Source: Phycisphaerales bacterium
Lineage (GTDB): Bacteria > Planctomycetota > Phycisphaerae > Phycisphaerales > UBA1924
Assembly: GCA_029260495.1 (NCBI GenBank)
Contig: JAJDDD010000009.1
Span: 124,001 to 188,000, forward strand
Length of the DNA: 64,000 nucleotides
Direction of reading: 5' to 3'
This document shows positions 1-64,000 of the stretch, one piece after another. Within the stretch, counting starts at the first letter, position 1; each line of letters begins with the position of its first letter. The position numbers and the translations under genes are program-made. The notes beneath the pieces are model-generated. The model did no database searches. It had not been told where the DNA came from and worked only from the letters and a program-made list of their open reading frames with translations.

Positions 1-1585
1 TGTTGAAACCCACCTTCAGATTGGGCAAGTTGTGTTCAGCGGTGAGCGACGCCTGGTATTCGGCCAGCCATTTGCCGGCGTCGCTGCGGAGCGCCCTCGC
101 TTCATCAAGCGCGCGATCAACGCCATCGCGAATAAGCCCGCCTTCGCGCAGGTGCGCCGGTGGATTCTCAACGCAAGTCTTGTTGATTATGTGCGCCAGC
201 TCTTCAGTGACTGCATGAAGAGACTGCAGTTGGCTCTGCTGATCGCTGAACGCCAGAGCGTTGGAGATGGCCTTCGCCAGTTCTCTATTTTGAGCGAGCG
301 AGCCTCCTAGCGCGACCAGATCGCGCGGCGCGGCCCGCCCGACGCCAATTCTCCCAGCAATCCGAGCGACATCCTGCACATGCGACAGAGCACTTTCAAG
401 ATGGCTGAGCGTGCGCGCATCTTGTGTGAGCGTCGCGGCGCATCCGTGTCGGGCTTCGATGCGGTCGAGCTGCGCGAGCGGGCGACAGAGCCAGTCGCGC
501 ACCAGCCGGCGACCCATCGGCGTCTTGCAGGCGCCGCGACCGGAGAACACACCAAGCAACGCGCCGTCAGCGTCGCTGGCGCGGATGGTGCGCTCGACTT
601 CCAGAGCGCGCAGCGTGGTGGCGTCGATCATGAGATGATGGCCTACGGGTTCGCGTCTGGGCGGCTGAAGGTGCGCCAGGGTGGGCTGGCGTCGGTCAGA
701 GTTTGCATCGCTCGCAGGCCGCTCCTGACCCGAGCCGTCGATGGTCACGCCGGGCGATTGCGTTTCAAGCAGGTATCGGAGCACCGCCCCGGCGGCGCTG
801 AGAGCTGGGTCATCCTCCGCCAGCCCGAAGCCGGCGAGCGAGCCGACGCGAAAATGCGCGTGTAGCGCCGCCGCGCCTTCTGCCAGGCGAAACTCCCATG
901 CGGGGCGCGGCGTGCCGGGAATTCGCGCTGCTTCAAGCAGGCGGGTCGCGCGGGCTGGCGTTTGACCGTCTGCGGATTCAGCGTGGATGATCTCCGTCAC
1001 ATTGCGCCGGATAAGTTCATCGGGCGCGGCGCGGGCTGAGGAGTCAATGATCGTGAACGCGCCGGTGGAGGCTTCGATCAACGCAATCGCGACTCTGCAT
1101 TCGGGTTCGTCGCCAGCGTCGAGGAAGCTGATCGCTGCGAGACAGTTTGAAGCGTCATCCGCCAGCAGTGATTCATCGACAAGTGTGCCAGGCGTGAGCA
1201 CGCGCGTGACCGCGCGCTCGACGACGCCCTTGGCATCCTTCGGATCTTGTATCTGATCGCAGACCGCCACACGAAAACCCTGGGCGATCAGTCGCCTGAT
1301 GTATCCCTCGGCGGCATGATGGGGAACGCCCGCCATGGGGACGCCTTCGGTGCGCTGCGTCAGCGTGACGCCGAGCGCTTTGTGCATCGCGATCGCGTCT
1401 TCGAAGAACATTTCGTAGAAGTCGCCCATGCGGAAAAAGAGCATGCAGTCCGGGTGTTGACGTTTGAAGCCGAAGTACTGGCGCATCGCCGGCGTGTCGC
1501 GAGGATCGCGTTTGGGTCGCCCAGCGGTGTCCGGGTCGCCAGAGGGCGACGCGGGCTTCGGGTTGGTCGTCTCTTTGACAGTCAC
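1..1585 (-). CDS. mutS: DNA mismatch repair protein MutS, 5' part (cut by window start)
   Basis: MutS recognises mispaired bases and starts strand-specific repair. About 528 residues are visible, read on the minus strand with no stop before base 1. The mismatch-binding domain has MGDFYEMFFED, which holds the Phe-x-Glu motif that stacks on the mismatch. Connector and lever regions follow. The ATPase and dimerisation C-terminus lie outside the window. I place the start at the GTG at 1585, giving MTVKETTNPKPASP ahead of the conserved MRQYFGFK; an ATG at the MRQYF position is an alternative. No clear Shine-Dalgarno sequence was seen. It lies downstream of tRNA-Ala on the same strand, with a terminator between them, so it probably has its own promoter. 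Family assignment is firm; the exact start is not. Confidence 0.93.
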   Translation of the reverse strand, partial: MTVKETTNPKPASPSGDPDTAGRPKRDPRDTPAMRQYFGFKRQHPDCMLFFRMGDFYEMFFEDAIAMHKALGVTLTQRTEGVPMAGVPHHAAEGYIRRLIAQGFRVAVCDQIQDPKDAKGVVERAVTRVLTPGTLVDESLLADDASNCLAAISFLDAGDEPECRVAIALIEASTGAFTIIDSSARAAPDELIRRNVTEIIHAESADGQTPARATRLLEAARIPGTPRPAWEFRLAEGAAALHAHFRVGSLAGFGLAEDDPALSAAGAVLRYLLETQSPGVTIDGSGQERPASDANSDRRQPTLAHLQPPRREPVGHHLMIDATTLRALEVERTIRASDADGALLGVFSGRGACKTPMGRRLVRDWLCRPLAQLDRIEARHGCAATLTQDARTLSHLESALSHVQDVARIAGRIGVGRAAPRDLVALGGSLAQNRELAKAISNALAFSDQQSQLQSLHAVTEELAHIINKTCVENPPAHLREGGLIRDGVDRALDEARALRSDAGKWLAEYQASLTAEHNLPNLKVGFN

Positions 1586-1665
1586 AGCGTGGAGGATAAA
1601 GGCAGCCGGGACGCACGGCGGCGTTCTGACAGGTTATTGGCGCAGAATGCTGGTTCGGCGCATGC

Positions 1666-1691
1666 AAAAGCCCGGCTGCGCGAGCCGGGCT
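1666..1691 (-). terminator. Rho-independent terminator after tRNA-Ala
   Basis: A perfect 9-bp inverted repeat (AGCCCGGCT / AGCCGGGCT, 5-base loop) is followed on the minus strand by a short T run. It sits 15 bases beyond the 3' end of the minus-strand tRNA-Ala and ends that transcript before mutS. Confidence 0.7.
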
Positions 1692-1706
1692 CAATGCGGG
1701 GCAAAG

Positions 1707-1779
1707 TGGAGCGGACCAGGATCGAACTGGCAACCTCCTCGATGCGACCGAGGCGCTCTCCCAGTTGAGCTACCGCCCC
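1707..1779 (-). tRNA. tRNA-Ala (anticodon CGC)
   Basis: The minus strand folds as a complete 73-base cloverleaf. The acceptor stem is GGGGCGG/CCGCTCC with one G-U pair. The D arm is AGCTC...GAGC. The anticodon stem is CCTCG/CGAGG with loop GTCGCAT, so the anticodon is CGC and reads GCG (Ala). The T arm is GCCAG/CTGGT with a TTCGATC loop. The 3' CCA is not encoded. Confidence 0.95.
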
Positions 1780-1798
1780 TGTTTTGTTCAAGCCGAAG

Positions 1799-1828
1799 AG
1801 TATACGCATCGGCTCCGAAGGCGCCGAA
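1799..1828 (-). promoter_or_regulatory. Possible promoter of tRNA-Ala
   Basis: On the minus strand a TATACT -10-like hexamer (1799-1804) lies 20 bases upstream of the tRNA 5' end. A weak -35-like TTCGGC lies about 18 bases further up. The spacing fits a sigma-70 promoter with a short leader. The -35 match is poor, so this is tentative. Confidence 0.4.
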
Positions 1829-1909
1829 CGCCCTGCAATCGGGCATTGGACAGCGCTTGGGGGAGTCTATCAATGTTTTTGCTGTTTGGTTGCAAATACG
1901 GACCCAGCG

Positions 1910-2917
1910 ATGAAGAATCGAAGCATGACGGCGCGACGCAGGATCAAGGTGAGGTGGGGTGCGATGGCGGCGCTCGCGCTAGCAGCATGGGTGCTGAGCC
2001 TGGCTGGATGCGAATCTTCGGAAGATGAGAGTCAGGAATCTCGCACGCCCGTGCGGATTGTCGCCTCGATTCCGCCGCTGGCGGGGCTCGCAGAGCAACT
2101 GGCGCCAGCGGGTGTTGAGGCGGCCTCGGTCATGCCAGCGGGGGCATCCCCTCATGTGTTTACGCCTTCGCCGAGTGATATCGCCGGGATTGCGCGGGCG
2201 GATATTGTGGTGACGGTCGGTCTTGGGCTTGAGCCCGGAATCGAACGGGCGGTGCGCGCCAGGCATCGAGCGGGCCAGGTTCAAGTTGTCTTTGCTGACG
2301 TTGTCGGCGTTGCGGGCGCTCAAGAGCCTGAGAACGATCATCACCATCATCATGGTGAGCACACCCACAACCATCAGGGTGTGGACCCGCATCTTTGGCT
2401 CGACCCTGCCTTGGTTCGGGCCCTCGCGCCCGCGCTACGCAGCGCTATTGAGTCTGTATATGAAGCGCGTGGGGAGCTTGATGATGACATCTTGGCCCAA
2501 CTCGCTGAGCGCGAGAAATCGACGCTTGATCTTATTGACGAAATCGACGCAGCATACAATGAGCAGCTGGCGCCTTTTGCGGGACGGGCGATCATCACAC
2601 ATCACGAATCGCTGGGAAGACTCGCAGCGAGGTATGGTCTTGAGATCGCCGCGGTGCTGCGCCCTGTCGAGGGCGCCGAACCCACGCCCGGCGCGATGAT
2701 GGACGTTGTCAAAGCGATTCAGGAGCGAGGCGTTCGGGTGATCTTTGTTGAGCCGCAGTTTGACGAATCGCAGGCGCAGCGAATTATCGACCTGACCGGC
2801 GTCGCAGTCGAACGGATCGATCCTATCGGCGCCACCGATTGGGCAGCCATGATGCGAAACAATCTCGACGCTCTCGTGCGCGGGCTCAGCCTGGGAGAGG
2901 GCGAAAACGAAGAATGA
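1910..2917 (+). CDS. znuA: Zinc ABC transporter substrate-binding lipoprotein (ZnuA family)
   Basis: A periplasmic metal-binding protein of the ZnuA/TroA cluster-9 family that passes Zn(II) to the ZnuBC importer. It has 335 residues from the ATG at 1910. A hydrophobic signal is followed by lipobox LAGC (Cys34), so it is a lipoprotein. The metal-site regions are present: ASPHVF (His82), a His-rich loop at about residues 144-155 (five His in a row, then HTHNH), DPHLWLDP (His161) and THHESLGR. The His-rich loop is typical of zinc rather than manganese members. ATG 1925 is an alternative start. Its stop overlaps the start of znuC by ATGA, so they are translationally coupled. No Zur box could be assigned with confidence. 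Confidence 0.93.
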   Translation: MKNRSMTARRRIKVRWGAMAALALAAWVLSLAGCESSEDESQESRTPVRIVASIPPLAGLAEQLAPAGVEAASVMPAGASPHVFTPSPSDIAGIARADIVVTVGLGLEPGIERAVRARHRAGQVQVVFADVVGVAGAQEPENDHHHHHGEHTHNHQGVDPHLWLDPALVRALAPALRSAIESVYEARGELDDDILAQLAEREKSTLDLIDEIDAAYNEQLAPFAGRAIITHHESLGRLAARYGLEIAAVLRPVEGAEPTPGAMMDVVKAIQERGVRVIFVEPQFDESQAQRIIDLTGVAVERIDPIGATDWAAMMRNNLDALVRGLSLGEGENEE

Positions 2918-3771
2918 ACGAGCCTGCCGCCATTGAGTTTGAGAATGTGACATTCGCTTATACCGGCGCGCGCACACAAGCACTTTCAAGTGTGTCTCTG
3001 CGTGTTGAAGCCGGGGAGCGTCTGGGCGTTCTGGGGCCGAACGGCGGGGGAAAATCAACGCTTCTCAAACTGGCGCTTGGAATTGAAGATGACTTTGCCG
3101 GCCAAATTCGCGTCTTTGGAAAGTCGCCGCGCCAAGCCCGACGGGCGGGGTTGATCGGCTATCTCCCTCAACGCTGTGAAGCGGAGCTTGACTTTCCGTT
3201 GACCGGCCTTCAGGCGACACTGCTCGGGGCTGAGGGGCGGCGGTTTGGGTTCGGCCCCACTCGGCGCGAGTCCATTAAGTGCGCGCACGACGCAATCAAA
3301 CTCGTCGGCGCCGAGACGTTTGCGGATCAACAGGTCGGCAAGCTCTCCGGCGGGCAGCTGCAGAGAATCTTTATCGCGCGGGCTCTGGCGGGTTCGCCCA
3401 GAATCCTCGCTCTCGATGAACCAACAGTGGGGATCGACATTGTTGGTCAGCAGGAGTTCGCCATGCTGCTCGAGCGCGTCCATCGCGAGCTTGGTGTCAC
3501 CATTTTGATTGTGACACATGATGTGCGCGCGATCGCAGCCGGGTGTGATCGGGTCGCGTGTCTGGCGTGCACGCTGCACTTCCATGATTCGCCGCAAGGT
3601 TTGACGCCGCAGGTCTTGGCGGAAGTGTTTCAGCATGATGTTTCGCCAATGTTCGGGGAGCTGCATGTAGATGCGCACGCTGCGGCTGGATGCGCGCACG
3701 ATCATGGGCACATCCACGATGGCGGGCGCGGAGAACATCCACCGCGGCGCGCGGAGGACGTCGATGGATGA
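2914..3771 (+). CDS. znuC: Zinc ABC transporter ATP-binding protein (ZnuC family)
   Basis: The ATPase of the zinc importer, 285 residues. Walker A is GPNGGGKST (residues 41-49), the signature is LSGGQLQR, and Walker B with D-loop is ILALDEPTVGID. The H-loop region is VTHDVRAI. The start is the ATG at 2914, overlapping the znuA stop. The C-terminus extends about 40 residues past the nucleotide-binding domain and is His-rich (HAAAGCAHDHGHIHDG), which is uncommon for a cytoplasmic ABC ATPase. The last 8 bases overlap znuB. Metal specificity is inferred from the ZnuA His loop and this His tail. Confidence 0.93.
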   Translation: MNEPAAIEFENVTFAYTGARTQALSSVSLRVEAGERLGVLGPNGGGKSTLLKLALGIEDDFAGQIRVFGKSPRQARRAGLIGYLPQRCEAELDFPLTGLQATLLGAEGRRFGFGPTRRESIKCAHDAIKLVGAETFADQQVGKLSGGQLQRIFIARALAGSPRILALDEPTVGIDIVGQQEFAMLLERVHRELGVTILIVTHDVRAIAAGCDRVACLACTLHFHDSPQGLTPQVLAEVFQHDVSPMFGELHVDAHAAAGCAHDHGHIHDGGRGEHPPRRAEDVDG

Positions 3772-4615
3772 ACTCCTGGAATATGTGAAACTCTTCGCTC
3801 CCGGGATTATCGCCGGGGTAGCTGTGGCATTGCAGTGTGCGATTCTTTCACCCTTTGTGGTGTTGAAAAAGCTGGCGTTTCTCGGTCAGGGCGTCAGCCA
3901 TGCTGCCTTCGGCGGGATCGGTCTGGCGTTGGCGCTTGGGCTCGGAGCGGGCGCGACATTCGGATTTGTCGCGGGGTTTTGTGTGCTGGCGGGCTTGCTC
4001 GTTGCGCAGCTGACCGATCGGCGTGGAGCTTCGAGCGACACGGTGATCGGCGTGGTGCTGGTGGGAGCGATGGCGCTGGGAGCGATCCTTATTGCGGAGC
4101 ATGGGCGCGCAGGCGGGAGCGCCGCGGTGAGCTGGGAGGCGATTCTTTTCGGCTCGCTGCTCACGGTCGGCGCGATGGACGCGTGGATCGCGTGGATTGT
4201 CGGCGCGGGGATTGCGCTCGCTGCCCTGTGGATGCGCCGGCCGGCGACGTTCTGGGCTTTTGATGAGAGCGCCGCGGAAGCGTTCGGCGTCTCGACGGGA
4301 TGGGTGGGCTCGATTGTCGTCGGTATGATCGCGGTGGCGATTGTTGTCGCGATGAAGCTTTCCGGCGTGGTGCTGGCGACGGCGCTGTTGGTGCTCCCCG
4401 GCGCGACGGCGCTTCGGTTTGCGCGCACGCTCGTCGGAGCAGTCTGGCTTTCGTGCGCCGTGTCGGTGATCGGAATGCTAAGCGGGCTGGCTGGTTCGTT
4501 TCTGCTTGATTGGCCGCCCGGGGCGTGCGTTGTCGCCGCGCTGATCGTGATATACGCAGCGGTGCGGGTGACGCCTGCGCGTCGATTGGCGGCGCCTCCG
4601 ATTGCAGAAGAGTGA
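3764..4615 (+). CDS. znuB: Zinc ABC transporter permease (ZnuB family)
   Basis: An inner-membrane permease of the ABC-3 family, 283 residues, with about eight hydrophobic segments. The start is the ATG at 3764, preceded by GGAGG (3752-3756) and overlapping the znuC stop. The N-terminus (PGIIAGVAVALQCAILSPFV) and LAFLGQGVSHAAFGG match the family pattern. Gene order substrate protein-ATPase-permease with overlaps makes a complete three-component importer. Confidence 0.93.
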   Translation: MDELLEYVKLFAPGIIAGVAVALQCAILSPFVVLKKLAFLGQGVSHAAFGGIGLALALGLGAGATFGFVAGFCVLAGLLVAQLTDRRGASSDTVIGVVLVGAMALGAILIAEHGRAGGSAAVSWEAILFGSLLTVGAMDAWIAWIVGAGIALAALWMRRPATFWAFDESAAEAFGVSTGWVGSIVVGMIAVAIVVAMKLSGVVLATALLVLPGATALRFARTLVGAVWLSCAVSVIGMLSGLAGSFLLDWPPGACVVAALIVIYAAVRVTPARRLAAPPIAEE

Positions 4616-4703
4616 GCGCGAGCGCCTATGCTCGTATTCAATGGCGGCATGCGTGCGCCGTATGCGCACGGAAGGCACGTATTCACGAAGGGATAGAGAA
4701 TCA

Positions 4704-4889
4704 ATGAAGGTTGAGACCATTCTGGCGGAGTTGAACCGGATGCGGCAGGATGTCGACGAGGATCCGAGTGATATCGAATGGCTCGCGACGCATCATGCGT
4801 TCTGTTTCATCAGCTACAAGATGGGGGAGTTTCAGGCGTATCTGGATGAACAGGCGGAGCGCGGGGCGTTTGCGGAGTTTGAGGCGTAA
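4704..4889 (+). CDS. Conserved-looking 61-residue protein of unknown function
   Basis: A small soluble protein (MKVETILAELNRMRQ...) with acidic, amphipathic helical character; no signal or membrane segment. The start is the ATG at 4704, with purine-rich AAGGGATAGAGA just upstream. Longer in-frame starts run back into the end of znuB and are unlikely. It lies 88 bases after znuB on the same strand and may be read from the znu transcript. Its His-His and Cys in THHAFCF could bind metal, but this is speculation. I do not recognise the family. Confidence 0.6.
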   Translation: MKVETILAELNRMRQDVDEDPSDIEWLATHHAFCFISYKMGEFQAYLDEQAERGAFAEFEA

Positions 4890-5146
4890 GAACAGCAATC
4901 GCCCGGAGATGCCTGCGCGGAGGATCAGGATGCGGTCAGATATTGAAGGATTTGCAGGTGGGCGGAGAAAAACACAGCGCTGAGGGCATTTTTCGTTGCC
5001 TCGGGCGAGTTTGGACGATAAGAATTGAAGTGAGAATCTCGCGGTTGGCGGCCTGTCCTTCCGGCTTCTGGAAAACCCAGCGAGTTGGAGACTGGCGGAT
5101 CGCGACGACCGCGCTGGGCGTGTAGACGCTTGGCGCGGGCGATGAG

Positions 5147-5367
5147 CCCCGTGTGACGACGCGGGGGGAAGGCGCCCGGCGGCGACGAGTCAGTCGCGAC
5201 GGCTGGGGAGGTTTCTTCCTGAAGGAGGTGATTCATTGACCAATTGTGACTGTATGAGAGGGCTGCACGCTTAGCGTCAGCTCGACGGAGCTGCCGTCGA
5301 TGCAGCCCTGTTTCAAGAAATGACATGTTTGTCAAACGCCCGGTGGTGTATGCCATCGGGCGTTTTT
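5147..5367 (+). ncRNA. Candidate structured RNA or leader before polX
   Basis: A 556-base stretch without a convincing protein (4890-5445) holds several strong hairpins on the plus strand. They are CCCCGTG/CGCGGGG (5147-5166); an outer stem GGGCTGCA (5260-5267)/TGCAGCCC (5301-5308) enclosing two mutually exclusive inner hairpins, CAGCTC/GAGCTG (5278-5293) and CGACGG/CCGTCG (5283-5299); and a 13-bp terminator hairpin. A very strong ribosome-binding sequence AAGGAGGTGAT (5222-5232) precedes a 12-codon reading frame (TTG 5236 to TAG 5272). This could be a small RNA, or an attenuated leader of polX. I found no match to tmRNA, RNase P, SRP RNA or 16S. The rest of the gap shows nothing I can name. 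Confidence 0.4.
5334..5367 (+). terminator. Strong Rho-independent terminator upstream of polX
   Basis: A 13-bp stem (AAACGCCCGGTGG, 5334-5346, with CCATCGGGCGTTT, 5353-5365, one G-U pair) with a 6-base loop is followed by TTTTT. It points in the plus direction, 444 bases past the nearest plus-strand gene and 78 bases before polX. It therefore ends either a separate RNA or a leader. Confidence 0.75.
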
Positions 5368-5445
5368 CAATGAACATTCCGGCTGCGATGTGCCGCTCAT
5401 AATGAGCTGTCGCGCTCCGCCAGGCTTACGCGGTACTATCCGTCC

Positions 5446-7215
5446 ATGTCCTTGAACCGCGAACTGGCTGACTGCTTTGAGCAAATCGCTGACCTTCTTG
5501 AGCTGACCGAGGCGAACTCATTTCGCGTGAGCGCCCACCGCCGGGCGGCCCGAGTCATCGCGGATTCGACTGAAGATTTCGCTGCCCTGGCTGAAGACAA
5601 GAAGAGCCTGATGGCGATCGAGGGCATTGGCCAAAAGGTCGCTGACAAGATTGTCGAATACGTCCACACCGAAAAAATCGCAGAGCGCGAGACACTTCTC
5701 GAAGAAGTCCCCTCCGGCCTGCTGGATGTTCTCAAGATTCCCGGCGTCGGGCCGAAGACTGTTCGACTGCTGTGGCAGGATCGCGGCGTGACATGCCTTG
5801 CGGATCTCGAACAGGCGATCGAGGATGACACCATCACGGATCTGCCGCGCATGGGCGCGAAAACCGTTGAGAATATGAGAAAAGCAATCCGGTTCGCCTC
5901 CAAGGAGACAGAGCGCATTCCGCTTGGAGTCGCTGCGTCGATTGCCGATGTGCTTGTCGAACGCTTTGAGAAAATGAAAGCTGTCAAGCGCGTTGTTTGT
6001 GCGGGATCACTGCGCCGGGGGAAGGAAACGATTGGTGATCTCGATCTTCTCATCGCGACGAAGGCGCCTGATGAAGTATCCGAGACGTTTCGCACAATGC
6101 CCGAGGTCGAGGAAGTGCTGGCTGCCGGCGCGACGAAATCCAGCGTTCGGTTGCTTGCTGATGTCGATGGCAGAAAGAGGCGGATGCAGGTTGACCTTCG
6201 CGTGATCGAGGAGGCGAGCTTTGGCGCCGCCCTCATGTATTTCACAGGCTCAAAGCAGCACAATGTGCGACTGCGCGAGCGGGCACAGAAGCAAAAACTC
6301 ACGCTCAACGAGTACGGCCTTTTTCCTGAAGATGGAGAAGGCGCTGCTCCGCAAAAGCGAGGCGTCAAGCCCGTCGCAGCCAAGAGCGAGGAGGAGATTT
6401 ACGCGGCGCTTGAGCTGCCCTACATCGCCCCGGAGCTGCGCGAAGATCGCGGGGAGTTTGATCTATCCGCTGCGCCCAGGCTCGTCGAGGTTCAGCACAT
6501 CAAGTCAGAGCTCCACGCGCACACGACCGCTTCGGATGGCCGGTTGTCCATCGAAGAACTGGCGCGGGAGGCGAAAGCTCGTGGCTTTCACACCATCGCT
6601 GTCACCGATCATTCCAAGAGTCAGACCATCGCCGGGGGTCTGAGCCCCGAAGCGCTTCGCAAACACATCGCTGCGATCCGCCGGGCCAATGAAACCGTCG
6701 AAGGCATCGCCATCCTCGCGGGAAGCGAAGTGGACATCCTCCCCGACGGCTCCCTTGACTACGACGATGATCTTCTGGCTGAGCTCGATGTTGTTGTCGC
6801 GTCGCCGCACTGGTCGCTTAAGCAGGATGCAGCCAAAGCGACTCCCCGATTGATTCGCGCGATCGAGCATCCGCTGGTGAATGTGATTGGGCATCCCACG
6901 GGCCGGCTAATTAATAGGCGAGAGGGTCTGACGCCGGACATCCGCGAAGTCATCGCAGCCGCCAAAGAACACGACACGGCGCTGGAGATTAACGCCCACT
7001 GGATGCGCCTTGATCTTCGAGACATCCACGTCCGCGCTGCGGTCGAAGCAGGGGCCTTCATTGCGATCGACTGCGATGTTCACTCTGCGAGCGACTTCGA
7101 GAACATCCGCTTCGGCGTCGCCACCGCTCGACGCGGCTGGCTTCCGAAAGACAGGTGCGTCAACACCTGGACAGCGGCCAAGCTGGCAAAGTGGCTTAAG
7201 AAAAATAGATCATGA
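5446..7215 (+). CDS. polX: DNA polymerase X family protein with C-terminal PHP domain (PolX)
   Basis: A bacterial family X polymerase for gap filling and repair, 589 residues. The N-terminal 8-kDa-like domain has helix-hairpin-helix elements (EGIGQKVADKI and PGVGPKTVRLL). The polymerase core has GSLRRGKETIGDLDLL with the two catalytic Asp, and a third in MQVDLRVI, followed by FTGSKQHNVRLR. The PHP domain begins near residue 350 with ELHAHTTASDG and continues with VTDHSKS, the metal-dependent 3'-5' exonuclease/phosphoesterase signature. Length fits bacterial PolX (about 570-590). No obvious Shine-Dalgarno is seen at the ATG at 5446; a TAATGA -10-like element lies about 50 bases upstream. Confidence 0.96.
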   Translation: MSLNRELADCFEQIADLLELTEANSFRVSAHRRAARVIADSTEDFAALAEDKKSLMAIEGIGQKVADKIVEYVHTEKIAERETLLEEVPSGLLDVLKIPGVGPKTVRLLWQDRGVTCLADLEQAIEDDTITDLPRMGAKTVENMRKAIRFASKETERIPLGVAASIADVLVERFEKMKAVKRVVCAGSLRRGKETIGDLDLLIATKAPDEVSETFRTMPEVEEVLAAGATKSSVRLLADVDGRKRRMQVDLRVIEEASFGAALMYFTGSKQHNVRLRERAQKQKLTLNEYGLFPEDGEGAAPQKRGVKPVAAKSEEEIYAALELPYIAPELREDRGEFDLSAAPRLVEVQHIKSELHAHTTASDGRLSIEELAREAKARGFHTIAVTDHSKSQTIAGGLSPEALRKHIAAIRRANETVEGIAILAGSEVDILPDGSLDYDDDLLAELDVVVASPHWSLKQDAAKATPRLIRAIEHPLVNVIGHPTGRLINRREGLTPDIREVIAAAKEHDTALEINAHWMRLDLRDIHVRAAVEAGAFIAIDCDVHSASDFENIRFGVATARRGWLPKDRCVNTWTAAKLAKWLKKNRS

Positions 7216-7318
7216 ACCGGATGAGCTTTACGCTAATTTCGAGGTGCAACTACTTGAATCGCGCAGTTGAGATTCAATCTCGACCCTATCGGGCTGCGAC
7301 GTTCCTACAATCCGTCTC

Positions 7319-7807
7319 ATGGATCTGAAGCCCATCGCCACGCGCGCATCTTCGCCGCTGCCGGACGATATTGAAATCACCGAGCCGTTGTGCGCTGTCT
7401 TTCGCATGCGCCTCAAGGAAGCCGGGCAGAAGTACACGCCTGAGCGGGCCCAGATTCTCGACACCATCCTGAAGATGGATGACGTCTTCGAGGCGGAGCA
7501 GCTTCTGGAAAAACTCCGTGATTCCAACTTCCGCGTCAGCAAAGCGACCGTCTACCGCACGCTCAAACTCATGCAGGAGGCCGGCATTATTCAGCAGGTG
7601 CTCGTCGATTCCGATCAGGCGAGCTACCAGCTCACCTACGGCCGCCGGGCCAAGGACCTGCTCATCCGCGTCGACACGCACGAGATCATTCCTGTCGAGG
7701 CGCCCGAACTGCGCTCGATCGTCCAGCGGATTTGCGATCAACACGGGCTCACGCCGGAAGGGCATCGCCTGCAAATCTTCGCGCGCAAGAACATCGACAG
7801 CGGGTAA
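7319..7807 (+). CDS. Fur-family transcriptional regulator lacking canonical metal ligands
   Basis: A 162-residue protein with the Fur winged-helix fold: LKEAGQKYTPERAQIL, then VSKATVYRTLKLMQEAGII, the recognition-helix segment of the family. The dimerisation half aligns (SYQLTYGRR..., then RSIVQRICDQHGLTPEGHRL). Where Fur/Zur/PerR have the HHDHLICxxCG stretch, this protein has RRAKDLLIRVDTHE, so the His cluster and CxxC are missing. The first-site His near the HTH is also replaced. Known Fur proteins bind DNA with Fe, Zn or Mn, so this one may respond differently or be metal-independent. It is transcribed alone after polX. Zinc genes lie nearby but regulation of them is unproven. Confidence 0.85.
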   Translation: MDLKPIATRASSPLPDDIEITEPLCAVFRMRLKEAGQKYTPERAQILDTILKMDDVFEAEQLLEKLRDSNFRVSKATVYRTLKLMQEAGIIQQVLVDSDQASYQLTYGRRAKDLLIRVDTHEIIPVEAPELRSIVQRICDQHGLTPEGHRLQIFARKNIDSG

Positions 7808-7875
7808 GCCGGGAGAGTTTTTGAGATTGTGCGGGCCACACCTCTACTGGAGGCGCAGTGGGAGGGCAGCCTGTC

Positions 7876-8094
7876 TCATCCGCCGCGCGGCAGGATGTAC
7901 AAACTCGCAACACACCCGATCGCGATCAGCCACATCCACAGGACGGAGCTGACGAACATCGGAAAGGTCATCAGCGCCAGGCCGACGCCGAGGCTGGGGA
8001 GCTTTTCCATCTTCTTGCCATAGAGAAAGAGCGCCAGGCCGATCATTGATATTAACATGCCTGATAAGAGCGGGCCCGGGTCCATGAAGTCCAT
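7876..8094 (-). CDS. Small two-helix membrane protein
   Basis: A 72-residue protein with at least two transmembrane helices (GMLISMIGLALFLYG and a long hydrophobic C-terminal half). The start is the ATG at 8094 with GGAAGGA about 8 bases upstream; a longer in-frame version to 8220 lacks such a site. The pattern of GLALFLYGKK, a short basic loop, then GLALMTFPMFVSS resembles a widespread small family often labelled amino acid transport protein, whose function is unproven. It is convergent with the Fur gene. Confidence 0.65.
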   Translation of the reverse strand: MDFMDPGPLLSGMLISMIGLALFLYGKKMEKLPSLGVGLALMTFPMFVSSVLWMWLIAIGCVASLYILPRGG

Positions 8095-8366
8095 GTCTAC
8101 ACATCCTTCCCGAGCGTCTATCGACCCGCACAGACACCAACTCCTGCATGGCGAGATGCATCTATAAACAATCGATTGGCGCCGGACGGCGCATTCGCCA
8201 CATGCTGCCCTCACGCCCATAATGCGCCCGTTGCGAGCACAAGTTCCGGTGTCGGAGCGGCGTAATCCAACACGCTGGCTGCGTCCGTCTGTTGATGTGT
8301 ACGTCCCCGCGGCGCCGCCTCAAAATGTCTCACTCGACGCAGCTTTGCGAAGGAACATACTCTGCC

Positions 8367-8789
8367 CTACCCCGCGCTTGCTTCTGATTGCCCCTGTTGC
8401 TCACGGGTTTCAACGATCGGCGCTTCGGGTGCCTCCTGCTCATCCTCCGCCCGCTCATAGGTGCGAATCGTCTGCTCGACATACCCCTCGCGCTGTATCG
8501 GCGGCTCGGCAAGATGCAGCACCTGTGGTGAGTCTCCGCCCTCGCGCTCGCCAGCCTCCGCATCTTCCTTGGCATAGAGCCCAACCAGCCGCCGCTCCAC
8601 CGACGCGACGATTTCTTCCCGCTCGGTTTCCGGCGCGAGAAAGAGGGCTGCGACCCACCTTCGCGCAAGGTCAGCCCCGCCGGGGCGCAGCATCTCAACC
8701 AGTGTTCTGACGTGGTCGTTGGGCGATGGCGTCGGCGACGAACTCTGCTCGTCGGAGACGCGGACCAGCGGCTCCCGTTTCTCCGTCAT
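8367..8789 (-). CDS. Hypothetical acidic protein, 140 residues
   Basis: I do not recognise this protein. The N-terminal half (residues 20-75) is predicted helical (DHVRTLVEMLRPGGADLARR, then a WVAAL segment). The C-terminal half is acidic and low in complexity (Glu, Gln, Pro, Ala), probably disordered. No signal peptide or membrane segment. Start ATG 8789 with GGAG just upstream. It follows recG by direction only after a 208-base interval in which I see no gene. The codon pattern and the conserved-looking helical half support a real gene. Confidence 0.6.
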   Translation of the reverse strand: MTEKREPLVRVSDEQSSSPTPSPNDHVRTLVEMLRPGGADLARRWVAALFLAPETEREEIVASVERRLVGLYAKEDAEAGEREGGDSPQVLHLAEPPIQREGYVEQTIRTYERAEDEQEAPEAPIVETREQQGQSEASAG

Positions 8790-8997
8790 GCTCCAGCCCC
8801 TGATTTACACCACCAGCATTCAACGATCGGTCTGCTTCAGCGCACGCGCGTCTCCAGCGTATTCACATACCGCTCCATCCGATTCACGCGCTCAGCGATC
8901 CTACCACTGTCGATAGCCTCTGATATAGCGACGACGGGGTGCTTTCATGGAGCAGTCTCTACGCCAGAAGGAAGAATCGCAAGCCGATTTCCCCTTG

Positions 8998-11121
8998 CTA
9001 AGCCACATCCGCAAGCCCCAGCGCATCCCCATGCGCTTTCCAGAGTCTGGTGCGCAGCAGCGATTCACTATCGTTTGAGAGTGTTGGCGATCGATCGATC
9101 CACGCCCGCGCGTCCCGCCGGGCAAGCTCCAAAAGCTCCAGGTGCTTCGGGAGCTCCACCGCCCGAAACATTGGCGCTCCGGATTGTCTCGCGCCCAGAA
9201 TTTCCCCGTGGCCGCGTAGTTGCAGGTCGCGCTCGGCAAGCTCAAAGCCATCTGCAGTTTCAGCCATCGCGCCGAGGCGGCCGGCTGCCTCTGGTGAAGA
9301 TGGATCGCCGATCAGCACGCACACCGACGCCCGCTGGCCGCGCCCGACACGCCCGCGCAGCTGATGAAGCTGGGCCAAGCCGAATCGTTCGGCTTGATCG
9401 ATCACCATCACCGTCGCGTTGGGAACATCAACACCAACTTCAATCACCGTCGTCGCGACGAGCGCGTCGATCAGCCCGGAGCGAAACCGGCCCATGATCT
9501 GATCCCGCGTCGCCCCTTTGAGTTTGCCGTGCATCACCGCGATGCGCTTGCCCGAAAGCGCTCGCTCTTCCAGATGTTTCGCCGTGGTGCGCACATCGCG
9601 CAGCGCCCCGCCTGACTCAATCGCAGGCAGCACGACATACGCCTGGTCTCCCTGATCAATCCGCGTGCGCACGAACTCGAACACTTCCTCCCGTTGTGAA
9701 GGCTCAACCACGCGCGTCGCGATTGGCTTTCTTCCCGGCAGCATGCCTCGAATCGTTGTGATGTCAAGATCGCCGAAGATCGTCATCGCCAGCGTCCGCG
9801 GGATTGGCGTCGCGGTCATGACCAGCACATGAGGCGCCCGATCGCGTCCGTCCGCGCCGCCGCCGCTTTCACCGTTCGCGGTCTTCTGCCTGAGCACCGC
9901 CCGTTGATGTACACCAAAGCGATGCTGCTCGTCGATCACGACCACCGCGAGATCCTTGAACCGCACCGTCTCAGTCAGGAGCGCGTGCGTCCCCACCACG
10001 ATGTCCGTTTCGCCCGATTCAATGCGCGAGAGCGTTTCAGCTCGCTCCTCGCCGCGTTTGGCGCCGGTGAGCAGGTCGATGCGCACATTTGAGCCAGCCA
10101 GCATTTCCGCCAGCGTCAAAAAGTGCTGCTCCGCCAGCAGTTCTGTTGGCGCCATCATCGCGCCCTGCATTCGATCCGCCGCCGCCATCAGCATCGCGTA
10201 CAGCGCCACCACCGTCTTCCCCGAGCCAACATCGCCTTGAATCAACCGATTGGCAGGCTGCTCTTTCTGTAAGTCCCGTGCGATTTCGCGCACCGCAGCA
10301 TCCTGACCCATCGTTAGCTCAAAGGGCAGCCGGGCGCGAATGTGCGCATCGATTTGCTTGCTCCAGTGCAGTGCGGGCGCGCGCACGCTTCGCTCCATGT
10401 ACGCCCTTTTCATCTGCAGCCCAAGCTGCAGGAGCAGCAGCTCGTCATAGGCGAGCCGGCGCTGGGCCTGGGCGGCTTCATCCAGACTTTCAGGTCGATG
10501 CGCCATCCGGTACGCCTCGCGCAGGCTGGGAAGGGCCCGTTCTTTCCGATGCGCTTCGGGCAGGTGATCTTCGATCAACTCGATCGCTGGATCGAGGATT
10601 CCCTGAATGACAATGTCGAGCACTCGCGGCGAAATATCCTCGGTTCCCGGGTAGACAGGACGCAGCCGCTCGCGGCGCCGCTTCGGCTCCGTGTTTGCTT
10701 CGTCAGCCAGCGGCTCCCAGGTTGGATTGGTCACTTGCAATCCGCCGCCAAACTTCCGCGACTTCCCCTGCACACGAATCCGCGATCCCGGGTGAATCCG
10801 GCTCCGCAGATACCCGCCGTTGAACCACACCAGATCGAGCCGACCCGTTTCATCCATCAGCACCGCTTCAAATCGGGACTTGGGAGGACGCCCGGCGACG
10901 CGCGTCGCGGTGACCTCTCCGCGGGCGGTCACCACTTCGTTGGCGCGCAGGTCACTGATGGCGGCCTCGGCGGCCTCGTGCTCATAGCGGTGGGGGAGCA
11001 GGTGAATCAGATGGGCGACCGAAGGGAGGCCCATCGCGCGCAGCGCCGCGCCACGCTTCTTGCCCACTCCGGGAAGATCCTCGACGGGCGTCGTCAGTTT
11101 CAGGCTGGTCTTCGTCGCCAC
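8998..11121 (-). CDS. recG: ATP-dependent DNA helicase RecG
   Basis: RecG remodels stalled forks and branched DNA. It has 707 residues, normal for the family. The N-terminal wedge/OB domain starts with VEDLPGVGKKRGAAL and HLLPHRYE. Helicase motifs include GDVGSGKTVVAL (I), DEQHRFGVHQR (II, DEQH), TATPIPRTLAMTIFGDLD (III), then IEVGVDVPNA and QLRGRVGRG (V/VI). The C-terminal TRG-like region is GHGEILGARQSG. The start is the ATG at 11121. It is downstream of the OmpA-like gene on the same strand, separated by a terminator. Confidence 0.97.
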   Translation of the reverse strand: MATKTSLKLTTPVEDLPGVGKKRGAALRAMGLPSVAHLIHLLPHRYEHEAAEAAISDLRANEVVTARGEVTATRVAGRPPKSRFEAVLMDETGRLDLVWFNGGYLRSRIHPGSRIRVQGKSRKFGGGLQVTNPTWEPLADEANTEPKRRRERLRPVYPGTEDISPRVLDIVIQGILDPAIELIEDHLPEAHRKERALPSLREAYRMAHRPESLDEAAQAQRRLAYDELLLLQLGLQMKRAYMERSVRAPALHWSKQIDAHIRARLPFELTMGQDAAVREIARDLQKEQPANRLIQGDVGSGKTVVALYAMLMAAADRMQGAMMAPTELLAEQHFLTLAEMLAGSNVRIDLLTGAKRGEERAETLSRIESGETDIVVGTHALLTETVRFKDLAVVVIDEQHRFGVHQRAVLRQKTANGESGGGADGRDRAPHVLVMTATPIPRTLAMTIFGDLDITTIRGMLPGRKPIATRVVEPSQREEVFEFVRTRIDQGDQAYVVLPAIESGGALRDVRTTAKHLEERALSGKRIAVMHGKLKGATRDQIMGRFRSGLIDALVATTVIEVGVDVPNATVMVIDQAERFGLAQLHQLRGRVGRGQRASVCVLIGDPSSPEAAGRLGAMAETADGFELAERDLQLRGHGEILGARQSGAPMFRAVELPKHLELLELARRDARAWIDRSPTLSNDSESLLRTRLWKAHGDALGLADVA

Positions 11122-11151
11122 GAGCCGAGCATAACCATCCGCCCGCGCATG

Positions 11152-11179
11152 AAAAAACGCGCCGGCTCGACCCGACGCG
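11152..11179 (-). terminator. Rho-independent terminator after the OmpA-like gene
   Basis: On the minus strand, CGCGTCGG and CCGGCGCG (one G-U pair) form a hairpin followed directly by six T (A run at 11152-11157 on the plus strand). It ends the ompA-like transcript before recG. Confidence 0.75.
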
Positions 11180-11216
11180 CTTCTATGTAGTTGGTGAGAT
11201 AGGAGAGGGTGTGTGG

Positions 11217-11915
11217 CTATCTCGTCATGGTGTTCAGAATCACGATCTCGACCCGCCGGCTCTCCTTCTTGGAGCCCTTGGGGTTGCTCGCGCCGAACGC
11301 CGCTGCATACATGCGATCTTTCTCAACGCCCCGGCTCGCCAGATAGTCCTCGACCGCGAGGGCTCGCTCGCTGCTCAGTCTCTCGTTGGTCTTCCACTGG
11401 GACTTTCGGATGGGATCTCCGTCGGTGTGTCCGGCGATGCGGATCAGATGACCCGCGTAGCTGCTGTTGAGAATTTCAGCGATCTGATCCAGCGTCTTCT
11501 TTGCCTCGCCCTTGAGCGAGGTTTTGCCTGAAGCAAAGAGGACATCCCCGGGAACATCAACGACAAGTTCGCCAGCCCGCGTGCTTGTCGTGACGCCGCC
11601 GATGCCCTCGAAACCAGTCGCGAAGGTCTGGCCTGTCGGGGCGGCGGGGGTCCGTGACAGTTCCGCGAGTCGATCGTTCTCAGCCCGCAGCGCCCGCAGT
11701 TCTCCGTCAAAGAGAGACCGCTGGCCTTCTGTCTGCGCGAGTGCTTTTTCGAGCTGGCCGTTGCGTGTGCGCAGGTCCATATTTTCAGACTCAAGCAGAT
11801 CGACGCGCTGCTCCATGTCCGATGAGCACCCGCTGAGCACAACCGCCGCCACTGCCGCCAGCGCACATGCTCGAAGCGCTCCTGCGATGGATTTCCAGTT
11901 CCTCGAACGCTTCAT
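11217..11915 (-). CDS. OmpA-family peptidoglycan-binding lipoprotein
   Basis: A 232-residue outer-membrane-type lipoprotein. The start is the ATG at 11915, with GGAGG 9 bases upstream. The signal peptide ends in lipobox LSGC. A coiled-coil segment follows (DMEQRVDLLESENMDLRTRN and on, about residues 30-80). The C-terminal OmpA domain has DVLFASGKTSL, AGHTDGDPIRKSQWKTNERL and LSSERALAVEDYLASRGV, the Asp/Arg residues that bind diaminopimelate in this family. It probably tethers the envelope to peptidoglycan. A Pal-like role is possible, but the coiled coil differs from classical Pal and no tol genes are near. Confidence 0.88.
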   Translation of the reverse strand: MKRSRNWKSIAGALRACALAAVAAVVLSGCSSDMEQRVDLLESENMDLRTRNGQLEKALAQTEGQRSLFDGELRALRAENDRLAELSRTPAAPTGQTFATGFEGIGGVTTSTRAGELVVDVPGDVLFASGKTSLKGEAKKTLDQIAEILNSSYAGHLIRIAGHTDGDPIRKSQWKTNERLSSERALAVEDYLASRGVEKDRMYAAAFGASNPKGSKKESRRVEIVILNTMTR

Positions 11916-12062
11916 GCGATTGAATCCTCCATGATTCAGTTGTTGATGTCCTTTTTTAGCAGCCCGCGGATCGTATTTCAGCCTTGGGCTCAGGCACACG
12001 CTTGCGCCATCTCAATTCTTCGGCCATTTCGCCCCGGATGCCTGAACAAACACCTTTTCCAC

Positions 12063-13571
12063 CTACGGCAGATCAATCGGCGCCCGGGCGATCGCGGAAA
12101 TCACACGCTCGACGCCGGGTTTGAAGTAGATGAGCAAGATCGTCGCGAGAGCCAGATGTGGCCCGTAGGGCAATGCGTGCCCTTCGCGCTTGAAGACGCT
12201 CGCTGACATCAGACTCAAAATCGCCCAGGCGATTCCGAAAAACGGGGCGATGAAAAACGCGATGAGCGGGTCGAACAGCCCGAGACAGGCGCCCACCGCG
12301 GCCAGCAGGTGCGCATCACCCGCGCCCATCGCCTCTTTTCCGAAGGCCAGCGACCCCAGGATGCGCACAATCCACACGACTCCGCCGCCGGCCAGCAGCC
12401 CCGCGAGCGAGCCGCCCAACGCGCTCATCCACAGGCTGGGTTCACCCGAGGCGCCGGCGCCCAGCCACCAGCCCAGCCCTAGACCCATGGCCGCCGGCGC
12501 GAGAAAGAGCGTCTCACGCCACATTTCCCGCCTGATATGCGGGTAGCTCACCCAATAGGGGTTGGCGTCGTCGGCGTCTGCGTCATCGGGCGCGAGTCGC
12601 CGGAGGGCGAGCCCGATGATGAGCCCCAGCGCCATCCCGATGGTCATGAACTTGATCGGGGCGTTGACCTTGAGCCCTGCGACGAATCCAAGACTCATCA
12701 GCGCCATCGCAGGTCCGGTGAGCAGGAGCACACGGTGAAGCAGGGGGCCGATCCGCACAGGGGCGTTTTCTGGTGTTGATGTCTCGGCGGCGGGCTTGTC
12801 TTTCTCAGCTGCGGCTGCTTTCGCTTCAGTCTCAGTTGCCCAGCTTTCATACTCGTGATCGAAGCTGCGCGGAATGACGCCGAGCTTGAGCAGCCCGATC
12901 GCCAGCGCCAGCCCTCCGGTTCCGAGAAGGGCCGCGAGTGTGATCTGCCAGCCGAATGTCGGGATTGTCCAGGGCCACGCAGGATCGCCCATCAGGCTGC
13001 CGCGTGTGGCGCCGAACCAGACAGCGTGGGCGGTATGCCCGATGACCCCGACCACTGTGGCAGTCCAGGGCAGGATGAGAGGGATCATGAATGTGCGCGC
13101 GTCGATCAACGTCATCGCGATGAGGCTCGCGATCAGGCTGAAGTGAATCAGCAGCGCGGGCCACATCCATCTGATTCCTTCGTTGGACCAGTCGGGGCGA
13201 AGGCCTTCGACATCAAGCCCCACCTGCTTGAGGAGCGCCGGGCTCATGAACCACAGGACATACAGCGATCCGAAGAGGAGCGCCATCAGGAGTTCGATGA
13301 GCGGGTATTCACATGAAATCGGGCTTTTACAAAAGCGGCATTTTCCTCGCAGCCAGAGCCAGCCGAAAATCGGGAAATTTTCCGTCCAGCGGAGCTTTGT
13401 CCCGCACCTGGGGCAGGCCGACGGCGGGTGGACAATGTTTTCCCCTTTCGGGAGCCGGTAGACCAGCACATTGGTGAAGGAGCCGACGATCGCGCCCAGC
13501 GCGAAGATGAAGCCGAGCCCGGTCAGCGAGGCCATCCATTGCACGAGCTTGAGGTGGGCTGAGGCGTCCAT
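12063..13571 (-). CDS. Prepilin peptidase (type IV leader peptidase, A24 family)
   Basis: An integral membrane aspartic protease that cleaves and often N-methylates type IV prepilins or pseudopilins. It has 502 residues, much longer than PilD (about 290). N-terminal Cys tetrad: CPRCG (53, 56) and CRFC (78, 81). Catalytic Asp residues: LIDARTFMIP (Asp157) and GAGDAHLLAAVG in the C-terminal third. The extra length is an insertion of about 200 residues between the two sites, with a soluble charged stretch (KAAAAEKDKPAAETS) and more hydrophobic segments. Its start abuts the xseB stop. No pilin genes are in the window, so the substrate is unknown. Confidence 0.9.
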   Translation of the reverse strand: MDASAHLKLVQWMASLTGLGFIFALGAIVGSFTNVLVYRLPKGENIVHPPSACPRCGTKLRWTENFPIFGWLWLRGKCRFCKSPISCEYPLIELLMALLFGSLYVLWFMSPALLKQVGLDVEGLRPDWSNEGIRWMWPALLIHFSLIASLIAMTLIDARTFMIPLILPWTATVVGVIGHTAHAVWFGATRGSLMGDPAWPWTIPTFGWQITLAALLGTGGLALAIGLLKLGVIPRSFDHEYESWATETEAKAAAAEKDKPAAETSTPENAPVRIGPLLHRVLLLTGPAMALMSLGFVAGLKVNAPIKFMTIGMALGLIIGLALRRLAPDDADADDANPYWVSYPHIRREMWRETLFLAPAAMGLGLGWWLGAGASGEPSLWMSALGGSLAGLLAGGGVVWIVRILGSLAFGKEAMGAGDAHLLAAVGACLGLFDPLIAFFIAPFFGIAWAILSLMSASVFKREGHALPYGPHLALATILLIYFKPGVERVISAIARAPIDLP

Positions 13572-13846
13572 CAGTCTGCGGTGTCCGCAGCGGAGTCAGA
13601 GCCGCCGGGGGCTTTGCCATCTGCGCGGGTGGTCAGTTCCTCGATGCGCTGCTCAGCGATGGAAAGAATCTCCTGCGATCGTTTGATGAGCTTGGTTCCG
13701 CGTTCAAAGTCGCGCAGCGAATCTTCAAGTTTGACATCTCCGGATTCGAGCCGGTCGATGATCTCTTCAAGCTCGCTCACCGCCTGCTCGAAATCGAGCG
13801 CCGTTGGGTCAGGTGGCTTCTCTTCTTTTCGTTGCGACTTGCTCAC
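13571..13846 (-). CDS. xseB: Exodeoxyribonuclease VII small subunit
   Basis: XseB binds XseA to form exonuclease VII, which degrades single-stranded DNA. It has 91 residues; the core FEQAVSELEEIIDRLESGDV, then LEDSLRDFERG, is the family signature of two antiparallel helices. It lies 46 bases downstream of xseA and shares one base with the prepilin peptidase start, so the three are likely co-transcribed. Confidence 0.94.
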   Translation of the reverse strand: MSKSQRKEEKPPDPTALDFEQAVSELEEIIDRLESGDVKLEDSLRDFERGTKLIKRSQEILSIAEQRIEELTTRADGKAPGGSDSAADTAD

Positions 13847-13892
13847 GCCTGGAACCTATCGGCAGGATCGACGCCAGTCCATCCCATCACAT

Positions 13893-15380
13893 TCACTTCT
13901 CCTGAACATTGTCAACGCGGGAGCGAATCTCGCCATCCGTCAGAACTGTGGTGATGTGGTCGTCTCGCGCGACTTCACTGGTTGATCGTATCGCGTTGCC
14001 ATGCGCGTCCAGAGTGATGGAATAGCCTCGGCGGAGCACGCTTTCTGGGCTGGCAATACGCAGCGAGCGGTCGAGAGCAGCGAGTTGTTCGAGGCGAAAT
14101 CGCATGATGGAGTCGCGGGTGCGGGTGAGATTCCGAGCGAGCATCGACAGGCGCTCATGATCGAGCGTGGCGCGGGCGGCGCGCGTCAGGCGGGCGCTCA
14201 GCTCGGTGAGACGGGTGTGGCGGCGGGCGAGTTCAGCCGCGGGTCTGCGGGCGGTGAGGCGGGCGTGGAGTTGGTGAAGATGTTGTCGCTTCTCGAAGAT
14301 GAGCTGTGCGGGACGCCGAAAACAGGGGCGTTGCTCGAGGGCGCGCAGTCGCTCATTCGATCGGGCGGTGCGGGTGGCGAGGCCGGCTTGGAGACGACTT
14401 GCAAGTCTTTCGATCTGCTCAGTGAGGGCGTCGCGATCGGGAACAGCGCGCATCGCGGCCTGCGTGGGCGTCGCGGCGCGCACGTCCGCGGCGAGTTCGG
14501 CGAGTGTGACATCCGTCTCGTGACCGATCGCAGCGATGGTGGGAAGCGCGGAGTCCGCAACGGCGCGCACGACGGCTTCCTCATTGAAAGCCCAAAGGTC
14601 TTCGAGGCTGCCGCCGCCGCGTGTGAGGATGATGGTGTCGACGCCGAGGTCTGTGCGTTCGCGATTAATGCGCGCGATGGCGCCCACGATTTCGCCAGCT
14701 GCTTGATCGCCCTGCACACGGACATCACAGATGAGGGCGCCGACGGCGGGAGAGCGGCGTTTCATGGTGTCGAGCACATCATGGAGGGCCGCGCCTGTGC
14801 GCGAGGTGATGATCGCGACGCGGCGGGGAAAGACCGGGAGCGCGCGCTTGCGGGAATCGTCAAAGAGTCCTTCTGCGCGCAATTTCCTGGATAACTCGCG
14901 CAGCTGCACATCGAGTGCGCCGGCGCCGACGGGTTGGGCGCTGTCCACATAGAGCTGGGTGCGTCCCTGGCGCGGAAAATGCTCGATGCGGCCGGAAGCG
15001 ACGATCTCCATGCCGTCTTCGAGCGCGAAGCGCGATTTCCGGGCTGCGGAGGCGAACATCACGCAACTGACGACAGCGTGCGCATCCTTGAGGAGAAAGT
15101 ACTTGTGCGTGCGATCATTGAGATTGCTGACTTCACCGACGACGCGCACGCGGGCGGGGAGTCGGTCTTTGAGGGCGCCGTCGATCATGGCGGCGAGCTG
15201 GCTGACCGTGATGCGGGTCACGGGCTCGCGTGGATTCACAGCCGATGACTTTGGTTCGCTTTCGGATTTTTTTGACGTGGGCGACTCTTCGGGCGTTTTC
15301 TTTGCAGAGAGGCGATCGGGGTCGAAGAAGAGGCGGCCTTGCGTTTCGGGTTTCTTTTTGCGTCGGGCCATCGGCGGCAT
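13893..15380 (-). CDS. xseA: Exodeoxyribonuclease VII large subunit
   Basis: The catalytic subunit of exonuclease VII, about 495 residues. The N-terminal OB-fold has VRVVGEVSNLNDRTHKYF. The nuclease domain has ITSRTGAALHDVLDTMKRR, LTRGGGSLEDLWAFNEE and IAAIGHETDVTLAELAADVR. A long coiled-coil region follows, then a C-terminal segment with VLRRGYSITLDAHG. I chose the ATG at 15380; ATG 15371 and a TTG at 15413 are in-frame alternatives. A basic, low-complexity stretch of about 50 residues precedes the OB fold. It follows the MCE gene by about 50 bases. Confidence 0.95.
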   Translation of the reverse strand: MPPMARRKKKPETQGRLFFDPDRLSAKKTPEESPTSKKSESEPKSSAVNPREPVTRITVSQLAAMIDGALKDRLPARVRVVGEVSNLNDRTHKYFLLKDAHAVVSCVMFASAARKSRFALEDGMEIVASGRIEHFPRQGRTQLYVDSAQPVGAGALDVQLRELSRKLRAEGLFDDSRKRALPVFPRRVAIITSRTGAALHDVLDTMKRRSPAVGALICDVRVQGDQAAGEIVGAIARINRERTDLGVDTIILTRGGGSLEDLWAFNEEAVVRAVADSALPTIAAIGHETDVTLAELAADVRAATPTQAAMRAVPDRDALTEQIERLASRLQAGLATRTARSNERLRALEQRPCFRRPAQLIFEKRQHLHQLHARLTARRPAAELARRHTRLTELSARLTRAARATLDHERLSMLARNLTRTRDSIMRFRLEQLAALDRSLRIASPESVLRRGYSITLDAHGNAIRSTSEVARDDHITTVLTDGEIRSRVDNVQEK

Positions 15381-15428
15381 CTTATGCGGTGCGTCGCGGT
15401 TTGACGGCGCCAATGTGATTCGCCCCAG

Positions 15429-16457
15429 CTAGAAGTGGATGGGGAGTCCTTCTGCCTGCCATTTTTGGATGAGGAGCTGGGCGTCGGTGAGTGTGCGCTC
15501 CAGACGGATGGCGGCGTCGTTGAGGGAGCGGTAGAGCTCGGCGTTGCTGATGAGCTGGCCGACGGTTCCCTCACCGGCGTTGATGGCTGAGGCGGTTGTG
15601 CGCACTTCCTGGATCGCGAGGCCGAGCGAGTCTGCAGCGGCTGCGATCTCGCGGGCGGTTTCATCGAAGCGTGTGCGCATATCGCCGGCGGCTGTGCGCA
15701 CATCGTCGGCGGCGCCTTGTATTGATTGAGCGGTTTCGCTCCATGTTGTGAAGAGTGTGCGAGCTTCTTCGATGGTTTCCTGCAGGCGGGCCGCAGAGGC
15801 TTTGACGTCGGCGAGGAGCTGGGGGTCGGAGGTCCAGGACTCGACGCCGGCGACGGCGTTGTCGATGCGCGCGATGGCGCTGGCGATATTTGCAGGCTTT
15901 ACGCCGGCGTCCACTTCGGCGGGTGTGACGGGGGCGGTCAGCTCATCGAAGCGCCGGCCCATGTTGGCGACGGCCTGGGCGGCGTCATCGAGGCCGCTGA
16001 GCTGCCCTTCGACCATGGAAGCGATCTGATCAAAAATGGTATAGGCGGTCGCGGTGATGGTTTCATCTTCGGTGAAGTATTGGATCGGCAGATGTGTTCC
16101 ATTGGCGACTTTGAATGAGAGGGCGCCGTCGCCGATCAGGCCAATCTGGATTCCGACGTTGAGGTGGCGGGGGATGCGGACGTCCTTGTGAATGGCGAGG
16201 ATGAGCTCGACGCCCATGCCGTCGGCTGTGGGTTCGGTGATGGGCGCCATATCGCGCACTTCGCCGATGGGGACGCCGTTGAGAAGGACGCTGGAGCCTC
16301 GGACGAGTCCTTCTGCGGTGTCAAGGCGTGCGTTGAGGCGCCAGGTGCGTTCTTTGAGAAAGGAAAGCTCGCCGAAGACAAGCAGGATGCCAGCGAGGCC
16401 GACGACGCCGATCAGAGCGGTGAGACCGATCGCCATATCTCGAAGAGCCGGTCGCAT
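15429..16457 (-). CDS. MCE-domain (MlaD family) lipid-transport protein
   Basis: A 342-residue periplasmic protein with one N-terminal transmembrane anchor (about residues 9-29) and an MCE domain (about 40-115; LVRGSSVLLNGVPIGEVRDM is the typical start). A long helical C-terminal part (about 150-320) is rich in Ala/Glu/Asp/Thr. MCE proteins form hexameric rings that carry phospholipids between membranes, with an ABC ATPase and an MlaE permease. The ATPase gene lies just upstream; no permease is visible here. The long helix suggests a tube-forming member, as in PqiB/YebT relatives, though with a single MCE domain. Confidence 0.88.
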   Translation of the reverse strand: MRPALRDMAIGLTALIGVVGLAGILLVFGELSFLKERTWRLNARLDTAEGLVRGSSVLLNGVPIGEVRDMAPITEPTADGMGVELILAIHKDVRIPRHLNVGIQIGLIGDGALSFKVANGTHLPIQYFTEDETITATAYTIFDQIASMVEGQLSGLDDAAQAVANMGRRFDELTAPVTPAEVDAGVKPANIASAIARIDNAVAGVESWTSDPQLLADVKASAARLQETIEEARTLFTTWSETAQSIQGAADDVRTAAGDMRTRFDETAREIAAAADSLGLAIQEVRTTASAINAGEGTVGQLISNAELYRSLNDAAIRLERTLTDAQLLIQKWQAEGLPIHF

Positions 16458-16504
16458 GGCGATTGAGTCCCCTTTCGGTTATGGGTTCGGTGAGTGCGGG
16501 CTGG

Positions 16505-17347
16505 TTAGTGTGGCGCCCATTTTTGTGTGGCGACGGTGTCCTGACGGGGATCGTAGTGCCCTGTGAGGAATCGGCGCACGCGGTCATCCTCGGATTGGGC
16601 GATCTGTGTGAATGTTCCTTCGGCGATCACGGCGCCGTCATAAAGCATCATCAGGCGGTCGGCGACTTTGCGGGCGCTGGCGAGGTCGTGGGTGACGACG
16701 ATGCCGCTGACGCCGAGTTCGTCGCGAAGTTGGAGGATGAGTTCGTTGATGCCGTCGGATCGGACGGGATCGAGTCCGGTGGTGGGCTCATCGTAGAGCA
16801 TCAGGCTTGGTTTTCTGATAATGGCGCGGGCGAGACCGACGCGCTTTTTTTGGCCGCCTGAGAGTTCTGTGGGGAGCTTTGGCTGCATTCCGTCGAGGCC
16901 AACGGTCTTGAGGGCGTCTGCGACATGATCGCGCTGCTCGGAGCGCGTGAGCCTGGCGTGCTCGCGGAGGGGGAAAAGGACGTTCTCCTCGACGGTCATG
17001 GAGTCAAAGAGGGCGGCTTGCTGGAAGAGGAAGCCGATCTGGGCGCGAATCTCATTGAGCTGGGCGGGTTTTGCCTTATCGACGCGCTGATCGCGGAACC
17101 ACACCTCGCCGCGATCGGGCTTGATGAGTCCGACGATGTGCTTGAGGACGACAGACTTTCCAACGCCGGAGGGGCCGAGCACGACCGTGGTCTTACCTTG
17201 GGGGAAGTTCATGGTGGCGCTGCGGAGGACGCGCTGGGAGCCGAACCGTTTGTGGAGTTTGATGAGTCGCACGATGGCGGGGTCGGGCGCGGTGGGCGCC
17301 AGGGGTGTGGGCGCCGGTTCCTGTGTTTCATCGTGGGGAAGATTCAC
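16505..17347 (-). CDS. ABC transporter ATP-binding protein, MlaF family
   Basis: The ATPase of an MCE-type lipid transporter, 280 residues from the GTG at 17347. Walker A is GPSGVGKSVVLKHI, the signature LSGGQKKRVGLARAI, Walker B LMLYDEPTTGLDPV, and the H-loop VTHDL. A GTG at 17398 would extend it by 17 residues but would overlap the divergent Nudix gene; GAGG lies about 11 bases before 17347. It precedes the MCE gene by 47 bases. The usual MlaE permease is not adjacent. Confidence 0.9.
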   Translation of the reverse strand: MNLPHDETQEPAPTPLAPTAPDPAIVRLIKLHKRFGSQRVLRSATMNFPQGKTTVVLGPSGVGKSVVLKHIVGLIKPDRGEVWFRDQRVDKAKPAQLNEIRAQIGFLFQQAALFDSMTVEENVLFPLREHARLTRSEQRDHVADALKTVGLDGMQPKLPTELSGGQKKRVGLARAIIRKPSLMLYDEPTTGLDPVRSDGINELILQLRDELGVSGIVVTHDLASARKVADRLMMLYDGAVIAEGTFTQIAQSEDDRVRRFLTGHYDPRQDTVATQKWAPH

Positions 17348-17365
17348 GCAGCTATCATCCTCGAT

Positions 17366-17932
17366 ATGGGAGAGCGAATCGAGCGACAACTGATTCACAA
17401 GGGTTCAAAGTTTGATTTTGAGCAGGTGACGACTCGGACATCGTCGGGGGCGATCGTGACGCGCGAAGTGGTGCGGCATCCGGGGGCGGTGGTCATCGTG
17501 CCGATTCTGGGTGATGGGAGGCTGGCGCTGATTCGCAACTATCGCGTGGCGGTGGGTAAGAAAGTGTGGGAGCTTCCGGCGGGTACGATTGACCCGGGGG
17601 AAGAGCCGAACGTCTGCGCCAGTCGGGAGTTAGTCGAGGAAACGGGGTATGAGGCAGGTGAGCTGACGCCGCTGGGGGCGTTTTTCACGACGCCTGGGAT
17701 GACGGATGAGCTTATGCACGCATTTGCAGCGACCGATCTTCGGGAAGTGGGCCAAAAGCTTGAAGAAGGTGAGGATATTGAGTTGCGCCTTGTGCCAACG
17801 GCTGAGGCGATCGGCATGATTGACTCTGGTGAGCTTGCGGATGGGAAGTCGATGGTGGCAATTTTGCTTGCTGAGCGTCGAGGCTTGCTCAGTGAAACCG
17901 TGACAGCCGGTGAGGTTCATAAAAAACCATGA
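17366..17932 (+). CDS. Nudix hydrolase (ADP-ribose pyrophosphatase-like)
   Basis: A 188-residue Nudix enzyme. A perfect Nudix box begins at GTIDPGEE and continues through RELVEETGY, matching GX5EX7REUXEEXGU. The upstream LPAGTID and the ADP-ribose-type GAFFTTPGMTDELMHAFAA suggest hydrolysis of ADP-ribose or similar nucleotide sugars. The start is the ATG at 17366, 18 bases from the divergent MlaF-like gene; longer in-frame starts run through that gene and are rejected. Its stop overlaps the next start by ATGA. Confidence 0.9.
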   Translation: MGERIERQLIHKGSKFDFEQVTTRTSSGAIVTREVVRHPGAVVIVPILGDGRLALIRNYRVAVGKKVWELPAGTIDPGEEPNVCASRELVEETGYEAGELTPLGAFFTTPGMTDELMHAFAATDLREVGQKLEEGEDIELRLVPTAEAIGMIDSGELADGKSMVAILLAERRGLLSETVTAGEVHKKP

Positions 17933-18966
17933 GCTTCACGGACCGCGACTACAACCAGTCTGAGGGAGGCGGAAAGGTTCGTCACGTCTTCGGGCGGATC
18001 TTCGGTGACTCGGAGAATCCGTTGGGGTGGTCGTTGCCTCTGGGCTCAGCGTTTGGGATTCGCGTGAAGCTGCATTTGCTGTTCGTGATTCTGATTCCGA
18101 GTTTTATTCTGTGGTCGATCACGAAGGATGGCTGGGGGGCGATGTATACGACGCTCATCATGGGCACGCTCTTCGCGGTGGTGCTGGTGCATGAGTTTGG
18201 GCATTGCTTTGCGTGTCGATGGGCGGGGGGTGATGCGGATGAGATTATTTTGTGGCCGCTGGGCGGGTTGGCGATGTGCGCGCCGCCGCATACCTGGCGC
18301 GCGAATCTGATTACGACGGCGGGCGGGCCGCTGGTGAATGTGGTTTTGTTTCCGATCACGAGCGCGGCGCTGGCGGTGATGGGGTACCCCGAATCTATTT
18401 TGTTCAACCCGTTTAATTGGGTTCCGGCGCTGACGGCGTCGGGGTCGTGGGTGTACCTGGTGGTGTGGGTGCTGCACGCGGTGAACTTGATGATTCTGGC
18501 GTTCAATGTGCTGCTTCCGATGTATCCGATGGATGGGGCGAGATTGGTGCAGGCGTTGCTCTGGCGCAAACAGGGGTATCGGAAGGCGACGGAGATCACG
18601 ACGATTGCGGGTGTGGTTGCGGCGGGGGTTGTGGGGATTTTTGCGATTCTGACCAACCAGATGATGCTGCTGGCGATCGCGTTCTTTGGAGGGCTTGTCT
18701 CGTGGCAGACGAGGCAGCAGGTGCGGATGGAGGAGTACAGCGCTGTCGGGGGTGGGTACAGCGTGCCTGAATGGACAGCGGAAGCTGAAGATCCCGGGAA
18801 AGAGCGGCAGCGACGGGCAGAGGAAAAACAGCATGAGCGCGAGGAGAAGGAGCGGGCGGAGGTGGATCGGATTCTGGCGAAGATCGCGGAGAAGGGGATG
18901 GGGAGCTTGAGCGTTCGTGAGAAGCGGGCTCTGCACAGCGCGACGAAGAAGAGGCAGGGCGGGTAA
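17929..18966 (+). CDS. Site-2 protease family metalloprotease (M50)
   Basis: An intramembrane zinc metalloprotease, 345 residues. HEFGH (residues 88-92) supplies two His ligands and the Glu; MYPMDG (198-203, Asp202) is the third-ligand region. About six hydrophobic segments span residues 45-240. The C-terminal 80 residues are soluble: a charged Glu/Arg/Lys helix, then DRILAKIAEKGMGSLSVREK and a basic end. A very similar last 30 residues occur in the next gene. M50 enzymes cleave membrane-spanning substrates such as anti-sigma factors; the substrate here is unknown. There is no PDZ or CBS domain. Start overlaps the Nudix stop. Confidence 0.93.
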   Translation: MSFTDRDYNQSEGGGKVRHVFGRIFGDSENPLGWSLPLGSAFGIRVKLHLLFVILIPSFILWSITKDGWGAMYTTLIMGTLFAVVLVHEFGHCFACRWAGGDADEIILWPLGGLAMCAPPHTWRANLITTAGGPLVNVVLFPITSAALAVMGYPESILFNPFNWVPALTASGSWVYLVVWVLHAVNLMILAFNVLLPMYPMDGARLVQALLWRKQGYRKATEITTIAGVVAAGVVGIFAILTNQMMLLAIAFFGGLVSWQTRQQVRMEEYSAVGGGYSVPEWTAEAEDPGKERQRRAEEKQHEREEKERAEVDRILAKIAEKGMGSLSVREKRALHSATKKRQGG

Positions 18967-19043
18967 ACTCGCCGACGGGCGATTCCCAAGAAGGCGCAGG
19001 CAGCGCATAGACCACACGAGCCACGGAGCACGATCAAAACGTC

Positions 19044-20108
19044 ATGGGCATTTATGACCGCGAGTACATCCGGAGCGGGCGCAAGACTCCGGGGGCAGTG
19101 GGCGGGATGCGGATGTGGTCGTTCAACACCTGGTTGATCGTGATTAATGTGGCGGTGTTTTTTCTAGGTGGTGTGCTGGGAAATGCAACCGGTCTGGTGG
19201 CGGTGGACATGGGGACGTTTCACGATCGGAATGCGTCGTCGGTGCAGATTGAGCGGGCGGTGGAAGCGCCGGCGGCGCCGAGCAATTCGGTCCGGTTCAG
19301 GCGGGTGCTCGTTGATCCACAAACGCAGGAGGTTGTGGGATTTCATGAGTATCAGTGGATGCAGCCTTTGGAGGCGTACTTCCATTTTTCGACGGCGAAG
19401 TTTTTTGGGTTGGAAGTGTGGAGGCTGATCGGTTTTCAGTTTTTGCATGCGAACTTCACGCATCTGTTATTCAACATGATCGGGCTGTACTTCTTTGGCG
19501 GGCTGGTGGAGGGATATCTGGGATTCAAGCGGTATGCAGCGTTTTATCTGGTGAGCGGGATCTGCGGGGCGCTGATGTACCTGGTCTTGAACGGGATTGG
19601 TTTTTTGGTGATGCAGTCCAATCCGCAGTTGCACATTCCCGGATTGCTGTTCAATAATCCGCACATGCCGCTCATTGGGGCGTCGGCGGGTGTGTTTGGC
19701 GTGTTGATGGCGGCGGCGTTTGTGGCGCCGAATGCGAGGATTTTGGTGTTCTTCATTCTGCCGATGCGTCTGGCGACGGCGGCGTATGGCATGGCGATCC
19801 TGGCGTTTATTAATTTGGTGACGGGGGCAGCGAATGCGGGCGGCGAGGCGGCACACATGGGGGGGGCGCTGGCGGGGTTCTTTTTCATCAGGCACACGCA
19901 TTTGCTGCATGATTTTTTTGATATTTTCGGGTCTGCGAAGAAGGCTGGGGCGGGGGCTCGCGATTCGGCGGCGAGGAAGATCAGCCGGGCGCCGAGCGAT
20001 GGTGAACTGGATAGGATTCTGTCGAAGGTGGCGACGGGCGGGCTGCACAGTTTGACGGAGGCAGAGCGGCGGACGTTGCGGCGGGCGACGGAATCGCGCC
20101 GGCGGTAG
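19044..20108 (+). CDS. Rhomboid-family intramembrane serine protease
   Basis: A 354-residue rhomboid. Catalytic Ser214 lies in GASAGVFG and His271 in EAAHMGG. The oxyanion-side motif HANFTHLLFNM (His135, His140, Asn144) is present. An insertion of about 75 residues between the first helix and the core includes RVLVDPQTQEVVGFHEY. The C-terminus has DRILSKVATGGLHSLTEAER and a basic end, matching the tail of the preceding M50 protease. It starts 77 bases after that gene and ends 13 bases before tgt, so it is in one run with them. Substrate unknown. Confidence 0.94.
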   Translation: MGIYDREYIRSGRKTPGAVGGMRMWSFNTWLIVINVAVFFLGGVLGNATGLVAVDMGTFHDRNASSVQIERAVEAPAAPSNSVRFRRVLVDPQTQEVVGFHEYQWMQPLEAYFHFSTAKFFGLEVWRLIGFQFLHANFTHLLFNMIGLYFFGGLVEGYLGFKRYAAFYLVSGICGALMYLVLNGIGFLVMQSNPQLHIPGLLFNNPHMPLIGASAGVFGVLMAAAFVAPNARILVFFILPMRLATAAYGMAILAFINLVTGAANAGGEAAHMGGALAGFFFIRHTHLLHDFFDIFGSAKKAGAGARDSAARKISRAPSDGELDRILSKVATGGLHSLTEAERRTLRRATESRRR

Positions 20109-20121
20109 CCTCTGGGCGCAG

Positions 20122-21369
20122 ATGGCGATTACGTTTGAGATTCTGGAGCGGTCGGCGTCGACGGGGGCGCGTGTGGGGAGAGTGCATACGCCGCACGGAA
20201 GTTTCCAGACGCCGGCGTTCATGCCGGTGGGGACGCGGGCTTCGGTGAAGGGGCTGATGCCTGATCTTGTGGCGCAGACGGGGAGCGAGATCATCCTTTC
20301 CAATACCTATCACCTGCTGCTGCGCCCGGGTCCGGAGTTGATCGCGGGGCGGGGCGGGCTGCACGAGTTCATGCGGTGGTCCGGGCCGATTTTGACCGAC
20401 TCGGGCGGGTATCAGGTGTATTCGCTTTCGGATACGAATCGTGTGACGGATGAGGGGGTGGTGTTCAAGAGCGTGGTGGACGGGCGGATGATCGAGATGA
20501 CGCCCGAAGTTTCGATGGAGACGCAGCACAAGCTTGGCGCGGACATCATGATGGCGTTTGACGATTGTCCGCCTTCGGTTGATCCGACGACGATGAGCGA
20601 GGCGCGGCTGCGTCTGGCGAAGACGGCGACGGCGTCGTACAAGCGCGGGTATGACCACAACGTGAGGCTGGATGAGTCCAATGAGCGCACGGTGCGGTGG
20701 CTGGAGCGGTGCGCGCAGTTTCACAACAAGAGCGGGCGAGCGGAGACGCAGGCGCTCTTTGGGATTGTGCAGGGCGGGGCGGACCTGGAAAAGCGGGATT
20801 GGTCTATTGAGAGGATCTGCGCGATCGAGCTGCCCGGGTATGCGATCGGCGGGGTGGCGGTGGGGGAGGGGTTTCCCGACATCGTTCGAGTGGTGGAATA
20901 TGTGGCGCCGAAACTGCCTGATGCGAAACCTCGGTATCTGATGGGGGTCGGGTATGAGCGTGATCTCGTGGCGGCGGTGCGGGCGGGATGCGACATGTTT
21001 GATTGCGTGCTGCCGACACGGAACGGGAGGAATGCGAACGCCTTCACGCCGACGGGGCAGGTTCGGCTGAAGAACGCGAAATTTGCGGAGGATGATCGCC
21101 CAATAGATGAGGGGTGCGATTGCGCGGCGTGCTCGGCTTCCGGGGCCTGCGTTGGAGCTGGGCCGTTCTCGCGGGCGTATTTGCGGCATCTGTTTCAGGC
21201 GGGGGAGATGTTGGGGCCGATTCTGGTGAGTTTGCACAATGTTCGGCACTTCCAGAGGCTCATGTTGGACATCCGGGGGACGATCCGCGATGATGACTGG
21301 TCTGCATTTGCCCGGCGTTGGCCCGTGGCGGCCGCTGGCGTTCTGGGGGTCGCCTCATCTGGTGCATGA
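20122..21369 (+). CDS. tgt: tRNA-guanine transglycosylase (queuine tRNA-ribosyltransferase)
   Basis: It exchanges guanine-34 for the queuosine precursor preQ1 in tRNAs for Asp, Asn, His and Tyr. It has 415 residues, slightly longer than the usual 375-390. The catalytic regions are TDSGGYQVYSL (Asp93) and MFDCVLPTRNGR. The zinc ligands are CDCAAC and the His of SLHNVRH. It is followed by yajC and secDF, a gene order widely seen in bacteria (tgt-yajC-secD-secF). Confidence 0.97.
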   Translation: MAITFEILERSASTGARVGRVHTPHGSFQTPAFMPVGTRASVKGLMPDLVAQTGSEIILSNTYHLLLRPGPELIAGRGGLHEFMRWSGPILTDSGGYQVYSLSDTNRVTDEGVVFKSVVDGRMIEMTPEVSMETQHKLGADIMMAFDDCPPSVDPTTMSEARLRLAKTATASYKRGYDHNVRLDESNERTVRWLERCAQFHNKSGRAETQALFGIVQGGADLEKRDWSIERICAIELPGYAIGGVAVGEGFPDIVRVVEYVAPKLPDAKPRYLMGVGYERDLVAAVRAGCDMFDCVLPTRNGRNANAFTPTGQVRLKNAKFAEDDRPIDEGCDCAACSASGACVGAGPFSRAYLRHLFQAGEMLGPILVSLHNVRHFQRLMLDIRGTIRDDDWSAFARRWPVAAAGVLGVASSGA

Positions 21370-21553
21370 GCCGCAGCTTCTCGGAGTGGCGGGTGGCGGT
21401 TTGCCGTTTCGTTGCCTCGGACGGTGAGTCTGTGTCTGTCCCTCCGTTTTTCCTTTTGACGCATTCAGAGCTATGAATGCACGTTCGATTTTCCTGATTC
21501 AAGAATTTCCAGATTCACTCCAGTTTGATTCACTCTTGAAGGAATCCAGCGCG

Positions 21554-22027
21554 ATGACGCTTTACAACAACACTATTGATTCGCACTTCACCTTGGCGAT
21601 GGCGCCGGGTGTGCCCGGGCTTGGGAACGGCGTCACCGATGGCGCCGCGACGCCATTGCAGGGGCAGGATGGCTCGACTGGCGCTCCGGCGGGGAAGACG
21701 CCTAGCCCGTTTGGCGGGATATTTCCCTTCCTTATCATTTTCATGCTTCTGATCATGTTCCTTCCGATGCTTGCCGGTCGGAAGGAGAAGAAGCGGAAGG
21801 CTGAGCTGCTCGCGAGCATTTCGAAGCACGATCGCGTGCAGACAGTCGGGGGCGTCATTGGGACGGTCGTGGACGTGCGCGGCGCCGAGATTGTTCTGAA
21901 GGTTGATGAATCCACGAACACGAAGATTCGCTTTGCGCGTGCGTCTGTTCAGCAGGTGCTGAAGAAGGCGGGGGCGCCGGAGCCGTCGAGCGATATTGTC
22001 GAGCCGGCAGTCGCCGCCACTGTGTAA
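21554..22027 (+). CDS. yajC: Preprotein translocase accessory subunit YajC
   Basis: A single-span membrane protein that associates with SecDF. It has 157 residues from the ATG at 21554, with GAAGGA about 10 bases upstream. An upstream ATG at 21473 would add 27 residues without a good ribosome-binding site. It has a long Gly/Pro/Ser/Thr-rich N-terminal part, one helix (IFPFLIIFMLLIMFLPML), then the conserved GRKEKKRKAELLASISKHDR and GGVIGTVVDV. It lies directly before secDF. Confidence 0.93.
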   Translation: MTLYNNTIDSHFTLAMAPGVPGLGNGVTDGAATPLQGQDGSTGAPAGKTPSPFGGIFPFLIIFMLLIMFLPMLAGRKEKKRKAELLASISKHDRVQTVGGVIGTVVDVRGAEIVLKVDESTNTKIRFARASVQQVLKKAGAPEPSSDIVEPAVAATV

Positions 22028-22084
22028 TCAATCAAGATATTCCACCGTCCTGTCGCGTCCAGATTTGCACGAGCTATTCACGTT

Positions 22085-25000
22085 ATGAACTATACGATTC
22101 GCAATGTTGTTCTGATCCTCATCGTTCTTGTTGTTTCGGGGTTTTCGATCTTTCCGCCCGATGCGAAACTGCGCAAGGGAAAGGATCTCGCTGGCGGAGT
22201 GACGCTGGTGTACACGGTCGATCTCGAAGGGGTCGAGAATCCGAGCGACACGATCGAGCAGATGATCGATGTTCTGAAGCGGCGAGTTGATCCGAAGGGT
22301 CTTTTTGAGATTTCCTTCGTGCCGCAGGGGCGCAATCGAATTGAAGTGAGCATGCCGCTTCCAACCAAGGATGTGATGCGGCTGCGCGATGACTACACCG
22401 CGCTCATTGACAAGCTCGCCGAGCGGGCGATTGATTCTGCGGAGCTGGATCGCGCGCTGCGGCTCGATGAGAGCGATCGGACGCGGCGGCTGAAAGAGAT
22501 TGCAGGCGCGAATCAGGCGAGACTTGCGCTTCTGGAGAACGCAGCTGAGGCGCATGATGCGTCCGTCGCAGCGCGGGCTGAGTATGAGCAGATCAAAGAC
22601 GATCCGGGAATGCTGCCCGAAGAAATTGAAGAGGCGCAGCTGGCGGCGGGCACAGCGATGGTCGGCTTTGAGGAGGCGCGCAATGCAGTTCTGGCGACTT
22701 CGATCGCGAAGAATCGTGTGGAGCGGATGTTGCAGCTCTCAACTGAAGAGCGGTTCATTCGCAATGACGAGACAAAGGACGTTGAGAAGCTTCCGAGCGC
22801 ACGGCAGCTTGCGCTGGACCAGTTGCTCGCAGAGCATCCTGAAGCTGCAGATGAGATTCAGGAAATTGTTGAGTCGTTTGAAATTTATGCAGGGAAACGG
22901 CGCGGGCTTGATGACACAAGCGACCTGAAGCGTTTGCTGCGCGGGGCGGGCGTGCTGAACTTTCGCATCGCGGTGGAGCCGGGCGAACACCCGCAGGAAG
23001 CGCGCCTGCGTCAAGAGCTGCGCGAGCGCGGGCCGACCGGTGTTGACGCGGATGATGTCAAGTGGTTCCCATTGCATGATGTTGGAGCGTGGTACGACTC
23101 CAAGCAGGAGTTTGAATCGCTAAAGGCGAATCCGGCCGGATTCCTAGCTAGGCGAGAGTTGGTTGGCGAGGAGCACGATGGTGCGTACTACGCTCTCCTC
23201 TGGGATACTGACGCTCAGGCGATGACGGAGTCGGACGGGAAGTGGCGCGTTACACGAGCGTATGAGTCGCGCGACACATTCGGACGCCCTTCGATTGTGT
23301 TCAATACAGATTCGCTTGGGGGTTCTTTGCTCGGCGAACTGACCGGGGCCCACATCGGCAAGCCGATGGCGGTGCTCCTGGATAATCGTGTGTACACGGC
23401 GCCGAATCTAACTGGTCGAATCACGACGAACGGGCAGATTGTTGGCACGTTCTCGGCGGAAGACATTGATTACATCCGACGCACGCTGGGCGCAGGCTCC
23501 CTGCAGGCGAAGCTGGCGCCGGCTCCGATTTCGGAAGAAGTGGTCGGGCCGCAGCTTGGCGCCGATAACTTGCGGGCGGGTTTTCGCGCGTCGTGGATCG
23601 CGTTGATCGTTGTCGCACTGTTTATGGTGATGTACTACTTCACGTCTGGTTTTGTCGCTGTGTTTGCGCTTATTTGCAACGCGGTGATGATTCTTGGCGC
23701 CATGAGTCTTGCGCGGGCGGCGTTTACGCTTCCCGGCATCGCGGGCATTGTGCTGACGTTCGGCATGGCGGTGGATGCAAATGTGCTCATCTACGAGCGC
23801 ATTCGCGAAGAGCTTGAAGCCGGGAGCGATCTCAAGACGGCGGTGCGTCTTGGGTATCAGAAGGTGATGTCGACGATTGTCGATGCGAATGTGACGAATC
23901 TGATCGTCTGTCTGGTGCTCGGGTACACGGCGACGACCGAGATTCGCGGATTTGCGATTACGCTGGGCATCGGCATTGTCGCGACGCTCTTTAGCTCGCT
24001 GTTCATCACGCGGGTGATCTTCACGATTCTGGTTGAGCATGTGAAGATCAAGCGGATGGTTCAGTTGCCAATGGTGGTGCCGGGGTTGCAGCGTGCGTTG
24101 AGTCCGCAGATCGATTGGTTGAAAGGACGGCCGTTCTTCCTGTTTATCTCAACAATCCTGCTTGGGATTGGCATTGGGATGGTTGTGATACAGGGGGAGG
24201 AGATGCTTGGCTACCAGTTCCGTGGGGGCACGGTTGTTGATGTGTCGTTCAAGGACGGGCCGGATGGTGAGCGAATTGTCAAATCGCGCGATGAGGTGGA
24301 AGGGAAGATTCTCGAACAGGTGGATCTGGCGCCGCCCGATTCAGAGGCGGCGCGAATGCGCGATGTGGAGATCATCCCGGTCGAGCCGCAAGCGGGCGGG
24401 GTGATTTCAGATCGATTCAAGATCAAGACGATTGCGTCAGATTCAGCGATGGTGGCGGAGTTTGTAAGCCGGGCTCTGGAGGATTGGATCGACACCCAGC
24501 CTCCACTTCGCTTTACCGGCGCAGGGGACATGGACACCAACACCGCGCCGGTGTATCGCGTGCTTGATCCCGTATTGGGCGAGAACATTGACATGCCCGC
24601 GATTCGAGATCGCGTGGACGAGGTGATGGGTGGTGTGGCGATTGTCCTGGCGGACCTTGACCCGCCGCCTTCCAGATCGAGTCTTGAAGCGCGTTTGCGG
24701 CAGATTCGCAATCAGCCTGACTTTGAGGATATGGCTGACCGGTCAGCCGAGGTTCGCATTCTTCAGGGAACGGAAGATCGGGTCGAGGCGGCAGCGATTA
24801 TTGTGGGCGATCCCGCCATCTCCGAACTCACCGATAATCGCGTCTGGCGCACCGAGCTTGCGGAAAAGGAATGGCGCCTGGTGCGCGAAGCGCTGACGAG
24901 TTCGACAACGCTGGCGGGCGTGCAGTCGTTTGATGCAGAGATCGCGCGAACGTTCCGGGCCCGGGCGATTGTCGCGGTCGGGCTCAGCCTGCTTGGAATC

Positions 25001-25564
25001 CTGATCTACATTTGGATTCGCTTTGGTTCGCTGCGGTATTCGGTCGCTGCGATTGTTGCGCTACTTCACGATGTCATTGCAGTTGTCGGACTGATTGCGC
25101 TGGCAGAGATCGTGTACCACGCGAGTCCGAGCATTGCAGGGGCGCTGCTGATTGAGCCTTTCAAGATTGATCTCGGCCTGATCGCAGCGCTGCTAACGAT
25201 TATTGGTTATTCACTGAACGACACTATCGTGATTCTCGATCGCATTCGTGAGAATCGCGGGAAGCTTGCGTATGCGAGCCGGAAAGTCGTGAATAACTCC
25301 ATCAATCAAACGATCAGCCGAACGCTCATTACGTCGGGCACAACGCTGCTCGCAGTCGGAATCATGTATGTCGTCGGAGGCGAGGGCATCCGCTCATTCA
25401 CCTTTGCGTTGCTCTGCGGCGTGGTGGTAGGGACGTACTCGTCGATCGCTGTCGCTTCGCCCTTGGTGTATTCGGCCAAGATGACGTCTGGGCCGACGCG
25501 ATCCCGGTCGGGTCAAACTGGGAGCGATTCTCACTCCGAGCAGAATGAGCTGATGCACGCCTGA
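22085..25564 (+). CDS. secDF: Fused protein translocase SecD-SecF
   Basis: SecD and SecF use the proton gradient to drive late steps of Sec export; here they are one 1159-residue chain. The SecD half has KDLAGGVTLVYTVD, a large periplasmic P1 domain with a coiled-coil insertion (about 110-265), then the six-helix region with FGMAVDANVLIYERIREEL. The SecF half begins near residue 660, with YQFRGGTVVDVSF, a periplasmic domain, and helices with TIIGYSLNDTIVILDRIREN. Both RND-type halves are intact. The SecD periplasmic insertion is longer than in E. coli. The gene follows yajC by 57 bases. Confidence 0.97.
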   Translation: MNYTIRNVVLILIVLVVSGFSIFPPDAKLRKGKDLAGGVTLVYTVDLEGVENPSDTIEQMIDVLKRRVDPKGLFEISFVPQGRNRIEVSMPLPTKDVMRLRDDYTALIDKLAERAIDSAELDRALRLDESDRTRRLKEIAGANQARLALLENAAEAHDASVAARAEYEQIKDDPGMLPEEIEEAQLAAGTAMVGFEEARNAVLATSIAKNRVERMLQLSTEERFIRNDETKDVEKLPSARQLALDQLLAEHPEAADEIQEIVESFEIYAGKRRGLDDTSDLKRLLRGAGVLNFRIAVEPGEHPQEARLRQELRERGPTGVDADDVKWFPLHDVGAWYDSKQEFESLKANPAGFLARRELVGEEHDGAYYALLWDTDAQAMTESDGKWRVTRAYESRDTFGRPSIVFNTDSLGGSLLGELTGAHIGKPMAVLLDNRVYTAPNLTGRITTNGQIVGTFSAEDIDYIRRTLGAGSLQAKLAPAPISEEVVGPQLGADNLRAGFRASWIALIVVALFMVMYYFTSGFVAVFALICNAVMILGAMSLARAAFTLPGIAGIVLTFGMAVDANVLIYERIREELEAGSDLKTAVRLGYQKVMSTIVDANVTNLIVCLVLGYTATTEIRGFAITLGIGIVATLFSSLFITRVIFTILVEHVKIKRMVQLPMVVPGLQRALSPQIDWLKGRPFFLFISTILLGIGIGMVVIQGEEMLGYQFRGGTVVDVSFKDGPDGERIVKSRDEVEGKILEQVDLAPPDSEAARMRDVEIIPVEPQAGGVISDRFKIKTIASDSAMVAEFVSRALEDWIDTQPPLRFTGAGDMDTNTAPVYRVLDPVLGENIDMPAIRDRVDEVMGGVAIVLADLDPPPSRSSLEARLRQIRNQPDFEDMADRSAEVRILQGTEDRVEAAAIIVGDPAISELTDNRVWRTELAEKEWRLVREALTSSTTLAGVQSFDAEIARTFRARAIVAVGLSLLGILIYIWIRFGSLRYSVAAIVALLHDVIAVVGLIALAEIVYHASPSIAGALLIEPFKIDLGLIAALLTIIGYSLNDTIVILDRIRENRGKLAYASRKVVNNSINQTISRTLITSGTTLLAVGIMYVVGGEGIRSFTFALLCGVVVGTYSSIAVASPLVYSAKMTSGPTRSRSGQTGSDSHSEQNELMHA

Positions 25565-25623
25565 ATCAAAAGGAAGATCAACCACCGGGGCCTAGAGAAC
25601 CGATTTAATATGCACGAATGGAT

Positions 25624-25647
25624 GGGTGAGCAGCCGCTGGCTCACCC
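25624..25647 (+). repeat. Perfect inverted repeat in the LysM gene leader
   Basis: GGGTGAGC (25624-25631) and GCTCACCC (25640-25647) form a perfect 8-bp stem with an 8-base loop, between secDF and the LysM gene. There is no T run, so it is not a standard terminator. It could be an RNA processing site, a mRNA-stabilising hairpin or an operator. Confidence 0.45.
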
Positions 25648-25674
25648 AGAGAGAAAGCTTTCGGAGCGACTTCC

Positions 25675-26418
25675 ATGCGGGACGTGCCACATCGGATCAT
25701 CCTCTTGGCGCTCATGCTGGTTGGCGTGTGGATCGTCACCTATTGGCTGTGGCCGGGGGGCACGCAGGGCGATCGTGAGCCGCCGATTACATTTTCCGAC
25801 GCGCCGCCGGCGTTGGCGAACGACGATAGCGAGCCTGCGCTAGATAAAGGTCTTGGGGTGAGTGAGACGCTGGAGGTTGTGCCTGACGCGGCTCACGGCG
25901 CGGGCGACTCAGTTGACGTTATCGAAGCTGGCGATGATCCTGATCTTGCGCTGCTTCCGCCTGAGTTTGATGACTATGTTGTGAAAAAGGGTGATGATCT
26001 GATGTCCCTCGCGGATCGTATTTATGGCGACGAACGACTTTGGCATGCGATCGCCAAAGCGAATAAGAGCATCGATCCCAAGCGTCTGCGAGTCGGGACA
26101 ACGCTGCGCATCCCGCGCAACCCCGCCAACATCGAAGGGGTGATCGTGGATGCTCGCACAGCCGAGCCCGTCGAAGAGCCAACGCTTCCGGCGCCTGCGC
26201 CTATTGAATACACGGTGGAGCCGGGCGACATGCTGAGTGGCATCGCCAAGCAGTTTTATGGCAAGCACACCGCGTGGACAGTTATATTTGAAGCGAATCG
26301 GCACACGATTGACGCGCCCGAGGATATTCGTCCCGGGATGAAGCTGGTGATTCCGCCGCCGCAATCGCTTCCGGCTGAACTGCGGGCTGGCGTTGGCGAG
26401 GGCCGGGCCGATGGCTGA
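25675..26418 (+). CDS. Membrane-anchored protein with two LysM domains
   Basis: A 247-residue protein with an N-terminal transmembrane anchor (ILLALMLVGVWIVTYWLW), an acidic linker, then two LysM domains. The first is at about residues 101-150 (VVKKGDDLMSLADRIYG, ending TLRIPRN) and the second at about 180-235 (YTVEPGDMLSGIAKQFYG, ending KLVIPPP). LysM binds N-acetylglucosamine polymers such as peptidoglycan, so it likely sits at the cell wall. There is no catalytic domain. It overlaps the start of the next gene by 8 bases, so the two are coupled. Confidence 0.88.
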   Translation: MRDVPHRIILLALMLVGVWIVTYWLWPGGTQGDREPPITFSDAPPALANDDSEPALDKGLGVSETLEVVPDAAHGAGDSVDVIEAGDDPDLALLPPEFDDYVVKKGDDLMSLADRIYGDERLWHAIAKANKSIDPKRLRVGTTLRIPRNPANIEGVIVDARTAEPVEEPTLPAPAPIEYTVEPGDMLSGIAKQFYGKHTAWTVIFEANRHTIDAPEDIRPGMKLVIPPPQSLPAELRAGVGEGRADG

Positions 26419-27448
26419 GTCCGCCGGGCCGATTATTGTCACAGGCGGCGCTGGTTTCGTGGGAGCGAACCTTGTCGCAGAGATTTACCGCCGGGATCCT
26501 GAGGCGGAAGTGCTGGTGATTGATCCACTGACCTCGGGATCGTTCGCCAACATCGTCGAGGCATGTTTGCGCAAGGGTGTGGGGGGGTTCCCAGGTGATT
26601 TTCTGGCAGAGCCGGTGTTTTTGGAGGGCGCCGACTGGGCCGGGCTTGATTCTTCATCCGCGCCGCGCGCTGTCTTCCATCTGGGCGCGAACACGGATAC
26701 GACGGTTGATGATGAAGCGAAAATGATGGATGACAACACAGAAGGTTTCGATGAAATGATGCTTGCGTGCGCATCATCGGAGACGCCGCTTGTGTATGCG
26801 TCATCCGCGGCGACCTATGGAACACCTCCGCATGTCGCGGATCGGCAGCCATTCCCCGAGGAGGCCGCCGGCTCGCCGAACAATGTGTACGGGTTCAGCA
26901 AGTGGATCATGGAGAATCGGCATCGGCGTTTTGCTGAGTTGTGGCGCGATGGGAACGATGAGGAGCCGCACATTGTCGGGCTGCGTTATTTCAACGTGTT
27001 CGGCCCCGGTGAATCGCGCAAGGGGAAGATGGCTTCGATGGTCTTCCAGCTTGCGCAGCAGGTGATCGCAGGGAAGAGCCCTCGGCTGTTTGCCGACGGT
27101 TCGCAGGCCCGCGATCAGGTGTATGTAGATGATGTGGTGAGCGCTACTCTACTGGCAGCCGATTCGGGGGCTGAGCCGGGGATTTATAACTGCGGGTCCG
27201 GCATCGCGACGAGCTTCAGCGACATGGCTGGCGCAGTTCGGGAGGGCGTGGGCGTGTCGGCGACTGATCGCCCGACGGATTACTTTGACATGCCAGCGGA
27301 GATTCGGGCGTTTTATCAGGAGTACACCTGCGCGGACCTGAAGCGAACGAAGAAGGCGCTGAACTGGGCGCCGGCCCATGATCCGCGTGATGCGATGGTT
27401 CAATATGCCGCTATGCTGGCTGAAAACGCCCGCGTGCGCGCTATGTAG
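26411..27448 (+). CDS. hldD: ADP-glyceromanno-heptose 6-epimerase-like (HldD/RfaD family)
   Basis: A short-chain dehydrogenase-fold epimerase, 345 residues. The NAD-binding motif is TGGAGFVGANL at the N-terminus, FHLGANTDTT matches HldD, the catalytic YGFSKWIMEN follows a Ser/Thr region (YASSAATYG), and FYQEYTCADLKRTKKAL near the C-terminus matches the family's YTQADLTKL-type ending. HldD makes ADP-L-glycero-D-manno-heptose for LPS core. The start is the ATG at 26411, overlapping the LysM gene; GAGGG lies upstream. A different nucleotide-sugar epimerase is possible but less likely. Confidence 0.87.
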   Translation: MAESAGPIIVTGGAGFVGANLVAEIYRRDPEAEVLVIDPLTSGSFANIVEACLRKGVGGFPGDFLAEPVFLEGADWAGLDSSSAPRAVFHLGANTDTTVDDEAKMMDDNTEGFDEMMLACASSETPLVYASSAATYGTPPHVADRQPFPEEAAGSPNNVYGFSKWIMENRHRRFAELWRDGNDEEPHIVGLRYFNVFGPGESRKGKMASMVFQLAQQVIAGKSPRLFADGSQARDQVYVDDVVSATLLAADSGAEPGIYNCGSGIATSFSDMAGAVREGVGVSATDRPTDYFDMPAEIRAFYQEYTCADLKRTKKALNWAPAHDPRDAMVQYAAMLAENARVRAM

Positions 27449-27496
27449 CCGCTGAGTCTGGGCGCCGAAGATATTGCTGGAGGTTCTTGTTTCGCC

Positions 27497-28522
27497 ATGT
27501 CCAAGCACACGGTTGTTCTCATTCCCGGAGATGGCATCGGCCCTGAGGTCATGAACGCGGTGCGTCTCATTCTGGACGCTTCAGGCGCCCCGGTGGAGTA
27601 CGTCGAGCGGCACGCTGGCGTCGCGGCCCTGGAGCGTGGCGGTGATGACGTCTTGCCGATCGACACGGTGGATGCTGTGCGCGAGCATCATGTCGCGCTC
27701 AAAGGCCCATGCACGACGCCCGTCGGGGGGGGGTTCAGCTCCGTGAACGTGGCGCTGCGCAAGAAGCTGGATTTATACGCCGCGGTGCGCCCTGTGCGAT
27801 CACTTCCCGGCGTGAAGACGCGCTATGAGAATGTGGACATAGTCATTATTCGTGAAAACACCGAGGGATTGTATTCAGGAATTGAGAATCGCATTACGGA
27901 TGATGTTGTGATTTCGCTGAAGGTTGCGACGCGGGAGGCATCTGAGCGCATTGCGCGGTTTTCATTTGACTACGCCCGCTCGCGCAAGCGCGAGAAAGTG
28001 ACGGTGCTGCACAAGGCGAACATCATGAAGCTGTCTGATGGGATGATGCTCGATTGCGCCCGACGAGTGCATGACAGTGAATATCCTGACATCGAATACA
28101 GCGAAGTGATTGTTGATGCTGGGCATATGCGGCTGGTGCAGGATCCCCTGCAGTTTGACATTCTGATGTGCGAAAATCTCTATGGGGATATCGTTTCAGA
28201 TCTCTGCGCGGGGTTTGTCGGGGGGCTGGGCTGCACGCCCGGCGCGAATATCGGCGACAAAGACTCCGTTTTTGAAGCAGTGCATGGCTCTGCGCCTGAC
28301 ATCGCGGGGCAGGACCTCGCCAATCCGCTGGCGCTATTGATGTCCGCAACAATGATGCTGAACCATATTGCTGACACCATGCAGGACGATGAAGCGCGGG
28401 CGAGCGCGGATCGCATCAAAGCCGCCTACAACCACGCGCTCGAAGATGGACAGCGCACACGCGACTTGGGCGGCGAACTCGGCACGCGAGCATTTGCCAA
28501 GGCAGTCATCGAGAGAATGTAA
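27497..28522 (+). CDS. NAD-dependent isocitrate dehydrogenase family protein
   Basis: A member of the isocitrate/isopropylmalate dehydrogenase family, 341 residues. IPGDGIGPEV is at the N-terminus. PVGGGFSSVNVALRKKLDLY, then the RPVRS segment, and RENTEGLYSGIE fit the NAD-IDH subgroup. The metal-binding Asp region is ENLYGDIVSDLCAGFVGGLG, and the coenzyme region EAVHGSAPDIAGQDLANP. It most likely oxidises isocitrate to 2-oxoglutarate in the TCA cycle; homoisocitrate or isopropylmalate activity cannot be excluded by eye. It is convergent with the next gene. Confidence 0.9.
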   Translation: MSKHTVVLIPGDGIGPEVMNAVRLILDASGAPVEYVERHAGVAALERGGDDVLPIDTVDAVREHHVALKGPCTTPVGGGFSSVNVALRKKLDLYAAVRPVRSLPGVKTRYENVDIVIIRENTEGLYSGIENRITDDVVISLKVATREASERIARFSFDYARSRKREKVTVLHKANIMKLSDGMMLDCARRVHDSEYPDIEYSEVIVDAGHMRLVQDPLQFDILMCENLYGDIVSDLCAGFVGGLGCTPGANIGDKDSVFEAVHGSAPDIAGQDLANPLALLMSATMMLNHIADTMQDDEARASADRIKAAYNHALEDGQRTRDLGGELGTRAFAKAVIERM

Positions 28523-28554
28523 ATCAGTGGTGGAAGCTGCGGAGAACGACAGCC

Positions 28555-29430
28555 TTATTCTGAATGTGCCCGCTCATTGGGCTCGTCAGCTGTCTCGGTG
28601 TCATCACTCGCGTCATCATCAGTATCGATCTCTTCCTCGGGCTCCGGCGGCACATAACCCTCGGTGTGCTTTTCTATTTCAAGAATCCATTCCTCGATCT
28701 CTTTGTAGCGATACAGATCGAGTTTGATCTCCTCAGACCGATCCTTGATGTGAAGGAAGACAAAGAACTTGTCCCACTTGCGTTTGTCGACTTCTTCAAT
28801 GTCGTCGGGTGTGAGTTGCGTGCCGTCAGGGAGCGTCAGTCGCCGCTCTTCGGGGTCATAACGATATCCCGCTGCAGAGCGTGACACGCGAACGAAGAGC
28901 AGCGACAGGTACGCGGCGCCGCCGAGCCCGACAACGACAAAGAGCCATTGCAAAGGAAGGTCGTAGGCAGCAAGTGGTTTCGGCGGGTCCAGTGATTCGA
29001 GCTTCTCGGAAAGCTCATCGCGGCGCTGGCGCGGGATGTCGATGACTGTGTGCTCGGTGTCGAGCTTGCCGACGCGCGAGAGAGCGGTGAGCCAACGAAG
29101 CTTTTGAAGCTCCATGTCCACTTCGCGAACGGAGCGGGTGTTGTTTGCTTGACGAGCATCCTGGATCGTGCGCTCCAGATCGCGATGGCGTCCGCGCAGG
29201 TCGCGGAACACGCGCTTGGGATGTTCTTCGGAGGCGAGGCTGATTCGCCCCGCTTCGTTAGCAGCGTTGAGGTAGTCGAGTTCAGCCCATTCCGCGGCGC
29301 GCGCGCCGCGATTGGGAAAGCGCACTGTGGCGTCCCAAAGTCCCCAAAGCCCAAGGCCCGCCAGCGCGATGATCCCGATCGTCATCTTGGCGACCCACAC
29401 TCGATTTAGTGTCGCTCTCTGTTCTTCCAT
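28555..29430 (-). CDS. Two-span membrane protein with coiled coil and PH-like C-terminal region
   Basis: An unrecognised protein, 291 residues from the ATG at 29430 (CGGAG upstream; a start at 29475 is less supported). Layout: transmembrane helix at about 15-32; a charged periplasmic helical region of about 125 residues with likely coiled coil (ASEEHPKRVFRDLRGRHRDL); a second helix (LQWLFVVVGLGGAAYLSLLF); then a cytoplasmic domain with YRYDPEERRLTLPDG and ILHI-like strands, resembling bacterial PH-like domains; and an acidic tail. It heads a group of minus-strand genes of unknown function (28.5-31.2 kb). Confidence 0.75.
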   Translation of the reverse strand: MEEQRATLNRVWVAKMTIGIIALAGLGLWGLWDATVRFPNRGARAAEWAELDYLNAANEAGRISLASEEHPKRVFRDLRGRHRDLERTIQDARQANNTRSVREVDMELQKLRWLTALSRVGKLDTEHTVIDIPRQRRDELSEKLESLDPPKPLAAYDLPLQWLFVVVGLGGAAYLSLLFVRVSRSAAGYRYDPEERRLTLPDGTQLTPDDIEEVDKRKWDKFFVFLHIKDRSEEIKLDLYRYKEIEEWILEIEKHTEGYVPPEPEEEIDTDDDASDDTETADEPNERAHSE

Positions 29431-29530
29431 TGGGGCTCCGGGGCATTCGTCCCATTTGGGCCAGGCTGATATCAATCACTTGCGGGATAGTATCGCACGA
29501 ATTGCCCTTCGGTGTTGAGCGACAAGTGCG

Positions 29531-29776
29531 CTATCCGAAGGGTTCGGCGCGGGACAAGGCGTCAAACCACCACTGGGCCGCTCTTTCGGAGCCGCCGGGG
29601 CTAGCCATCAGCATGCGGAAGCCGCCTTCGTCCACCCGTCTGACCGGGATTCGCAGCGCGTCAACTGCCGCTGGATCGCCTGAAATGGCGCGCGAAAGCC
29701 ACCGAGCATGGGCCCGCCTCATCGCCTCGCCTGGATCAATCTGACCCAATCCCCGTCTTGAAAGCCAACTCGCCAT
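29531..29776 (-). CDS. Hypothetical protein, 81 residues
   Basis: A small protein (MASWLSRRGLGQIDPGEAMR...) with amphipathic helical character and no signal or membrane segment. It fills the space between two larger minus-strand genes and uses the same codon style as they do. The ribosome-binding site is weak, so I am not sure it is expressed. A longer opposite-strand frame here (29409-29744) looks like a shadow. Confidence 0.5.
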   Translation of the reverse strand: MASWLSRRGLGQIDPGEAMRRAHARWLSRAISGDPAAVDALRIPVRRVDEGGFRMLMASPGGSERAAQWWFDALSRAEPFG

Positions 29777-29853
29777 CGCAGTTCAGAGTATACCGCAGCG
29801 GCGGGTCGTTTCAGCAATTGGTTTGTGAAATACGGCGCCTCGCCGCGCGTGTC

Positions 29854-30525
29854 TTACTCGTCCTCAGCGGCTTCGCGCGCGGCATCCTCGCAGGCAGCCA
29901 TCAGAGCCTGGTGCAGCTTTTCGTGCTGTCGAACCGTCTGGAGGCGCTCGTAGAGTTTTTCAACACGCGATGGCGCGGGGAGTGACGGATCGACGTCCTC
30001 GATCGCTGCATCCCCAAGCGCTTCCGACGCAGCGAGTATGTCCTGGGGGGTCCAGTTTTCGACCGGCTTGATCTTTGTGCGCACAGTGACGGGGCCGATC
30101 ATCACGATCGGCCGGAGTTTGAGTTGGGTGAGCGGCTCCTCGACGATGACGAGCACAGGAGTCTGCTGGGCGTCGGCAGCTTCGCGCAGGTTCCGGCCGT
30201 CAGCGCCAACAAAGGGCGGGGAAATAAGCCAGCATCCCAGCTTGGGCGTTGGTGGCGATCCGGGCTCGGCGTCGTCCACCTCATCACAGAAGAGATAAAC
30301 GACGCCTTCATCGACAGCTTGCATTGTTTTCTGCCGGCGGGCTTCCTGGAGTGGAAGCAAAATGCGCGCCATACGCTCGTAGTCCTGGCGCCGATGGGCT
30401 GCTTCGAACGCTTTGATTGCGACTGTTTCAGCCTTGAAATAGTCTGTGTCAACAAGCGCAGCGCTGGCTTGCTCCATGAGCTCGTCAATCTTTCCGCCTT
30501 CTTTGGTTCGTGCTGGTGCGCTCAT
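29854..30525 (-). CDS. Hypothetical protein with helical repeat-like N-terminus
   Basis: A 223-residue soluble protein I do not recognise. The N-terminal part (KIDELMEQASAALVDTDYFK, then AETVAIKAFEAAHRR) reads like a TPR-type helical pair. The middle has hydrophobic strands (VVYLFCDEV, GCWLISPPFVGADGR, TPVLVIVEE) suggesting a compact alpha/beta domain, and the C-terminus is helical and acidic. It starts 22 bases after the end of the next minus-strand gene upstream (30548-31183), with TCGGAGGAGATG upstream of the start, so the two are likely co-transcribed. Confidence 0.75.
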   Translation of the reverse strand: MSAPARTKEGGKIDELMEQASAALVDTDYFKAETVAIKAFEAAHRRQDYERMARILLPLQEARRQKTMQAVDEGVVYLFCDEVDDAEPGSPPTPKLGCWLISPPFVGADGRNLREAADAQQTPVLVIVEEPLTQLKLRPIVMIGPVTVRTKIKPVENWTPQDILAASEALGDAAIEDVDPSLPAPSRVEKLYERLQTVRQHEKLHQALMAACEDAAREAAEDE

Positions 30526-30547
30526 GAATCAACATCTCCTCCGAGGC

Positions 30548-31183
30548 TTATTCGCTGTGGTTCGGCAGGTGAATGCTTTGCGCCAGGTTCGTGAGCGCAC
30601 TGCGCCAGAGCTGAGCTTGTTCATCAAGATCAAAAGCAAGCGAGTCAGCCAGCGCGGACCAGTCCTGAACATTCAATGACCGTTTCACTTCGTTCAGATG
30701 AGCGCTGAGCCCGTCGGTGAGGTCGCCGCCGTCCGGCCCCGCGGCGCGTTGCAGAGATGTGTCAGCAGGCTCGCCGATCATCGCGCACCCGTTATCGACT
30801 GCCTGGCGAATCATCTCCCACTCGCTGATGATCTCGCCGAGCAGCGCGAGGGCGTCCTGCATGTCGCCGGTTTGGATCATCTCGGCCGCCTGCTGCTGCT
30901 TCTCGCCTGTTTCTGCAAGGAGGTCTGCAGCGTCAAAGAGAGTGGTTCGAACCAACGCTCGGGGTTCTGCGGTCAGAAATCGCAATTCCTTCGCGTATGG
31001 GTCCGTGTCGGGGGGGTTGGTGAGATGAGGCTCGGGTGGCGGCGAGCCATCAGCGTGGATTTCGACAATCACCCGCTCCAGCCGCTGGGCCTCTTCTCCG
31101 GCGACGATCAGTGCTGCCGCCAATGTGGTGGCGCCCGTTCCCAGCTCTACGTTGTCAAGGTATGTCTTCACGGATAGCCTCAT
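30548..31183 (-). CDS. Hypothetical helical protein, 211 residues
   Basis: Unrecognised. It starts MRLSVKTYLDNVELGTGATT and is mainly helical, with several amphipathic helices (LLAETGEKQQQAAEMIQTGD, EVKRSLNVQDWSALADSLAF). No signal peptide or membrane helix. It is the first gene of the pair with 29854-30525 and diverges from the ferredoxin gene across 128 bases. The pairing of two helical unknown proteins suggests that they act together; this is inference. Confidence 0.75.
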   Translation of the reverse strand: MRLSVKTYLDNVELGTGATTLAAALIVAGEEAQRLERVIVEIHADGSPPPEPHLTNPPDTDPYAKELRFLTAEPRALVRTTLFDAADLLAETGEKQQQAAEMIQTGDMQDALALLGEIISEWEMIRQAVDNGCAMIGEPADTSLQRAAGPDGGDLTDGLSAHLNEVKRSLNVQDWSALADSLAFDLDEQAQLWRSALTNLAQSIHLPNHSE

Positions 31184-31311
31184 CGGTCGCTCGGGGCGTC
31201 GGAGCCAAACTCTTCGGACCGTGTCGGTGCGAAAGTCGCTATTCCTCGCGCTATACTGTGATGTTTGGCGTTCGTCTCTCTGTATAACCCGCCCCGGACC
31301 TTGATTCCACC

Positions 31312-31713
31312 ATGCACCTGAAACACTCCGACCATACGCACGGCCCGGCTGAGATTCCTGTTAAGTTCATTATCGAGGACCCGGAGTCGATCACCGGCGA
31401 TCCAGAGAAGACCGAGATCGAGGTGCTCGCGGCTCGCGGCGAACATCTGCTTGAGATCGCGGTTGAGCACGGGATCAACATCGAGCACGCCTGTGGGGCC
31501 GTCTGCGCATGTTCAACCTGCCATGTGTATGTCGAGCAGGGGATGGCGGCTGTCTCAGAGCCCACCGAGGCGGAGGAGGACCGCGTCGAGGAGGCGCCGG
31601 GCCTGCAGATCAACAGCCGGCTGAGCTGCCAATGCGAGATTGAAGGCGAAGGCCCAATTGTCGTGCGAGTGCCAGCATGGAATCGGAACGCTGTGAAGGA
31701 AGTGCCACACTGA
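31312..31713 (+). CDS. [2Fe-2S] ferredoxin, adrenodoxin type
   Basis: An electron carrier of the Isc/adrenodoxin group, 133 residues. The cluster ligands are Cys61, Cys67 and Cys70 (CGAVCACSTC, spacing C-x5-C-x2-C) and Cys106 in RLSCQC. HVYVEQG and the acidic EAEEDRVEEAPG match the family's interaction helix. The N-terminus is His-rich and about 15 residues longer than usual (MHLKHSDHTHG). It probably serves Fe-S cluster assembly, but no isc genes are near. Confidence 0.93.
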   Translation: MHLKHSDHTHGPAEIPVKFIIEDPESITGDPEKTEIEVLAARGEHLLEIAVEHGINIEHACGAVCACSTCHVYVEQGMAAVSEPTEAEEDRVEEAPGLQINSRLSCQCEIEGEGPIVVRVPAWNRNAVKEVPH

Positions 31714-31722
31714 CTGGCGCCG

Positions 31723-32610
31723 TCAGCTCGATTGCGGTGGAAACTCGAAAACTCGACTCAGGTAGTTCACAAGCGAAGCTGTCAGCTCTGCCAGTTGGTC
31801 AGAGCGCTGTGCGCTGGGGTCGGCGGGATTGGGCGTGTTGAAGACGTGGTTGGCGCTCTCGATGACAACGCGCTCGCTTGTTGTGATGGCATCTGCCAGT
31901 TGTGCGGAGGCCTGCACAGGAATCGTCGGGTCAGCGTCACCATGCATGATGAGAACAGGCGTTTTGATATGCGAACAGAGGGCGAGCAGGTTGTGCGCTT
32001 CGGGATCATCCAGTTGTTCTTCAAGCCAGGCGCGACCGAGCCGAAGCTCCTGCCCGGTTCGTGATGACGGCGAACTCATATAGCCTTGCTCTTTAAAGAT
32101 TGCGACTTGTTCATCCTTAAGATTGAGTGTCATCGCCGGCGCGGACATCGAGATAGCCGCTGCAATATCGCTGGCGTCGCCGTCGCGCGCCCGGCGGGCG
32201 AGTGTCAAGAGTGTGGTGACGCCCCCGCGACTGTGGCCGATCGGGATGATGGGCAGGTCGGCGGGCGTTTTGGGAAGTTCGCCGGCGCGGGCGGCGCGGA
32301 TCATCGCATTGAGATCGAAGCACAGCTTATTCCAGGTGTCCTTCTCAAAGAGGTCAGCCCTCTGGAAGGTGGAAGGGTTATCGCCGAGCCCCGAGTGTGA
32401 GAAGTTGAACCGATGGACAACAAGGGGAAGTTGTTCAGCAAGATCCGCCGCCAAGAGCGGTAGAAAACCATAATCCTTGTACCCCTTGAAGCCGTGCCCG
32501 AGCAAGACAACCGCGCCAGGCGTCTCACCAGCTCGCCAATGCGTCTGCCCGCGGATCGCCTCACCTTCGGCGCCGGGGATGGTCCAGTCTTTCGTCACCT
32601 GCTGTTGCAC
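31723..32610 (-). CDS. Alpha/beta hydrolase family protein
   Basis: A 295-residue alpha/beta hydrolase. LLGHGFKGYKDYGF is near the N-terminus, the nucleophile elbow GHSRGG has Ser127, the acid is in MHGDADPTIP and the His in SANHVFNTPNP. The fold resembles dienelactone hydrolase/prolyl oligopeptidase-like esterases. The substrate is unknown and there is no signal peptide. It is convergent with the ferredoxin gene (9 bases) and lies 46 bases after gltX on the same strand. Confidence 0.87.
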   Translation of the reverse strand: MQQQVTKDWTIPGAEGEAIRGQTHWRAGETPGAVVLLGHGFKGYKDYGFLPLLAADLAEQLPLVVHRFNFSHSGLGDNPSTFQRADLFEKDTWNKLCFDLNAMIRAARAGELPKTPADLPIIPIGHSRGGVTTLLTLARRARDGDASDIAAAISMSAPAMTLNLKDEQVAIFKEQGYMSSPSSRTGQELRLGRAWLEEQLDDPEAHNLLALCSHIKTPVLIMHGDADPTIPVQASAQLADAITTSERVVIESANHVFNTPNPADPSAQRSDQLAELTASLVNYLSRVFEFPPQSS

Positions 32611-32656
32611 GCGAAGCTCCCGTTGCTTTTTCTCTTGTGAGACATCTGGCGTCTAA

Positions 32657-34357
32657 TTAGCACGACGCGCTGATCTTTGAGAGACACCGATCAATCCGCG
32701 CCAGTGTTTCATCCTTGCCAAGAATCGCAAGTGTTTCGCCGATCGGCGGGCTGATGGTCGAGCCTGTCAATGCCACGCGCAACGGCTGCGCAACCTTACC
32801 CATCCCCAGCTCGCGCGATGCAGCAAAGTCTGTGAGCGCCGTGTGAACAGTGTCAGCCGTAAAGGTCGGGAGCGCCGCGAGAGTCACGCGCAGCTCGCCA
32901 AGCACATTCAACCCGGCGCCATCCCCATTCAAGAGCGCCTTCTCGACCGATTTTTCATCAAACTCAATCTGCTCAGCGCTCATCAGCGCAAACTCAGCGC
33001 TGCGCGCCGCCTCGCGCAGCGTTTTGGTGCGCGGGCGAACAGCGGCTGCGAGAATCGAAAACTGCTCATCGCTCAGTTTCTCAAGAACTCCCGGCTCATA
33101 CCGCGCGCACCATTCGCGCCAGCGCCGAGCAAACTCCGCATCACTCATCGCGCCCAGCGCATCATTGTTAAAGGCCAACAGTTTAACTCGATCAAACTTC
33201 GCGTTCGTCTTGCCAATCCGCGGCAGATCAAAACGCTCCTTCAAGAACTCATTGTCAAACTTCTCAATGTCGTCCCCCGGCGACCAACCGAGGAGCGAGA
33301 GAAAGTTGCACAAGACCTCCGGCAGGTAGCCGCCACGCCGAAAGTCCTCAACATCAACCTCCGGCAGGTCAATGCCGACCTCCCGGGCGATCTCAACCAC
33401 AGCGCTCGTTTCAAGCTGCTGCTTCTTATCTTTGAGCCAGGAAGCGAAGACCGAATCATCAACAGCGCCATTCGGCGCCTGCTCGAATCCCTTCTCCTTG
33501 CACACGAGGCGCAGCGACTTGTCCTTATCGCGCTTGCTCATCTTCGAGCCATCCATATTGAAGATCAGCGGCATGTGCGCATACACCGGCGTGCGAAAAT
33601 CCAGCGCCTCCTGCATCGCGACATGGCGCGGCGTGTTGTTCAGATGCTCCTGCCCGCGCAGAATATGCGTGACACCCATCAGCTCATCATCAACAACCAC
33701 CGCGAAGTGATACGTCGGAAACCCATCGCGCTTGCGGATGATGAAGTCATCCACCTCGCCCACATCAAAGCGCACATCGCCCAGCACGTCGTCGCACACA
33801 TGCACCGCGGCATCCGGCATCTTGAAGCGAATCACATGCGGCTCGCTCTTCATCCGCGCTGTTCGCTCCGCTTCGGGAATCTCAAGGGCAGCCCGGTCGT
33901 AGCGATACGTCTGCTTTTGCGCCCGCGCCGCAGCCCGCTTCGCGTCAAGCTCTTCGGTCGTCTCAAACGCGGGATAGGCCCGGCCGATCTTTAGAAGCTG
34001 TTCGATGTATTGGTCGTAAACATCGATCCGCTGCGCCTGAAAGAAAGGGCCGACGCCGCGCGCATCGCCGCCCAGCGTGCGCCCGTCTTCAGCGACAAGT
34101 TCCGGCCCGTCGTCCCAGTCGATCCCAAGCCAGGCGAGGTCTTCGAGAATCCCGCGCGTGGCGGACTCACTGGAGCGGGCCTGATCCGTGTCTTCGATGC
34201 GCAGCAGGAATCGGCCGTCCTCCCCCGCCTGGGCGCCTTTGGCGAACGCCCAGCAGAAGAGCGCCGTCCGGGCGCCGCCGATGTGGAGGTGACCCGTGGG
34301 CGAGGGCGCGAAGCGCGTGATGACGGGGCTGGATTGGTTGGTTGTGGTCGTTGACAT
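32657..34357 (-). CDS. gltX: Glutamyl-tRNA synthetase
   Basis: A class I aminoacyl-tRNA synthetase that charges tRNA-Glu (or both tRNA-Glu and tRNA-Gln), 566 residues from the ATG at 34357. RFAPSPTGHLHIGGAR holds the HIGH-type motif and SKMSKRDKD the KMSKS-type motif. LLRIEDTDQAR is also typical. It is longer than E. coli GltX (471). Part of the excess is an insertion between the Rossmann half and the anticodon-binding domain. Longer in-frame starts up to 34759 overlap the divergent gene and have no family similarity. Confidence 0.95.
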   Translation of the reverse strand: MSTTTTNQSSPVITRFAPSPTGHLHIGGARTALFCWAFAKGAQAGEDGRFLLRIEDTDQARSSESATRGILEDLAWLGIDWDDGPELVAEDGRTLGGDARGVGPFFQAQRIDVYDQYIEQLLKIGRAYPAFETTEELDAKRAAARAQKQTYRYDRAALEIPEAERTARMKSEPHVIRFKMPDAAVHVCDDVLGDVRFDVGEVDDFIIRKRDGFPTYHFAVVVDDELMGVTHILRGQEHLNNTPRHVAMQEALDFRTPVYAHMPLIFNMDGSKMSKRDKDKSLRLVCKEKGFEQAPNGAVDDSVFASWLKDKKQQLETSAVVEIAREVGIDLPEVDVEDFRRGGYLPEVLCNFLSLLGWSPGDDIEKFDNEFLKERFDLPRIGKTNAKFDRVKLLAFNNDALGAMSDAEFARRWREWCARYEPGVLEKLSDEQFSILAAAVRPRTKTLREAARSAEFALMSAEQIEFDEKSVEKALLNGDGAGLNVLGELRVTLAALPTFTADTVHTALTDFAASRELGMGKVAQPLRVALTGSTISPPIGETLAILGKDETLARIDRCLSKISASC

Positions 34358-34484
34358 GGCGGTAAAGGTAGCAGAACGGATACAGCGGACCTTGCAGGTA
34401 GCCGATTCCTCGCATGAATGCCCCGTATCGCAAGCGAGCTTGGCTGCGCCAGCAGGGCGTATGACATTTTCAAAGGAGAACGCT

Positions 34485-35120
34485 ATGCCCACGAAAGCAG
34501 AACCGGAAGAAAAATATTCCATCCCACCGCAAAAATTTGAATGCCTGCCGCGATGGGCCCGCGTCGCTTTCGCAGCCCGCTGCGCTCGGCGTGTGCAGCC
34601 GTTATTCGCCACTTGGCCAAATGCAACCGAGGAGCATAAACAGTCTGTTGAGAAAGCGATTGTGTGCGCGGAGCAGGCTGCTCGAGAAGCAACGATGAAG
34701 TCACCCAGCACGGCCAAAAAGGTCGCTGAAGGCGCATCCAAGATCCGTAAAGCTGCCAAAAATGACCATGCGGATACCGCGGCTTTCGTTGCAGCGGCAG
34801 CCAGCGCTGCCGCTAGTGAGGCGGCTTATGGGGTTGCAGCGGCAGCCAGCGATGCCGCCAGTGATGGGACTTATGTGCCAGCTGTAATCATCGCGGCTGA
34901 AAATGCTGCCGAAGCCGGTGTCGCTGTTGAGGTCAACACCGACGTCGATGCTACGGCAAACGCGCGCGACGGTATCGTCGAAGCGATGTTGTGCGATCTA
35001 AAATCTTTGTCCGAGGCAGTTGCGGAAAAATGGCCTGATGAACAACCTGTGGCGCCTCAGTTCTTCGGCTCCCTGTGGCCTGCCGGCGAGCCGGAGGGGT
35101 GGCCTACCTGTGGCGACTGA
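34485..35120 (+). CDS. Ala-rich helical protein, possibly Imm5-like
   Basis: A 211-residue soluble protein. The start is the ATG at 34485, with excellent AAGGAG 8 bases upstream. LPRWARVAFAARCARRVQPL followed by Phe, and later runs of Ala-rich helices, resemble the Imm5 immunity-protein pattern (WA..CA.RVLPLF, then AA-rich helices). A 15-residue unit is duplicated in tandem (34791-34880). No toxin gene is next to it; its neighbours are gltX (divergent) and a PfkB kinase. It could instead be an unrelated helical protein. Family similarity is from memory of motifs only. Confidence 0.7.
   Translation: MPTKAEPEEKYSIPPQKFECLPRWARVAFAARCARRVQPLFATWPNATEEHKQSVEKAIVCAEQAAREATMKSPSTAKKVAEGASKIRKAAKNDHADTAAFVAAAASAAASEAAYGVAAAASDAASDGTYVPAVIIAAENAAEAGVAVEVNTDVDATANARDGIVEAMLCDLKSLSEAVAEKWPDEQPVAPQFFGSLWPAGEPEGWPTCGD
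34791..34880 (+). repeat. Tandem duplication of a 45-bp unit inside the Ala-rich gene
   Basis: Two adjacent 45-base units (34791-34835 and 34836-34880) both begin GCAGCGGCAGCCAGCG and encode AAAASAAASEAAYGV and AAAASDAASDGTYVP. The reading frame is kept. It is a recent-looking in-frame duplication. Confidence 0.75.
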
Positions 35121-35254
35121 TACGTTGAAAGAGAAGCCGCTACTTATTGACTCGCGCCAACTATGAGCCGTGGTATAGTCTAGAAGACACCGTTCGCCTT
35201 CAAGGCAAGCGCTACCACATGCCCTCTCTCCCCACTTTCCGCTATCCTCCCCCC

Positions 35255-36205
35255 ATGCCATTAATTGTCACTGGAACCATCGGTGTCGACACGATCCACA
35301 CGCCGCACGGCAGCGCTGAAGCTGTGCTGGGCGGGTCGGCGACGTATTTCTCCGCCGCTGCCTCCTTCTTTACGCCCGTCCGGCTGGTCGCGGTGGTGGG
35401 GGAGGATTTCGATGACGCCCACCACAAAACACTCGCGCGATTTCCCGATGTCTGCGTCGAAGGGCTCGAGGTGCGGGCGGGGTCGCAGACGTTTTCGTGG
35501 GGCGGGCGCTATCTCGATGACATGAATGTGCGCGAGACGATCTTCACCGAGCTTGGCGTGCTGGGGGAGCATCCGCCGACGGCGCCTGATGGATATCGCG
35601 ACTCGAAGTATGTGTTCCTCGCCAACGCGCCCCCAGCCGTTCAGCGGGATTTGCTGGGGAACTTCCCCGATCGTGTGATCGCGGTCGCCGACACCATGGA
35701 TCTCTGGATTGATTCAGCCCGGGATGATCTTGTCGGGCTGCTTGGGGATATTGACGGGCTGGTCTTAAACGATCAGGAGGCAGAGCTGCTGACGGGGAAG
35801 AAGAATCCGATCACCGCGGGCAAGAAGATTCTTGAGATGGGCCCGACCTTCGCCGTCGTCAAGAAGGGTGAGCACGGGGCGCTGCTCGTGCATCGCGATG
35901 GCGTCGCGGCACTACCCGCCTATCCCGCAGAGCAGGTGATCGATCCAACCGGGGCAGGGGACACATTCGCAGGCGGGATGATGGGCTACATCGCGCGAAC
36001 GCACCTCGCTGGGCATTTTGGCAGCGAGGGAATTAGCTTTGAAACGATTCAGGAATCACTGGCGCACGGCACAGTGATCGCGAGCTTCAACATTGAAGCC
36101 TTCAGTCTCGATCGGCTGGCGACACTCAGGCGTGAGGAGATCGCGCAGCGGTTTGAGGAGTTTGCGCGAACAGTGCGCGTAGGCGAGCCGCTTGGGGCGC
36201 GATGA
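35255..36205 (+). CDS. PfkB-family sugar kinase
   Basis: A ribokinase-fold kinase, 316 residues from the ATG at 35255, directly before the first strand (PLIVTGTIGVDTI). It has GGSATYFSAAASFF in the substrate region and DPTGAGDTFAGGMMGYIA, the family signature with the catalytic Asp and anion hole. LNDQEAELLTG is also typical. The substrate (sugar or nucleoside) cannot be told by eye. Upstream in-frame codons back to 35147 lack a ribosome site and family similarity. It is convergent with the flagellin-like gene. Confidence 0.9.
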   Translation: MPLIVTGTIGVDTIHTPHGSAEAVLGGSATYFSAAASFFTPVRLVAVVGEDFDDAHHKTLARFPDVCVEGLEVRAGSQTFSWGGRYLDDMNVRETIFTELGVLGEHPPTAPDGYRDSKYVFLANAPPAVQRDLLGNFPDRVIAVADTMDLWIDSARDDLVGLLGDIDGLVLNDQEAELLTGKKNPITAGKKILEMGPTFAVVKKGEHGALLVHRDGVAALPAYPAEQVIDPTGAGDTFAGGMMGYIARTHLAGHFGSEGISFETIQESLAHGTVIASFNIEAFSLDRLATLRREEIAQRFEEFARTVRVGEPLGAR

Positions 36206-36221
36206 AAAAACGAGAGGTTCA

Positions 36222-37478
36222 CTACGCCTTGAGATCGAGCGAAGCTGCCCGACCGAGCTGGCCGAAGAGCGCTTTGATTTCATTCTGAGCCTGCTGGACG
36301 ACGTGGATAGCTTGTCCAGTGCTGAGAAAGTAGAAATCAGGGCTGCGTAGATCAGCGAGTGAAATCGCGTTATCTTCGGGATAATTCACACGCCGGCCCA
36401 GTCGGGAGGAGGCGTCGATGGCGGGAGCTTTGCCTGGGGCCTTGTTCGCTTCGATGGTGAAGGCGGCAAAGGTTTCATTGGTCGGCGAGCTGGCGCCGCG
36501 CGCGAGTAGATCCGTTTGAAGCAGGACATCGACGGTGAGATCGGCGCTGGTCAGGGCGAGTCGGGCGCCGCGACCCTTTGCGAGCTTACCGTTAATATGA
36601 CCTTCGATGTCATTGCCGAAATCTGTCACACTGGTTCCGGTTTTGAGCAAACTCAATGAGTGAAGAGCCGACGCCTCCGGTTGCGATGTGGAGGCGCCTG
36701 GCTTCGAGACGCCGCGTGCTCCAGCGCCATTTTCAATGCCGCCGTCATCGAGAATGCGGAGTGAAACAAACTGATCCGAGCCCGGCGCCACACCGAACAG
36801 CTTGACGGCTGTGCCTTCAACTTCCGCACGCACGCCTGTGACGTCAGAAAAAGTGTTGAAGGCTGCTTCCAGTTCATTGAGTTGCGTACCTGAGGCGAAG
36901 GAAAGCTCCCGGCTTCCAGCGACGCCTCCGATTTCAATGCGAAACTGACGGTTCGGGGCGCCGAGATCTAGTTGGTTACCGCCGATTTCGAGTGTCAGTT
37001 CACCGAAGGTCGCGGGTTTGGTCACTTCCACTTCAACATCGAGCGATTCGCCGGGCTGAAGGTCGGTGTGGAGCAGGCGGACATCGCGCACGTCGGTCGC
37101 GACATCGCGGATGGTGAATGAATCGCCGCCGTCGAAAAAAGCGAGCCGGCTCAGCTCTGCTTTTTGCGAGACTTCGTCAATGGATTCGATGATCTCGTCA
37201 ATTCGACTCTGAGCTTCGTGGCGAGCGCTTGAAGGCGGAAACCCAAGCCTGCTGGTGACGAGCCCCTCCAGCTCAGTGAGCAGCTCCTGAATCTCCCGCA
37301 GCGCGCCGCCTTGCGAGACGCCGGCGCCAGGCGCGATTTGGGCGTTCTCGATTCGCTCAGCGTTCGAGCTGTTCGCGACCGTCGCTTGGGCGGCGAGCCG
37401 TTTGAGGGCGAGCGTTGAATCTGTCCGGAGCAATGAAGGCCGGGAAAGGATGGAGGTCAGTCCGTTTGTCTCGCTCAT
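36222..37478 (-). CDS. Flagellin-like protein with atypical ends
   Basis: A 418-residue protein. The centre (FRIEIGGVAGSRELSFASGT, then LNELEAAFNTFSDVTGVRAE) matches the flagellin hook-IN motif seen in planctomycete flagellins and FlgL-like proteins. The region around LREIQELLTELEGLVTSRLG and LSRLAFFDGGDSF looks like the D1 helices before the usual FNGxxLLDG. The terminal helices are weakly conserved: the start is MSETNGLTSILSRPSLLR rather than the canonical MxINTNxxSLxAQ. The C-terminus ends in helices (VVQQAQNEIKALFGQLGRAA). ATG 37478 has GGAG 12 bases upstream; an extension to 37598 is unlikely. No other flagellar genes are near, so its role is uncertain. Confidence 0.75.
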   Translation of the reverse strand: MSETNGLTSILSRPSLLRTDSTLALKRLAAQATVANSSNAERIENAQIAPGAGVSQGGALREIQELLTELEGLVTSRLGFPPSSARHEAQSRIDEIIESIDEVSQKAELSRLAFFDGGDSFTIRDVATDVRDVRLLHTDLQPGESLDVEVEVTKPATFGELTLEIGGNQLDLGAPNRQFRIEIGGVAGSRELSFASGTQLNELEAAFNTFSDVTGVRAEVEGTAVKLFGVAPGSDQFVSLRILDDGGIENGAGARGVSKPGASTSQPEASALHSLSLLKTGTSVTDFGNDIEGHINGKLAKGRGARLALTSADLTVDVLLQTDLLARGASSPTNETFAAFTIEANKAPGKAPAIDASSRLGRRVNYPEDNAISLADLRSPDFYFLSTGQAIHVVQQAQNEIKALFGQLGRAASLDLKA

Positions 37479-37683
37479 CTTGAAAAAAATCTCCAGAACC
37501 CGACGCAAAGGGGCGCTGGCGAGTGACATACTCGCTGCGCTCATCTCAGGTGAGTGCATCCATCGGCGATCAATGCCGTGCGCACGGAAAAACGACAATC
37601 GCGCATAGATGAGGTGGTTGCGCGATGGTTATTTGGACGAAAAACTTCAATTTTCGGAGAAGCGGCGCCCCGGTGAGGGGTGC

Positions 37684-38121
37684 TTAGATGCCACCGCCCG
37701 CTGCGCGAAATTTCCTCGCGAGCTTAAGCTTCCACTCCGCCCGCTCTCGATCGCGACTCACCTGTGCTCGCTCCGTTTCGTTTTGCGGCGACCGCGCCTG
37801 CGCTTCGGCGAGCTCTGCCTGAGCCTCCCGCTCCGAGAGCGTCTCAACGGGGATCGCGCGCTCCGCGAGGAGCGTGAGCGTGTTGTCGACCATGTGGGCG
37901 AAGCCGTCTTCGAGAAGGAAGCTCCGGCTGCCGCCCTGCGCGCCGCGGACGTGGAAATCGAGGCGAAGTTCGCCGAGCCCGAGCTTGGCCATCAGGGGCG
38001 CCCGGTTGGCGAGGACGCCGGCCTGCCCATCCCAGAGCGGGAGCTGGGCGTACTCGATTTCTTCCGTGAGAACGTGGGCCTCGGGGGTGATGAGCTTGCA
38101 GTGGAACGGCTTGCCGGCCAT
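37684..38121 (-). CDS. atpC: F1F0 ATP synthase epsilon subunit
   Basis: AtpC couples rotation and inhibits ATP hydrolysis; 145 residues. The N-terminal beta-sandwich starts FHCKLITPEAHVLTEEIEYA and has QAGVLANRAPLMAKLGLGEL, the family core. The C-terminal helical part (LSEREAQAELAEAQARS) is present but basic and of moderate length. Unusually, no atpD or other atp gene is adjacent: upstream is a giant secreted protein, downstream a flagellin-like gene. The rest of the operon must be elsewhere. Confidence 0.93.
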   Translation of the reverse strand: MAGKPFHCKLITPEAHVLTEEIEYAQLPLWDGQAGVLANRAPLMAKLGLGELRLDFHVRGAQGGSRSFLLEDGFAHMVDNTLTLLAERAIPVETLSEREAQAELAEAQARSPQNETERAQVSRDRERAEWKLKLARKFRAAGGGI

Positions 38122-38232
38122 GGAAAGGTCTCCGGTTGGAGCGGTTGTTGATGTGATCGGGCGCCCTCGCCGGGGTGAGCGGGGGGGGGCAGATTCTACA
38201 GTTCAGATGAGGTCGGCGCCGCGTGAGTGAGC

Positions 38233-41200
38233 CTAGAGGCAAGGCCCCCAGGCGCCAAGGATCAAGCCGAGATCGAAGCCGTTGATAATCCCGTCGTTGT
38301 TGAGATCGCCGATCGGATCGTTGGAGGTCCAGGAGCCGAGCAGATTCGCCAGATCGATCGAATCAACTTCACCATCGCCATTGATGTCCCACGGGCATGC
38401 GTTGAGCGGGATGAGATTGGTGGGCGTGTCCACAGATCCCTGGTTATCGAGGGTTCGGTAGTAGACCTGGCAGGCGCCTGTGATGAGCTGGGCGCCGGGC
38501 GCGATGAAGAGCGTGTCGACATACAGCGCTTCGCAGACGGCTTGGCCGAGGGTGTCATTGTCGTGGTTGTCAACGAGTTCAACGGTGACGGCTGCTGGGC
38601 TGACGCGGAGCGAACCGAGCGGGAAGCGCCCGGGAGCATTGCGGTCGAGGCCGGCGAGGGTAGCTCCGATGTTCTCGCTCATGACCTCAAAGCGTTGTGT
38701 TGAGCCGCTGATCGCGACTGTGAAGACTTCCGCAGCGCTGAGATCAAACCGGGTCGCATCGTCGATGGCGATGTTCACGTCGGCGCCAAGTCGCAAGCGG
38801 GCGCCGGCTTCACTAAGCAAGAGCTTTGCAGCGGCGCCGGGGGAAAAGTCACCAAGCACGGTGACGCCTGCGGGAATCACGTTTTCACCACGCCCCGATC
38901 CGTCGGAAAGAATGGCGCCCGATCCGCTGATGGCGCCAAGGACTGTGAAGACGCCATTTTGCACGGTGATGGTTCCGTCGTTGGTGAGATCACCAATGAC
39001 ACCGGTGTCGTCGACGACGAACATGTCGCTCTGGTTGTCTGTCTGCGCGTTGATGGAGCCCCAAAGGAACATCTGGCCGGTTGGCGCCTGATTGACGAAG
39101 GTTGCGGCGTTAAGGACGCCATCGAGCATCGTGACAATGCCCGTGTTGGTTGCAGCGTTCGGGAACGATAAGAGTGACAAAGCGCCAATCTGCGTGGCGC
39201 CGGCAAGTTGAGAACCCGACGGAGCCGTGATCTCAAGGATTGAAGCCGGAGCGGTGACAAGGGCGCCGGAGTTGAGCAACGAGAATGTTTCGCCGCAGAT
39301 TTCAGCATGATCGCCAATAGGGACATTCGTATCGCCGCGCAGTGTGACTGGTTGTGAGGCTGCGGCAGCGAGCTTTGAGTTGTCCGCAAGCGTGAGGGCG
39401 CCGCCCACCGGTTGGATCAAGGCGCCTGAGCTGTTCAGCGTGATGGCCTTTCCGAGAAAGTCAATGACAAGCTCAGCGTCAAAGAATCCTGGTGATGCGA
39501 GGATTGCATCATTGTTCACTGCGAGTCCGATTGCGTTGGCGATTGAGGGATGGGTTGTTCCCTGCGTGACGTTCAGCACATTCGCGAAGAACTCGTGAGC
39601 GCCCATGTCGACAGTTGCGGTTGTGTCAAAGTTTCCATCGACAATGCGCATGACGCCGGCGAAATCGAGCGGAAGTGATTCTGCAGTGTTGCCATCCTCG
39701 TCAAGATCGGCGACGTCTGCTGGGACCTCAAGGTTGTCTCCCGCGTCGATCGCTGGTGAAAGAGCGCCAAGGCGAACATCATCATCAATCGTGCCAATCG
39801 TGTTGTCGAGCCCGTCTGCATCAACAAAGAGCGGATCGAGCGCGATGTTGCCAACGCCCGCGCCGGTCCAGCCTCCCTGCACGTCACTATTTGAAACCGT
39901 GATCACAGAGCCGAATGCGCTGATCTGGGATTCCGGGGTGGCGCCTGACGGATCCGTGTTGTTCCAAAGGATGGCGTTGACGACGGTGGGAGAAGCGCCG
40001 CCGCCGCGACTTCCTGACTGTATGAGGATGCCACCGATGGCAGTTGACGCTGTGTTGGCTGTGATTGTTGAGTCAGCGACAGTTAGCGACGAGAAGCTGC
40101 CGACGTACGCGGCGCCACCGAAGTTTGAAGTGTTTCCAGTCAAGACGGTGTTGGTGACTTTTGCATCGCCTCCAAAGACCGCAATCGCCCCGCCGAGCGA
40201 ACCCGACGAGTTTGCATGGAAAGCGCAGGAAACAAAGTTGGCTTCAGTGTTGGCGCCGACCAGAACCGCACCGGCGGAGGAGATGGAGTGGTTGTCAATA
40301 AAGACGCAGTGTGAGAAGACCATCGCGGCGTTTTCAATCAGAGCGGCGCCACCGGAATCATGGGGGAAGGGGTTGTCGGCAAATCCTGCCTGGATTGTGA
40401 CACCATCGATCGAGCCATCATCTGCCGGTGAACTTGTCGCGATGACATGGAGCGAGTTGTCCGCGTTTCCGACAGCGTTATCGTCATCGTTGAGATCACC
40501 CGAGAGAATCGTGCGGAACAAACTGGGGTCGCGCTGGTCGGGATCAGCGGCGCCAGCGCCGGCATAGCCGCCCCGGATTGCGACGCCGGCGACGGGGACA
40601 AAGGAGGCGCCGCGATCGCCAACGGTTACACCCGGGCCCTGGTCGGGTGTGTAGACGCCATCTGCGATGCGAATTTCCAGAATGCCCATCGAGAGTCGCG
40701 CGACGGAGAGCGCTTCCTGCAGGGTTGAGAAAGCGGTGTCCCACGAGGCGCCATCCGGGTTTGCAGCGGGAGTATCTGCATCGACATGAAGCGTCGGCGA
40801 ACAGATAATCACCGAGACATCCGCGGGCGCGCTCACCGTTTGGCCGCACGAGTTTGTGATGGAGACGGTGTAGGCGCCTGCGTCGGGGAGTGAGACGGGA
40901 TCAATCGTAAGTGTCGGGCTGGTTTCGCCATCGATCGCGACATCATCGAGAAGCCATTGGAATGAAAGCGGGACATCACTCGAGGCAGTGACTGAGAGCG
41001 CGAGGGCGCCGCCCAGGCAGACAGCCTGCGAATCAGGCTGGTCGGTAATCAGCGGGACATCGGCAACGACGAGACTCGCTGCGGCGCTTGTGACGGAGCC
41101 GCAGCTGTTACTGACGAGGACGTCGTAGTCTCCTTCGTCGCCTTCACTTGCGCTGGGAATGTTGAAGGAGGCATCGGTGGCGCCGGTGATGTTGACACCA

Positions 41201-43380
41201 TCAAGACGCCACTGGAATGAAAGCGGGCCGGGGCCTGTCGCGATGACGGAGAAGTCTGCAGGTTGGCTGGCGCAGACCGTCGCGCCGGTGGGAGGCGTTG
41301 TGACGACCGGAATCGTGAGGACGGTTAGCGATGCAGCGGCGCTTGTGATCGAATCACATCCGTTGTCCACGACGACGTCGTAGGCGCCCGCATCGATCGG
41401 CGCGACGCTGGCGATATTGAATGTGCTGTTGGTGGCGCCGGTGATGTTCACGCTGTCCTTGCGCCATTGGAACGTGAGATCGGGTCCGTTCGCGGAGACG
41501 GAGAAGCTCGCCATCTGTCCCTGGCATACCGAGATGGGGTCCGGATCGTCGGTGATGGTCGCAGCTGGTTTGATGGTGATGATGGCTGGCTGGCTTGTGA
41601 CATCGCCGCAACTGTTTGTGACGATGACGTCATACGGCCCGACATCTGCGGCGCCGAAAGCTGGGATCATAAGCGTTGAGTTGGTTTCATCGAGGATGTT
41701 GACGCCATTGAATCGCCACTGAAAGGTGAGCGGGGCGGCGCCATTTGCGCTGACGGAGAGAGTCACCATGTCCCCGTCACAGATCTGATCGCCAAAGGGG
41801 TGTTGCGTGATGATCGGCGCTGTGTCGACAGCTAATGTCGCTGGCCCTGCAATTTCACTGTCGCAGGAAGTTGAGACGACGACATCGTAGGCGCCGGCGT
41901 CGCTGGGCTGGGCGTTGGTGATGGTGAAGGTGTCGTTTGTCGCGCCGGGAATGTTGGCGCCGTTGAAGCGCCACTGATAGCTAAGGACTTCGGTTGACGT
42001 TGCGTTCGCGGTGAACATGGCTGTAGCGCCTGCGCAAATAGTTGCGGAAGCAGGCCCTGCGACAATCTGCACACTGGCCCCGACTGTGATCGAAGCTGCT
42101 GCGCTGGTTGTTGAGCCACACGCGTTGGTCACCACGCAGTCATAACTTCCAGCGTCTGCGGGGACGGCGGACGCGATGTTGAGCGTGCTTGCTGTCTCAT
42201 TGAGGATGTCGACGCTGTCCTTGCGCCACTGGAAGGAGAGCGGCGCTGTTCCTGTCGCGGTGATGGAGAGCGCGAGGGGATCTCCCTCGCATACGGATTG
42301 GCCGGCGGGGTCTTGCGTGATTGCGGGCGCCAGATCGATCGTGAGAGCCGCCATCGCACTGGTGGCGGACCCGCATGCGTTGGTGACGACGCAGTCATAG
42401 GCGCCGGCGTCGTTGGCGTCGACGGAGGCGATATTGAATGTGTCGGCGGTGGCGCCGTTGATTTCAACGCTGTCCTTGCGCCACTGGAAACTCAGAGCTG
42501 CGTCACCTGTCGCGACGACGGAAAAGCTGGCCATCTGACCTTCGCATATTGTCAGCGGGTCCGGATCATCTGTGATTGTTGGCGATATGCAGGCGCCGCC
42601 GGTGTCGGGAGTGAAGGTGATCACGTGATCGGTGACGCCGAATTCGGGTTCGGGATTCTGCGTGGTGATCGTAAACTGTCCTTCAAAGATCTCACCGACA
42701 ATGTCGCTTGTTGCGGTCGGTGGTGGATTCTGGGTGTACACCTGCGCACCCGGATCAAGACCGACGACGGTGAGCTGAGCGAGGAAGACCTCAAAGACGC
42801 CGGGTGAAACTTCGACGGCGGCGCCCTGGAGATTTGGTGGATTAATGTTGGCCCAGGTTCCTTCGATGAAGTCGTCGCCATCGCCGAAGCGATCGACAAA
42901 ACGGAACTTGGGATCGGTGAAGGTGGTGTCGCCGTTCATGGAGTCTTTGAGACCCAGATCCACGAACGTGTCAAAGACGAGTGTTGGAACGATGCCGAAC
43001 ACTCCGCTGTTGGGGGCGGTGTCTTCACCGAACGGCGGCGGGAACTGAAAGTAGTGCGCGCCTTGATGCCGAGGCATGCTTGTAGCGGGATTGGTCTTGG
43101 AGAGGCCCCAGCCGAGTCCGGGTCCATCTTGAAGGACGCTGAGGATCGTGTTGACGGAGTTTCCGCTGGGGTCGAAGGGGTCGGTTCCGGGCCCGTTGAA
43201 GCGCGCATAGAGATTGAAGACGCGCACGCCTTGCCCGGTTGGATCGATCAGTGTTAAGTCTTCTGCTGTGGGTTGGGCTTTGTCCTCTCGGATTTGCACA
43301 CCGAGGAAAACGGCCGAGGCGTTTTCCACCACGAGCGCAAGCGCACACACAGCCGCGATAGCGATTAAAAACCGTCTCAT
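38233..43380 (-). CDS. Giant secreted protein: shared N-domain, seven Ig-like repeats, beta-helix, EF-hand-like tail
   Basis: A 1715-residue exported protein. The signal peptide ends near residue 23. Residues 24-262 form a domain also found in the gene at 51187-51999. About 265-853 hold seven Ig-like repeats of about 84 residues, each with LSFQWR(K/L)D or close variants and a Tyr-Asp-x-Val-Val turn, and paired Cys. A right-handed beta-helix-type region follows (LHVDADTPAANPDGASWDTA onward, with ADGVYTPDQGPG), then a long beta-rich part (1250-1640). The C-terminus has two DINGDGEVDSIDLANLLGSW-type EF-hand-like units ending in LGAWGPCL. It is probably surface-located and adhesive. GGAGGATG precedes the ATG at 43380. 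No enzyme motif was seen. Confidence 0.9.
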   Translation of the reverse strand: MRRFLIAIAAVCALALVVENASAVFLGVQIREDKAQPTAEDLTLIDPTGQGVRVFNLYARFNGPGTDPFDPSGNSVNTILSVLQDGPGLGWGLSKTNPATSMPRHQGAHYFQFPPPFGEDTAPNSGVFGIVPTLVFDTFVDLGLKDSMNGDTTFTDPKFRFVDRFGDGDDFIEGTWANINPPNLQGAAVEVSPGVFEVFLAQLTVVGLDPGAQVYTQNPPPTATSDIVGEIFEGQFTITTQNPEPEFGVTDHVITFTPDTGGACISPTITDDPDPLTICEGQMASFSVVATGDAALSFQWRKDSVEINGATADTFNIASVDANDAGAYDCVVTNACGSATSAMAALTIDLAPAITQDPAGQSVCEGDPLALSITATGTAPLSFQWRKDSVDILNETASTLNIASAVPADAGSYDCVVTNACGSTTSAAASITVGASVQIVAGPASATICAGATAMFTANATSTEVLSYQWRFNGANIPGATNDTFTITNAQPSDAGAYDVVVSTSCDSEIAGPATLAVDTAPIITQHPFGDQICDGDMVTLSVSANGAAPLTFQWRFNGVNILDETNSTLMIPAFGAADVGPYDVIVTNSCGDVTSQPAIITIKPAATITDDPDPISVCQGQMASFSVSANGPDLTFQWRKDSVNITGATNSTFNIASVAPIDAGAYDVVVDNGCDSITSAAASLTVLTIPVVTTPPTGATVCASQPADFSVIATGPGPLSFQWRLDGVNITGATDASFNIPSASEGDEGDYDVLVSNSCGSVTSAAASLVVADVPLITDQPDSQAVCLGGALALSVTASSDVPLSFQWLLDDVAIDGETSPTLTIDPVSLPDAGAYTVSITNSCGQTVSAPADVSVIICSPTLHVDADTPAANPDGASWDTAFSTLQEALSVARLSMGILEIRIADGVYTPDQGPGVTVGDRGASFVPVAGVAIRGGYAGAGAADPDQRDPSLFRTILSGDLNDDDNAVGNADNSLHVIATSSPADDGSIDGVTIQAGFADNPFPHDSGGAALIENAAMVFSHCVFIDNHSISSAGAVLVGANTEANFVSCAFHANSSGSLGGAIAVFGGDAKVTNTVLTGNTSNFGGAAYVGSFSSLTVADSTITANTASTAIGGILIQSGSRGGGASPTVVNAILWNNTDPSGATPESQISAFGSVITVSNSDVQGGWTGAGVGNIALDPLFVDADGLDNTIGTIDDDVRLGALSPAIDAGDNLEVPADVADLDEDGNTAESLPLDFAGVMRIVDGNFDTTATVDMGAHEFFANVLNVTQGTTHPSIANAIGLAVNNDAILASPGFFDAELVIDFLGKAITLNSSGALIQPVGGALTLADNSKLAAAASQPVTLRGDTNVPIGDHAEICGETFSLLNSGALVTAPASILEITAPSGSQLAGATQIGALSLLSFPNAATNTGIVTMLDGVLNAATFVNQAPTGQMFLWGSINAQTDNQSDMFVVDDTGVIGDLTNDGTITVQNGVFTVLGAISGSGAILSDGSGRGENVIPAGVTVLGDFSPGAAAKLLLSEAGARLRLGADVNIAIDDATRFDLSAAEVFTVAISGSTQRFEVMSENIGATLAGLDRNAPGRFPLGSLRVSPAAVTVELVDNHDNDTLGQAVCEALYVDTLFIAPGAQLITGACQVYYRTLDNQGSVDTPTNLIPLNACPWDINGDGEVDSIDLANLLGSWTSNDPIGDLNNDGIINGFDLGLILGAWGPCL
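40822..42588 (-). repeat. Array of seven Ig-like coding repeats (about 252 bp each)
   Basis: Seven tandem repeats of about 84 codons inside the giant gene. DNA identity is locally high, for example TCCTTGCGCCACTGGAA recurs, which marks homologous units able to recombine and change copy number. Boundaries are approximate. Confidence 0.8.
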
Positions 43381-43733
43381 CTCATCCTCCGAAAAGCTTT
43401 ACAGAACGTGCAGGTTAACCGCACACAAGCCCTTGGCCAAGCGGTATTTGCATCTTCCTTGCGAAGTCGTTGCGCTGGGTCCAGCGAACCTGTCTGAGGA
43501 GGGTGAGGGGCACATTATCAGACCCCTCGACCCAAGTTTTTCCCAGCCGGCGAGCCGGCGGGGGAGTCTTCAGCCGAATCCGTTCGGGTTTCGCCTGGCG
43601 GTCCGGTTGGTGAAACTATCGGCGTTCTCCAGGGTACACGCCCTGAGTAGGTCCACGCGTCGCGCGAAGTGGGGGCTTCCTCGACGCGCAGCGCCGCGAT
43701 GAGAAACAAGACTGCAGATGCAAGGAGACAGCC
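43381..43733 (+). other. 353-base divergent intergenic region
   Basis: This lies between the giant gene (minus) and the Tat epimerase gene (plus) and should hold both promoters. It contains a GC-rich inverted element (GCCGGCGAGCCGGC, near 43551) and, at the right end, AAGGAG (43722-43727) for the plus-strand gene. I see no supported gene or RNA here. Confidence 0.5.
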
Positions 43734-44924
43734 GTGAGTATGACCCGCAGATCATTTATCCATACATCCGCAGCTGCGGGCGCGCTGGGGCTTGGCTTCT
43801 TGCCTCGCGCCAAGGCATCAGAGTTTGCTCAGGGGAAAACTGAACAGCCTTTGAAAATCCTCATTCTGGGCGGGACGGCCTTCCTTGGGCCTCACATCGT
43901 GCGCACCGCCATCGATCGCGGGCACACCATGACGCTCTTCAACCGCGGCAGAACCAATCCGCATCTCTTTCCAGACCTTGAGAAACTTCGCGGCGATCGC
44001 GCCAGCGATCTCAGCGCGCTGGAGAATCGTGAGTGGGACGCCGTGATTGACACGTCGGCCTACTACCCGCGCGTTGTGCGCATGATTCACGAGGTGCTCG
44101 GCGATGCGGTTGGTCATTACACACTCGTTTCGAGCATCTCAGCGTATGGACAGATGCCTGAGCCTGGCATGGATGAAAGTGCGCCTGTCGCGACGATTGA
44201 AGATGAAACGACCGAGCAGGTCACCGGCGTCAGTTATGGACCACTCAAAGCGCTCTGTGAGCAGTCGGCGGAGAAGGCCTGGCCCGGGCGCACGTTCAAT
44301 GTTCGCCCGGGACTGATTTCGGGGCCTGGCGATCCGACGGATCGGTTCACGTATTGGCCCGCGCGGATTGCGCGCGGCGGGGAGGTGATGGCGCCCGGGG
44401 AGCATACAGATCCCGTGCAGCACATTGATGTGCGCGATCTGGCGGAGTGGATCATCTACGCGATTGAGAATCAAGTCGCGGGCATCTACAACGCAACGGG
44501 CCCGAACCTTGGTATGCCAATGGCTGAGTTGCTCTATGGATGTAAGGGCGCGCTGGGTGGTGATGCGCATTTTACCTGGGTTTCGGCGGAGTTTCTTGAA
44601 GAGCATGGTGTGGCGCCGTGGCAGGAAATGACTGTGTGGATTCCGCCGACGAGCGAAATGGGCGGCCTTGGCGCGGTGAATGTCGAGAAGGGGCTGCGCA
44701 ATGGGCTGGTGGTTCGACCGCTGGCTGAGACAGCCCGCGACACAGTGGACTGGCTTCGTGATCAGCCGCAGGAGCGACAAGAGCAGCAGGCGCGGGGGCT
44801 TAACCGAGAAACCGGGCGAGGTGCGGGTATTTCCCTTGAGCGGGAAACGGAGCTTCTTGCTGCATGGCGCAGCCGTGATGAGCAGGCAGATGTCGGAGAA
44901 GAGTCAACTGACGAGCACGGCTAA
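43734..44924 (+). CDS. Tat-exported NAD-dependent epimerase/dehydratase-family protein
   Basis: A Rossmann-fold protein of 396 residues with a Tat signal (MTRRSFIHTSAAAGALGLGF, cut near RAKA). The NAD-binding motif is GGTAFLGPHI, followed by TLFNRGR and the catalytic-region YGPLKALCE. It belongs to the extended short-chain dehydrogenase type often called isoflavone reductase-like or NAD-epimerase. Tat export of a folded cofactor-bound enzyme fits. AAGGAG lies 6 bases before the GTG at 43734; ATG 43740 is the alternative. It is 23 bases from the next gene, so they form an operon. Substrate unknown. Confidence 0.88.
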   Translation: MSMTRRSFIHTSAAAGALGLGFLPRAKASEFAQGKTEQPLKILILGGTAFLGPHIVRTAIDRGHTMTLFNRGRTNPHLFPDLEKLRGDRASDLSALENREWDAVIDTSAYYPRVVRMIHEVLGDAVGHYTLVSSISAYGQMPEPGMDESAPVATIEDETTEQVTGVSYGPLKALCEQSAEKAWPGRTFNVRPGLISGPGDPTDRFTYWPARIARGGEVMAPGEHTDPVQHIDVRDLAEWIIYAIENQVAGIYNATGPNLGMPMAELLYGCKGALGGDAHFTWVSAEFLEEHGVAPWQEMTVWIPPTSEMGGLGAVNVEKGLRNGLVVRPLAETARDTVDWLRDQPQERQEQQARGLNRETGRGAGISLERETELLAAWRSRDEQADVGEESTDEHG

Positions 44925-44947
44925 GCTGCGAGGATCCGCCACACTGT

Positions 44948-46369
44948 ATGTCCTCTGAGCGCATACAAGACGAAGGTCTGGTCGTTGTTCGCGCTGGATG
45001 GCGGCGTGCGCTCAAGATTGCGCCTGGAGAAGGCTCGACGGTGCTTGTCTCGGCGCTGTTCTTCTTTTTTATTCTCGCAGCCTATTACATGCTCATGCCA
45101 GTGCGCGATGAGATTGTCACGCGCGAGGTGCGCGATGTTCCCTGGCTGTGGACGGGGACATTCATAGGCACACTGGCTGCGGCGCCTTTGTTCACGGCGC
45201 TGGTGTGCGTGCTTCCCCGGCGCCTTTTTATACCGATCACATACCGATTTTTCGCTGTCAATATGTTAATTTTTCTCGCGCTCTTTTTGAGTCTTGAAGG
45301 CGAAAACCGTCTATGGCCAGCTCGGATATTTTACATCTGGCTGAGTGTTTTTAATCTCTTCGCTGTTTCTATTTTCTGGGCATTTGCCTCGGATATTTTC
45401 ACGACTGCAAGAAGCAAGCGGCTGTTCGGCTTGATTGGCGTTGGGGGCACCGCGGGGGGCGTTGTGGGCGGCCTTGTCACCAAATCGCTGCTCGCGGTGG
45501 AGAACATTGATGTCGCGTATGTCTTTGTGGCCGCTGCTATTTCACTGGAACTTGCTGTTCGATGTTTCAAGTGGCTTGCTCGTGCGCATGATGTGGCGCC
45601 TCGGAAATTGGCTGAATCGAAAGGTTGGACGAGGGCGCGGTCGTTCCTTCCCGATGCTTCTCCCGGCGGGATGCTCGCGGGCCTGCGGGCTCTTGCTCAT
45701 TCGCGCTACCTGATGGGGGTCGCAGCCTACATTTTGCTGCTTTCGCTGACTGCGACAGCGATGTATCTCCAGCGCGTGCAGATCATCGGCGCGGAGTTCC
45801 CCGGTGATACGTCGGCTGCCCGTCAGGATCGCACGAATGCTCTGAACAATATTTACCTACTGACGAACATCGCAACGATTGTCATCCAATGCTTCTTTAC
45901 GGGGCGCATTATCCAGCGAGTTGGAGTTGGCTTCACGCTTGTTCTGCTGCCGGCTATTTCATTCGGTGCGATAGCGCTTGTTGCGGCGGCGCCTGTTTAC
46001 TCGGCGCTTGCGATCGCTGAAATTGCGCGCAGAACATCAAACTTCGCCCTCGCCCGCCCAGCGAGAGAGACGCTATATACGGTTGTTTCTCGCGAGGAGC
46101 GATACAAAACCAAGAGCGTAATTGACACCGCTGTCTATCGCGGTGGTGACATGATGTGGGCGTGGTTTTTTGAAATCATCCAATCCGGGCTCGCCACGAC
46201 AGCTCTTAAATTCGCTGCGGTGATTGCGATCGGTGCGGCTCCGCTGGCGGCGCTTTGGGGTGTATTGGGTCTGGCTCTTGGTCGGCGTCAAACTCAACTT
46301 TCCCGTGAACAGGACGCTGCAGAAATGAGCATACAGTCAAATGTTTCAGTTATTGAGGTGGAGGCCTGA
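44948..46369 (+). CDS. MFS-type permease related to ATP/ADP translocases
   Basis: A 473-residue membrane protein with about 11-12 hydrophobic segments. SALFFFFILAAYYMLMPVRD at the N-terminus and RLFGLIGVGGTAGGVVGGLV match the NTP/NDP-exchange-like MFS group (Tlc relatives) found in many free-living bacteria, where function is unproven. ARRTSNFALARPARETLYTV with a conserved basic patch (EERYKTKSVID) is also typical. It follows the Tat epimerase gene; its 3' end overlaps truB by 20 bases on the other strand. Confidence 0.8.
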   Translation: MSSERIQDEGLVVVRAGWRRALKIAPGEGSTVLVSALFFFFILAAYYMLMPVRDEIVTREVRDVPWLWTGTFIGTLAAAPLFTALVCVLPRRLFIPITYRFFAVNMLIFLALFLSLEGENRLWPARIFYIWLSVFNLFAVSIFWAFASDIFTTARSKRLFGLIGVGGTAGGVVGGLVTKSLLAVENIDVAYVFVAAAISLELAVRCFKWLARAHDVAPRKLAESKGWTRARSFLPDASPGGMLAGLRALAHSRYLMGVAAYILLLSLTATAMYLQRVQIIGAEFPGDTSAARQDRTNALNNIYLLTNIATIVIQCFFTGRIIQRVGVGFTLVLLPAISFGAIALVAAAPVYSALAIAEIARRTSNFALARPARETLYTVVSREERYKTKSVIDTAVYRGGDMMWAWFFEIIQSGLATTALKFAAVIAIGAAPLAALWGVLGLALGRRQTQLSREQDAAEMSIQSNVSVIEVEA

Positions 46370-47057
46370 GCAATGACTGGTCGAACGGATCGGAAACTTT
46401 GTCTAGTTCAATAGCGTCATCAATGCCATATGGGTCGACCAATGTTCGACGCAGGTTTTTGAGTCGGCCGCCTGTGCCGAGCGATTCCCCTAAATTCCGC
46501 GCCAGACTGCGAATATAGACGCCCTTTCCGCAGCGCACATCCAGCGTGGCAATGGGCCATTCATACGCGATCACCGTGATGTTGTGAATGACAACCGGAC
46601 GGGGCTCAAGCTCCAATGTTTCTCCCGCGCGAGCCCGCTTGTATGCGGCTTTTCCATCTATCTTCAAAGCAGAATAGGCCGGCGGGCGCTGGAGAATATT
46701 TCCTATAAATTGTTTGGAGGCTGCTTCTACATCCTCCCGCGTCGGCGTGCGCTTCACCGCGAGAGCCGTCGTTTCGCCTTCCATATCGTCTGTGGTTGAG
46801 AATGCGGAGAGGTCAACCTCGGCGATGTACTTCTTTTCTCCGGCCATGAGTTTGGGGACGGCTTTGGTCGCGGCGCCGAGACAGACGATAAGGACGCCAG
46901 TCGCGAGGGGATCAAGTGTGCCTGCATGGCCGACTTTGGCGCCGCCGGTGCGCGCGCGAACAAGTCGGCAGACCGCGGCGCTTGTCATGCCAAGGGGCTT
47001 GTCAATGACAAGCAGGCCGTTGAGATCGGGGCGTTGATTTCGCGGCTTTCGACCCAT
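46350..47057 (-). CDS. truB: tRNA pseudouridine-55 synthase TruB
   Basis: TruB makes pseudouridine at position 55 in the T loop of tRNAs. It has 235 residues, shorter than E. coli TruB (314) and without a C-terminal PUA domain. GLLVIDKPLGMTSAAV and GHAGTLDPLATGVL (catalytic Asp49) are present, with YIAEVDLSAFSTTDDMEGE and RCGKGVYIRSLARNLGE. It is read alone on the minus strand, convergent with the permease. Confidence 0.95.
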   Translation of the reverse strand: MGRKPRNQRPDLNGLLVIDKPLGMTSAAVCRLVRARTGGAKVGHAGTLDPLATGVLIVCLGAATKAVPKLMAGEKKYIAEVDLSAFSTTDDMEGETTALAVKRTPTREDVEAASKQFIGNILQRPPAYSALKIDGKAAYKRARAGETLELEPRPVVIHNITVIAYEWPIATLDVRCGKGVYIRSLARNLGESLGTGGRLKNLRRTLVDPYGIDDAIELDKVSDPFDQSLLRPPPQ

Positions 47058-47236
47058 GACTGAATGCTGAAACGGACCTTTTGGTCAGGTGAAAAATATG
47101 ATGATTCGGTTGGAGGGAGGCAGGAATTGATGTTGGGCGGGTGTGATCTCGCGATAGACTACGGGCTGCCTGAGAGGCGTGCCTGGGGTTGATCGCGGTG
47201 TTGAGTGGGTAAATACGCTTGTGAGGAGATCATCAC

Positions 47237-48223
47237 ATGTTTGGAAAGTCTATTTTCGCTTTGGCTGTCTCATGCGCCTGCAGTCAGTTGGCTCTTGTCG
47301 CTCATGCAGAGCAGGTGACGTTTCCCATTACAATGGCGGGTCCTGAGGAAGTGCCTGGCCCGGGCGATGCAGACGGGACGGCGTCTGGGACGATTACGTT
47401 TGACACGGTGACCAATGAGATATCCTGGAACTTCACCTACGCGGACATTGTCGCTCCGACGGCGATGCATATTCACGCGGCGCCGGCGGGCGCCGGTGCG
47501 GGCGTGTTCGTTGGGCTTGGTGTTGCGACCAGCGGCGGCGCGGGCACGCTGATTAGCTCTGTGACTACTTCGCCGGCGAACATCAGTGCGATTCTTGCGA
47601 ATCCGATTGGTTTTTATGTCAACATTCATAACGGGCCGTTCCCGAGCGGCGCCATTCGCGGGCAGATTCCGGCGATGTTCGAGCTCATGATGACCGGTCC
47701 CCAGGAGTTTCCCGGGCCGGGCGACGCAGATGGAACTGCGATGGGCATGCTTGGGTTTGACACCGGAAATAACGAAATCTTCTGGGATTTCACCTATGCA
47801 GACATTGCTGCTCCCACCGCGATGCACATTCATAACGCGCCAGCGGGGATGTCGGCGGGAGTCTTTGTCGGGCTCGGCGTCGCGACGAGTGGCGGCGCGG
47901 GCACGTTGATCAGTTCAGTGACAACCACCCCAGCCAACATCACTGCGGTGCTGGCTGCTCCGACGGATTTTTATGTCAACATTCACAATGGGCCGTTCCC
48001 GAGTGGCGCGGTTCGCGGTCAGATTGAGGACGCGGCCGCATCCTGCACAGCGGACCTCAACGGCGATGGGAGTGTGGGCAGCGGCGATCTTGCCAACCTG
48101 CTTGGGAGCTGGGGACCATGCCCGGCGCCGCCCGCGACATGTGCGGCTGACTTCAGCATGGACGGAAGCGTAGGCAGTGGCGATCTCGCGACGCTGCTGG
48201 GAAGCTGGGGGGCGTGCCCGTAA
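47237..48223 (+). CDS. Secreted protein with two CHRD domains and EF-hand-like C-terminus
   Basis: A 328-residue exported protein. A signal peptide (residues 1-24) is followed by two tandem CHRD domains (about 26-146 and 147-267), each with GPEE/GPQE(V/F)PGPGDADGTA, a TYADI(V/A)APTAMHIH segment and FYVNIHNGPFPSGA(I/V)RGQI. CHRD domains are named from chordin; their bacterial role is unknown. The C-terminus has two copies of a DLNGDGSVGSGDLANLLGSW-type unit, the EF-hand-like tail seen on other secreted Phycisphaerae proteins. GTGAGGAGA precedes the ATG. Confidence 0.92.
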   Translation: MFGKSIFALAVSCACSQLALVAHAEQVTFPITMAGPEEVPGPGDADGTASGTITFDTVTNEISWNFTYADIVAPTAMHIHAAPAGAGAGVFVGLGVATSGGAGTLISSVTTSPANISAILANPIGFYVNIHNGPFPSGAIRGQIPAMFELMMTGPQEFPGPGDADGTAMGMLGFDTGNNEIFWDFTYADIAAPTAMHIHNAPAGMSAGVFVGLGVATSGGAGTLISSVTTTPANITAVLAAPTDFYVNIHNGPFPSGAVRGQIEDAAASCTADLNGDGSVGSGDLANLLGSWGPCPAPPATCAADFSMDGSVGSGDLATLLGSWGACP

Positions 48224-48404
48224 TCTGCTGCCCTGATTGAAATGGGCTGACGAAGTGAGGCAGAGAAGTCTGCCAACAGGAAGAAGACTGGCGGCGGGAG
48301 CGGTTTTGAATAGAGGAGGCCGCCCCGCCGACGCATGACAGAAGGCAGCGCTGACGATACCCTCGCCCAGCCCGTTTCCCATGCGCTTTTGATGAGAAAC
48401 GATT

Positions 48405-48491
48405 GGAGAGGTGTCCGAGTGGCTGAAGGAGCGGCACTGGAAATGCCGTATACGCTTATGCGTATCGGGGGTTCGAATCCCCCCCTCTCCG
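48405..48491 (+). tRNA. tRNA-Ser (anticodon GGA)
   Basis: An 87-base class II tRNA. The acceptor is GGAGAGG/CCTCTCC, the anticodon stem CGGCA/TGCCG with loop CTGGAAA (anticodon GGA, reads TCC/TCT), a long variable arm (TACGCTTATGCGTA) and the T arm GGGGG TTCGAAT CCCCC. The 3' CCA is not encoded. Confidence 0.96.
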
Positions 48492-48658
48492 CTTTTGATT
48501 CTTTGTTCGTCACAGGCGATGGTTTTGAACGTCTGCCTGCAGTTACGAGCGATCCTTTACATATTGTCAGGCGCGGCCCCTTGAGTGCGGGAGAGTGTGG
48601 CATTGGCTGGGGCGTGTGATGATGCAGTGAGTTGTGGGAGATACACTTCTTGCAGCCA

Positions 48659-48732
48659 GCCCCGGTAGCTCAGTTGGATAGAGCAGCGGTCTTCTAAATC
48701 GCAGGTCGGAAGTTCGAATCTTCCCCGGGGCG
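48659..48732 (+). tRNA. tRNA-Arg (anticodon TCT)
   Basis: A 74-base cloverleaf. The acceptor is GCCCCGG/CCGGGGC, D arm GCTC...GAGC, anticodon stem GCGGT/ATCGC with loop CTTCTAA (anticodon TCT, reads AGA/AGG), and T arm GGAAG TTCGAAT CTTCC. No encoded CCA. It lies 37 bases before recR. Confidence 0.95.
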
Positions 48733-48769
48733 TTCTTTGTGGTAGGCGGGGGCGCCCTATGATTGGGCT

Positions 48770-49447
48770 GTGGAAGACATTCGCGCACAATCTGGTGATC
48801 AATCGCGGGGCGTTGTCGCGCGAGGGTCAGCCTATCCCGAGTCGGTGGATCGGCTGATCGAGGCGCTCTCGAAGCTGCCGGGGATTGGCAGGCGGTCGGC
48901 GGAGCGGCTGGCGTTTCATGTGCTCAAGTCGTCGGCTGAGGAGGCGATGCAGCTTTCCGAGGCTGTTGCGGATGTGAAGCAGAAGATCCGGCCGTGCGGG
49001 GTGTGCTTTAGTTTGTGCGAAGGGGAGGAGTGCGGGATTTGCGCGGACGGTCGGCGGGATCGGAGTTTGGTTTTGGTGGTTGAGCAGCCGAAAGACCTTT
49101 TGGCGCTGGAGCAGACGGGGATGTATCGGGGTGTGTACCACGTTCTGATGGGGCGGATCAGCCCGCTGGATGGCGTCGGGCCTGGCGATCTGACGACGGA
49201 GCGATTGATGGAGCGTGTACGCCAGGCTGAAGCGAACTGCGGGAGCGTGCGTGTGGAGGAGGTGGTGTTGGGGCTGAACCCAACGCTGGAGGGGGATGGA
49301 ACGGCGCTGTATTTGAGTCAGCAGCTTGAGGCGGCGGGGGTGCGCGTCACAAGACTGGCGCGGGGGCTTCCCACGGGCGGGCAGCTTGAATACGCGAGCA
49401 AGGCGGTGCTCGCGGATGCAATCCAGGGCAGGCAGTCGGTGCGGTAA
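48770..49447 (+). CDS. recR: Recombination protein RecR
   Basis: RecR works with RecF/RecO to load RecA at gaps; 225 residues. The N-terminal helix-hairpin-helix is KLPGIGRRSAERLAFHVL. The zinc finger is CGVCFSLCEGEECGIC. The Toprim domain has LVVEQPKDLLALEQTGMYRG, then MGRISPLDGVGPGDL. The C-terminus has GLNPTLEGDGTALYL and TRLARGLPTGGQLEY. The start is a GTG at 48770, adding about 20 residues to the usual N-terminus. It is followed 57 bases on by rpoN. Confidence 0.96.
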   Translation: MEDIRAQSGDQSRGVVARGSAYPESVDRLIEALSKLPGIGRRSAERLAFHVLKSSAEEAMQLSEAVADVKQKIRPCGVCFSLCEGEECGICADGRRDRSLVLVVEQPKDLLALEQTGMYRGVYHVLMGRISPLDGVGPGDLTTERLMERVRQAEANCGSVRVEEVVLGLNPTLEGDGTALYLSQQLEAAGVRVTRLARGLPTGGQLEYASKAVLADAIQGRQSVR

Positions 49448-49504
49448 GGTGGAGGGGGCGCTGGTGAAGGCGCTCGCTGGAATGTGAAAGCGCGAAGGAG
49501 CGCC

Positions 49505-51055
49505 ATGCGGTTTGACACGTCTCAACATATGAAGCTCGGCCAGCAGATGAAGCTGGCGCCGCGGGTGATCCAGTCGATGGAGATCCTGCAGCTGTCGCTG
49601 CCGGCGTTGGAGGAGCGGATCGAGCAGGAGCTTGAGTCCAACGTCGCGCTTGAGGCGGTGGAGCCGGGCGCGGAGGCTGGGGATGTTGAGCAGGCGCAAC
49701 GTGATGAACGGCGCGATGACACCGCCAACGAGCGCGAGCTGACGATTGATGAAACGGGGTCAAACGACTTCGAGCGGTTGGAGTCGATGGAATCTTCCTA
49801 CAGCGAGGCGTTTGACAACGAATATTCAGCGGCGAGTGTGACGCGATCTTCAGAGTATGAGCCACGCACCTATTCCGCGTCGCGGCATGGCGGCGAGCGC
49901 GACGGGAAGATGGACGCGATGGCGAACACCGCGGCGCGCGGGGCTTCGATGCACGAGGTGTTGCTCGATCAGTGGCGCCTGGCGGAGGCGCCGGATGAGG
50001 TGCGTCGGATCGGGGAGTTGTTGATCGCGCATATCGATGATGACGGGTACATCCGCACGGAGCTGGAAAAAATCGCAGAGCTTGCAGCCTTGGATGGCGT
50101 TGAGCCGGAGATCGAGAATGTTGAAAAAACGCTGAAGATGTTGCAGTGGGCGCTGGAGCCATCGGGTATCGCGGCGCGGGACACGCAGGAGTGTTTGCTG
50201 CTCCAGATTGATGCGATTGAGCTTGAGTCTGAGGAGGACGATGGAGCATTGGTGCAGTTTGTGCGCAAGTTGATTGTCGAGCACCTGGATGATCTGGCGC
50301 AGAATCGGCTGCCGAAGGTTGTGGAAGAGACGGGCGAAGAGATGGAGCGGATCAAGGAGGCGATGGAATGGATGCACCAGCTCGGAGTTTCGCCGGGCCG
50401 GATGTTGAGCGATGAGACGCCGCCTGTGATTGTGCCTGACGCTGCGATTGAATATGACGATGAGCATGATGTGTATGTGCCGCGGATTTTGGATTCACGT
50501 CTGCCTGCGTTGCGGATTAGCGCGGCGTATTCTGCTATGGCTAAGGATAAATCCGTTGATAAATCCGCCCGTGATTTTGTGCGGACGAACCTGACGAATG
50601 CGCAGTGGCTGATTGACGCAGTGGGGCAGCGGAGCCATACGCTTTTGCGCGTGTTGAATGTTGTAGCTGAAGCGCAGCGTGATTTTTTCGATCTAGGTCC
50701 GCAGGCGCTGAAGCCGCTTCCGATGACGCAGGTTGCGGATCAGCTGGGTGTGCATGTCGCGACGGTGTCGCGGGCTGTTGCGGGGAAGCATGTGCAGACA
50801 TTGCGCGGCGTCATGCCGCTTCGGCGGTTCTTCTCAGGAGGAACGCAAACCGACAGTGGGGAGGACATGAGCTGGGCAGCGGTGAAAGCGGCGCTGAAAG
50901 AAGTGGTGGATGGGGAAGATAAGAGCAAGCCGCTCAGCGATGAATCGCTGGCGGAGGGGCTGCGCGAGCGCGGGATTGACATTGCGCGGCGGACGGTGGC
51001 GAAGTATCGGGGGCAGCTCAACATACCGCCGGCGCGGATGCGGCGTGAATATTAG
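49505..51055 (+). CDS. rpoN: RNA polymerase sigma-54 factor RpoN
   Basis: Sigma-54 directs polymerase to -24/-12 promoters and needs AAA+ activators. It has 516 residues from the ATG at 49505, with GAAGGAG just upstream. Region I is Gln/Leu-rich (MKLAPRVIQSMEILQLSLPA). Region II is acidic and variable (about 60-130). The core-binding domain follows, then the HTH (MTQVADQLGVHVATVSRAVA) and the C-terminal RpoN box (ARRTVAKYRGQLNIPPARMR). The RpoN box differs from the usual form at a few positions but keeps the key residues. No activator gene is nearby. Confidence 0.96.
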   Translation: MRFDTSQHMKLGQQMKLAPRVIQSMEILQLSLPALEERIEQELESNVALEAVEPGAEAGDVEQAQRDERRDDTANERELTIDETGSNDFERLESMESSYSEAFDNEYSAASVTRSSEYEPRTYSASRHGGERDGKMDAMANTAARGASMHEVLLDQWRLAEAPDEVRRIGELLIAHIDDDGYIRTELEKIAELAALDGVEPEIENVEKTLKMLQWALEPSGIAARDTQECLLLQIDAIELESEEDDGALVQFVRKLIVEHLDDLAQNRLPKVVEETGEEMERIKEAMEWMHQLGVSPGRMLSDETPPVIVPDAAIEYDDEHDVYVPRILDSRLPALRISAAYSAMAKDKSVDKSARDFVRTNLTNAQWLIDAVGQRSHTLLRVLNVVAEAQRDFFDLGPQALKPLPMTQVADQLGVHVATVSRAVAGKHVQTLRGVMPLRRFFSGGTQTDSGEDMSWAAVKAALKEVVDGEDKSKPLSDESLAEGLRERGIDIARRTVAKYRGQLNIPPARMRREY

Positions 51056-51186
51056 GTTTGCCTGCGTTCTGCCATGAACAGGGCAACCTCGTGCAGCATC
51101 TCCAATCACATGTGAAATATGGCGGTTTCCCCTTGTAGTCGTCCTTTTGGTGGATAAAATTGCGGGCGCACAAGGGAGTTTAAAAA

Positions 51187-51999
51187 GTGAGATACAAACT
51201 GGTTGTTATCATGGCCGGTGTCGGCTTCTGGTCGCCTGCTGCGCTTGGCAGGTTTCTCAACATTGATTTTCGCGAGGATAAGACGCTGTCTGCGGCCGCA
51301 TCAGCCCTGCTGCCGGCTGGTGCGCGAACGTTCAATCTGTATGCCATTTTCGACGGCGGGGTTGAAGACGACATTCGCAACACTGTGCTGGCGACTGGGA
51401 ATGATTTTACATTCTTTGAAATCAACAAATTTTTCGGGGTTCATACAGATGCGGAGTTTTTCAACACAGAAGCGCCATTTGGAGGCGACAGGGCGCCGAA
51501 CAGCGGTTTCTTCGAGTTCGATCCGACGCTGGAGTTTGACACATTCGTCACGATTGGCGTGAAGGACAGCGCCATCGAAGACACCACGGTGCTTGACCCT
51601 TCGTTCGGCATGGTCGACGGGAATGGCGACGGACATATTGATCGGATCACAGGGGGATGGGCGAATGGCAATCCACCAAATTTGCAAGGCGCTCCCGTGT
51701 TCAATGCGGAGACAGGCGAGTGGGAGACGGTGCTGGCGCAGTTGACGATCGTTGGGCTTGATGCCAATGCGGATCTGGGGCAGCGAGGAGCGTTTGGAAG
51801 CCCATTATCTCAAGGATGGCACGGCGAGATATTCTCCGGCCAGCTTGATCTCTTTCGGCGGGGGGATAGCAGCCTTGGTGAAGATCCTGCTGTTGGGTTC
51901 ACGATGCTTATGACGACACCTCCGGCGCCGGGAACCGGGGCGCTGTTTGGTGTCGCGGCAGCAGGCATGTCCCGTCGGCGACGAATCGCTGTCGGTTGA
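51187..51999 (+). CDS. Secreted PEP-CTERM-like protein sharing the N-domain of the giant protein
   Basis: A 270-residue exported protein, starting at a GTG at 51187 with GGGAG upstream. After a signal peptide, residues about 22-225 align with residues 24-240 of the 1715-residue protein: IDFREDK, GARTFNLYAIFDG, GGDRAPNSGFFEFDPTLEFD, TFVTIGVKDS, GGWANGNPPNLQGAP, LAQLTIVGLD and GEIFSGQ. The C-terminus is PAPGTGALFGVAAAGMSRRR plus basic residues, a PEP-CTERM-like sorting signal (Pro motif, hydrophobic helix, basic cluster) recognised by exosortase systems. Its function is unknown; secretion and surface attachment are likely. Confidence 0.85.
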   Translation: MRYKLVVIMAGVGFWSPAALGRFLNIDFREDKTLSAAASALLPAGARTFNLYAIFDGGVEDDIRNTVLATGNDFTFFEINKFFGVHTDAEFFNTEAPFGGDRAPNSGFFEFDPTLEFDTFVTIGVKDSAIEDTTVLDPSFGMVDGNGDGHIDRITGGWANGNPPNLQGAPVFNAETGEWETVLAQLTIVGLDANADLGQRGAFGSPLSQGWHGEIFSGQLDLFRRGDSSLGEDPAVGFTMLMTTPPAPGTGALFGVAAAGMSRRRRIAVG

Positions 52000-52006
52000 G
52001 GTCGCG

Positions 52007-52474
52007 CTAGATGTGGTCCCAAGCCCAGATGGCGTACTGCGTGTTCTTCTCAAGCGTGTGGCCGGAAACCTTCAATGTCAGCAGGATGCGCCCGCGATGG
52101 TGGCTTTCATGGGCGATGAAGTAGGAGAGGGTCGTGAAGATTCCCTTCTTGAAGCCACGACGTTTTTTCTCACCCTCGTTAACGCCTTGCAGTAGACCTT
52201 CTACGGCTTTGCTTGATGCTGTGAGAGCTTTGGTGAGTTCTTTTTTGCTCGGCACGGTCTTGGGCGGGAACTTGGTGAGCTTTGTTGCGAGATCCTTGGC
52301 GCGGCCTTCAACCTGGGCGACTCGGAGGTTGTGCATGTGGGCAAACTCACCGGCGACACCGCGCCCGCCTCGTTTGGAAAGCGTGCATTCCATGCCCTCA
52401 TCAGTAATTTTCTCGATGAGGAGCAGGTTGATTCGGTTGTTCGTTCGCCAGGCTTCGAGGAGTTGTTCAAGCAT
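52007..52474 (-). CDS. DinB-family protein
   Basis: A 155-residue four-helix-bundle protein of the DinB/YfiT superfamily. The metal-ligand His occur in AHMHNLR (His46-48 region) and AHESHHRGRIL (typical HxxxH-like end). MLEQLLEAWRTNNRINLLLI is the first helix. DinB proteins act as thiol-dependent S-transferases or unknown metalloenzymes. It is convergent with the PEP-CTERM-like gene (7-base gap). Substrate unknown. Confidence 0.85.
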   Translation of the reverse strand: MLEQLLEAWRTNNRINLLLIEKITDEGMECTLSKRGGRGVAGEFAHMHNLRVAQVEGRAKDLATKLTKFPPKTVPSKKELTKALTASSKAVEGLLQGVNEGEKKRRGFKKGIFTTLSYFIAHESHHRGRILLTLKVSGHTLEKNTQYAIWAWDHI

Positions 52475-52545
52475 TGGGTGACCCTCTGGCGTGGTGGGCG
52501 GATCTGGGCGCGCATATTGAAGTCAGGATTTAATCGGTGTGCAGA

Positions 52546-53550
52546 TTAACGGCGATAGCCGGGTGGCGTTTCAAGAAGGCTTTGCATTTCGCGCAGCGCC
52601 ATCATGCCGACAAAGCCGATCAGCGCCAGCACACTGAGGATGATCGCACCGCGTGTCGCTCCCGCGCCCCACATCCATGCAGCGTCGTAGAGAACAATCC
52701 AGAGCGTGCCATAGCGTGTAAGACGTTCTGCGGCGCGCTCCGATGATCTTGAGTGACGCGCCTTGCGGTAAGCGACGAGCATGAACAGGCCGGCTAGAAG
52801 TGCAGGGCCAACAGCAGCGGCGGGGGATATCCATTCGGGCCAGAGTCCGGACTCACCTCCGCGGCGCCAGGCGATCGCGAGCAGCACGAGCGACCAAAAT
52901 ACCCATCCAGCGATTGCGGCAGCAGTGGCGCGGTGGCTGAGCTTCGGGCGTTTGTGGGCTATGACGTGCGCGAGCGCTGCGACAGCGAGGGCGTGCGTCA
53001 TGACGAGCCAGATGGGCCAGAGAAAGACAAGCCGGACATTGGGAATGGTCATGTGCGCCGCGTAAAGAAGGCCGAGAAAGACAATGCCCACCGATGGGAC
53101 GAAGCGGGCGGTCATGTTGTAGAAGAGAAGCGAACAGGCGGTAAAGAGGCTGACAAGGACGGCGGTCGGGCCGAGCATCCAGGCGCCGAGCAAGCCGACG
53201 ATGAGTGAAGCGGCCACGATAGAGACGGCGGCGTCAACACCCACTTGGCCTGACGGGAGGGGACGATCGGGATGGAGCGTGCGATCGCGGCGCAGGTCGA
53301 GCGCGTCATTCAGGGCGGCGCCGAAGACGAACAGGCCGACACCCACCATCGCGCCCCCGGTGAGGAGATATGGCTCAAAGAAGGTGGCGGGGAGCCAGTC
53401 GGGTGGCGTGGTGAGCGCATGCCGACCTCGCTCCTGAGGTGTAGCGCGCGTCCAGAGGATCACGAACCAGACATTGGCGACGGCAGCGAGGGCGCTGGTG
53501 ACGCGAGTAAGCTGGAGAATCGGGATGACGCCGGGAAGGCGGTCGCGCAT
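52546..53550 (-). CDS. UbiA-family prenyltransferase
   Basis: An integral membrane protein of the UbiA superfamily, 334 residues with about eight to nine helices. The first Asp-rich motif is NDALDLRRDR (81-90), followed by PDRPLPSGQV, the diagnostic pattern. The second Asp motif is weak or absent (in the YDAAWMWG region), so activity is uncertain. Family members attach prenyl chains to aromatic or sugar acceptors. It lies 21 bases after sat on the same strand. The acceptor is unknown. Confidence 0.85.
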   Translation of the reverse strand: MRDRLPGVIPILQLTRVTSALAAVANVWFVILWTRATPQERGRHALTTPPDWLPATFFEPYLLTGGAMVGVGLFVFGAALNDALDLRRDRTLHPDRPLPSGQVGVDAAVSIVAASLIVGLLGAWMLGPTAVLVSLFTACSLLFYNMTARFVPSVGIVFLGLLYAAHMTIPNVRLVFLWPIWLVMTHALAVAALAHVIAHKRPKLSHRATAAAIAGWVFWSLVLLAIAWRRGGESGLWPEWISPAAAVGPALLAGLFMLVAYRKARHSRSSERAAERLTRYGTLWIVLYDAAWMWGAGATRGAIILSVLALIGFVGMMALREMQSLLETPPGYRR

Positions 53551-53571
53551 GTGGGCGATGGTAGCGGGAGG

Positions 53572-54741
53572 TCAGCCTGCGTTTTTTGCCCACTTGATGA
53601 GCGTGTCAGCGACTTCGGGACGTGAGAACTCGCCGGGCGGGCGTTCTCCGTTCTTGAGCATCTCGCGGACTTTGGTGCCGGAGAGGAAAATCTGGTCGCC
53701 TTCGAGCTTGGGAAATGTTTTGGAGCTGACCATGCCCTGAGCGCGTTTGGAGAAGGCAGCATGCTCAAACTTGAGTGGCTCGATGCCGAGATTGATGGAA
53801 TCGAGATCGTCAAAGATGAGCTGGGCGTCGTAAGTGCCGTAGTAGTCTCCCACGCCGGCGTGGTCTCGTCCGACGATGAAGTGCGTGCAGCCGTAGTTCT
53901 TGCGGATGAGAGAATGGAGGATTGCTTCCCGCGGGCCGGCGTAGCGCATGGCGCCGGGCATGACGGTCAGGCATGTGCGCTCGGGGACGAAGTAGTTTTC
54001 GATGAGGACGTTGTAGCAGTCCATGCGCACGTCAGCGGGGATGTCGCCGGGCTTGGTTTCGCCGACGAGGGGATGGATAAGCAGGCCGTCGCAGATTTCC
54101 TGTGCACATTTACACAGGTATTCATGAGCGCGGTGGATTGGGTTGCGCGTCTGGAAGGCAGCGACGGTGCGCCAACCTCTGTTATTAAATATCTTGCGAG
54201 TTTCAGCCGGCGACTTGCGATGATCGAGGAAGGCTTCAGGGCCACTCGGGTCGACGCAGACCTGGACGATTTCAACCGGGCCCGCGATGCAGGTGTCGCC
54301 TTCATCCAGAACCTGCTTGACGCCAGGATGGGCGGGGTCTTCTGTACGAAAAACATTGGGGATTTCGAGCTTCTTGTCGTGTGTGAAAACCTCTCGAACG
54401 GTCAAGATCGCCTGGAGGGCGCCATTGGGTGCGTGCAGCGCGATGCGGTCGCCGATCGCGGGCGCGTTCGCTTTATCGACAGCAAGGAGAATGGGGATGG
54501 GCCAGATGTCGCCCGACTGAAGTTTCATGCTCTTGCAAACCGACTCGAAATCCGACCGGCCCATGAAGCCATCGAGCGGGCTGAAGGCGCCAACTCCGAT
54601 CATTTCCAGATCACAGGATTGTTTGGCGGAGAGATCGATGCGTTTGAGCGAAGGGGCCTCAGCCTTGAGTTTCTCAAGGACATCGCCGGTGCGGACGCGG
54701 TCGATGAGGGCGCCGCCATGGGGTTGGATTAGGCCATGCAT
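53572..54741 (-). CDS. sat: Sulfate adenylyltransferase (ATP sulfurylase)
   Basis: It forms adenosine 5'-phosphosulfate from ATP and sulfate, 389 residues of the monofunctional Sat type. The start is the ATG at 54741, with GAGGAG 10 bases upstream. SPLDGFMGRSDFESV, QTRNPIHRAHEYLCK (the catalytic T-x-N-P-x-H-x-x-H motif), GCTHFIVGRDHAGVGDYYG and LSGTKVREMLKNGE match the family. A kinase (CysC) domain is absent. A sulfotransferase gene is 6 kb away, so APS may feed sulfation. It is read toward the UbiA gene. Confidence 0.95.
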   Translation of the reverse strand: MHGLIQPHGGALIDRVRTGDVLEKLKAEAPSLKRIDLSAKQSCDLEMIGVGAFSPLDGFMGRSDFESVCKSMKLQSGDIWPIPILLAVDKANAPAIGDRIALHAPNGALQAILTVREVFTHDKKLEIPNVFRTEDPAHPGVKQVLDEGDTCIAGPVEIVQVCVDPSGPEAFLDHRKSPAETRKIFNNRGWRTVAAFQTRNPIHRAHEYLCKCAQEICDGLLIHPLVGETKPGDIPADVRMDCYNVLIENYFVPERTCLTVMPGAMRYAGPREAILHSLIRKNYGCTHFIVGRDHAGVGDYYGTYDAQLIFDDLDSINLGIEPLKFEHAAFSKRAQGMVSSKTFPKLEGDQIFLSGTKVREMLKNGERPPGEFSRPEVADTLIKWAKNAG

Positions 54742-55236
54742 TGTAGAAATCTCCTCTGGTCTCTCTTTCATTTCTCTCTCGGACACTCGTTTCAATCGTC
54801 TCTGGGCGTGGCCCCGGGCCTGTGCTGGGCCCGATAACGTATGGCTGCAGGCAGAAGGGTTGCGATTGGGTCGAGCAGGCCATCCCCATTAAACGGCGTT
54901 CCCGAGACGGGAATGAGCCATCGTAACGAGAATGACAGGCGGGCGCCGGTGGAATCGAGCGGAGTGAGACATGTGAACTTGAGGGCTGATTGAGCCGTAG
55001 TATGCTTGTCGTTCCGTCTGGATGTCGGCTGGACGGTTCGCTTCGAATCACCTGGGGCGAAGTGGACCGGTCTGGACGAGCTGCAGTCAGCCTTGCTTGG
55101 CTTGACTAGGCGTGGTCACGGGCTGATAGGTGAAGGTGGGATCGTCGGCGTCGGCGGTTGGATCAAGAAATTAATAGAAAGAACAGATTCGTCGTAGCTG
55201 TCCGGCGGCGGAAGAGTGAAAGAGGAGTGAGCGGAG
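54742..55236 (+). other. 495-base divergent intergenic region
   Basis: Between sat (minus) and the GME-like gene (plus). Small overlapping reading frames are present but none has a start site or composition I trust. GAGTGAGCGGAG just before 55237 is the ribosome-binding region of the next gene. It may hold two promoters and a leader; I see no named element. Confidence 0.5.
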
Positions 55237-56244
55237 ATGAAAGACGGTCTTGTTGTCGTCGCAGGTGGTGGCGGTTTCATCGGCGGGCATCTGGTCGCGG
55301 ACCTGCGCCGGCAGGGATACACCAACATTCGGTCGGTGGATATTAAGCCGTTCGATGAGTGGTATCAGTGCCTGGATGGTGTTGAGAATCTGCAGCTCGA
55401 TCTCATGGACAAGGACAACTGCATGACGGCGTGTGACGGCGCGCAGCATGTCTACCAACTCGCCGCTGACATGGGCGGGATGGGATTCATTGAAACGCAC
55501 AAAGCAGAGTGCATGCTCACAGTGCTCATCTCAACACACATGTTGATGGCGGCGAAGGACAAGAACGTTGATCGTTTTTTCTATTCCTCATCGGCGTGCG
55601 TTTATGCAGCAGACAAGCAGGTGAACGAGGACGTTGTCGCACTAAAAGAAGAAGATGCGTATCCAGCGATGCCCGAAGATGGCTACGGGTGGGAGAAGCT
55701 GTTTACCGAGCGCATGTGCCGGCACTTCCGTGAAGATTACGGCATGAAGACCCGGATGGCGCGATACCACAACGTGTACGGCCCGCTCGGGACATGGGAG
55801 GGCGGGCGCGAAAAAGCCCCGGCGGCGATTTGCCGGAAGGTGATGGAAGCCAAGCTTTCAGGCAAGCACGAAATTGAAATCTGGGGCGATGGCTTGCAGA
55901 CGCGCAGCTTCATGTACATCGACGATTGCTTGAAGGGCACGCAGATGTTCCTGCACTCTGACTGCACCGAGGCGCTGAATCTCGGCTCCGACGAGCTTGT
56001 CACAATTAACGGGCTGGTGGACATCGTTGAGGATATTGCAGGAATCAAGCTGGAGCGCAAGTACAAGTTGGATGCGCCGAAGGGCGTGAACGGCCGGAAC
56101 AGCGACAACGATCGAATCAAAGAAATTCACGGCTGGGCGCCAAGCATCACACTGCGCGATGGAATGGAGCGAACCTATGCGTGGATATACGATGAGTTCG
56201 TGGCGAAGTATGGATCGAAGTACGGCGTGACCGCCAAGGTGTAG
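55237..56244 (+). CDS. NAD-dependent epimerase, GDP-mannose-3,5-epimerase-like
   Basis: An extended short-chain dehydrogenase, 335 residues. The Gly-rich motif is VAGGGGFIGGHL. QLAADMGGMGFIE, SSSACVYAA and DGYGWEKLFTERM are the pattern of GDP-mannose 3,5-epimerase (catalytic Tyr-x-x-x-Lys with a Glu in between). RYHNVYGPLGTWEGGREKAP, then FMYIDD, are also typical. That enzyme makes GDP-L-galactose/gulose from GDP-mannose; here the sugar product is a guess. It starts the plus-strand glycan genes and ends before a terminator. Confidence 0.85.
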   Translation: MKDGLVVVAGGGGFIGGHLVADLRRQGYTNIRSVDIKPFDEWYQCLDGVENLQLDLMDKDNCMTACDGAQHVYQLAADMGGMGFIETHKAECMLTVLISTHMLMAAKDKNVDRFFYSSSACVYAADKQVNEDVVALKEEDAYPAMPEDGYGWEKLFTERMCRHFREDYGMKTRMARYHNVYGPLGTWEGGREKAPAAICRKVMEAKLSGKHEIEIWGDGLQTRSFMYIDDCLKGTQMFLHSDCTEALNLGSDELVTINGLVDIVEDIAGIKLERKYKLDAPKGVNGRNSDNDRIKEIHGWAPSITLRDGMERTYAWIYDEFVAKYGSKYGVTAKV

Positions 56245-56286
56245 TGCGACGTCCGCGGCGCACCTGACAAATCAAAAAAACCTATC

Positions 56287-56320
56287 GGCGTCGGACGCGT
56301 TGGCGTGCGGCGCCTTTTTT
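56287..56320 (+). terminator. Rho-independent terminator after the GME-like gene
   Basis: An imperfect hairpin with arms GGCGTCG...ACGC (56287-56298) and GCGT...CGGCGCC (56303-56314), with one mismatch and one G-U pair, is followed by six T (56315-56320). It lies between two plus-strand genes, so the glycosyltransferase downstream probably has its own promoter or relies on read-through. Confidence 0.7.
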
Positions 56321-56339
56321 CTTGGAGTATCGTAAGGCG

Positions 56340-57590
56340 ATGGCGGAAAACGATCAGCAGAAATCGCAAGGCAAACAGAAAACGCTCCTGGTGCTCAGTC
56401 AGGTCTATGTGCCCGATCCCGCGAGCGTGGGTCAGCATATGGCTGATGCATGCGCCGAGATGGTCCGGCGTGGGCATCGAGTGAAGGTGCTCGCCGCGGC
56501 GCGGGGATATGACGACCCATCGAAGGAGTACGCGAAGCGCGAGGTGCGCGACGGAGTGGAGATTCGGCGCCTGCCCTTGTCTTCATTTGGAAAAAGCTCG
56601 ATCGCCATGCGGCTGATCGCAGGTTGGATCTTCATTGCGCAGTGCATGGCGCATGGATTATTGACGCGAAAGTTGGGGGCAATCCTGGTGAGCACGTCCC
56701 CCCCGATGTGCCCGGTGGGCGCGATCATCATTGGGAAGATTCGGCGGGCGCCGGTGAAGTTCTGGGCCATGGATTTGAATCCGGACCAGATGATTGCGCT
56801 TGGAAAAATCTCAGAAAAGTCGGTCTCTGCACGGATTTTTGAGTTTTTCAATCGGATCACACTGCGAAACTCGAATGATATCGTGGCGCTCGATCGGTTC
56901 ATGGCTGATCGACTGAACGCGAAAGTGGAAGTCTCACGGAAGATGGCGGTCATGCCGCCCTGGCCGCACGCGGAGGCAGAATCACCGATCCCGCATGAGG
57001 AAAATCCCTTCCGTAAGGCGCACGATCTTGATGGAAAGTTCGTCGTGATGTATTCGGGAAACCACGGGCCCTCGAACCCGATTACAACGGTGCTGCAAGC
57101 GGCGCTGCGAATGCAGGATGAGAAGTCCATCGTCTTTATGTTTGTTGGCGGGGGGATGGGGAAGAAGGAGGTGGAGGATGCTCTCTCAGAGCACAATCCG
57201 CCCAATATTCGATCGCTGCCATATCAGCCGTTCTCAGAGCTGCGATATTCGCTCTCGGCTGCGGATGTGCATCTTGTCACTGTCGGTGACGCCATCGTGG
57301 GGATCAATCATCCGTGCAAGGTGTACGGTGCGATGGCGGTGGGGCGGCCAATCTTGTTGGTGGGGCCTCGGCCGAGCCATGTGTCGGATTTGATCGACGA
57401 GGATCACATCGGCTGGCATGTTGAACATGGGGATATCGAAGGGGCAATCAAAACGATTCGAGAGATTGCAGCGACGGAGCGCGAGGAGATTGCGAAGATG
57501 GGCGGGCGCGCCAAGGGCATCATTGATGCCCGCCTGAGCAAGACAGAGCTGTGCGGGCGATTTTGTGATGTGCTGGAGCGCGGATGGTGA
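56340..57590 (+). CDS. Glycosyltransferase, GT4 family (WbuB-like)
   Basis: A GT-B glycosyltransferase, 416 residues from the ATG at 56340. The N-terminal half has SQVYVPDPASVGQHMADACA and a membrane-associated hydrophobic patch; the C-terminal half has MYSGNHGPSNP, a WbuB-type donor-binding element, and then GINHPCKVYGAMAVGRPILL with the E/N-x7-G-type nucleotide-sugar site. Members transfer N-acetyl-amino sugars in O-antigen and capsule assembly. It is convergent with the flippase gene. Donor and acceptor are unknown. Confidence 0.88.
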   Translation: MAENDQQKSQGKQKTLLVLSQVYVPDPASVGQHMADACAEMVRRGHRVKVLAAARGYDDPSKEYAKREVRDGVEIRRLPLSSFGKSSIAMRLIAGWIFIAQCMAHGLLTRKLGAILVSTSPPMCPVGAIIIGKIRRAPVKFWAMDLNPDQMIALGKISEKSVSARIFEFFNRITLRNSNDIVALDRFMADRLNAKVEVSRKMAVMPPWPHAEAESPIPHEENPFRKAHDLDGKFVVMYSGNHGPSNPITTVLQAALRMQDEKSIVFMFVGGGMGKKEVEDALSEHNPPNIRSLPYQPFSELRYSLSAADVHLVTVGDAIVGINHPCKVYGAMAVGRPILLVGPRPSHVSDLIDEDHIGWHVEHGDIEGAIKTIREIAATEREEIAKMGGRAKGIIDARLSKTELCGRFCDVLERGW

Positions 57591-57608
57591 CAGTCTTATT
57601 GTCCGGAG

Positions 57609-59240
57609 CTAGACATCATTCAGAGAATCGAGTTGCTCCACTGCGAGTAGTGGCGTTGTCGCGCTGTCTTGCCGAATGCGAAGCAGGCGGCTGAGTGGGC
57701 CGCGAAGCTGGCGCGGGAGCGCATTGACGATTCCCTCAAGGTCGTCGTGGAAGGCAGCGCGGACGATGAGCGTGTAGGCCGCGGCGAAGAAGCCACCGAT
57801 GATGACGAGCCGGGCGCGCGGCGACGCATGCTCGAGAGCAACCAGGTCGATTGCAATGGAGATTGCGGAAAGAGCGGCGCCAAGGGCGAGAGGCGTGGCG
57901 ATGTTGCGCAACAACGCGCCGAGTGAAACACCGATGACACGCAGTGCAATTGCGGAGAACGTAATTGATGCGACGCCAGTGTAGATGCCCACAAAGAGAG
58001 CGATGCCGACCGCATTTTCAAGAAAATAAGCGCCAAGCACCGCTGCAATAATGACGCCAACCGCATCAAGAAGCAGGAGCTTGCTCCAGAGTGAGAACCG
58101 CCCGACCGCCTGAAGAACAGATCTGGGAACAGCGTTGAGAACATTGAGCGGCAGGAAGACTGAGAGGATCACCCCGGGAACGATCGCAGCAGACCAGCGA
58201 TGGTTGGACCAGAGCGTTTCAATCAGCGGAGCCATGATCGCTGCCAAGCCAAATGATGCCGGAGCCGAGAGAAACGTCAGAAGGCGTATGGAGCGAATCG
58301 AAGCAGCACGGCGGCGCTTGGGTTCATTCTTCAGGCGCGTGAGCGCGGGAACCATCACGTTCTGCAAATTCATCATAAGCAGGTTGATGATCTGCTTGGT
58401 GAGCTGATAGGCGAAAAAATACACGCCGAGAATTGCTTCAGGAACGATGAGCCCCGTGAAAGCCATCGGGCCGAGGTTGTATGCGCTCGTAGCGAATGTT
58501 CCGAGTGTAATCCACTTGGTTGTGGCGAACATTCTCGTCCATGTGTTGATCCTGGCTGGGCGTTCCCAAGGTCGCTGCCGGGTGTAGTAATAGGCGGCGG
58601 CGCTCTGGTATATTGCGACGAATGGCAGCGGGGCGACGAAGCTCATCGGTCCGAACTCGAAGAGCGCAAACAGAACTACGCCCCCGTGTCGGATAATTTG
58701 GGCAACGGATTCTGTCTTCGCTACGGGGCGAAAATTGAGATCAATGTTGCATTTCGCCAGAAGCATGAGGCCGGGTGTGCTGAGGGGAATCGTGATCGCG
58801 GAGACGGTGAGCATCTCCAGAAGGATGGGCTGCTGATACATGGTCGCGATCAGGGGAGCCAGGATAATGAGAATGACGCATATTGAGATGTTGAATGCAG
58901 TCGCCATCCAGAACGTTGGCCCTGCGAGTTCGTCGTACTCATCAATGCCGCGCTGAATCAGCAAGCGGCGACATCCGCCGTCGCGCACAGTTTGAAGCAG
59001 GGCGGCGACGGAGATCCCGATCGCAGCAATGCCCCACTCACTTTGGACGAGCAGATACGCAAGAAAGTACTGGGCGATGACACTCGCGACCCGACCTACA
59101 CCGGTCGTGATGAGCATCCAGAGCATGCCGGCGCCGACGGATCGTGACAGGGGCGGCGGTGCTTGATCGACCGAACTGCGCGCAGCGGCATCCTCTTCCT
59201 GAGTAGCGCCGTTCTTGACAATGGGGGGCGGCGTGCTCAT
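57609..59240 (-). CDS. Oligosaccharide flippase family protein (Wzx-like)
   Basis: A 543-residue polytopic membrane protein with about 12-14 helices, of the MOP/polysaccharide-synthesis superfamily. The N-terminal cytoplasmic 30 residues are Pro-rich. The first helices (SVGAGMLWMLITTGVGRVAS) and LQTVRDGGCRRLLIQR resemble Wzx/TuaB-type lipid-linked oligosaccharide flippases. A cytoplasmic C-terminus of about 40 residues ends the protein. It likely moves lipid-linked glycan units across the membrane. It precedes the methyltransferase by gene order on the opposite side (59250), with 9 bases between. Confidence 0.88.
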   Translation of the reverse strand: MSTPPPIVKNGATQEEDAAARSSVDQAPPPLSRSVGAGMLWMLITTGVGRVASVIAQYFLAYLLVQSEWGIAAIGISVAALLQTVRDGGCRRLLIQRGIDEYDELAGPTFWMATAFNISICVILIILAPLIATMYQQPILLEMLTVSAITIPLSTPGLMLLAKCNIDLNFRPVAKTESVAQIIRHGGVVLFALFEFGPMSFVAPLPFVAIYQSAAAYYYTRQRPWERPARINTWTRMFATTKWITLGTFATSAYNLGPMAFTGLIVPEAILGVYFFAYQLTKQIINLLMMNLQNVMVPALTRLKNEPKRRRAASIRSIRLLTFLSAPASFGLAAIMAPLIETLWSNHRWSAAIVPGVILSVFLPLNVLNAVPRSVLQAVGRFSLWSKLLLLDAVGVIIAAVLGAYFLENAVGIALFVGIYTGVASITFSAIALRVIGVSLGALLRNIATPLALGAALSAISIAIDLVALEHASPRARLVIIGGFFAAAYTLIVRAAFHDDLEGIVNALPRQLRGPLSRLLRIRQDSATTPLLAVEQLDSLNDV

Positions 59241-59249
59241 CGGCGCCGA

Positions 59250-60194
59250 TCAGGAATGAAGGTAGATGCTCGATGGGAAATGTGTGGTGGGCGCGGAGTT
59301 GAATGTCGGCGTGCCTTCGAGCACAAGACCGTCCTTCTCAGCCGCTGGGATGTATTCGGGAAAAACGCGTTTGAGGACATCCTGCCGATCGTAGTGAAGC
59401 ATGCTCATGCTGAAAATAATTTTCATACGAGTGCTATTGATAAGCAGCGCTCGTAGCAGGGATGATTCACTCCAGTGCATGAACTGGTTGAGTGTTCCGC
59501 GATCGTAATCGTAGGGGAAGGTGATGTCGTGAACGTGGATCGTGACGCCCGACGCGAGCCTGGGAATCGCTTCGAGGAAGAGAAAGTTGACATCGCCGCC
59601 CGCCCGGACAGTGTGCGAGGAATCAATGAAAAGAAAATCACCTTCTTGTAGATTTTCAAACACCTCGAATGGGACGACCTGTACCGGCTTGTGCAGAAGA
59701 TTGATGCGCTTCTCTTTGAGCAGCATTTCAGAAGGGTACGGCTCGATGCAGGTATATTCGTAATCCTGCCCGGATTCTTCCTTGTTCTTGTCCAGGGCTG
59801 TGAGCATGCAGAGTGTCGAGACGCCGGCGCCAACCTCGATGACGCGTTTGGGCTTGAGATGGCGTATGACTCCATGCAGAGCCTGAGCTTCGAGGTAGCC
59901 ATACCCGGGGCCCCACCCGCCAGCGACGCCGTCCTTGTAAGTCTTGTTTCCGGCATACTCATCGCAAAACGGCTCAACGTACTGAGCCAGGGCGGCGACC
60001 TGCTCATCAAGGTCCGTGTCGATGCCCGGAAGGTCAGATTTCTTGGCCCAGATGTCACGGGTCTTGCGCAGCTCAAGAATGTTGGGAACGTTCACGTAGT
60101 AATGCGCCGGCATGATGTACAGGCCGCATCTGATGCCAATCTTGTGGACAGCAAGCAGGGCGCGCTTGATGGTGTTTCTAAGGCCGCGCGACAT
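59250..60194 (-). CDS. Class I SAM-dependent methyltransferase
   Basis: A 314-residue enzyme. The SAM-binding motif I is RVIEVGAGVSTLCML (117-131), and FLFIDSSHTVRAGGDV with VHDITFPYDYDRG gives the acidic and metal-site regions of the Methyltransf_24 type. The start is the ATG at 60194 with GGAGGAA 5-6 bases upstream; ATG 60227 is less likely. It lies just upstream of the flippase gene, so it probably modifies the glycan or its precursor. The substrate is unknown. Confidence 0.85.
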   Translation of the reverse strand: MSRGLRNTIKRALLAVHKIGIRCGLYIMPAHYYVNVPNILELRKTRDIWAKKSDLPGIDTDLDEQVAALAQYVEPFCDEYAGNKTYKDGVAGGWGPGYGYLEAQALHGVIRHLKPKRVIEVGAGVSTLCMLTALDKNKEESGQDYEYTCIEPYPSEMLLKEKRINLLHKPVQVVPFEVFENLQEGDFLFIDSSHTVRAGGDVNFLFLEAIPRLASGVTIHVHDITFPYDYDRGTLNQFMHWSESSLLRALLINSTRMKIIFSMSMLHYDRQDVLKRVFPEYIPAAEKDGLVLEGTPTFNSAPTTHFPSSIYLHS

Positions 60195-60320
60195 GGGTTC
60201 CTCCGTAGCAGTTGGGCCTTCGGTCAATCGGGGTTCAGGGGCTGAATCTTGGCTTGAGGGGGGAAGGATACAGAATTGGGCTCGCCGGCCTCGCCTCTGG
60301 AGAAGGAGGCCGGGATTGGG

Positions 60321-61172
60321 TCACCACTGATAGCCGAGATGCTTGAGTGTGGGCTCCATGTGGGGGCGAATGAGTTCGAGGGTTTCATCGTCGATTTCGT
60401 CGCGCCATTTGTGCTGGCGGGCAGGATCGACCGTGTTGACGACATGATCGATCATATGCTGAGCGTTCGACAGCTCGGCGTAGTCGAGGAGTTCGGTCAT
60501 GATTTCACAAGGGCGAGTCATGAGGTCTTCGTACTTGAATACGTAAGCGTCAGTCGGGGCGAGCGCTAACACGTCTTCGTGGGCGCGGGCGATTGTGGCG
60601 GCCCACTGCTTGGCGAGGACAACCTCGAGTGGATATTCACGGACCCACTCTTTCCAGCCGGGCGGGCGCGGGCCCCAGAATCGCAGGGGTTGGCGTCGTA
60701 TACGGCGAGCAATAATGCTGCCGGCGTGGCCGGCATAGGCGGGCCATTCCCACGGAGGCGTGCCGAGCATGCGAATGAGCACACGATTGCGAGAAACACC
60801 CCCTTGCATGATTTCCGATGTCGAGCGAATCACTGAGCGTCCATCGCGAACAATGAAGAGAAATTTAACGTCAGGAAAAATTGCTTTGATGAAAGGGATA
60901 CGGAGGCAGTTGCTGGGCGTTTTTTCTACGAGCCGATCTTTGCCCTGATCGCGAACGTACTGATCGACAGTGCGCTGGATATGGCGTGCGATGCGAGGGC
61001 TCGCGTCAGCGGCCGTGAGGAGATCATTGGAGCGGTAGGCGTGTCCCCAGGTCCAGATATGGCGTGGCTCAGGCCAGTAGGCAAGCTGAGGATGCTTGGC
61101 GAGCACCTGGCCGAACCACGTGGTGCCGGAGCGTTGGGCGCCAATGAGGATGATGGGGGCTTTCGTGGTCAC
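60321..61172 (-). CDS. PAPS-dependent sulfotransferase family protein
   Basis: A 283-residue sulfotransferase. The 5'-phosphosulfate-binding loop is GAQRSGTTWFGQVL (residues 12-25). LFIVRDGRSVIRSTSE is the 3'-phosphate-binding region with Arg and Ser. Family members move sulfuryl groups from PAPS to carbohydrates, proteins or lipids. Sat is encoded 6 kb away and could supply APS, though no APS kinase is seen. It is on the same strand as the methyltransferase, separated by 126 bases, and diverges from the GT2 gene. Confidence 0.9.
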   Translation of the reverse strand: MTTKAPIILIGAQRSGTTWFGQVLAKHPQLAYWPEPRHIWTWGHAYRSNDLLTAADASPRIARHIQRTVDQYVRDQGKDRLVEKTPSNCLRIPFIKAIFPDVKFLFIVRDGRSVIRSTSEIMQGGVSRNRVLIRMLGTPPWEWPAYAGHAGSIIARRIRRQPLRFWGPRPPGWKEWVREYPLEVVLAKQWAATIARAHEDVLALAPTDAYVFKYEDLMTRPCEIMTELLDYAELSNAQHMIDHVVNTVDPARQHKWRDEIDDETLELIRPHMEPTLKHLGYQW

Positions 61173-61345
61173 TGCAGATCGATCTCAGAAGACTGGAAAG
61201 GAAACGGGACGGGCGAGAAGAATACTGGAGCCGGCGGCGGAGCATGGTCCACTTTTTTCCGCGAAGGAGGTCATGCAGGGGCATTTCGTCCGCATGAAGC
61301 TGCACCACGCCGAGGCTTTGGGCGATATTCTAGAGAGTGGAAGAT

Positions 61346-62965
61346 ATGACGACAGCGACTGCAAAGCCACAACTCGACGTGACAGAGGCGATGAAGTCGC
61401 AGGCGGTGCCGGCGACGGAATGGCGCCGCGCGCCGGTGTCAGTGGTGATTCTGACTCTGAACGAGGAAATCAATATCGCCGAAGCAATCGCATCAAGCGC
61501 CTGGAGCGATGATGTGCATGTGCTGGATTCTGGTTCGACGGACAGAACCTGCGAAATCGCACAAGAGCTCGGGATCAAGGTGCATGTGCATCCTTTCAGA
61601 TCGTTCGGCGCCCAGCGGAACTGGGCGATTGACAACATTCCGCTCAAGTATAATTGGGTTTTTCATCTCGATGCGGACGAGCGGTTCACCCAGGAGCTTG
61701 TCTCCGAGATGGACGAAACGCTTCTTGAAGAGCCGTTCGAGGCAGGTTTTCAAATCCCCAACAAGCTGATATTTCAAGGGCGATGGTTGCGCTTTTCTGC
61801 CGGGTACCCGACCTATCAGATGCGCCTGTTCCACAAGGAACGAATGCGTTTTCGAGATTACGGACATGGGCAGCGCGAAGCGACGGACGGAAAAGTTGGA
61901 TTTCTAAAATCTCCCTACCTGCATTACAGCTTCAGTAAAGGGCTTTACGATTGGCTTGATAAACACAATCGATACAGCTCCCTTGAAGCGCTGCAAACAA
62001 TGCAGCACACGCGAAGCTGGGCGGGATTTACAAACCTCTTTTCACGTGACGCGATCAAACGGCGTCGGGCTTGGAAAGACTTGGGGTACAGTCTGCCATT
62101 TCGTCCGTTCGTGCGCTGGTTCTACACCATGTTCATTTCTCTCGGCGTGCTGGATGGCTCTGCTGGATGGACATATGCCCGCCTGCTTGCGATGTATGAA
62201 CAGATGACAGTGCAAAAGCTCCGCTTGCTTAAATCGAGACGGGCAGCCGCTAGAGAGGACTTTGAAAAAGACACAACGCCGCAAGTCAAGACAAAACTGT
62301 TTGTGGCAGGTGATGAGCAGGTGGATCGATTGGACGGAAAACTAAGAACAGATCGTCACCCCGACCGCAGTCAGATTGAACCCGTCCCCGCTCATTACTA
62401 CATGGGCGAGGATGAGGGTCGCGAGCTTGGCCAGTTGGCCCCCGAGTCGAGCCCGTGGACATTCAAGGAGAAGGCTGCCCGGGTGCTGTGGATGCTGGTG
62501 GCAGGGCCTATTTTTCGGGTCACCTTTCATAACTGGTATGGCCTGCGAGTCGGAATACTACGAATCTTTGGCGCGCAGATCGGCCATGGTGTGCGCATTC
62601 GCCCGACTGTAAAAATTGAGGTGCCCTGGAATCTTGATCTTCGCGACAGTGTCACTGTCGGCGATTATGCGATTCTGTATGCCTTGGGCAAAATCACAAT
62701 TTGCGAGCGCACCACAATCAGTCAGTATGCGCATCTATGTGCGGGAACGCATGATTTTACCAATCGACGCTTTCCATTGATTCGCGATCCCATCTGGCTT
62801 GGACCCGATGTCTGGATTGGCGCTGACGTGTTCGTTGGACCTGATGTCAAAATCGGACGGCTGAGCGTCGTGGGAGCGCGATCGAGCGTGTACAAGGATT
62901 TAGAGCCCGGCATGGTGTATGTGGGCAATCCAGCCAAGGCAATTAAGCAGCGTGAGTTACACTGA
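61346..62965 (+). CDS. Fusion: GT2 glycosyltransferase with left-handed beta-helix acyltransferase
   Basis: A 539-residue two-domain protein. Residues about 30-300 are a GT-A glycosyltransferase of the WaaE type (VSVVILTLNEEINIAEAIAS; DSGSTDRTCEIA; FHLDADERFT with the DxD-like motif). Residues about 390-539 are a left-handed parallel beta-helix of the WcaF/maltose-acetyltransferase type (hexad-like IGHGVRIRPTVKIE, WLGPDVWIGADVFVGPD, VGNPAKAIKQ). A charged linker joins them. The start is the ATG at 61346; GTG 61337 is possible. The enzyme could add a sugar and then acetylate it. Confidence 0.9.
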   Translation: MTTATAKPQLDVTEAMKSQAVPATEWRRAPVSVVILTLNEEINIAEAIASSAWSDDVHVLDSGSTDRTCEIAQELGIKVHVHPFRSFGAQRNWAIDNIPLKYNWVFHLDADERFTQELVSEMDETLLEEPFEAGFQIPNKLIFQGRWLRFSAGYPTYQMRLFHKERMRFRDYGHGQREATDGKVGFLKSPYLHYSFSKGLYDWLDKHNRYSSLEALQTMQHTRSWAGFTNLFSRDAIKRRRAWKDLGYSLPFRPFVRWFYTMFISLGVLDGSAGWTYARLLAMYEQMTVQKLRLLKSRRAAAREDFEKDTTPQVKTKLFVAGDEQVDRLDGKLRTDRHPDRSQIEPVPAHYYMGEDEGRELGQLAPESSPWTFKEKAARVLWMLVAGPIFRVTFHNWYGLRVGILRIFGAQIGHGVRIRPTVKIEVPWNLDLRDSVTVGDYAILYALGKITICERTTISQYAHLCAGTHDFTNRRFPLIRDPIWLGPDVWIGADVFVGPDVKIGRLSVVGARSSVYKDLEPGMVYVGNPAKAIKQRELH

Positions 62966-62999
62966 TGACGCGCCTGTGGACCCACGAAAGGAGCCAGCT

Positions 63000-63689
63000 G
63001 TGCGCGCGGTGATACTCGCAGCCGGCATGGGAACACGATTTGGCGGCAACACGTCCAAGCTCCTCGTCAAGATTGATAACCGCCGAACCCTGATCGGGAA
63101 TCAGATCGAAATCCTGACCAAGATGCTCGGACGCGACAAAATCCTGCTTGTCCTCGGGCACAAGCCGACCGGGATCATGGAGGCGCACCCGGACCTGATG
63201 TATGTTTATAACCCCCGCTATGCGCACACCAACACTGCAAAGAGTTTGTTGTGCGCTCTCGGCAAGCTCTCTGGCGATGTGCTCTGGACCAATGCCGACG
63301 TTTATTTTGACGAAGTGATCGCGAAGCGATTGATCGAGAGTTCACAAAAAACCAGTCGGGCGCTCGTGAATCGCGCAGTGACTGCGGATGAAGAAGTCAA
63401 GTACACGCTCGATGAGGACGGAATGATTCACGAGCTTTCCAAAAGTGTGATAGACGCAGCAGGGGAGTCGCTTGGGATGCAGATCGTCGTCGATCGTGAT
63501 GTGCCCACTCTGCGGGAAGCTCTTGAAGCGGTTGAAGACTCTGATTATTTTGAGAAAGCGCTGGAGGTATGCACGCTGGGCGGGCGGATCAAGCTGGCTC
63601 CGGTTGATGTTGGCGACGCGTTCTGCCATGAAGTCGACTACCCCGAGGATCTTGAGCGCGTGCGTAAGTATCTGGCGGAGCAATCATGA
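63000..63689 (+). CDS. Nucleotidyltransferase, cytidylyltransferase-like
   Basis: A GT-A-fold nucleotidyltransferase, 229 residues. The N-terminus is VRAVILAAGMGTRFGGNTSK, the NTP-binding loop; LWTNADVYFDE gives the metal Asp; and FCHEVDYPEDLERV is the C-terminal sugar-alcohol-phosphate region. It resembles LicC/choline-phosphate or glycerol-phosphate cytidylyltransferase-like enzymes. The start is the GTG at 63000, with AAGGAG 8 bases upstream; earlier codons overlap the GT2 gene. Its stop overlaps the next start by ATGA. The substrate is inferred only. Confidence 0.8.
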   Translation: MRAVILAAGMGTRFGGNTSKLLVKIDNRRTLIGNQIEILTKMLGRDKILLVLGHKPTGIMEAHPDLMYVYNPRYAHTNTAKSLLCALGKLSGDVLWTNADVYFDEVIAKRLIESSQKTSRALVNRAVTADEEVKYTLDEDGMIHELSKSVIDAAGESLGMQIVVDRDVPTLREALEAVEDSDYFEKALEVCTLGGRIKLAPVDVGDAFCHEVDYPEDLERVRKYLAEQS

Positions 63690-64000
63690 GCACTTCTCAA
63701 ATCAAACAGGTCGGCGTCTATGGCATTGGTCACTTCGGCTACGCGCTCATTCGGCATCTGTCGTCGGGTTGCGATTCCACCGTAACGATCCGCGCCTTCG
63801 ACCGCGATGAGGCTGTGCGCACAATGCTGGCGTCTGAACATCGGCATCCCCACTACGCCACGCCGACGCCGCTTGACGGCGCTGTGCAGATCGTGAACTC
63901 AGTCGGCGAGCTCGTCGAGAGCGCCGATGCTGTTATCCTCGCGGTCACATCAAACTCAACACGCGAGGTGATTGAAAACATTGCTCACGAAATCCGGCGC
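63686..64000 (+). CDS. NAD(P)-dependent glycerol-3-phosphate dehydrogenase-like, 5' part (cut by window end)
   Basis: The first 105 residues are visible. A Rossmann motif VGVYGIGHFGYALIRHL starts the protein, with AFDRDEAVR in the second strand and ADAVILAVTSNSTREVI in the region where GpsA has its NAD site. This fits glycerol-3-phosphate dehydrogenase or a relative. The ATG at 63686 overlaps the preceding stop. A different member of the 6-phosphogluconate/GpsA superfamily is possible. Paired with a cytidylyltransferase, it may supply a polyol phosphate. Confidence 0.75.
   Translation, partial: MSTSQIKQVGVYGIGHFGYALIRHLSSGCDSTVTIRAFDRDEAVRTMLASEHRHPHYATPTPLDGAVQIVNSVGELVESADAVILAVTSNSTREVIENIAHEIRR

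Follow-up and report, generated by a model that had tools for sequence, protein, structure and literature searches.

The window analysed here, a stretch of 64,000 nucleotides from a Phycisphaerales bacterium, contains two genes coding for secreted proteins, P1 and P2 (Table 1), which the first-pass annotation had described as sharing an N-terminal domain. A BLASTP comparison of the two proteins yielded a single strong alignment, of P1 residues 1–241 with P2 residues 1–225, in which 99 of 244 positions were identical (41%, E = 1e-33), and the real P2 sequence scored 116 bits against the P1 N-terminus, beyond all of 500 shuffled P2 sequences (highest score 25.4 bits), which confirms that the likeness is genuine. 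When the whole window was scanned in six frames with a profile of the family, only the P1 and P2 places scored, the next match having an E value of 7.6.

The two proteins continue differently after the shared domain. In P1, the Ig repeats proposed earlier were recovered as seven stretches by each of the Pfam models Ig_3 and I-set, and the EF-hand-like tail was likewise found, its identity being that of a GC-type dockerin: two calcium-loop-like repeats are visible by eye, and the match to NF041540 reached 21.1 bits when P1 was scanned alone and 28.4 bits (E = 7.2e-6) in a scan of the genome, just below the cut-off. The sorting signal ascribed to P2 has the anatomy of a PEP-CTERM-like tail by eye and misses the curated cut-off of TIGR02595 by 0.1 bits. 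Two exosortases are encoded in the same genome (PF09721, 175.9 and 159.2 bits, cut-off 25.7).

Neither Pfam nor NCBIfam contains a family that covers the shared region of P1 and P2; in P2, Pfam returned just a sub-cut-off EF-hand_5 match over this region (E = 0.04). Matches of P2 to kinase EF-hand regions in phmmer (E = 0.04 and above) were attributed to an insert rich in D, N and G that is found in some members only, and were discarded. Thirty-nine relatives compared with Pfam and NCBIfam at E ≤ 1 gave nothing beyond isolated single weak matches, and among 131 diverse members none matched NCBIfam and one matched Pfam at E ≤ 0.01, the latter being a marginal SSURE match (E = 0.0096). None of the existing NCBIfam choice-of-anchor models matched over the shared domain. 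Sequence matches of a 131-row profile in the PDB (MtrB/TRAP, Sel1 and cadherin 23, best E = 0.0022) were partial and mutually inconsistent and were regarded as chance, and literature searches, including those with the signature strings DSWVTIG and DTYVTIG and longer ones, retrieved no description. The domain counts as undescribed within the scope of these literature searches and of the Pfam, NCBIfam and PDB versions consulted, in agreement with the annotation, which had not recognised it; no clear match to a named family appeared in Pfam or NCBIfam.

Table 1. Coordinates of P1, P2 and their parts in the window
Feature	Residues	Position	Strand	Basis
P1, secreted: domain, seven Ig-like repeats, long C-terminal region, dockerin	1715 in total	38233..43380	-	ORF and domain matches
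P1 signal peptide	1-23	43312..43380	-	Inspection of the translation by eye
P1 shared domain	25-249	42634..43308	-	Profile A2, 184.9 bits, E 6.6e-56 (P1 itself in the profile)
P1 Ig-like repeats, approximate bounds	about 267-855	40816..42582	-	Pfam Ig_3 (E 1.8e-62) and I-set
P1 choice-of-anchor Q-like stretch	1201-1264	39589..39780	-	NF041518, 17.9 bits, below the cut-off of 25
P1 GC-type dockerin	1662-1711	38248..38397	-	NF041540, under the cut-off of 29 bits
P2, secreted: shared domain, then PEP-CTERM-like tail	270 in total	51187..51999	+	ORF, BLASTP and tail matches
P2 signal peptide	1-22	51187..51252	+	Inspection by eye
P2 shared domain	22-233	51250..51885	+	Profile A2, 185.1 bits, E 5.7e-56 (P2 itself in the profile)
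P2 PEP-CTERM-like tail (P-x-P, hydrophobic stretch, RRRR)		51922..51987	+	TIGR02595, 15.9 bits (cut-off 16); TIGR03382, 14.2 bits (cut-off 15.85)

Distribution and C-terminal anchors of the family

The genome from which the window derives (3.2 Mb, 22 contigs, 96.8% complete; G000) encodes at least seven proteins with the domain. Single-sequence searches located it at seven places (one further match, to a tail only, was left out), namely P1, P2, a gene at C5:60997–61839 and a tandem group where contigs C5 and C6 meet. A stretch of 113 bases within one domain copy is identical between the last part of C5 and the first part of C6, and two complete copies follow it, so that three copies probably stand in a row with one of them split by the assembly. 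A profile search added a protein of 1,044 residues on C17 that carries two domain copies and dockerin stretches, and two-copy proteins of similar length were also present in genomes G009 and G041.

With P2 as a single query, 8 of 101 genomes gave a match, including its own and one (G047) that matched by the tail alone, and a single genome (G053) contained 14 matches, mostly in two gene arrays. Matches covering just the PEP-CTERM-like tail (L008, G047) were dropped. A 39-row profile (E ≤ 1e-4) detected the domain in 40 of 397 genomes of the class and 15 of 392 of the phylum, the copy numbers in these scans being lower bounds since eight candidates were scored per genome. A scan of named genomes identified two contigs, one from a Flavobacteriales-titled MAG (L051, genome G793) and one from a Phycisphaeraceae MAG (L052), whose genomes contained 25 and 14 matches, respectively (rows of both are in the profile). 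In the order of G793, 59 of 199 genomes matched, many with all 16 scored candidates, and three scans of viral contigs found no relative. After 40 and then 60 additional stretches had been fetched, the profile found 367 domains in 240 proteins; 345 of the domains remained distinct once filtered for coverage, some DNA being represented in more than one overlapping locus. The domain is about 170–230 residues long and has three near-invariant positions (D in 212 of 218, W in 201 of 214, Q or R in 211 of 211). By these profile matches the domain belongs to a large, unnamed family present in two bacterial phyla, for which the original picture of a curiosity confined to two proteins was too narrow.

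Members of the family end in different C-terminal anchors, and the choice varies by lineage. Among 183 complete, distinct proteins sorted with our own tail patterns, 72 of the 100 from Planctomycetota, P2 included, had PEP-CTERM-like tails, 17 dockerin-like tails and 11 neither, and the 83 from the order of G793 comprised 32 with tails like those of type IX secretion (T9SS), 29 with dockerin-like tails and 22 with neither (71/16/13 and 24/18/41, respectively, for the same classes with stricter earlier patterns). Library models applied to 119 tails at E ≤ 0.1 agreed in kind with these patterns (PEP-CTERM 33–35, Dockerin_1 21, GC dockerin 15, Por_Secre_tail 7). By eye, most of the 33 unclassed tails, including most of the 22 from the order of G793, resemble one of the named kinds. 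NCBI choice-of-anchor domains are characterised by one and the same domain occurring with different sorting signals, and like the present family they pair an exported domain with more than one kind of C-terminal sorting or anchoring device; the family differs from them in that no existing model matches it, the weak choice_anch_Q match of P1 lying elsewhere in the protein. Similarly, P2 and 71 others of the 100 planctomycetal members resemble PEP-CTERM/exosortase substrates in ending with P-x-P, a hydrophobic stretch and an arginine-rich segment, in a genome that in the case of P2 encodes two exosortases, but the family also occurs on dockerin and T9SS proteins devoid of such a tail.

The largest family proteins have up to 4,421 residues and up to five copies of the domain. 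Such repeats in giant proteins, together with the arrays of neighbouring genes, would fit a purely structural role in surface fibres, as spacer or filler, with no specific ligand. We consider this explanation unlikely, as the three positions named above are almost invariant across two phyla and in most planctomycetal members the domain is present once and sits directly on the anchor.

Predicted fold of the domain

An AF2 model of P2 built from a 12-sequence alignment was poor (pLDDT 49.6) and was not used for fold searches, so that the fold was assigned from a distant relative together with inferred contacts. The relative, a short member from L052, was modelled as an all-beta structure with medium confidence (pLDDT 63.4, pTM 0.61). 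Foldseek with this model gave no match at E ≤ 0.001; TTHA1873 ranked first (1.1e-3), cohesins, frequently of type II, were named in 15 of the 50 rows listed, and three more rows were scaffoldin complexes. In VIA-align, BBS7 had a Z score of 8.6 and the cohesin-like module 2jh2_B ranked third (Z 7.8, 116 aligned residues, 3.8 Å), accompanied by fungal and Gram-positive adhesins (Als and collagen adhesins, Z about 6.5–7.7); all but two of these matches lie below Z 8, where according to the tool a match may reflect a mere common arrangement.

Direct coupling analysis of 338 sequences (effective number 224, 179 columns) revealed antiparallel ladders between strands 2-7 (9.4), 8-9 (5.8), 1-2 (5.8), 3-5 (5.4), 3-6 (5.2), 4-7 (5.2) and 3-7 (5.0), where the strand labels are our own and were set after the contacts had been seen. 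The pair 3-8 was marginal (4.9), running parallel in the full set and antiparallel in the Bacteroidota subset, and the pair 5-6 (4.0) fell below the control for the named strands, where none of the 36 pairs exceeded 4.8 in any of 15 column shuffles. A control over all positions (20 shuffles) reached up to 5.7 for antiparallel and 5.1 for parallel ladders, and only 2-7, 1-2 and 8-9 clear this stricter bar. The ladders 2-7, 1-2, 8-9 and 4-7 recurred in subsets restricted to Planctomycetota or to Bacteroidota, mostly with lower scores. Together, the model and the contacts support, without proving, a jelly-roll beta-sandwich of the kind seen in cohesins and surface adhesins.

Jelly-roll sandwiches include carbohydrate-binding modules. 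The domain might accordingly be a carbohydrate- or matrix-binding head that ties cells or secreted proteins to polysaccharide, a reading that we regard as possible but tentative. The VIA-align list contains collagen adhesins (Z 6.5–7.0) and the chitin-binding domain 2cwr (Z 6.6), and PEP-CTERM sorting is described as exopolysaccharide-associated in PMC1569441, which would be consistent with such a role, but none of the 131 members matched a Pfam carbohydrate-binding family.

Possible cohesin kinship and the GC-type dockerins

A further explanation is that the domain is a divergent cohesin and the receptor of GC-type dockerins, with anchored copies (P2 and T9SS-tailed members) holding dockerin-bearing enzymes and dockerin-bearing copies (P1 and the multi-copy giants) serving as adaptor scaffoldins. 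We think this rather improbable, and the evidence falls on both sides. The strands of cohesins are arranged in sheets 9-1-2-7-4 and 8-3-6-5, as given in PMC5429695, and the adjacencies 1-2, 2-7, 4-7, 3-6 and, marginally, 3-8, all above the shuffled control for named strands, are those of cohesins. The order 1-2-7-4 therefore agrees and 8-3-6 does so less firmly, but 9-1 is unsupported (3.3) and 8-9 is seen instead as an extra pair. The recurrence of type II cohesins in Foldseek and the rank of 2jh2_B in VIA-align would favour kinship, with cohesins standing among many sandwiches matched by a model of medium confidence, whereas hhalign against 50 cohesin stretches gave a probability of 0.4% over 14 columns (cohesin against cohesin gave 99.7%, though with rows that overlapped by construction). 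A thinner cohesin profile gave no match in hhalign, and none of the 131 members matched the Pfam cohesin model PF00963 at E ≤ 0.01. In short, the domain is like cohesins in being a putative extracellular jelly-roll sandwich with five of seven strand adjacencies, one of them marginally, above control under our own strand labels, found in multi-copy proteins that end in a dockerin or an anchor, and unlike them in that no sequence profile matches, the domain is longer, strand 9 seems to pair with 8 rather than 1, and dockerin binding is putative.

The distribution of dockerins favours the receptor reading in one order and opposes it in the family to which the window's genome belongs. In the order of G793, the domain was present in 52 of the 54 genomes with GC-type dockerins, and these dockerins in 52 of the 59 genomes with the domain, leaving seven genomes with the domain alone (n = 199, both scans being taken to cover the same genomes, as the handles agree); this co-occurrence (Fisher p = 1.6e-37) is uncorrected for ancestry. 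None of 44 sampled dockerin-bearing frames contained the domain (21 from the order of G793 and 23 from the genome of the window, mainly from the tops of the lists, one of them, L293, having no dockerin-like end and being possibly misframed), but the sample is not random, because dockerin-tailed domain proteins exist. Six of ten proteins scanned, nine of them dockerin-tailed and chosen by us and one a domain protein, matched enzyme families, namely multicopper oxidase at L258:3231–4904, endonuclease I, peptidyl-arginine deiminase, vanadium chloroperoxidase-like, subtilase and M14 carboxypeptidase. The genome of the window has 52 GC-type dockerin stretches (E ≤ 0.001) and no Pfam cohesin (PF00963) over the cut-off, the best score being 22.7 against 24.1 bits, in another protein (C6:279801). 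On the other hand, GC-type dockerins were matched in all 61 listed genomes of the family to which the window's genome belongs and the domain in seven, the profile search having covered part of the 61, and the dockerin-rich genomes G023, G006, G034, G049 and G024 scored no domain. As a separate observation, dockerin genes lie near domain genes at L010 and L009, and the profile misses several obvious dockerins; this proximity was not counted as evidence.

A precedent is the 'planctosome', a cohesin/dockerin complex with peptidases proposed for freshwater planctomycetes (PMC6461901). Both there and here a planctomycete has dockerin-tailed peptidases, including an M14 carboxypeptidase (here L010:7021–9375), but the planctosome relies on recognisable cohesins, none of which is found here over the cut-off, and the excerpted text of that report does not mention the present domain. 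That the domain is an unrecognised cohesin lineage, which supplies the receptor still missing for GC-type dockerins in Bacteroidota and in some of the Planctomycetota and builds non-cellulosomal surface complexes, appears unlikely on balance. Were it correct, the complexes would collect oxidases, nucleases, deiminases, haloperoxidases and peptidases by their dockerin tails, P2-like proteins would serve as the anchors, and P1-like or giant multi-copy proteins would be the adaptors. We retain cohesin kinship and a role as receptor of GC-type dockerins as a testable minority reading.

The explanation we favour, and consider probable, is that the domain is a module of a large unnamed exported jelly-roll family that is displayed outside the cell by an anchor and functions as a head for binding or docking. 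Each copy would be a head recognising a partner molecule in the envelope or the extracellular matrix, and the remainder of the protein would fix this head at the surface, by an anchor that depends on the lineage: a PEP-CTERM-like tail in P2, a dockerin that ends a long stalk past seven Ig repeats in P1, and a type IX secretion tail in Bacteroidota. Of this reading, binding as the activity of the domain is what we infer, whereas the analysis shows that the family exists, how widely it is spread, which anchors it carries and that its genes form tandem arrays. The domain is abundant, occurring in 59 of 199 genomes in one order, and yet it is missing from both of the main domain libraries that were searched, so that naming it would provide an annotation for hundreds of giant surface proteins. 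It would also make testable what the binding partner is of the GC-type dockerins, which occur by the dozen per genome beside no recognisable cohesin.

Shared-domain proteins with other architectures

The members of the shared exported-protein domain encoded at L083, L084, L085 and L095, loci of another planctomycetal family, had C-terminal ends without any recognised anchor; three of these four ended in a similar stretch, FN.(S/T)NG....TW, which is possibly another C-terminal module. In the order of the Flavobacteriales-titled genome G793, the giant proteins (L051, L129, L133, L135 and further loci) additionally had numerous short repeats with the pattern GCTD..ACNY....DDGSC between the domain copies. 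Three genomes encoded similar proteins of 1014 to 1092 residues carrying two copies each (L163, L164 and L165), and dockerin stretches were confirmed in that of L163.

Coordinates of the features (L, fetched loci)
Feature	Position	Strand
Two-copy shared-domain protein	L163:4826-7957	
Two-copy shared-domain protein	L164:4122-7397	
Two-copy shared-domain protein	L165:2463-5504	
Shared-domain gene copy and neighbouring carboxypeptidase gene	L010:5992-9375	
Cohesin-like module, then dockerin-like repeats	L118:1321-2067 (C6:279801)	
Secreted 328-residue protein, two near-identical and two dockerin-like repeats	window 47237-48223	plus

Genes near domain genes

The gene for the 328-residue protein lies ~3 kb from that of the 270-residue PEP-CTERM-like protein. 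Its near-identical repeats are CHRD-like, and the protein had no match in NCBIfam at E 0.01. At L010, a shared-domain gene has as its divergently oriented neighbour the gene for an M14 zinc carboxypeptidase (Pfam E 8.9e-73) with a dockerin tail, corresponding to the peptidase type in the 'planctosome' proposal (PMC6461901).

Contig joint and cohesin-like module in the window's genome

Since the end of contig C5 and the start of C6 have 113 identical bases in common, within one shared-domain gene copy, these contigs are very probably neighbours. The sole cohesin-like module found in this genome, on C6, scored below the cut-off (22.7 against 24.1 bits) and is followed by dockerin-like repeats; it is a candidate partner for the genome's many dockerins.
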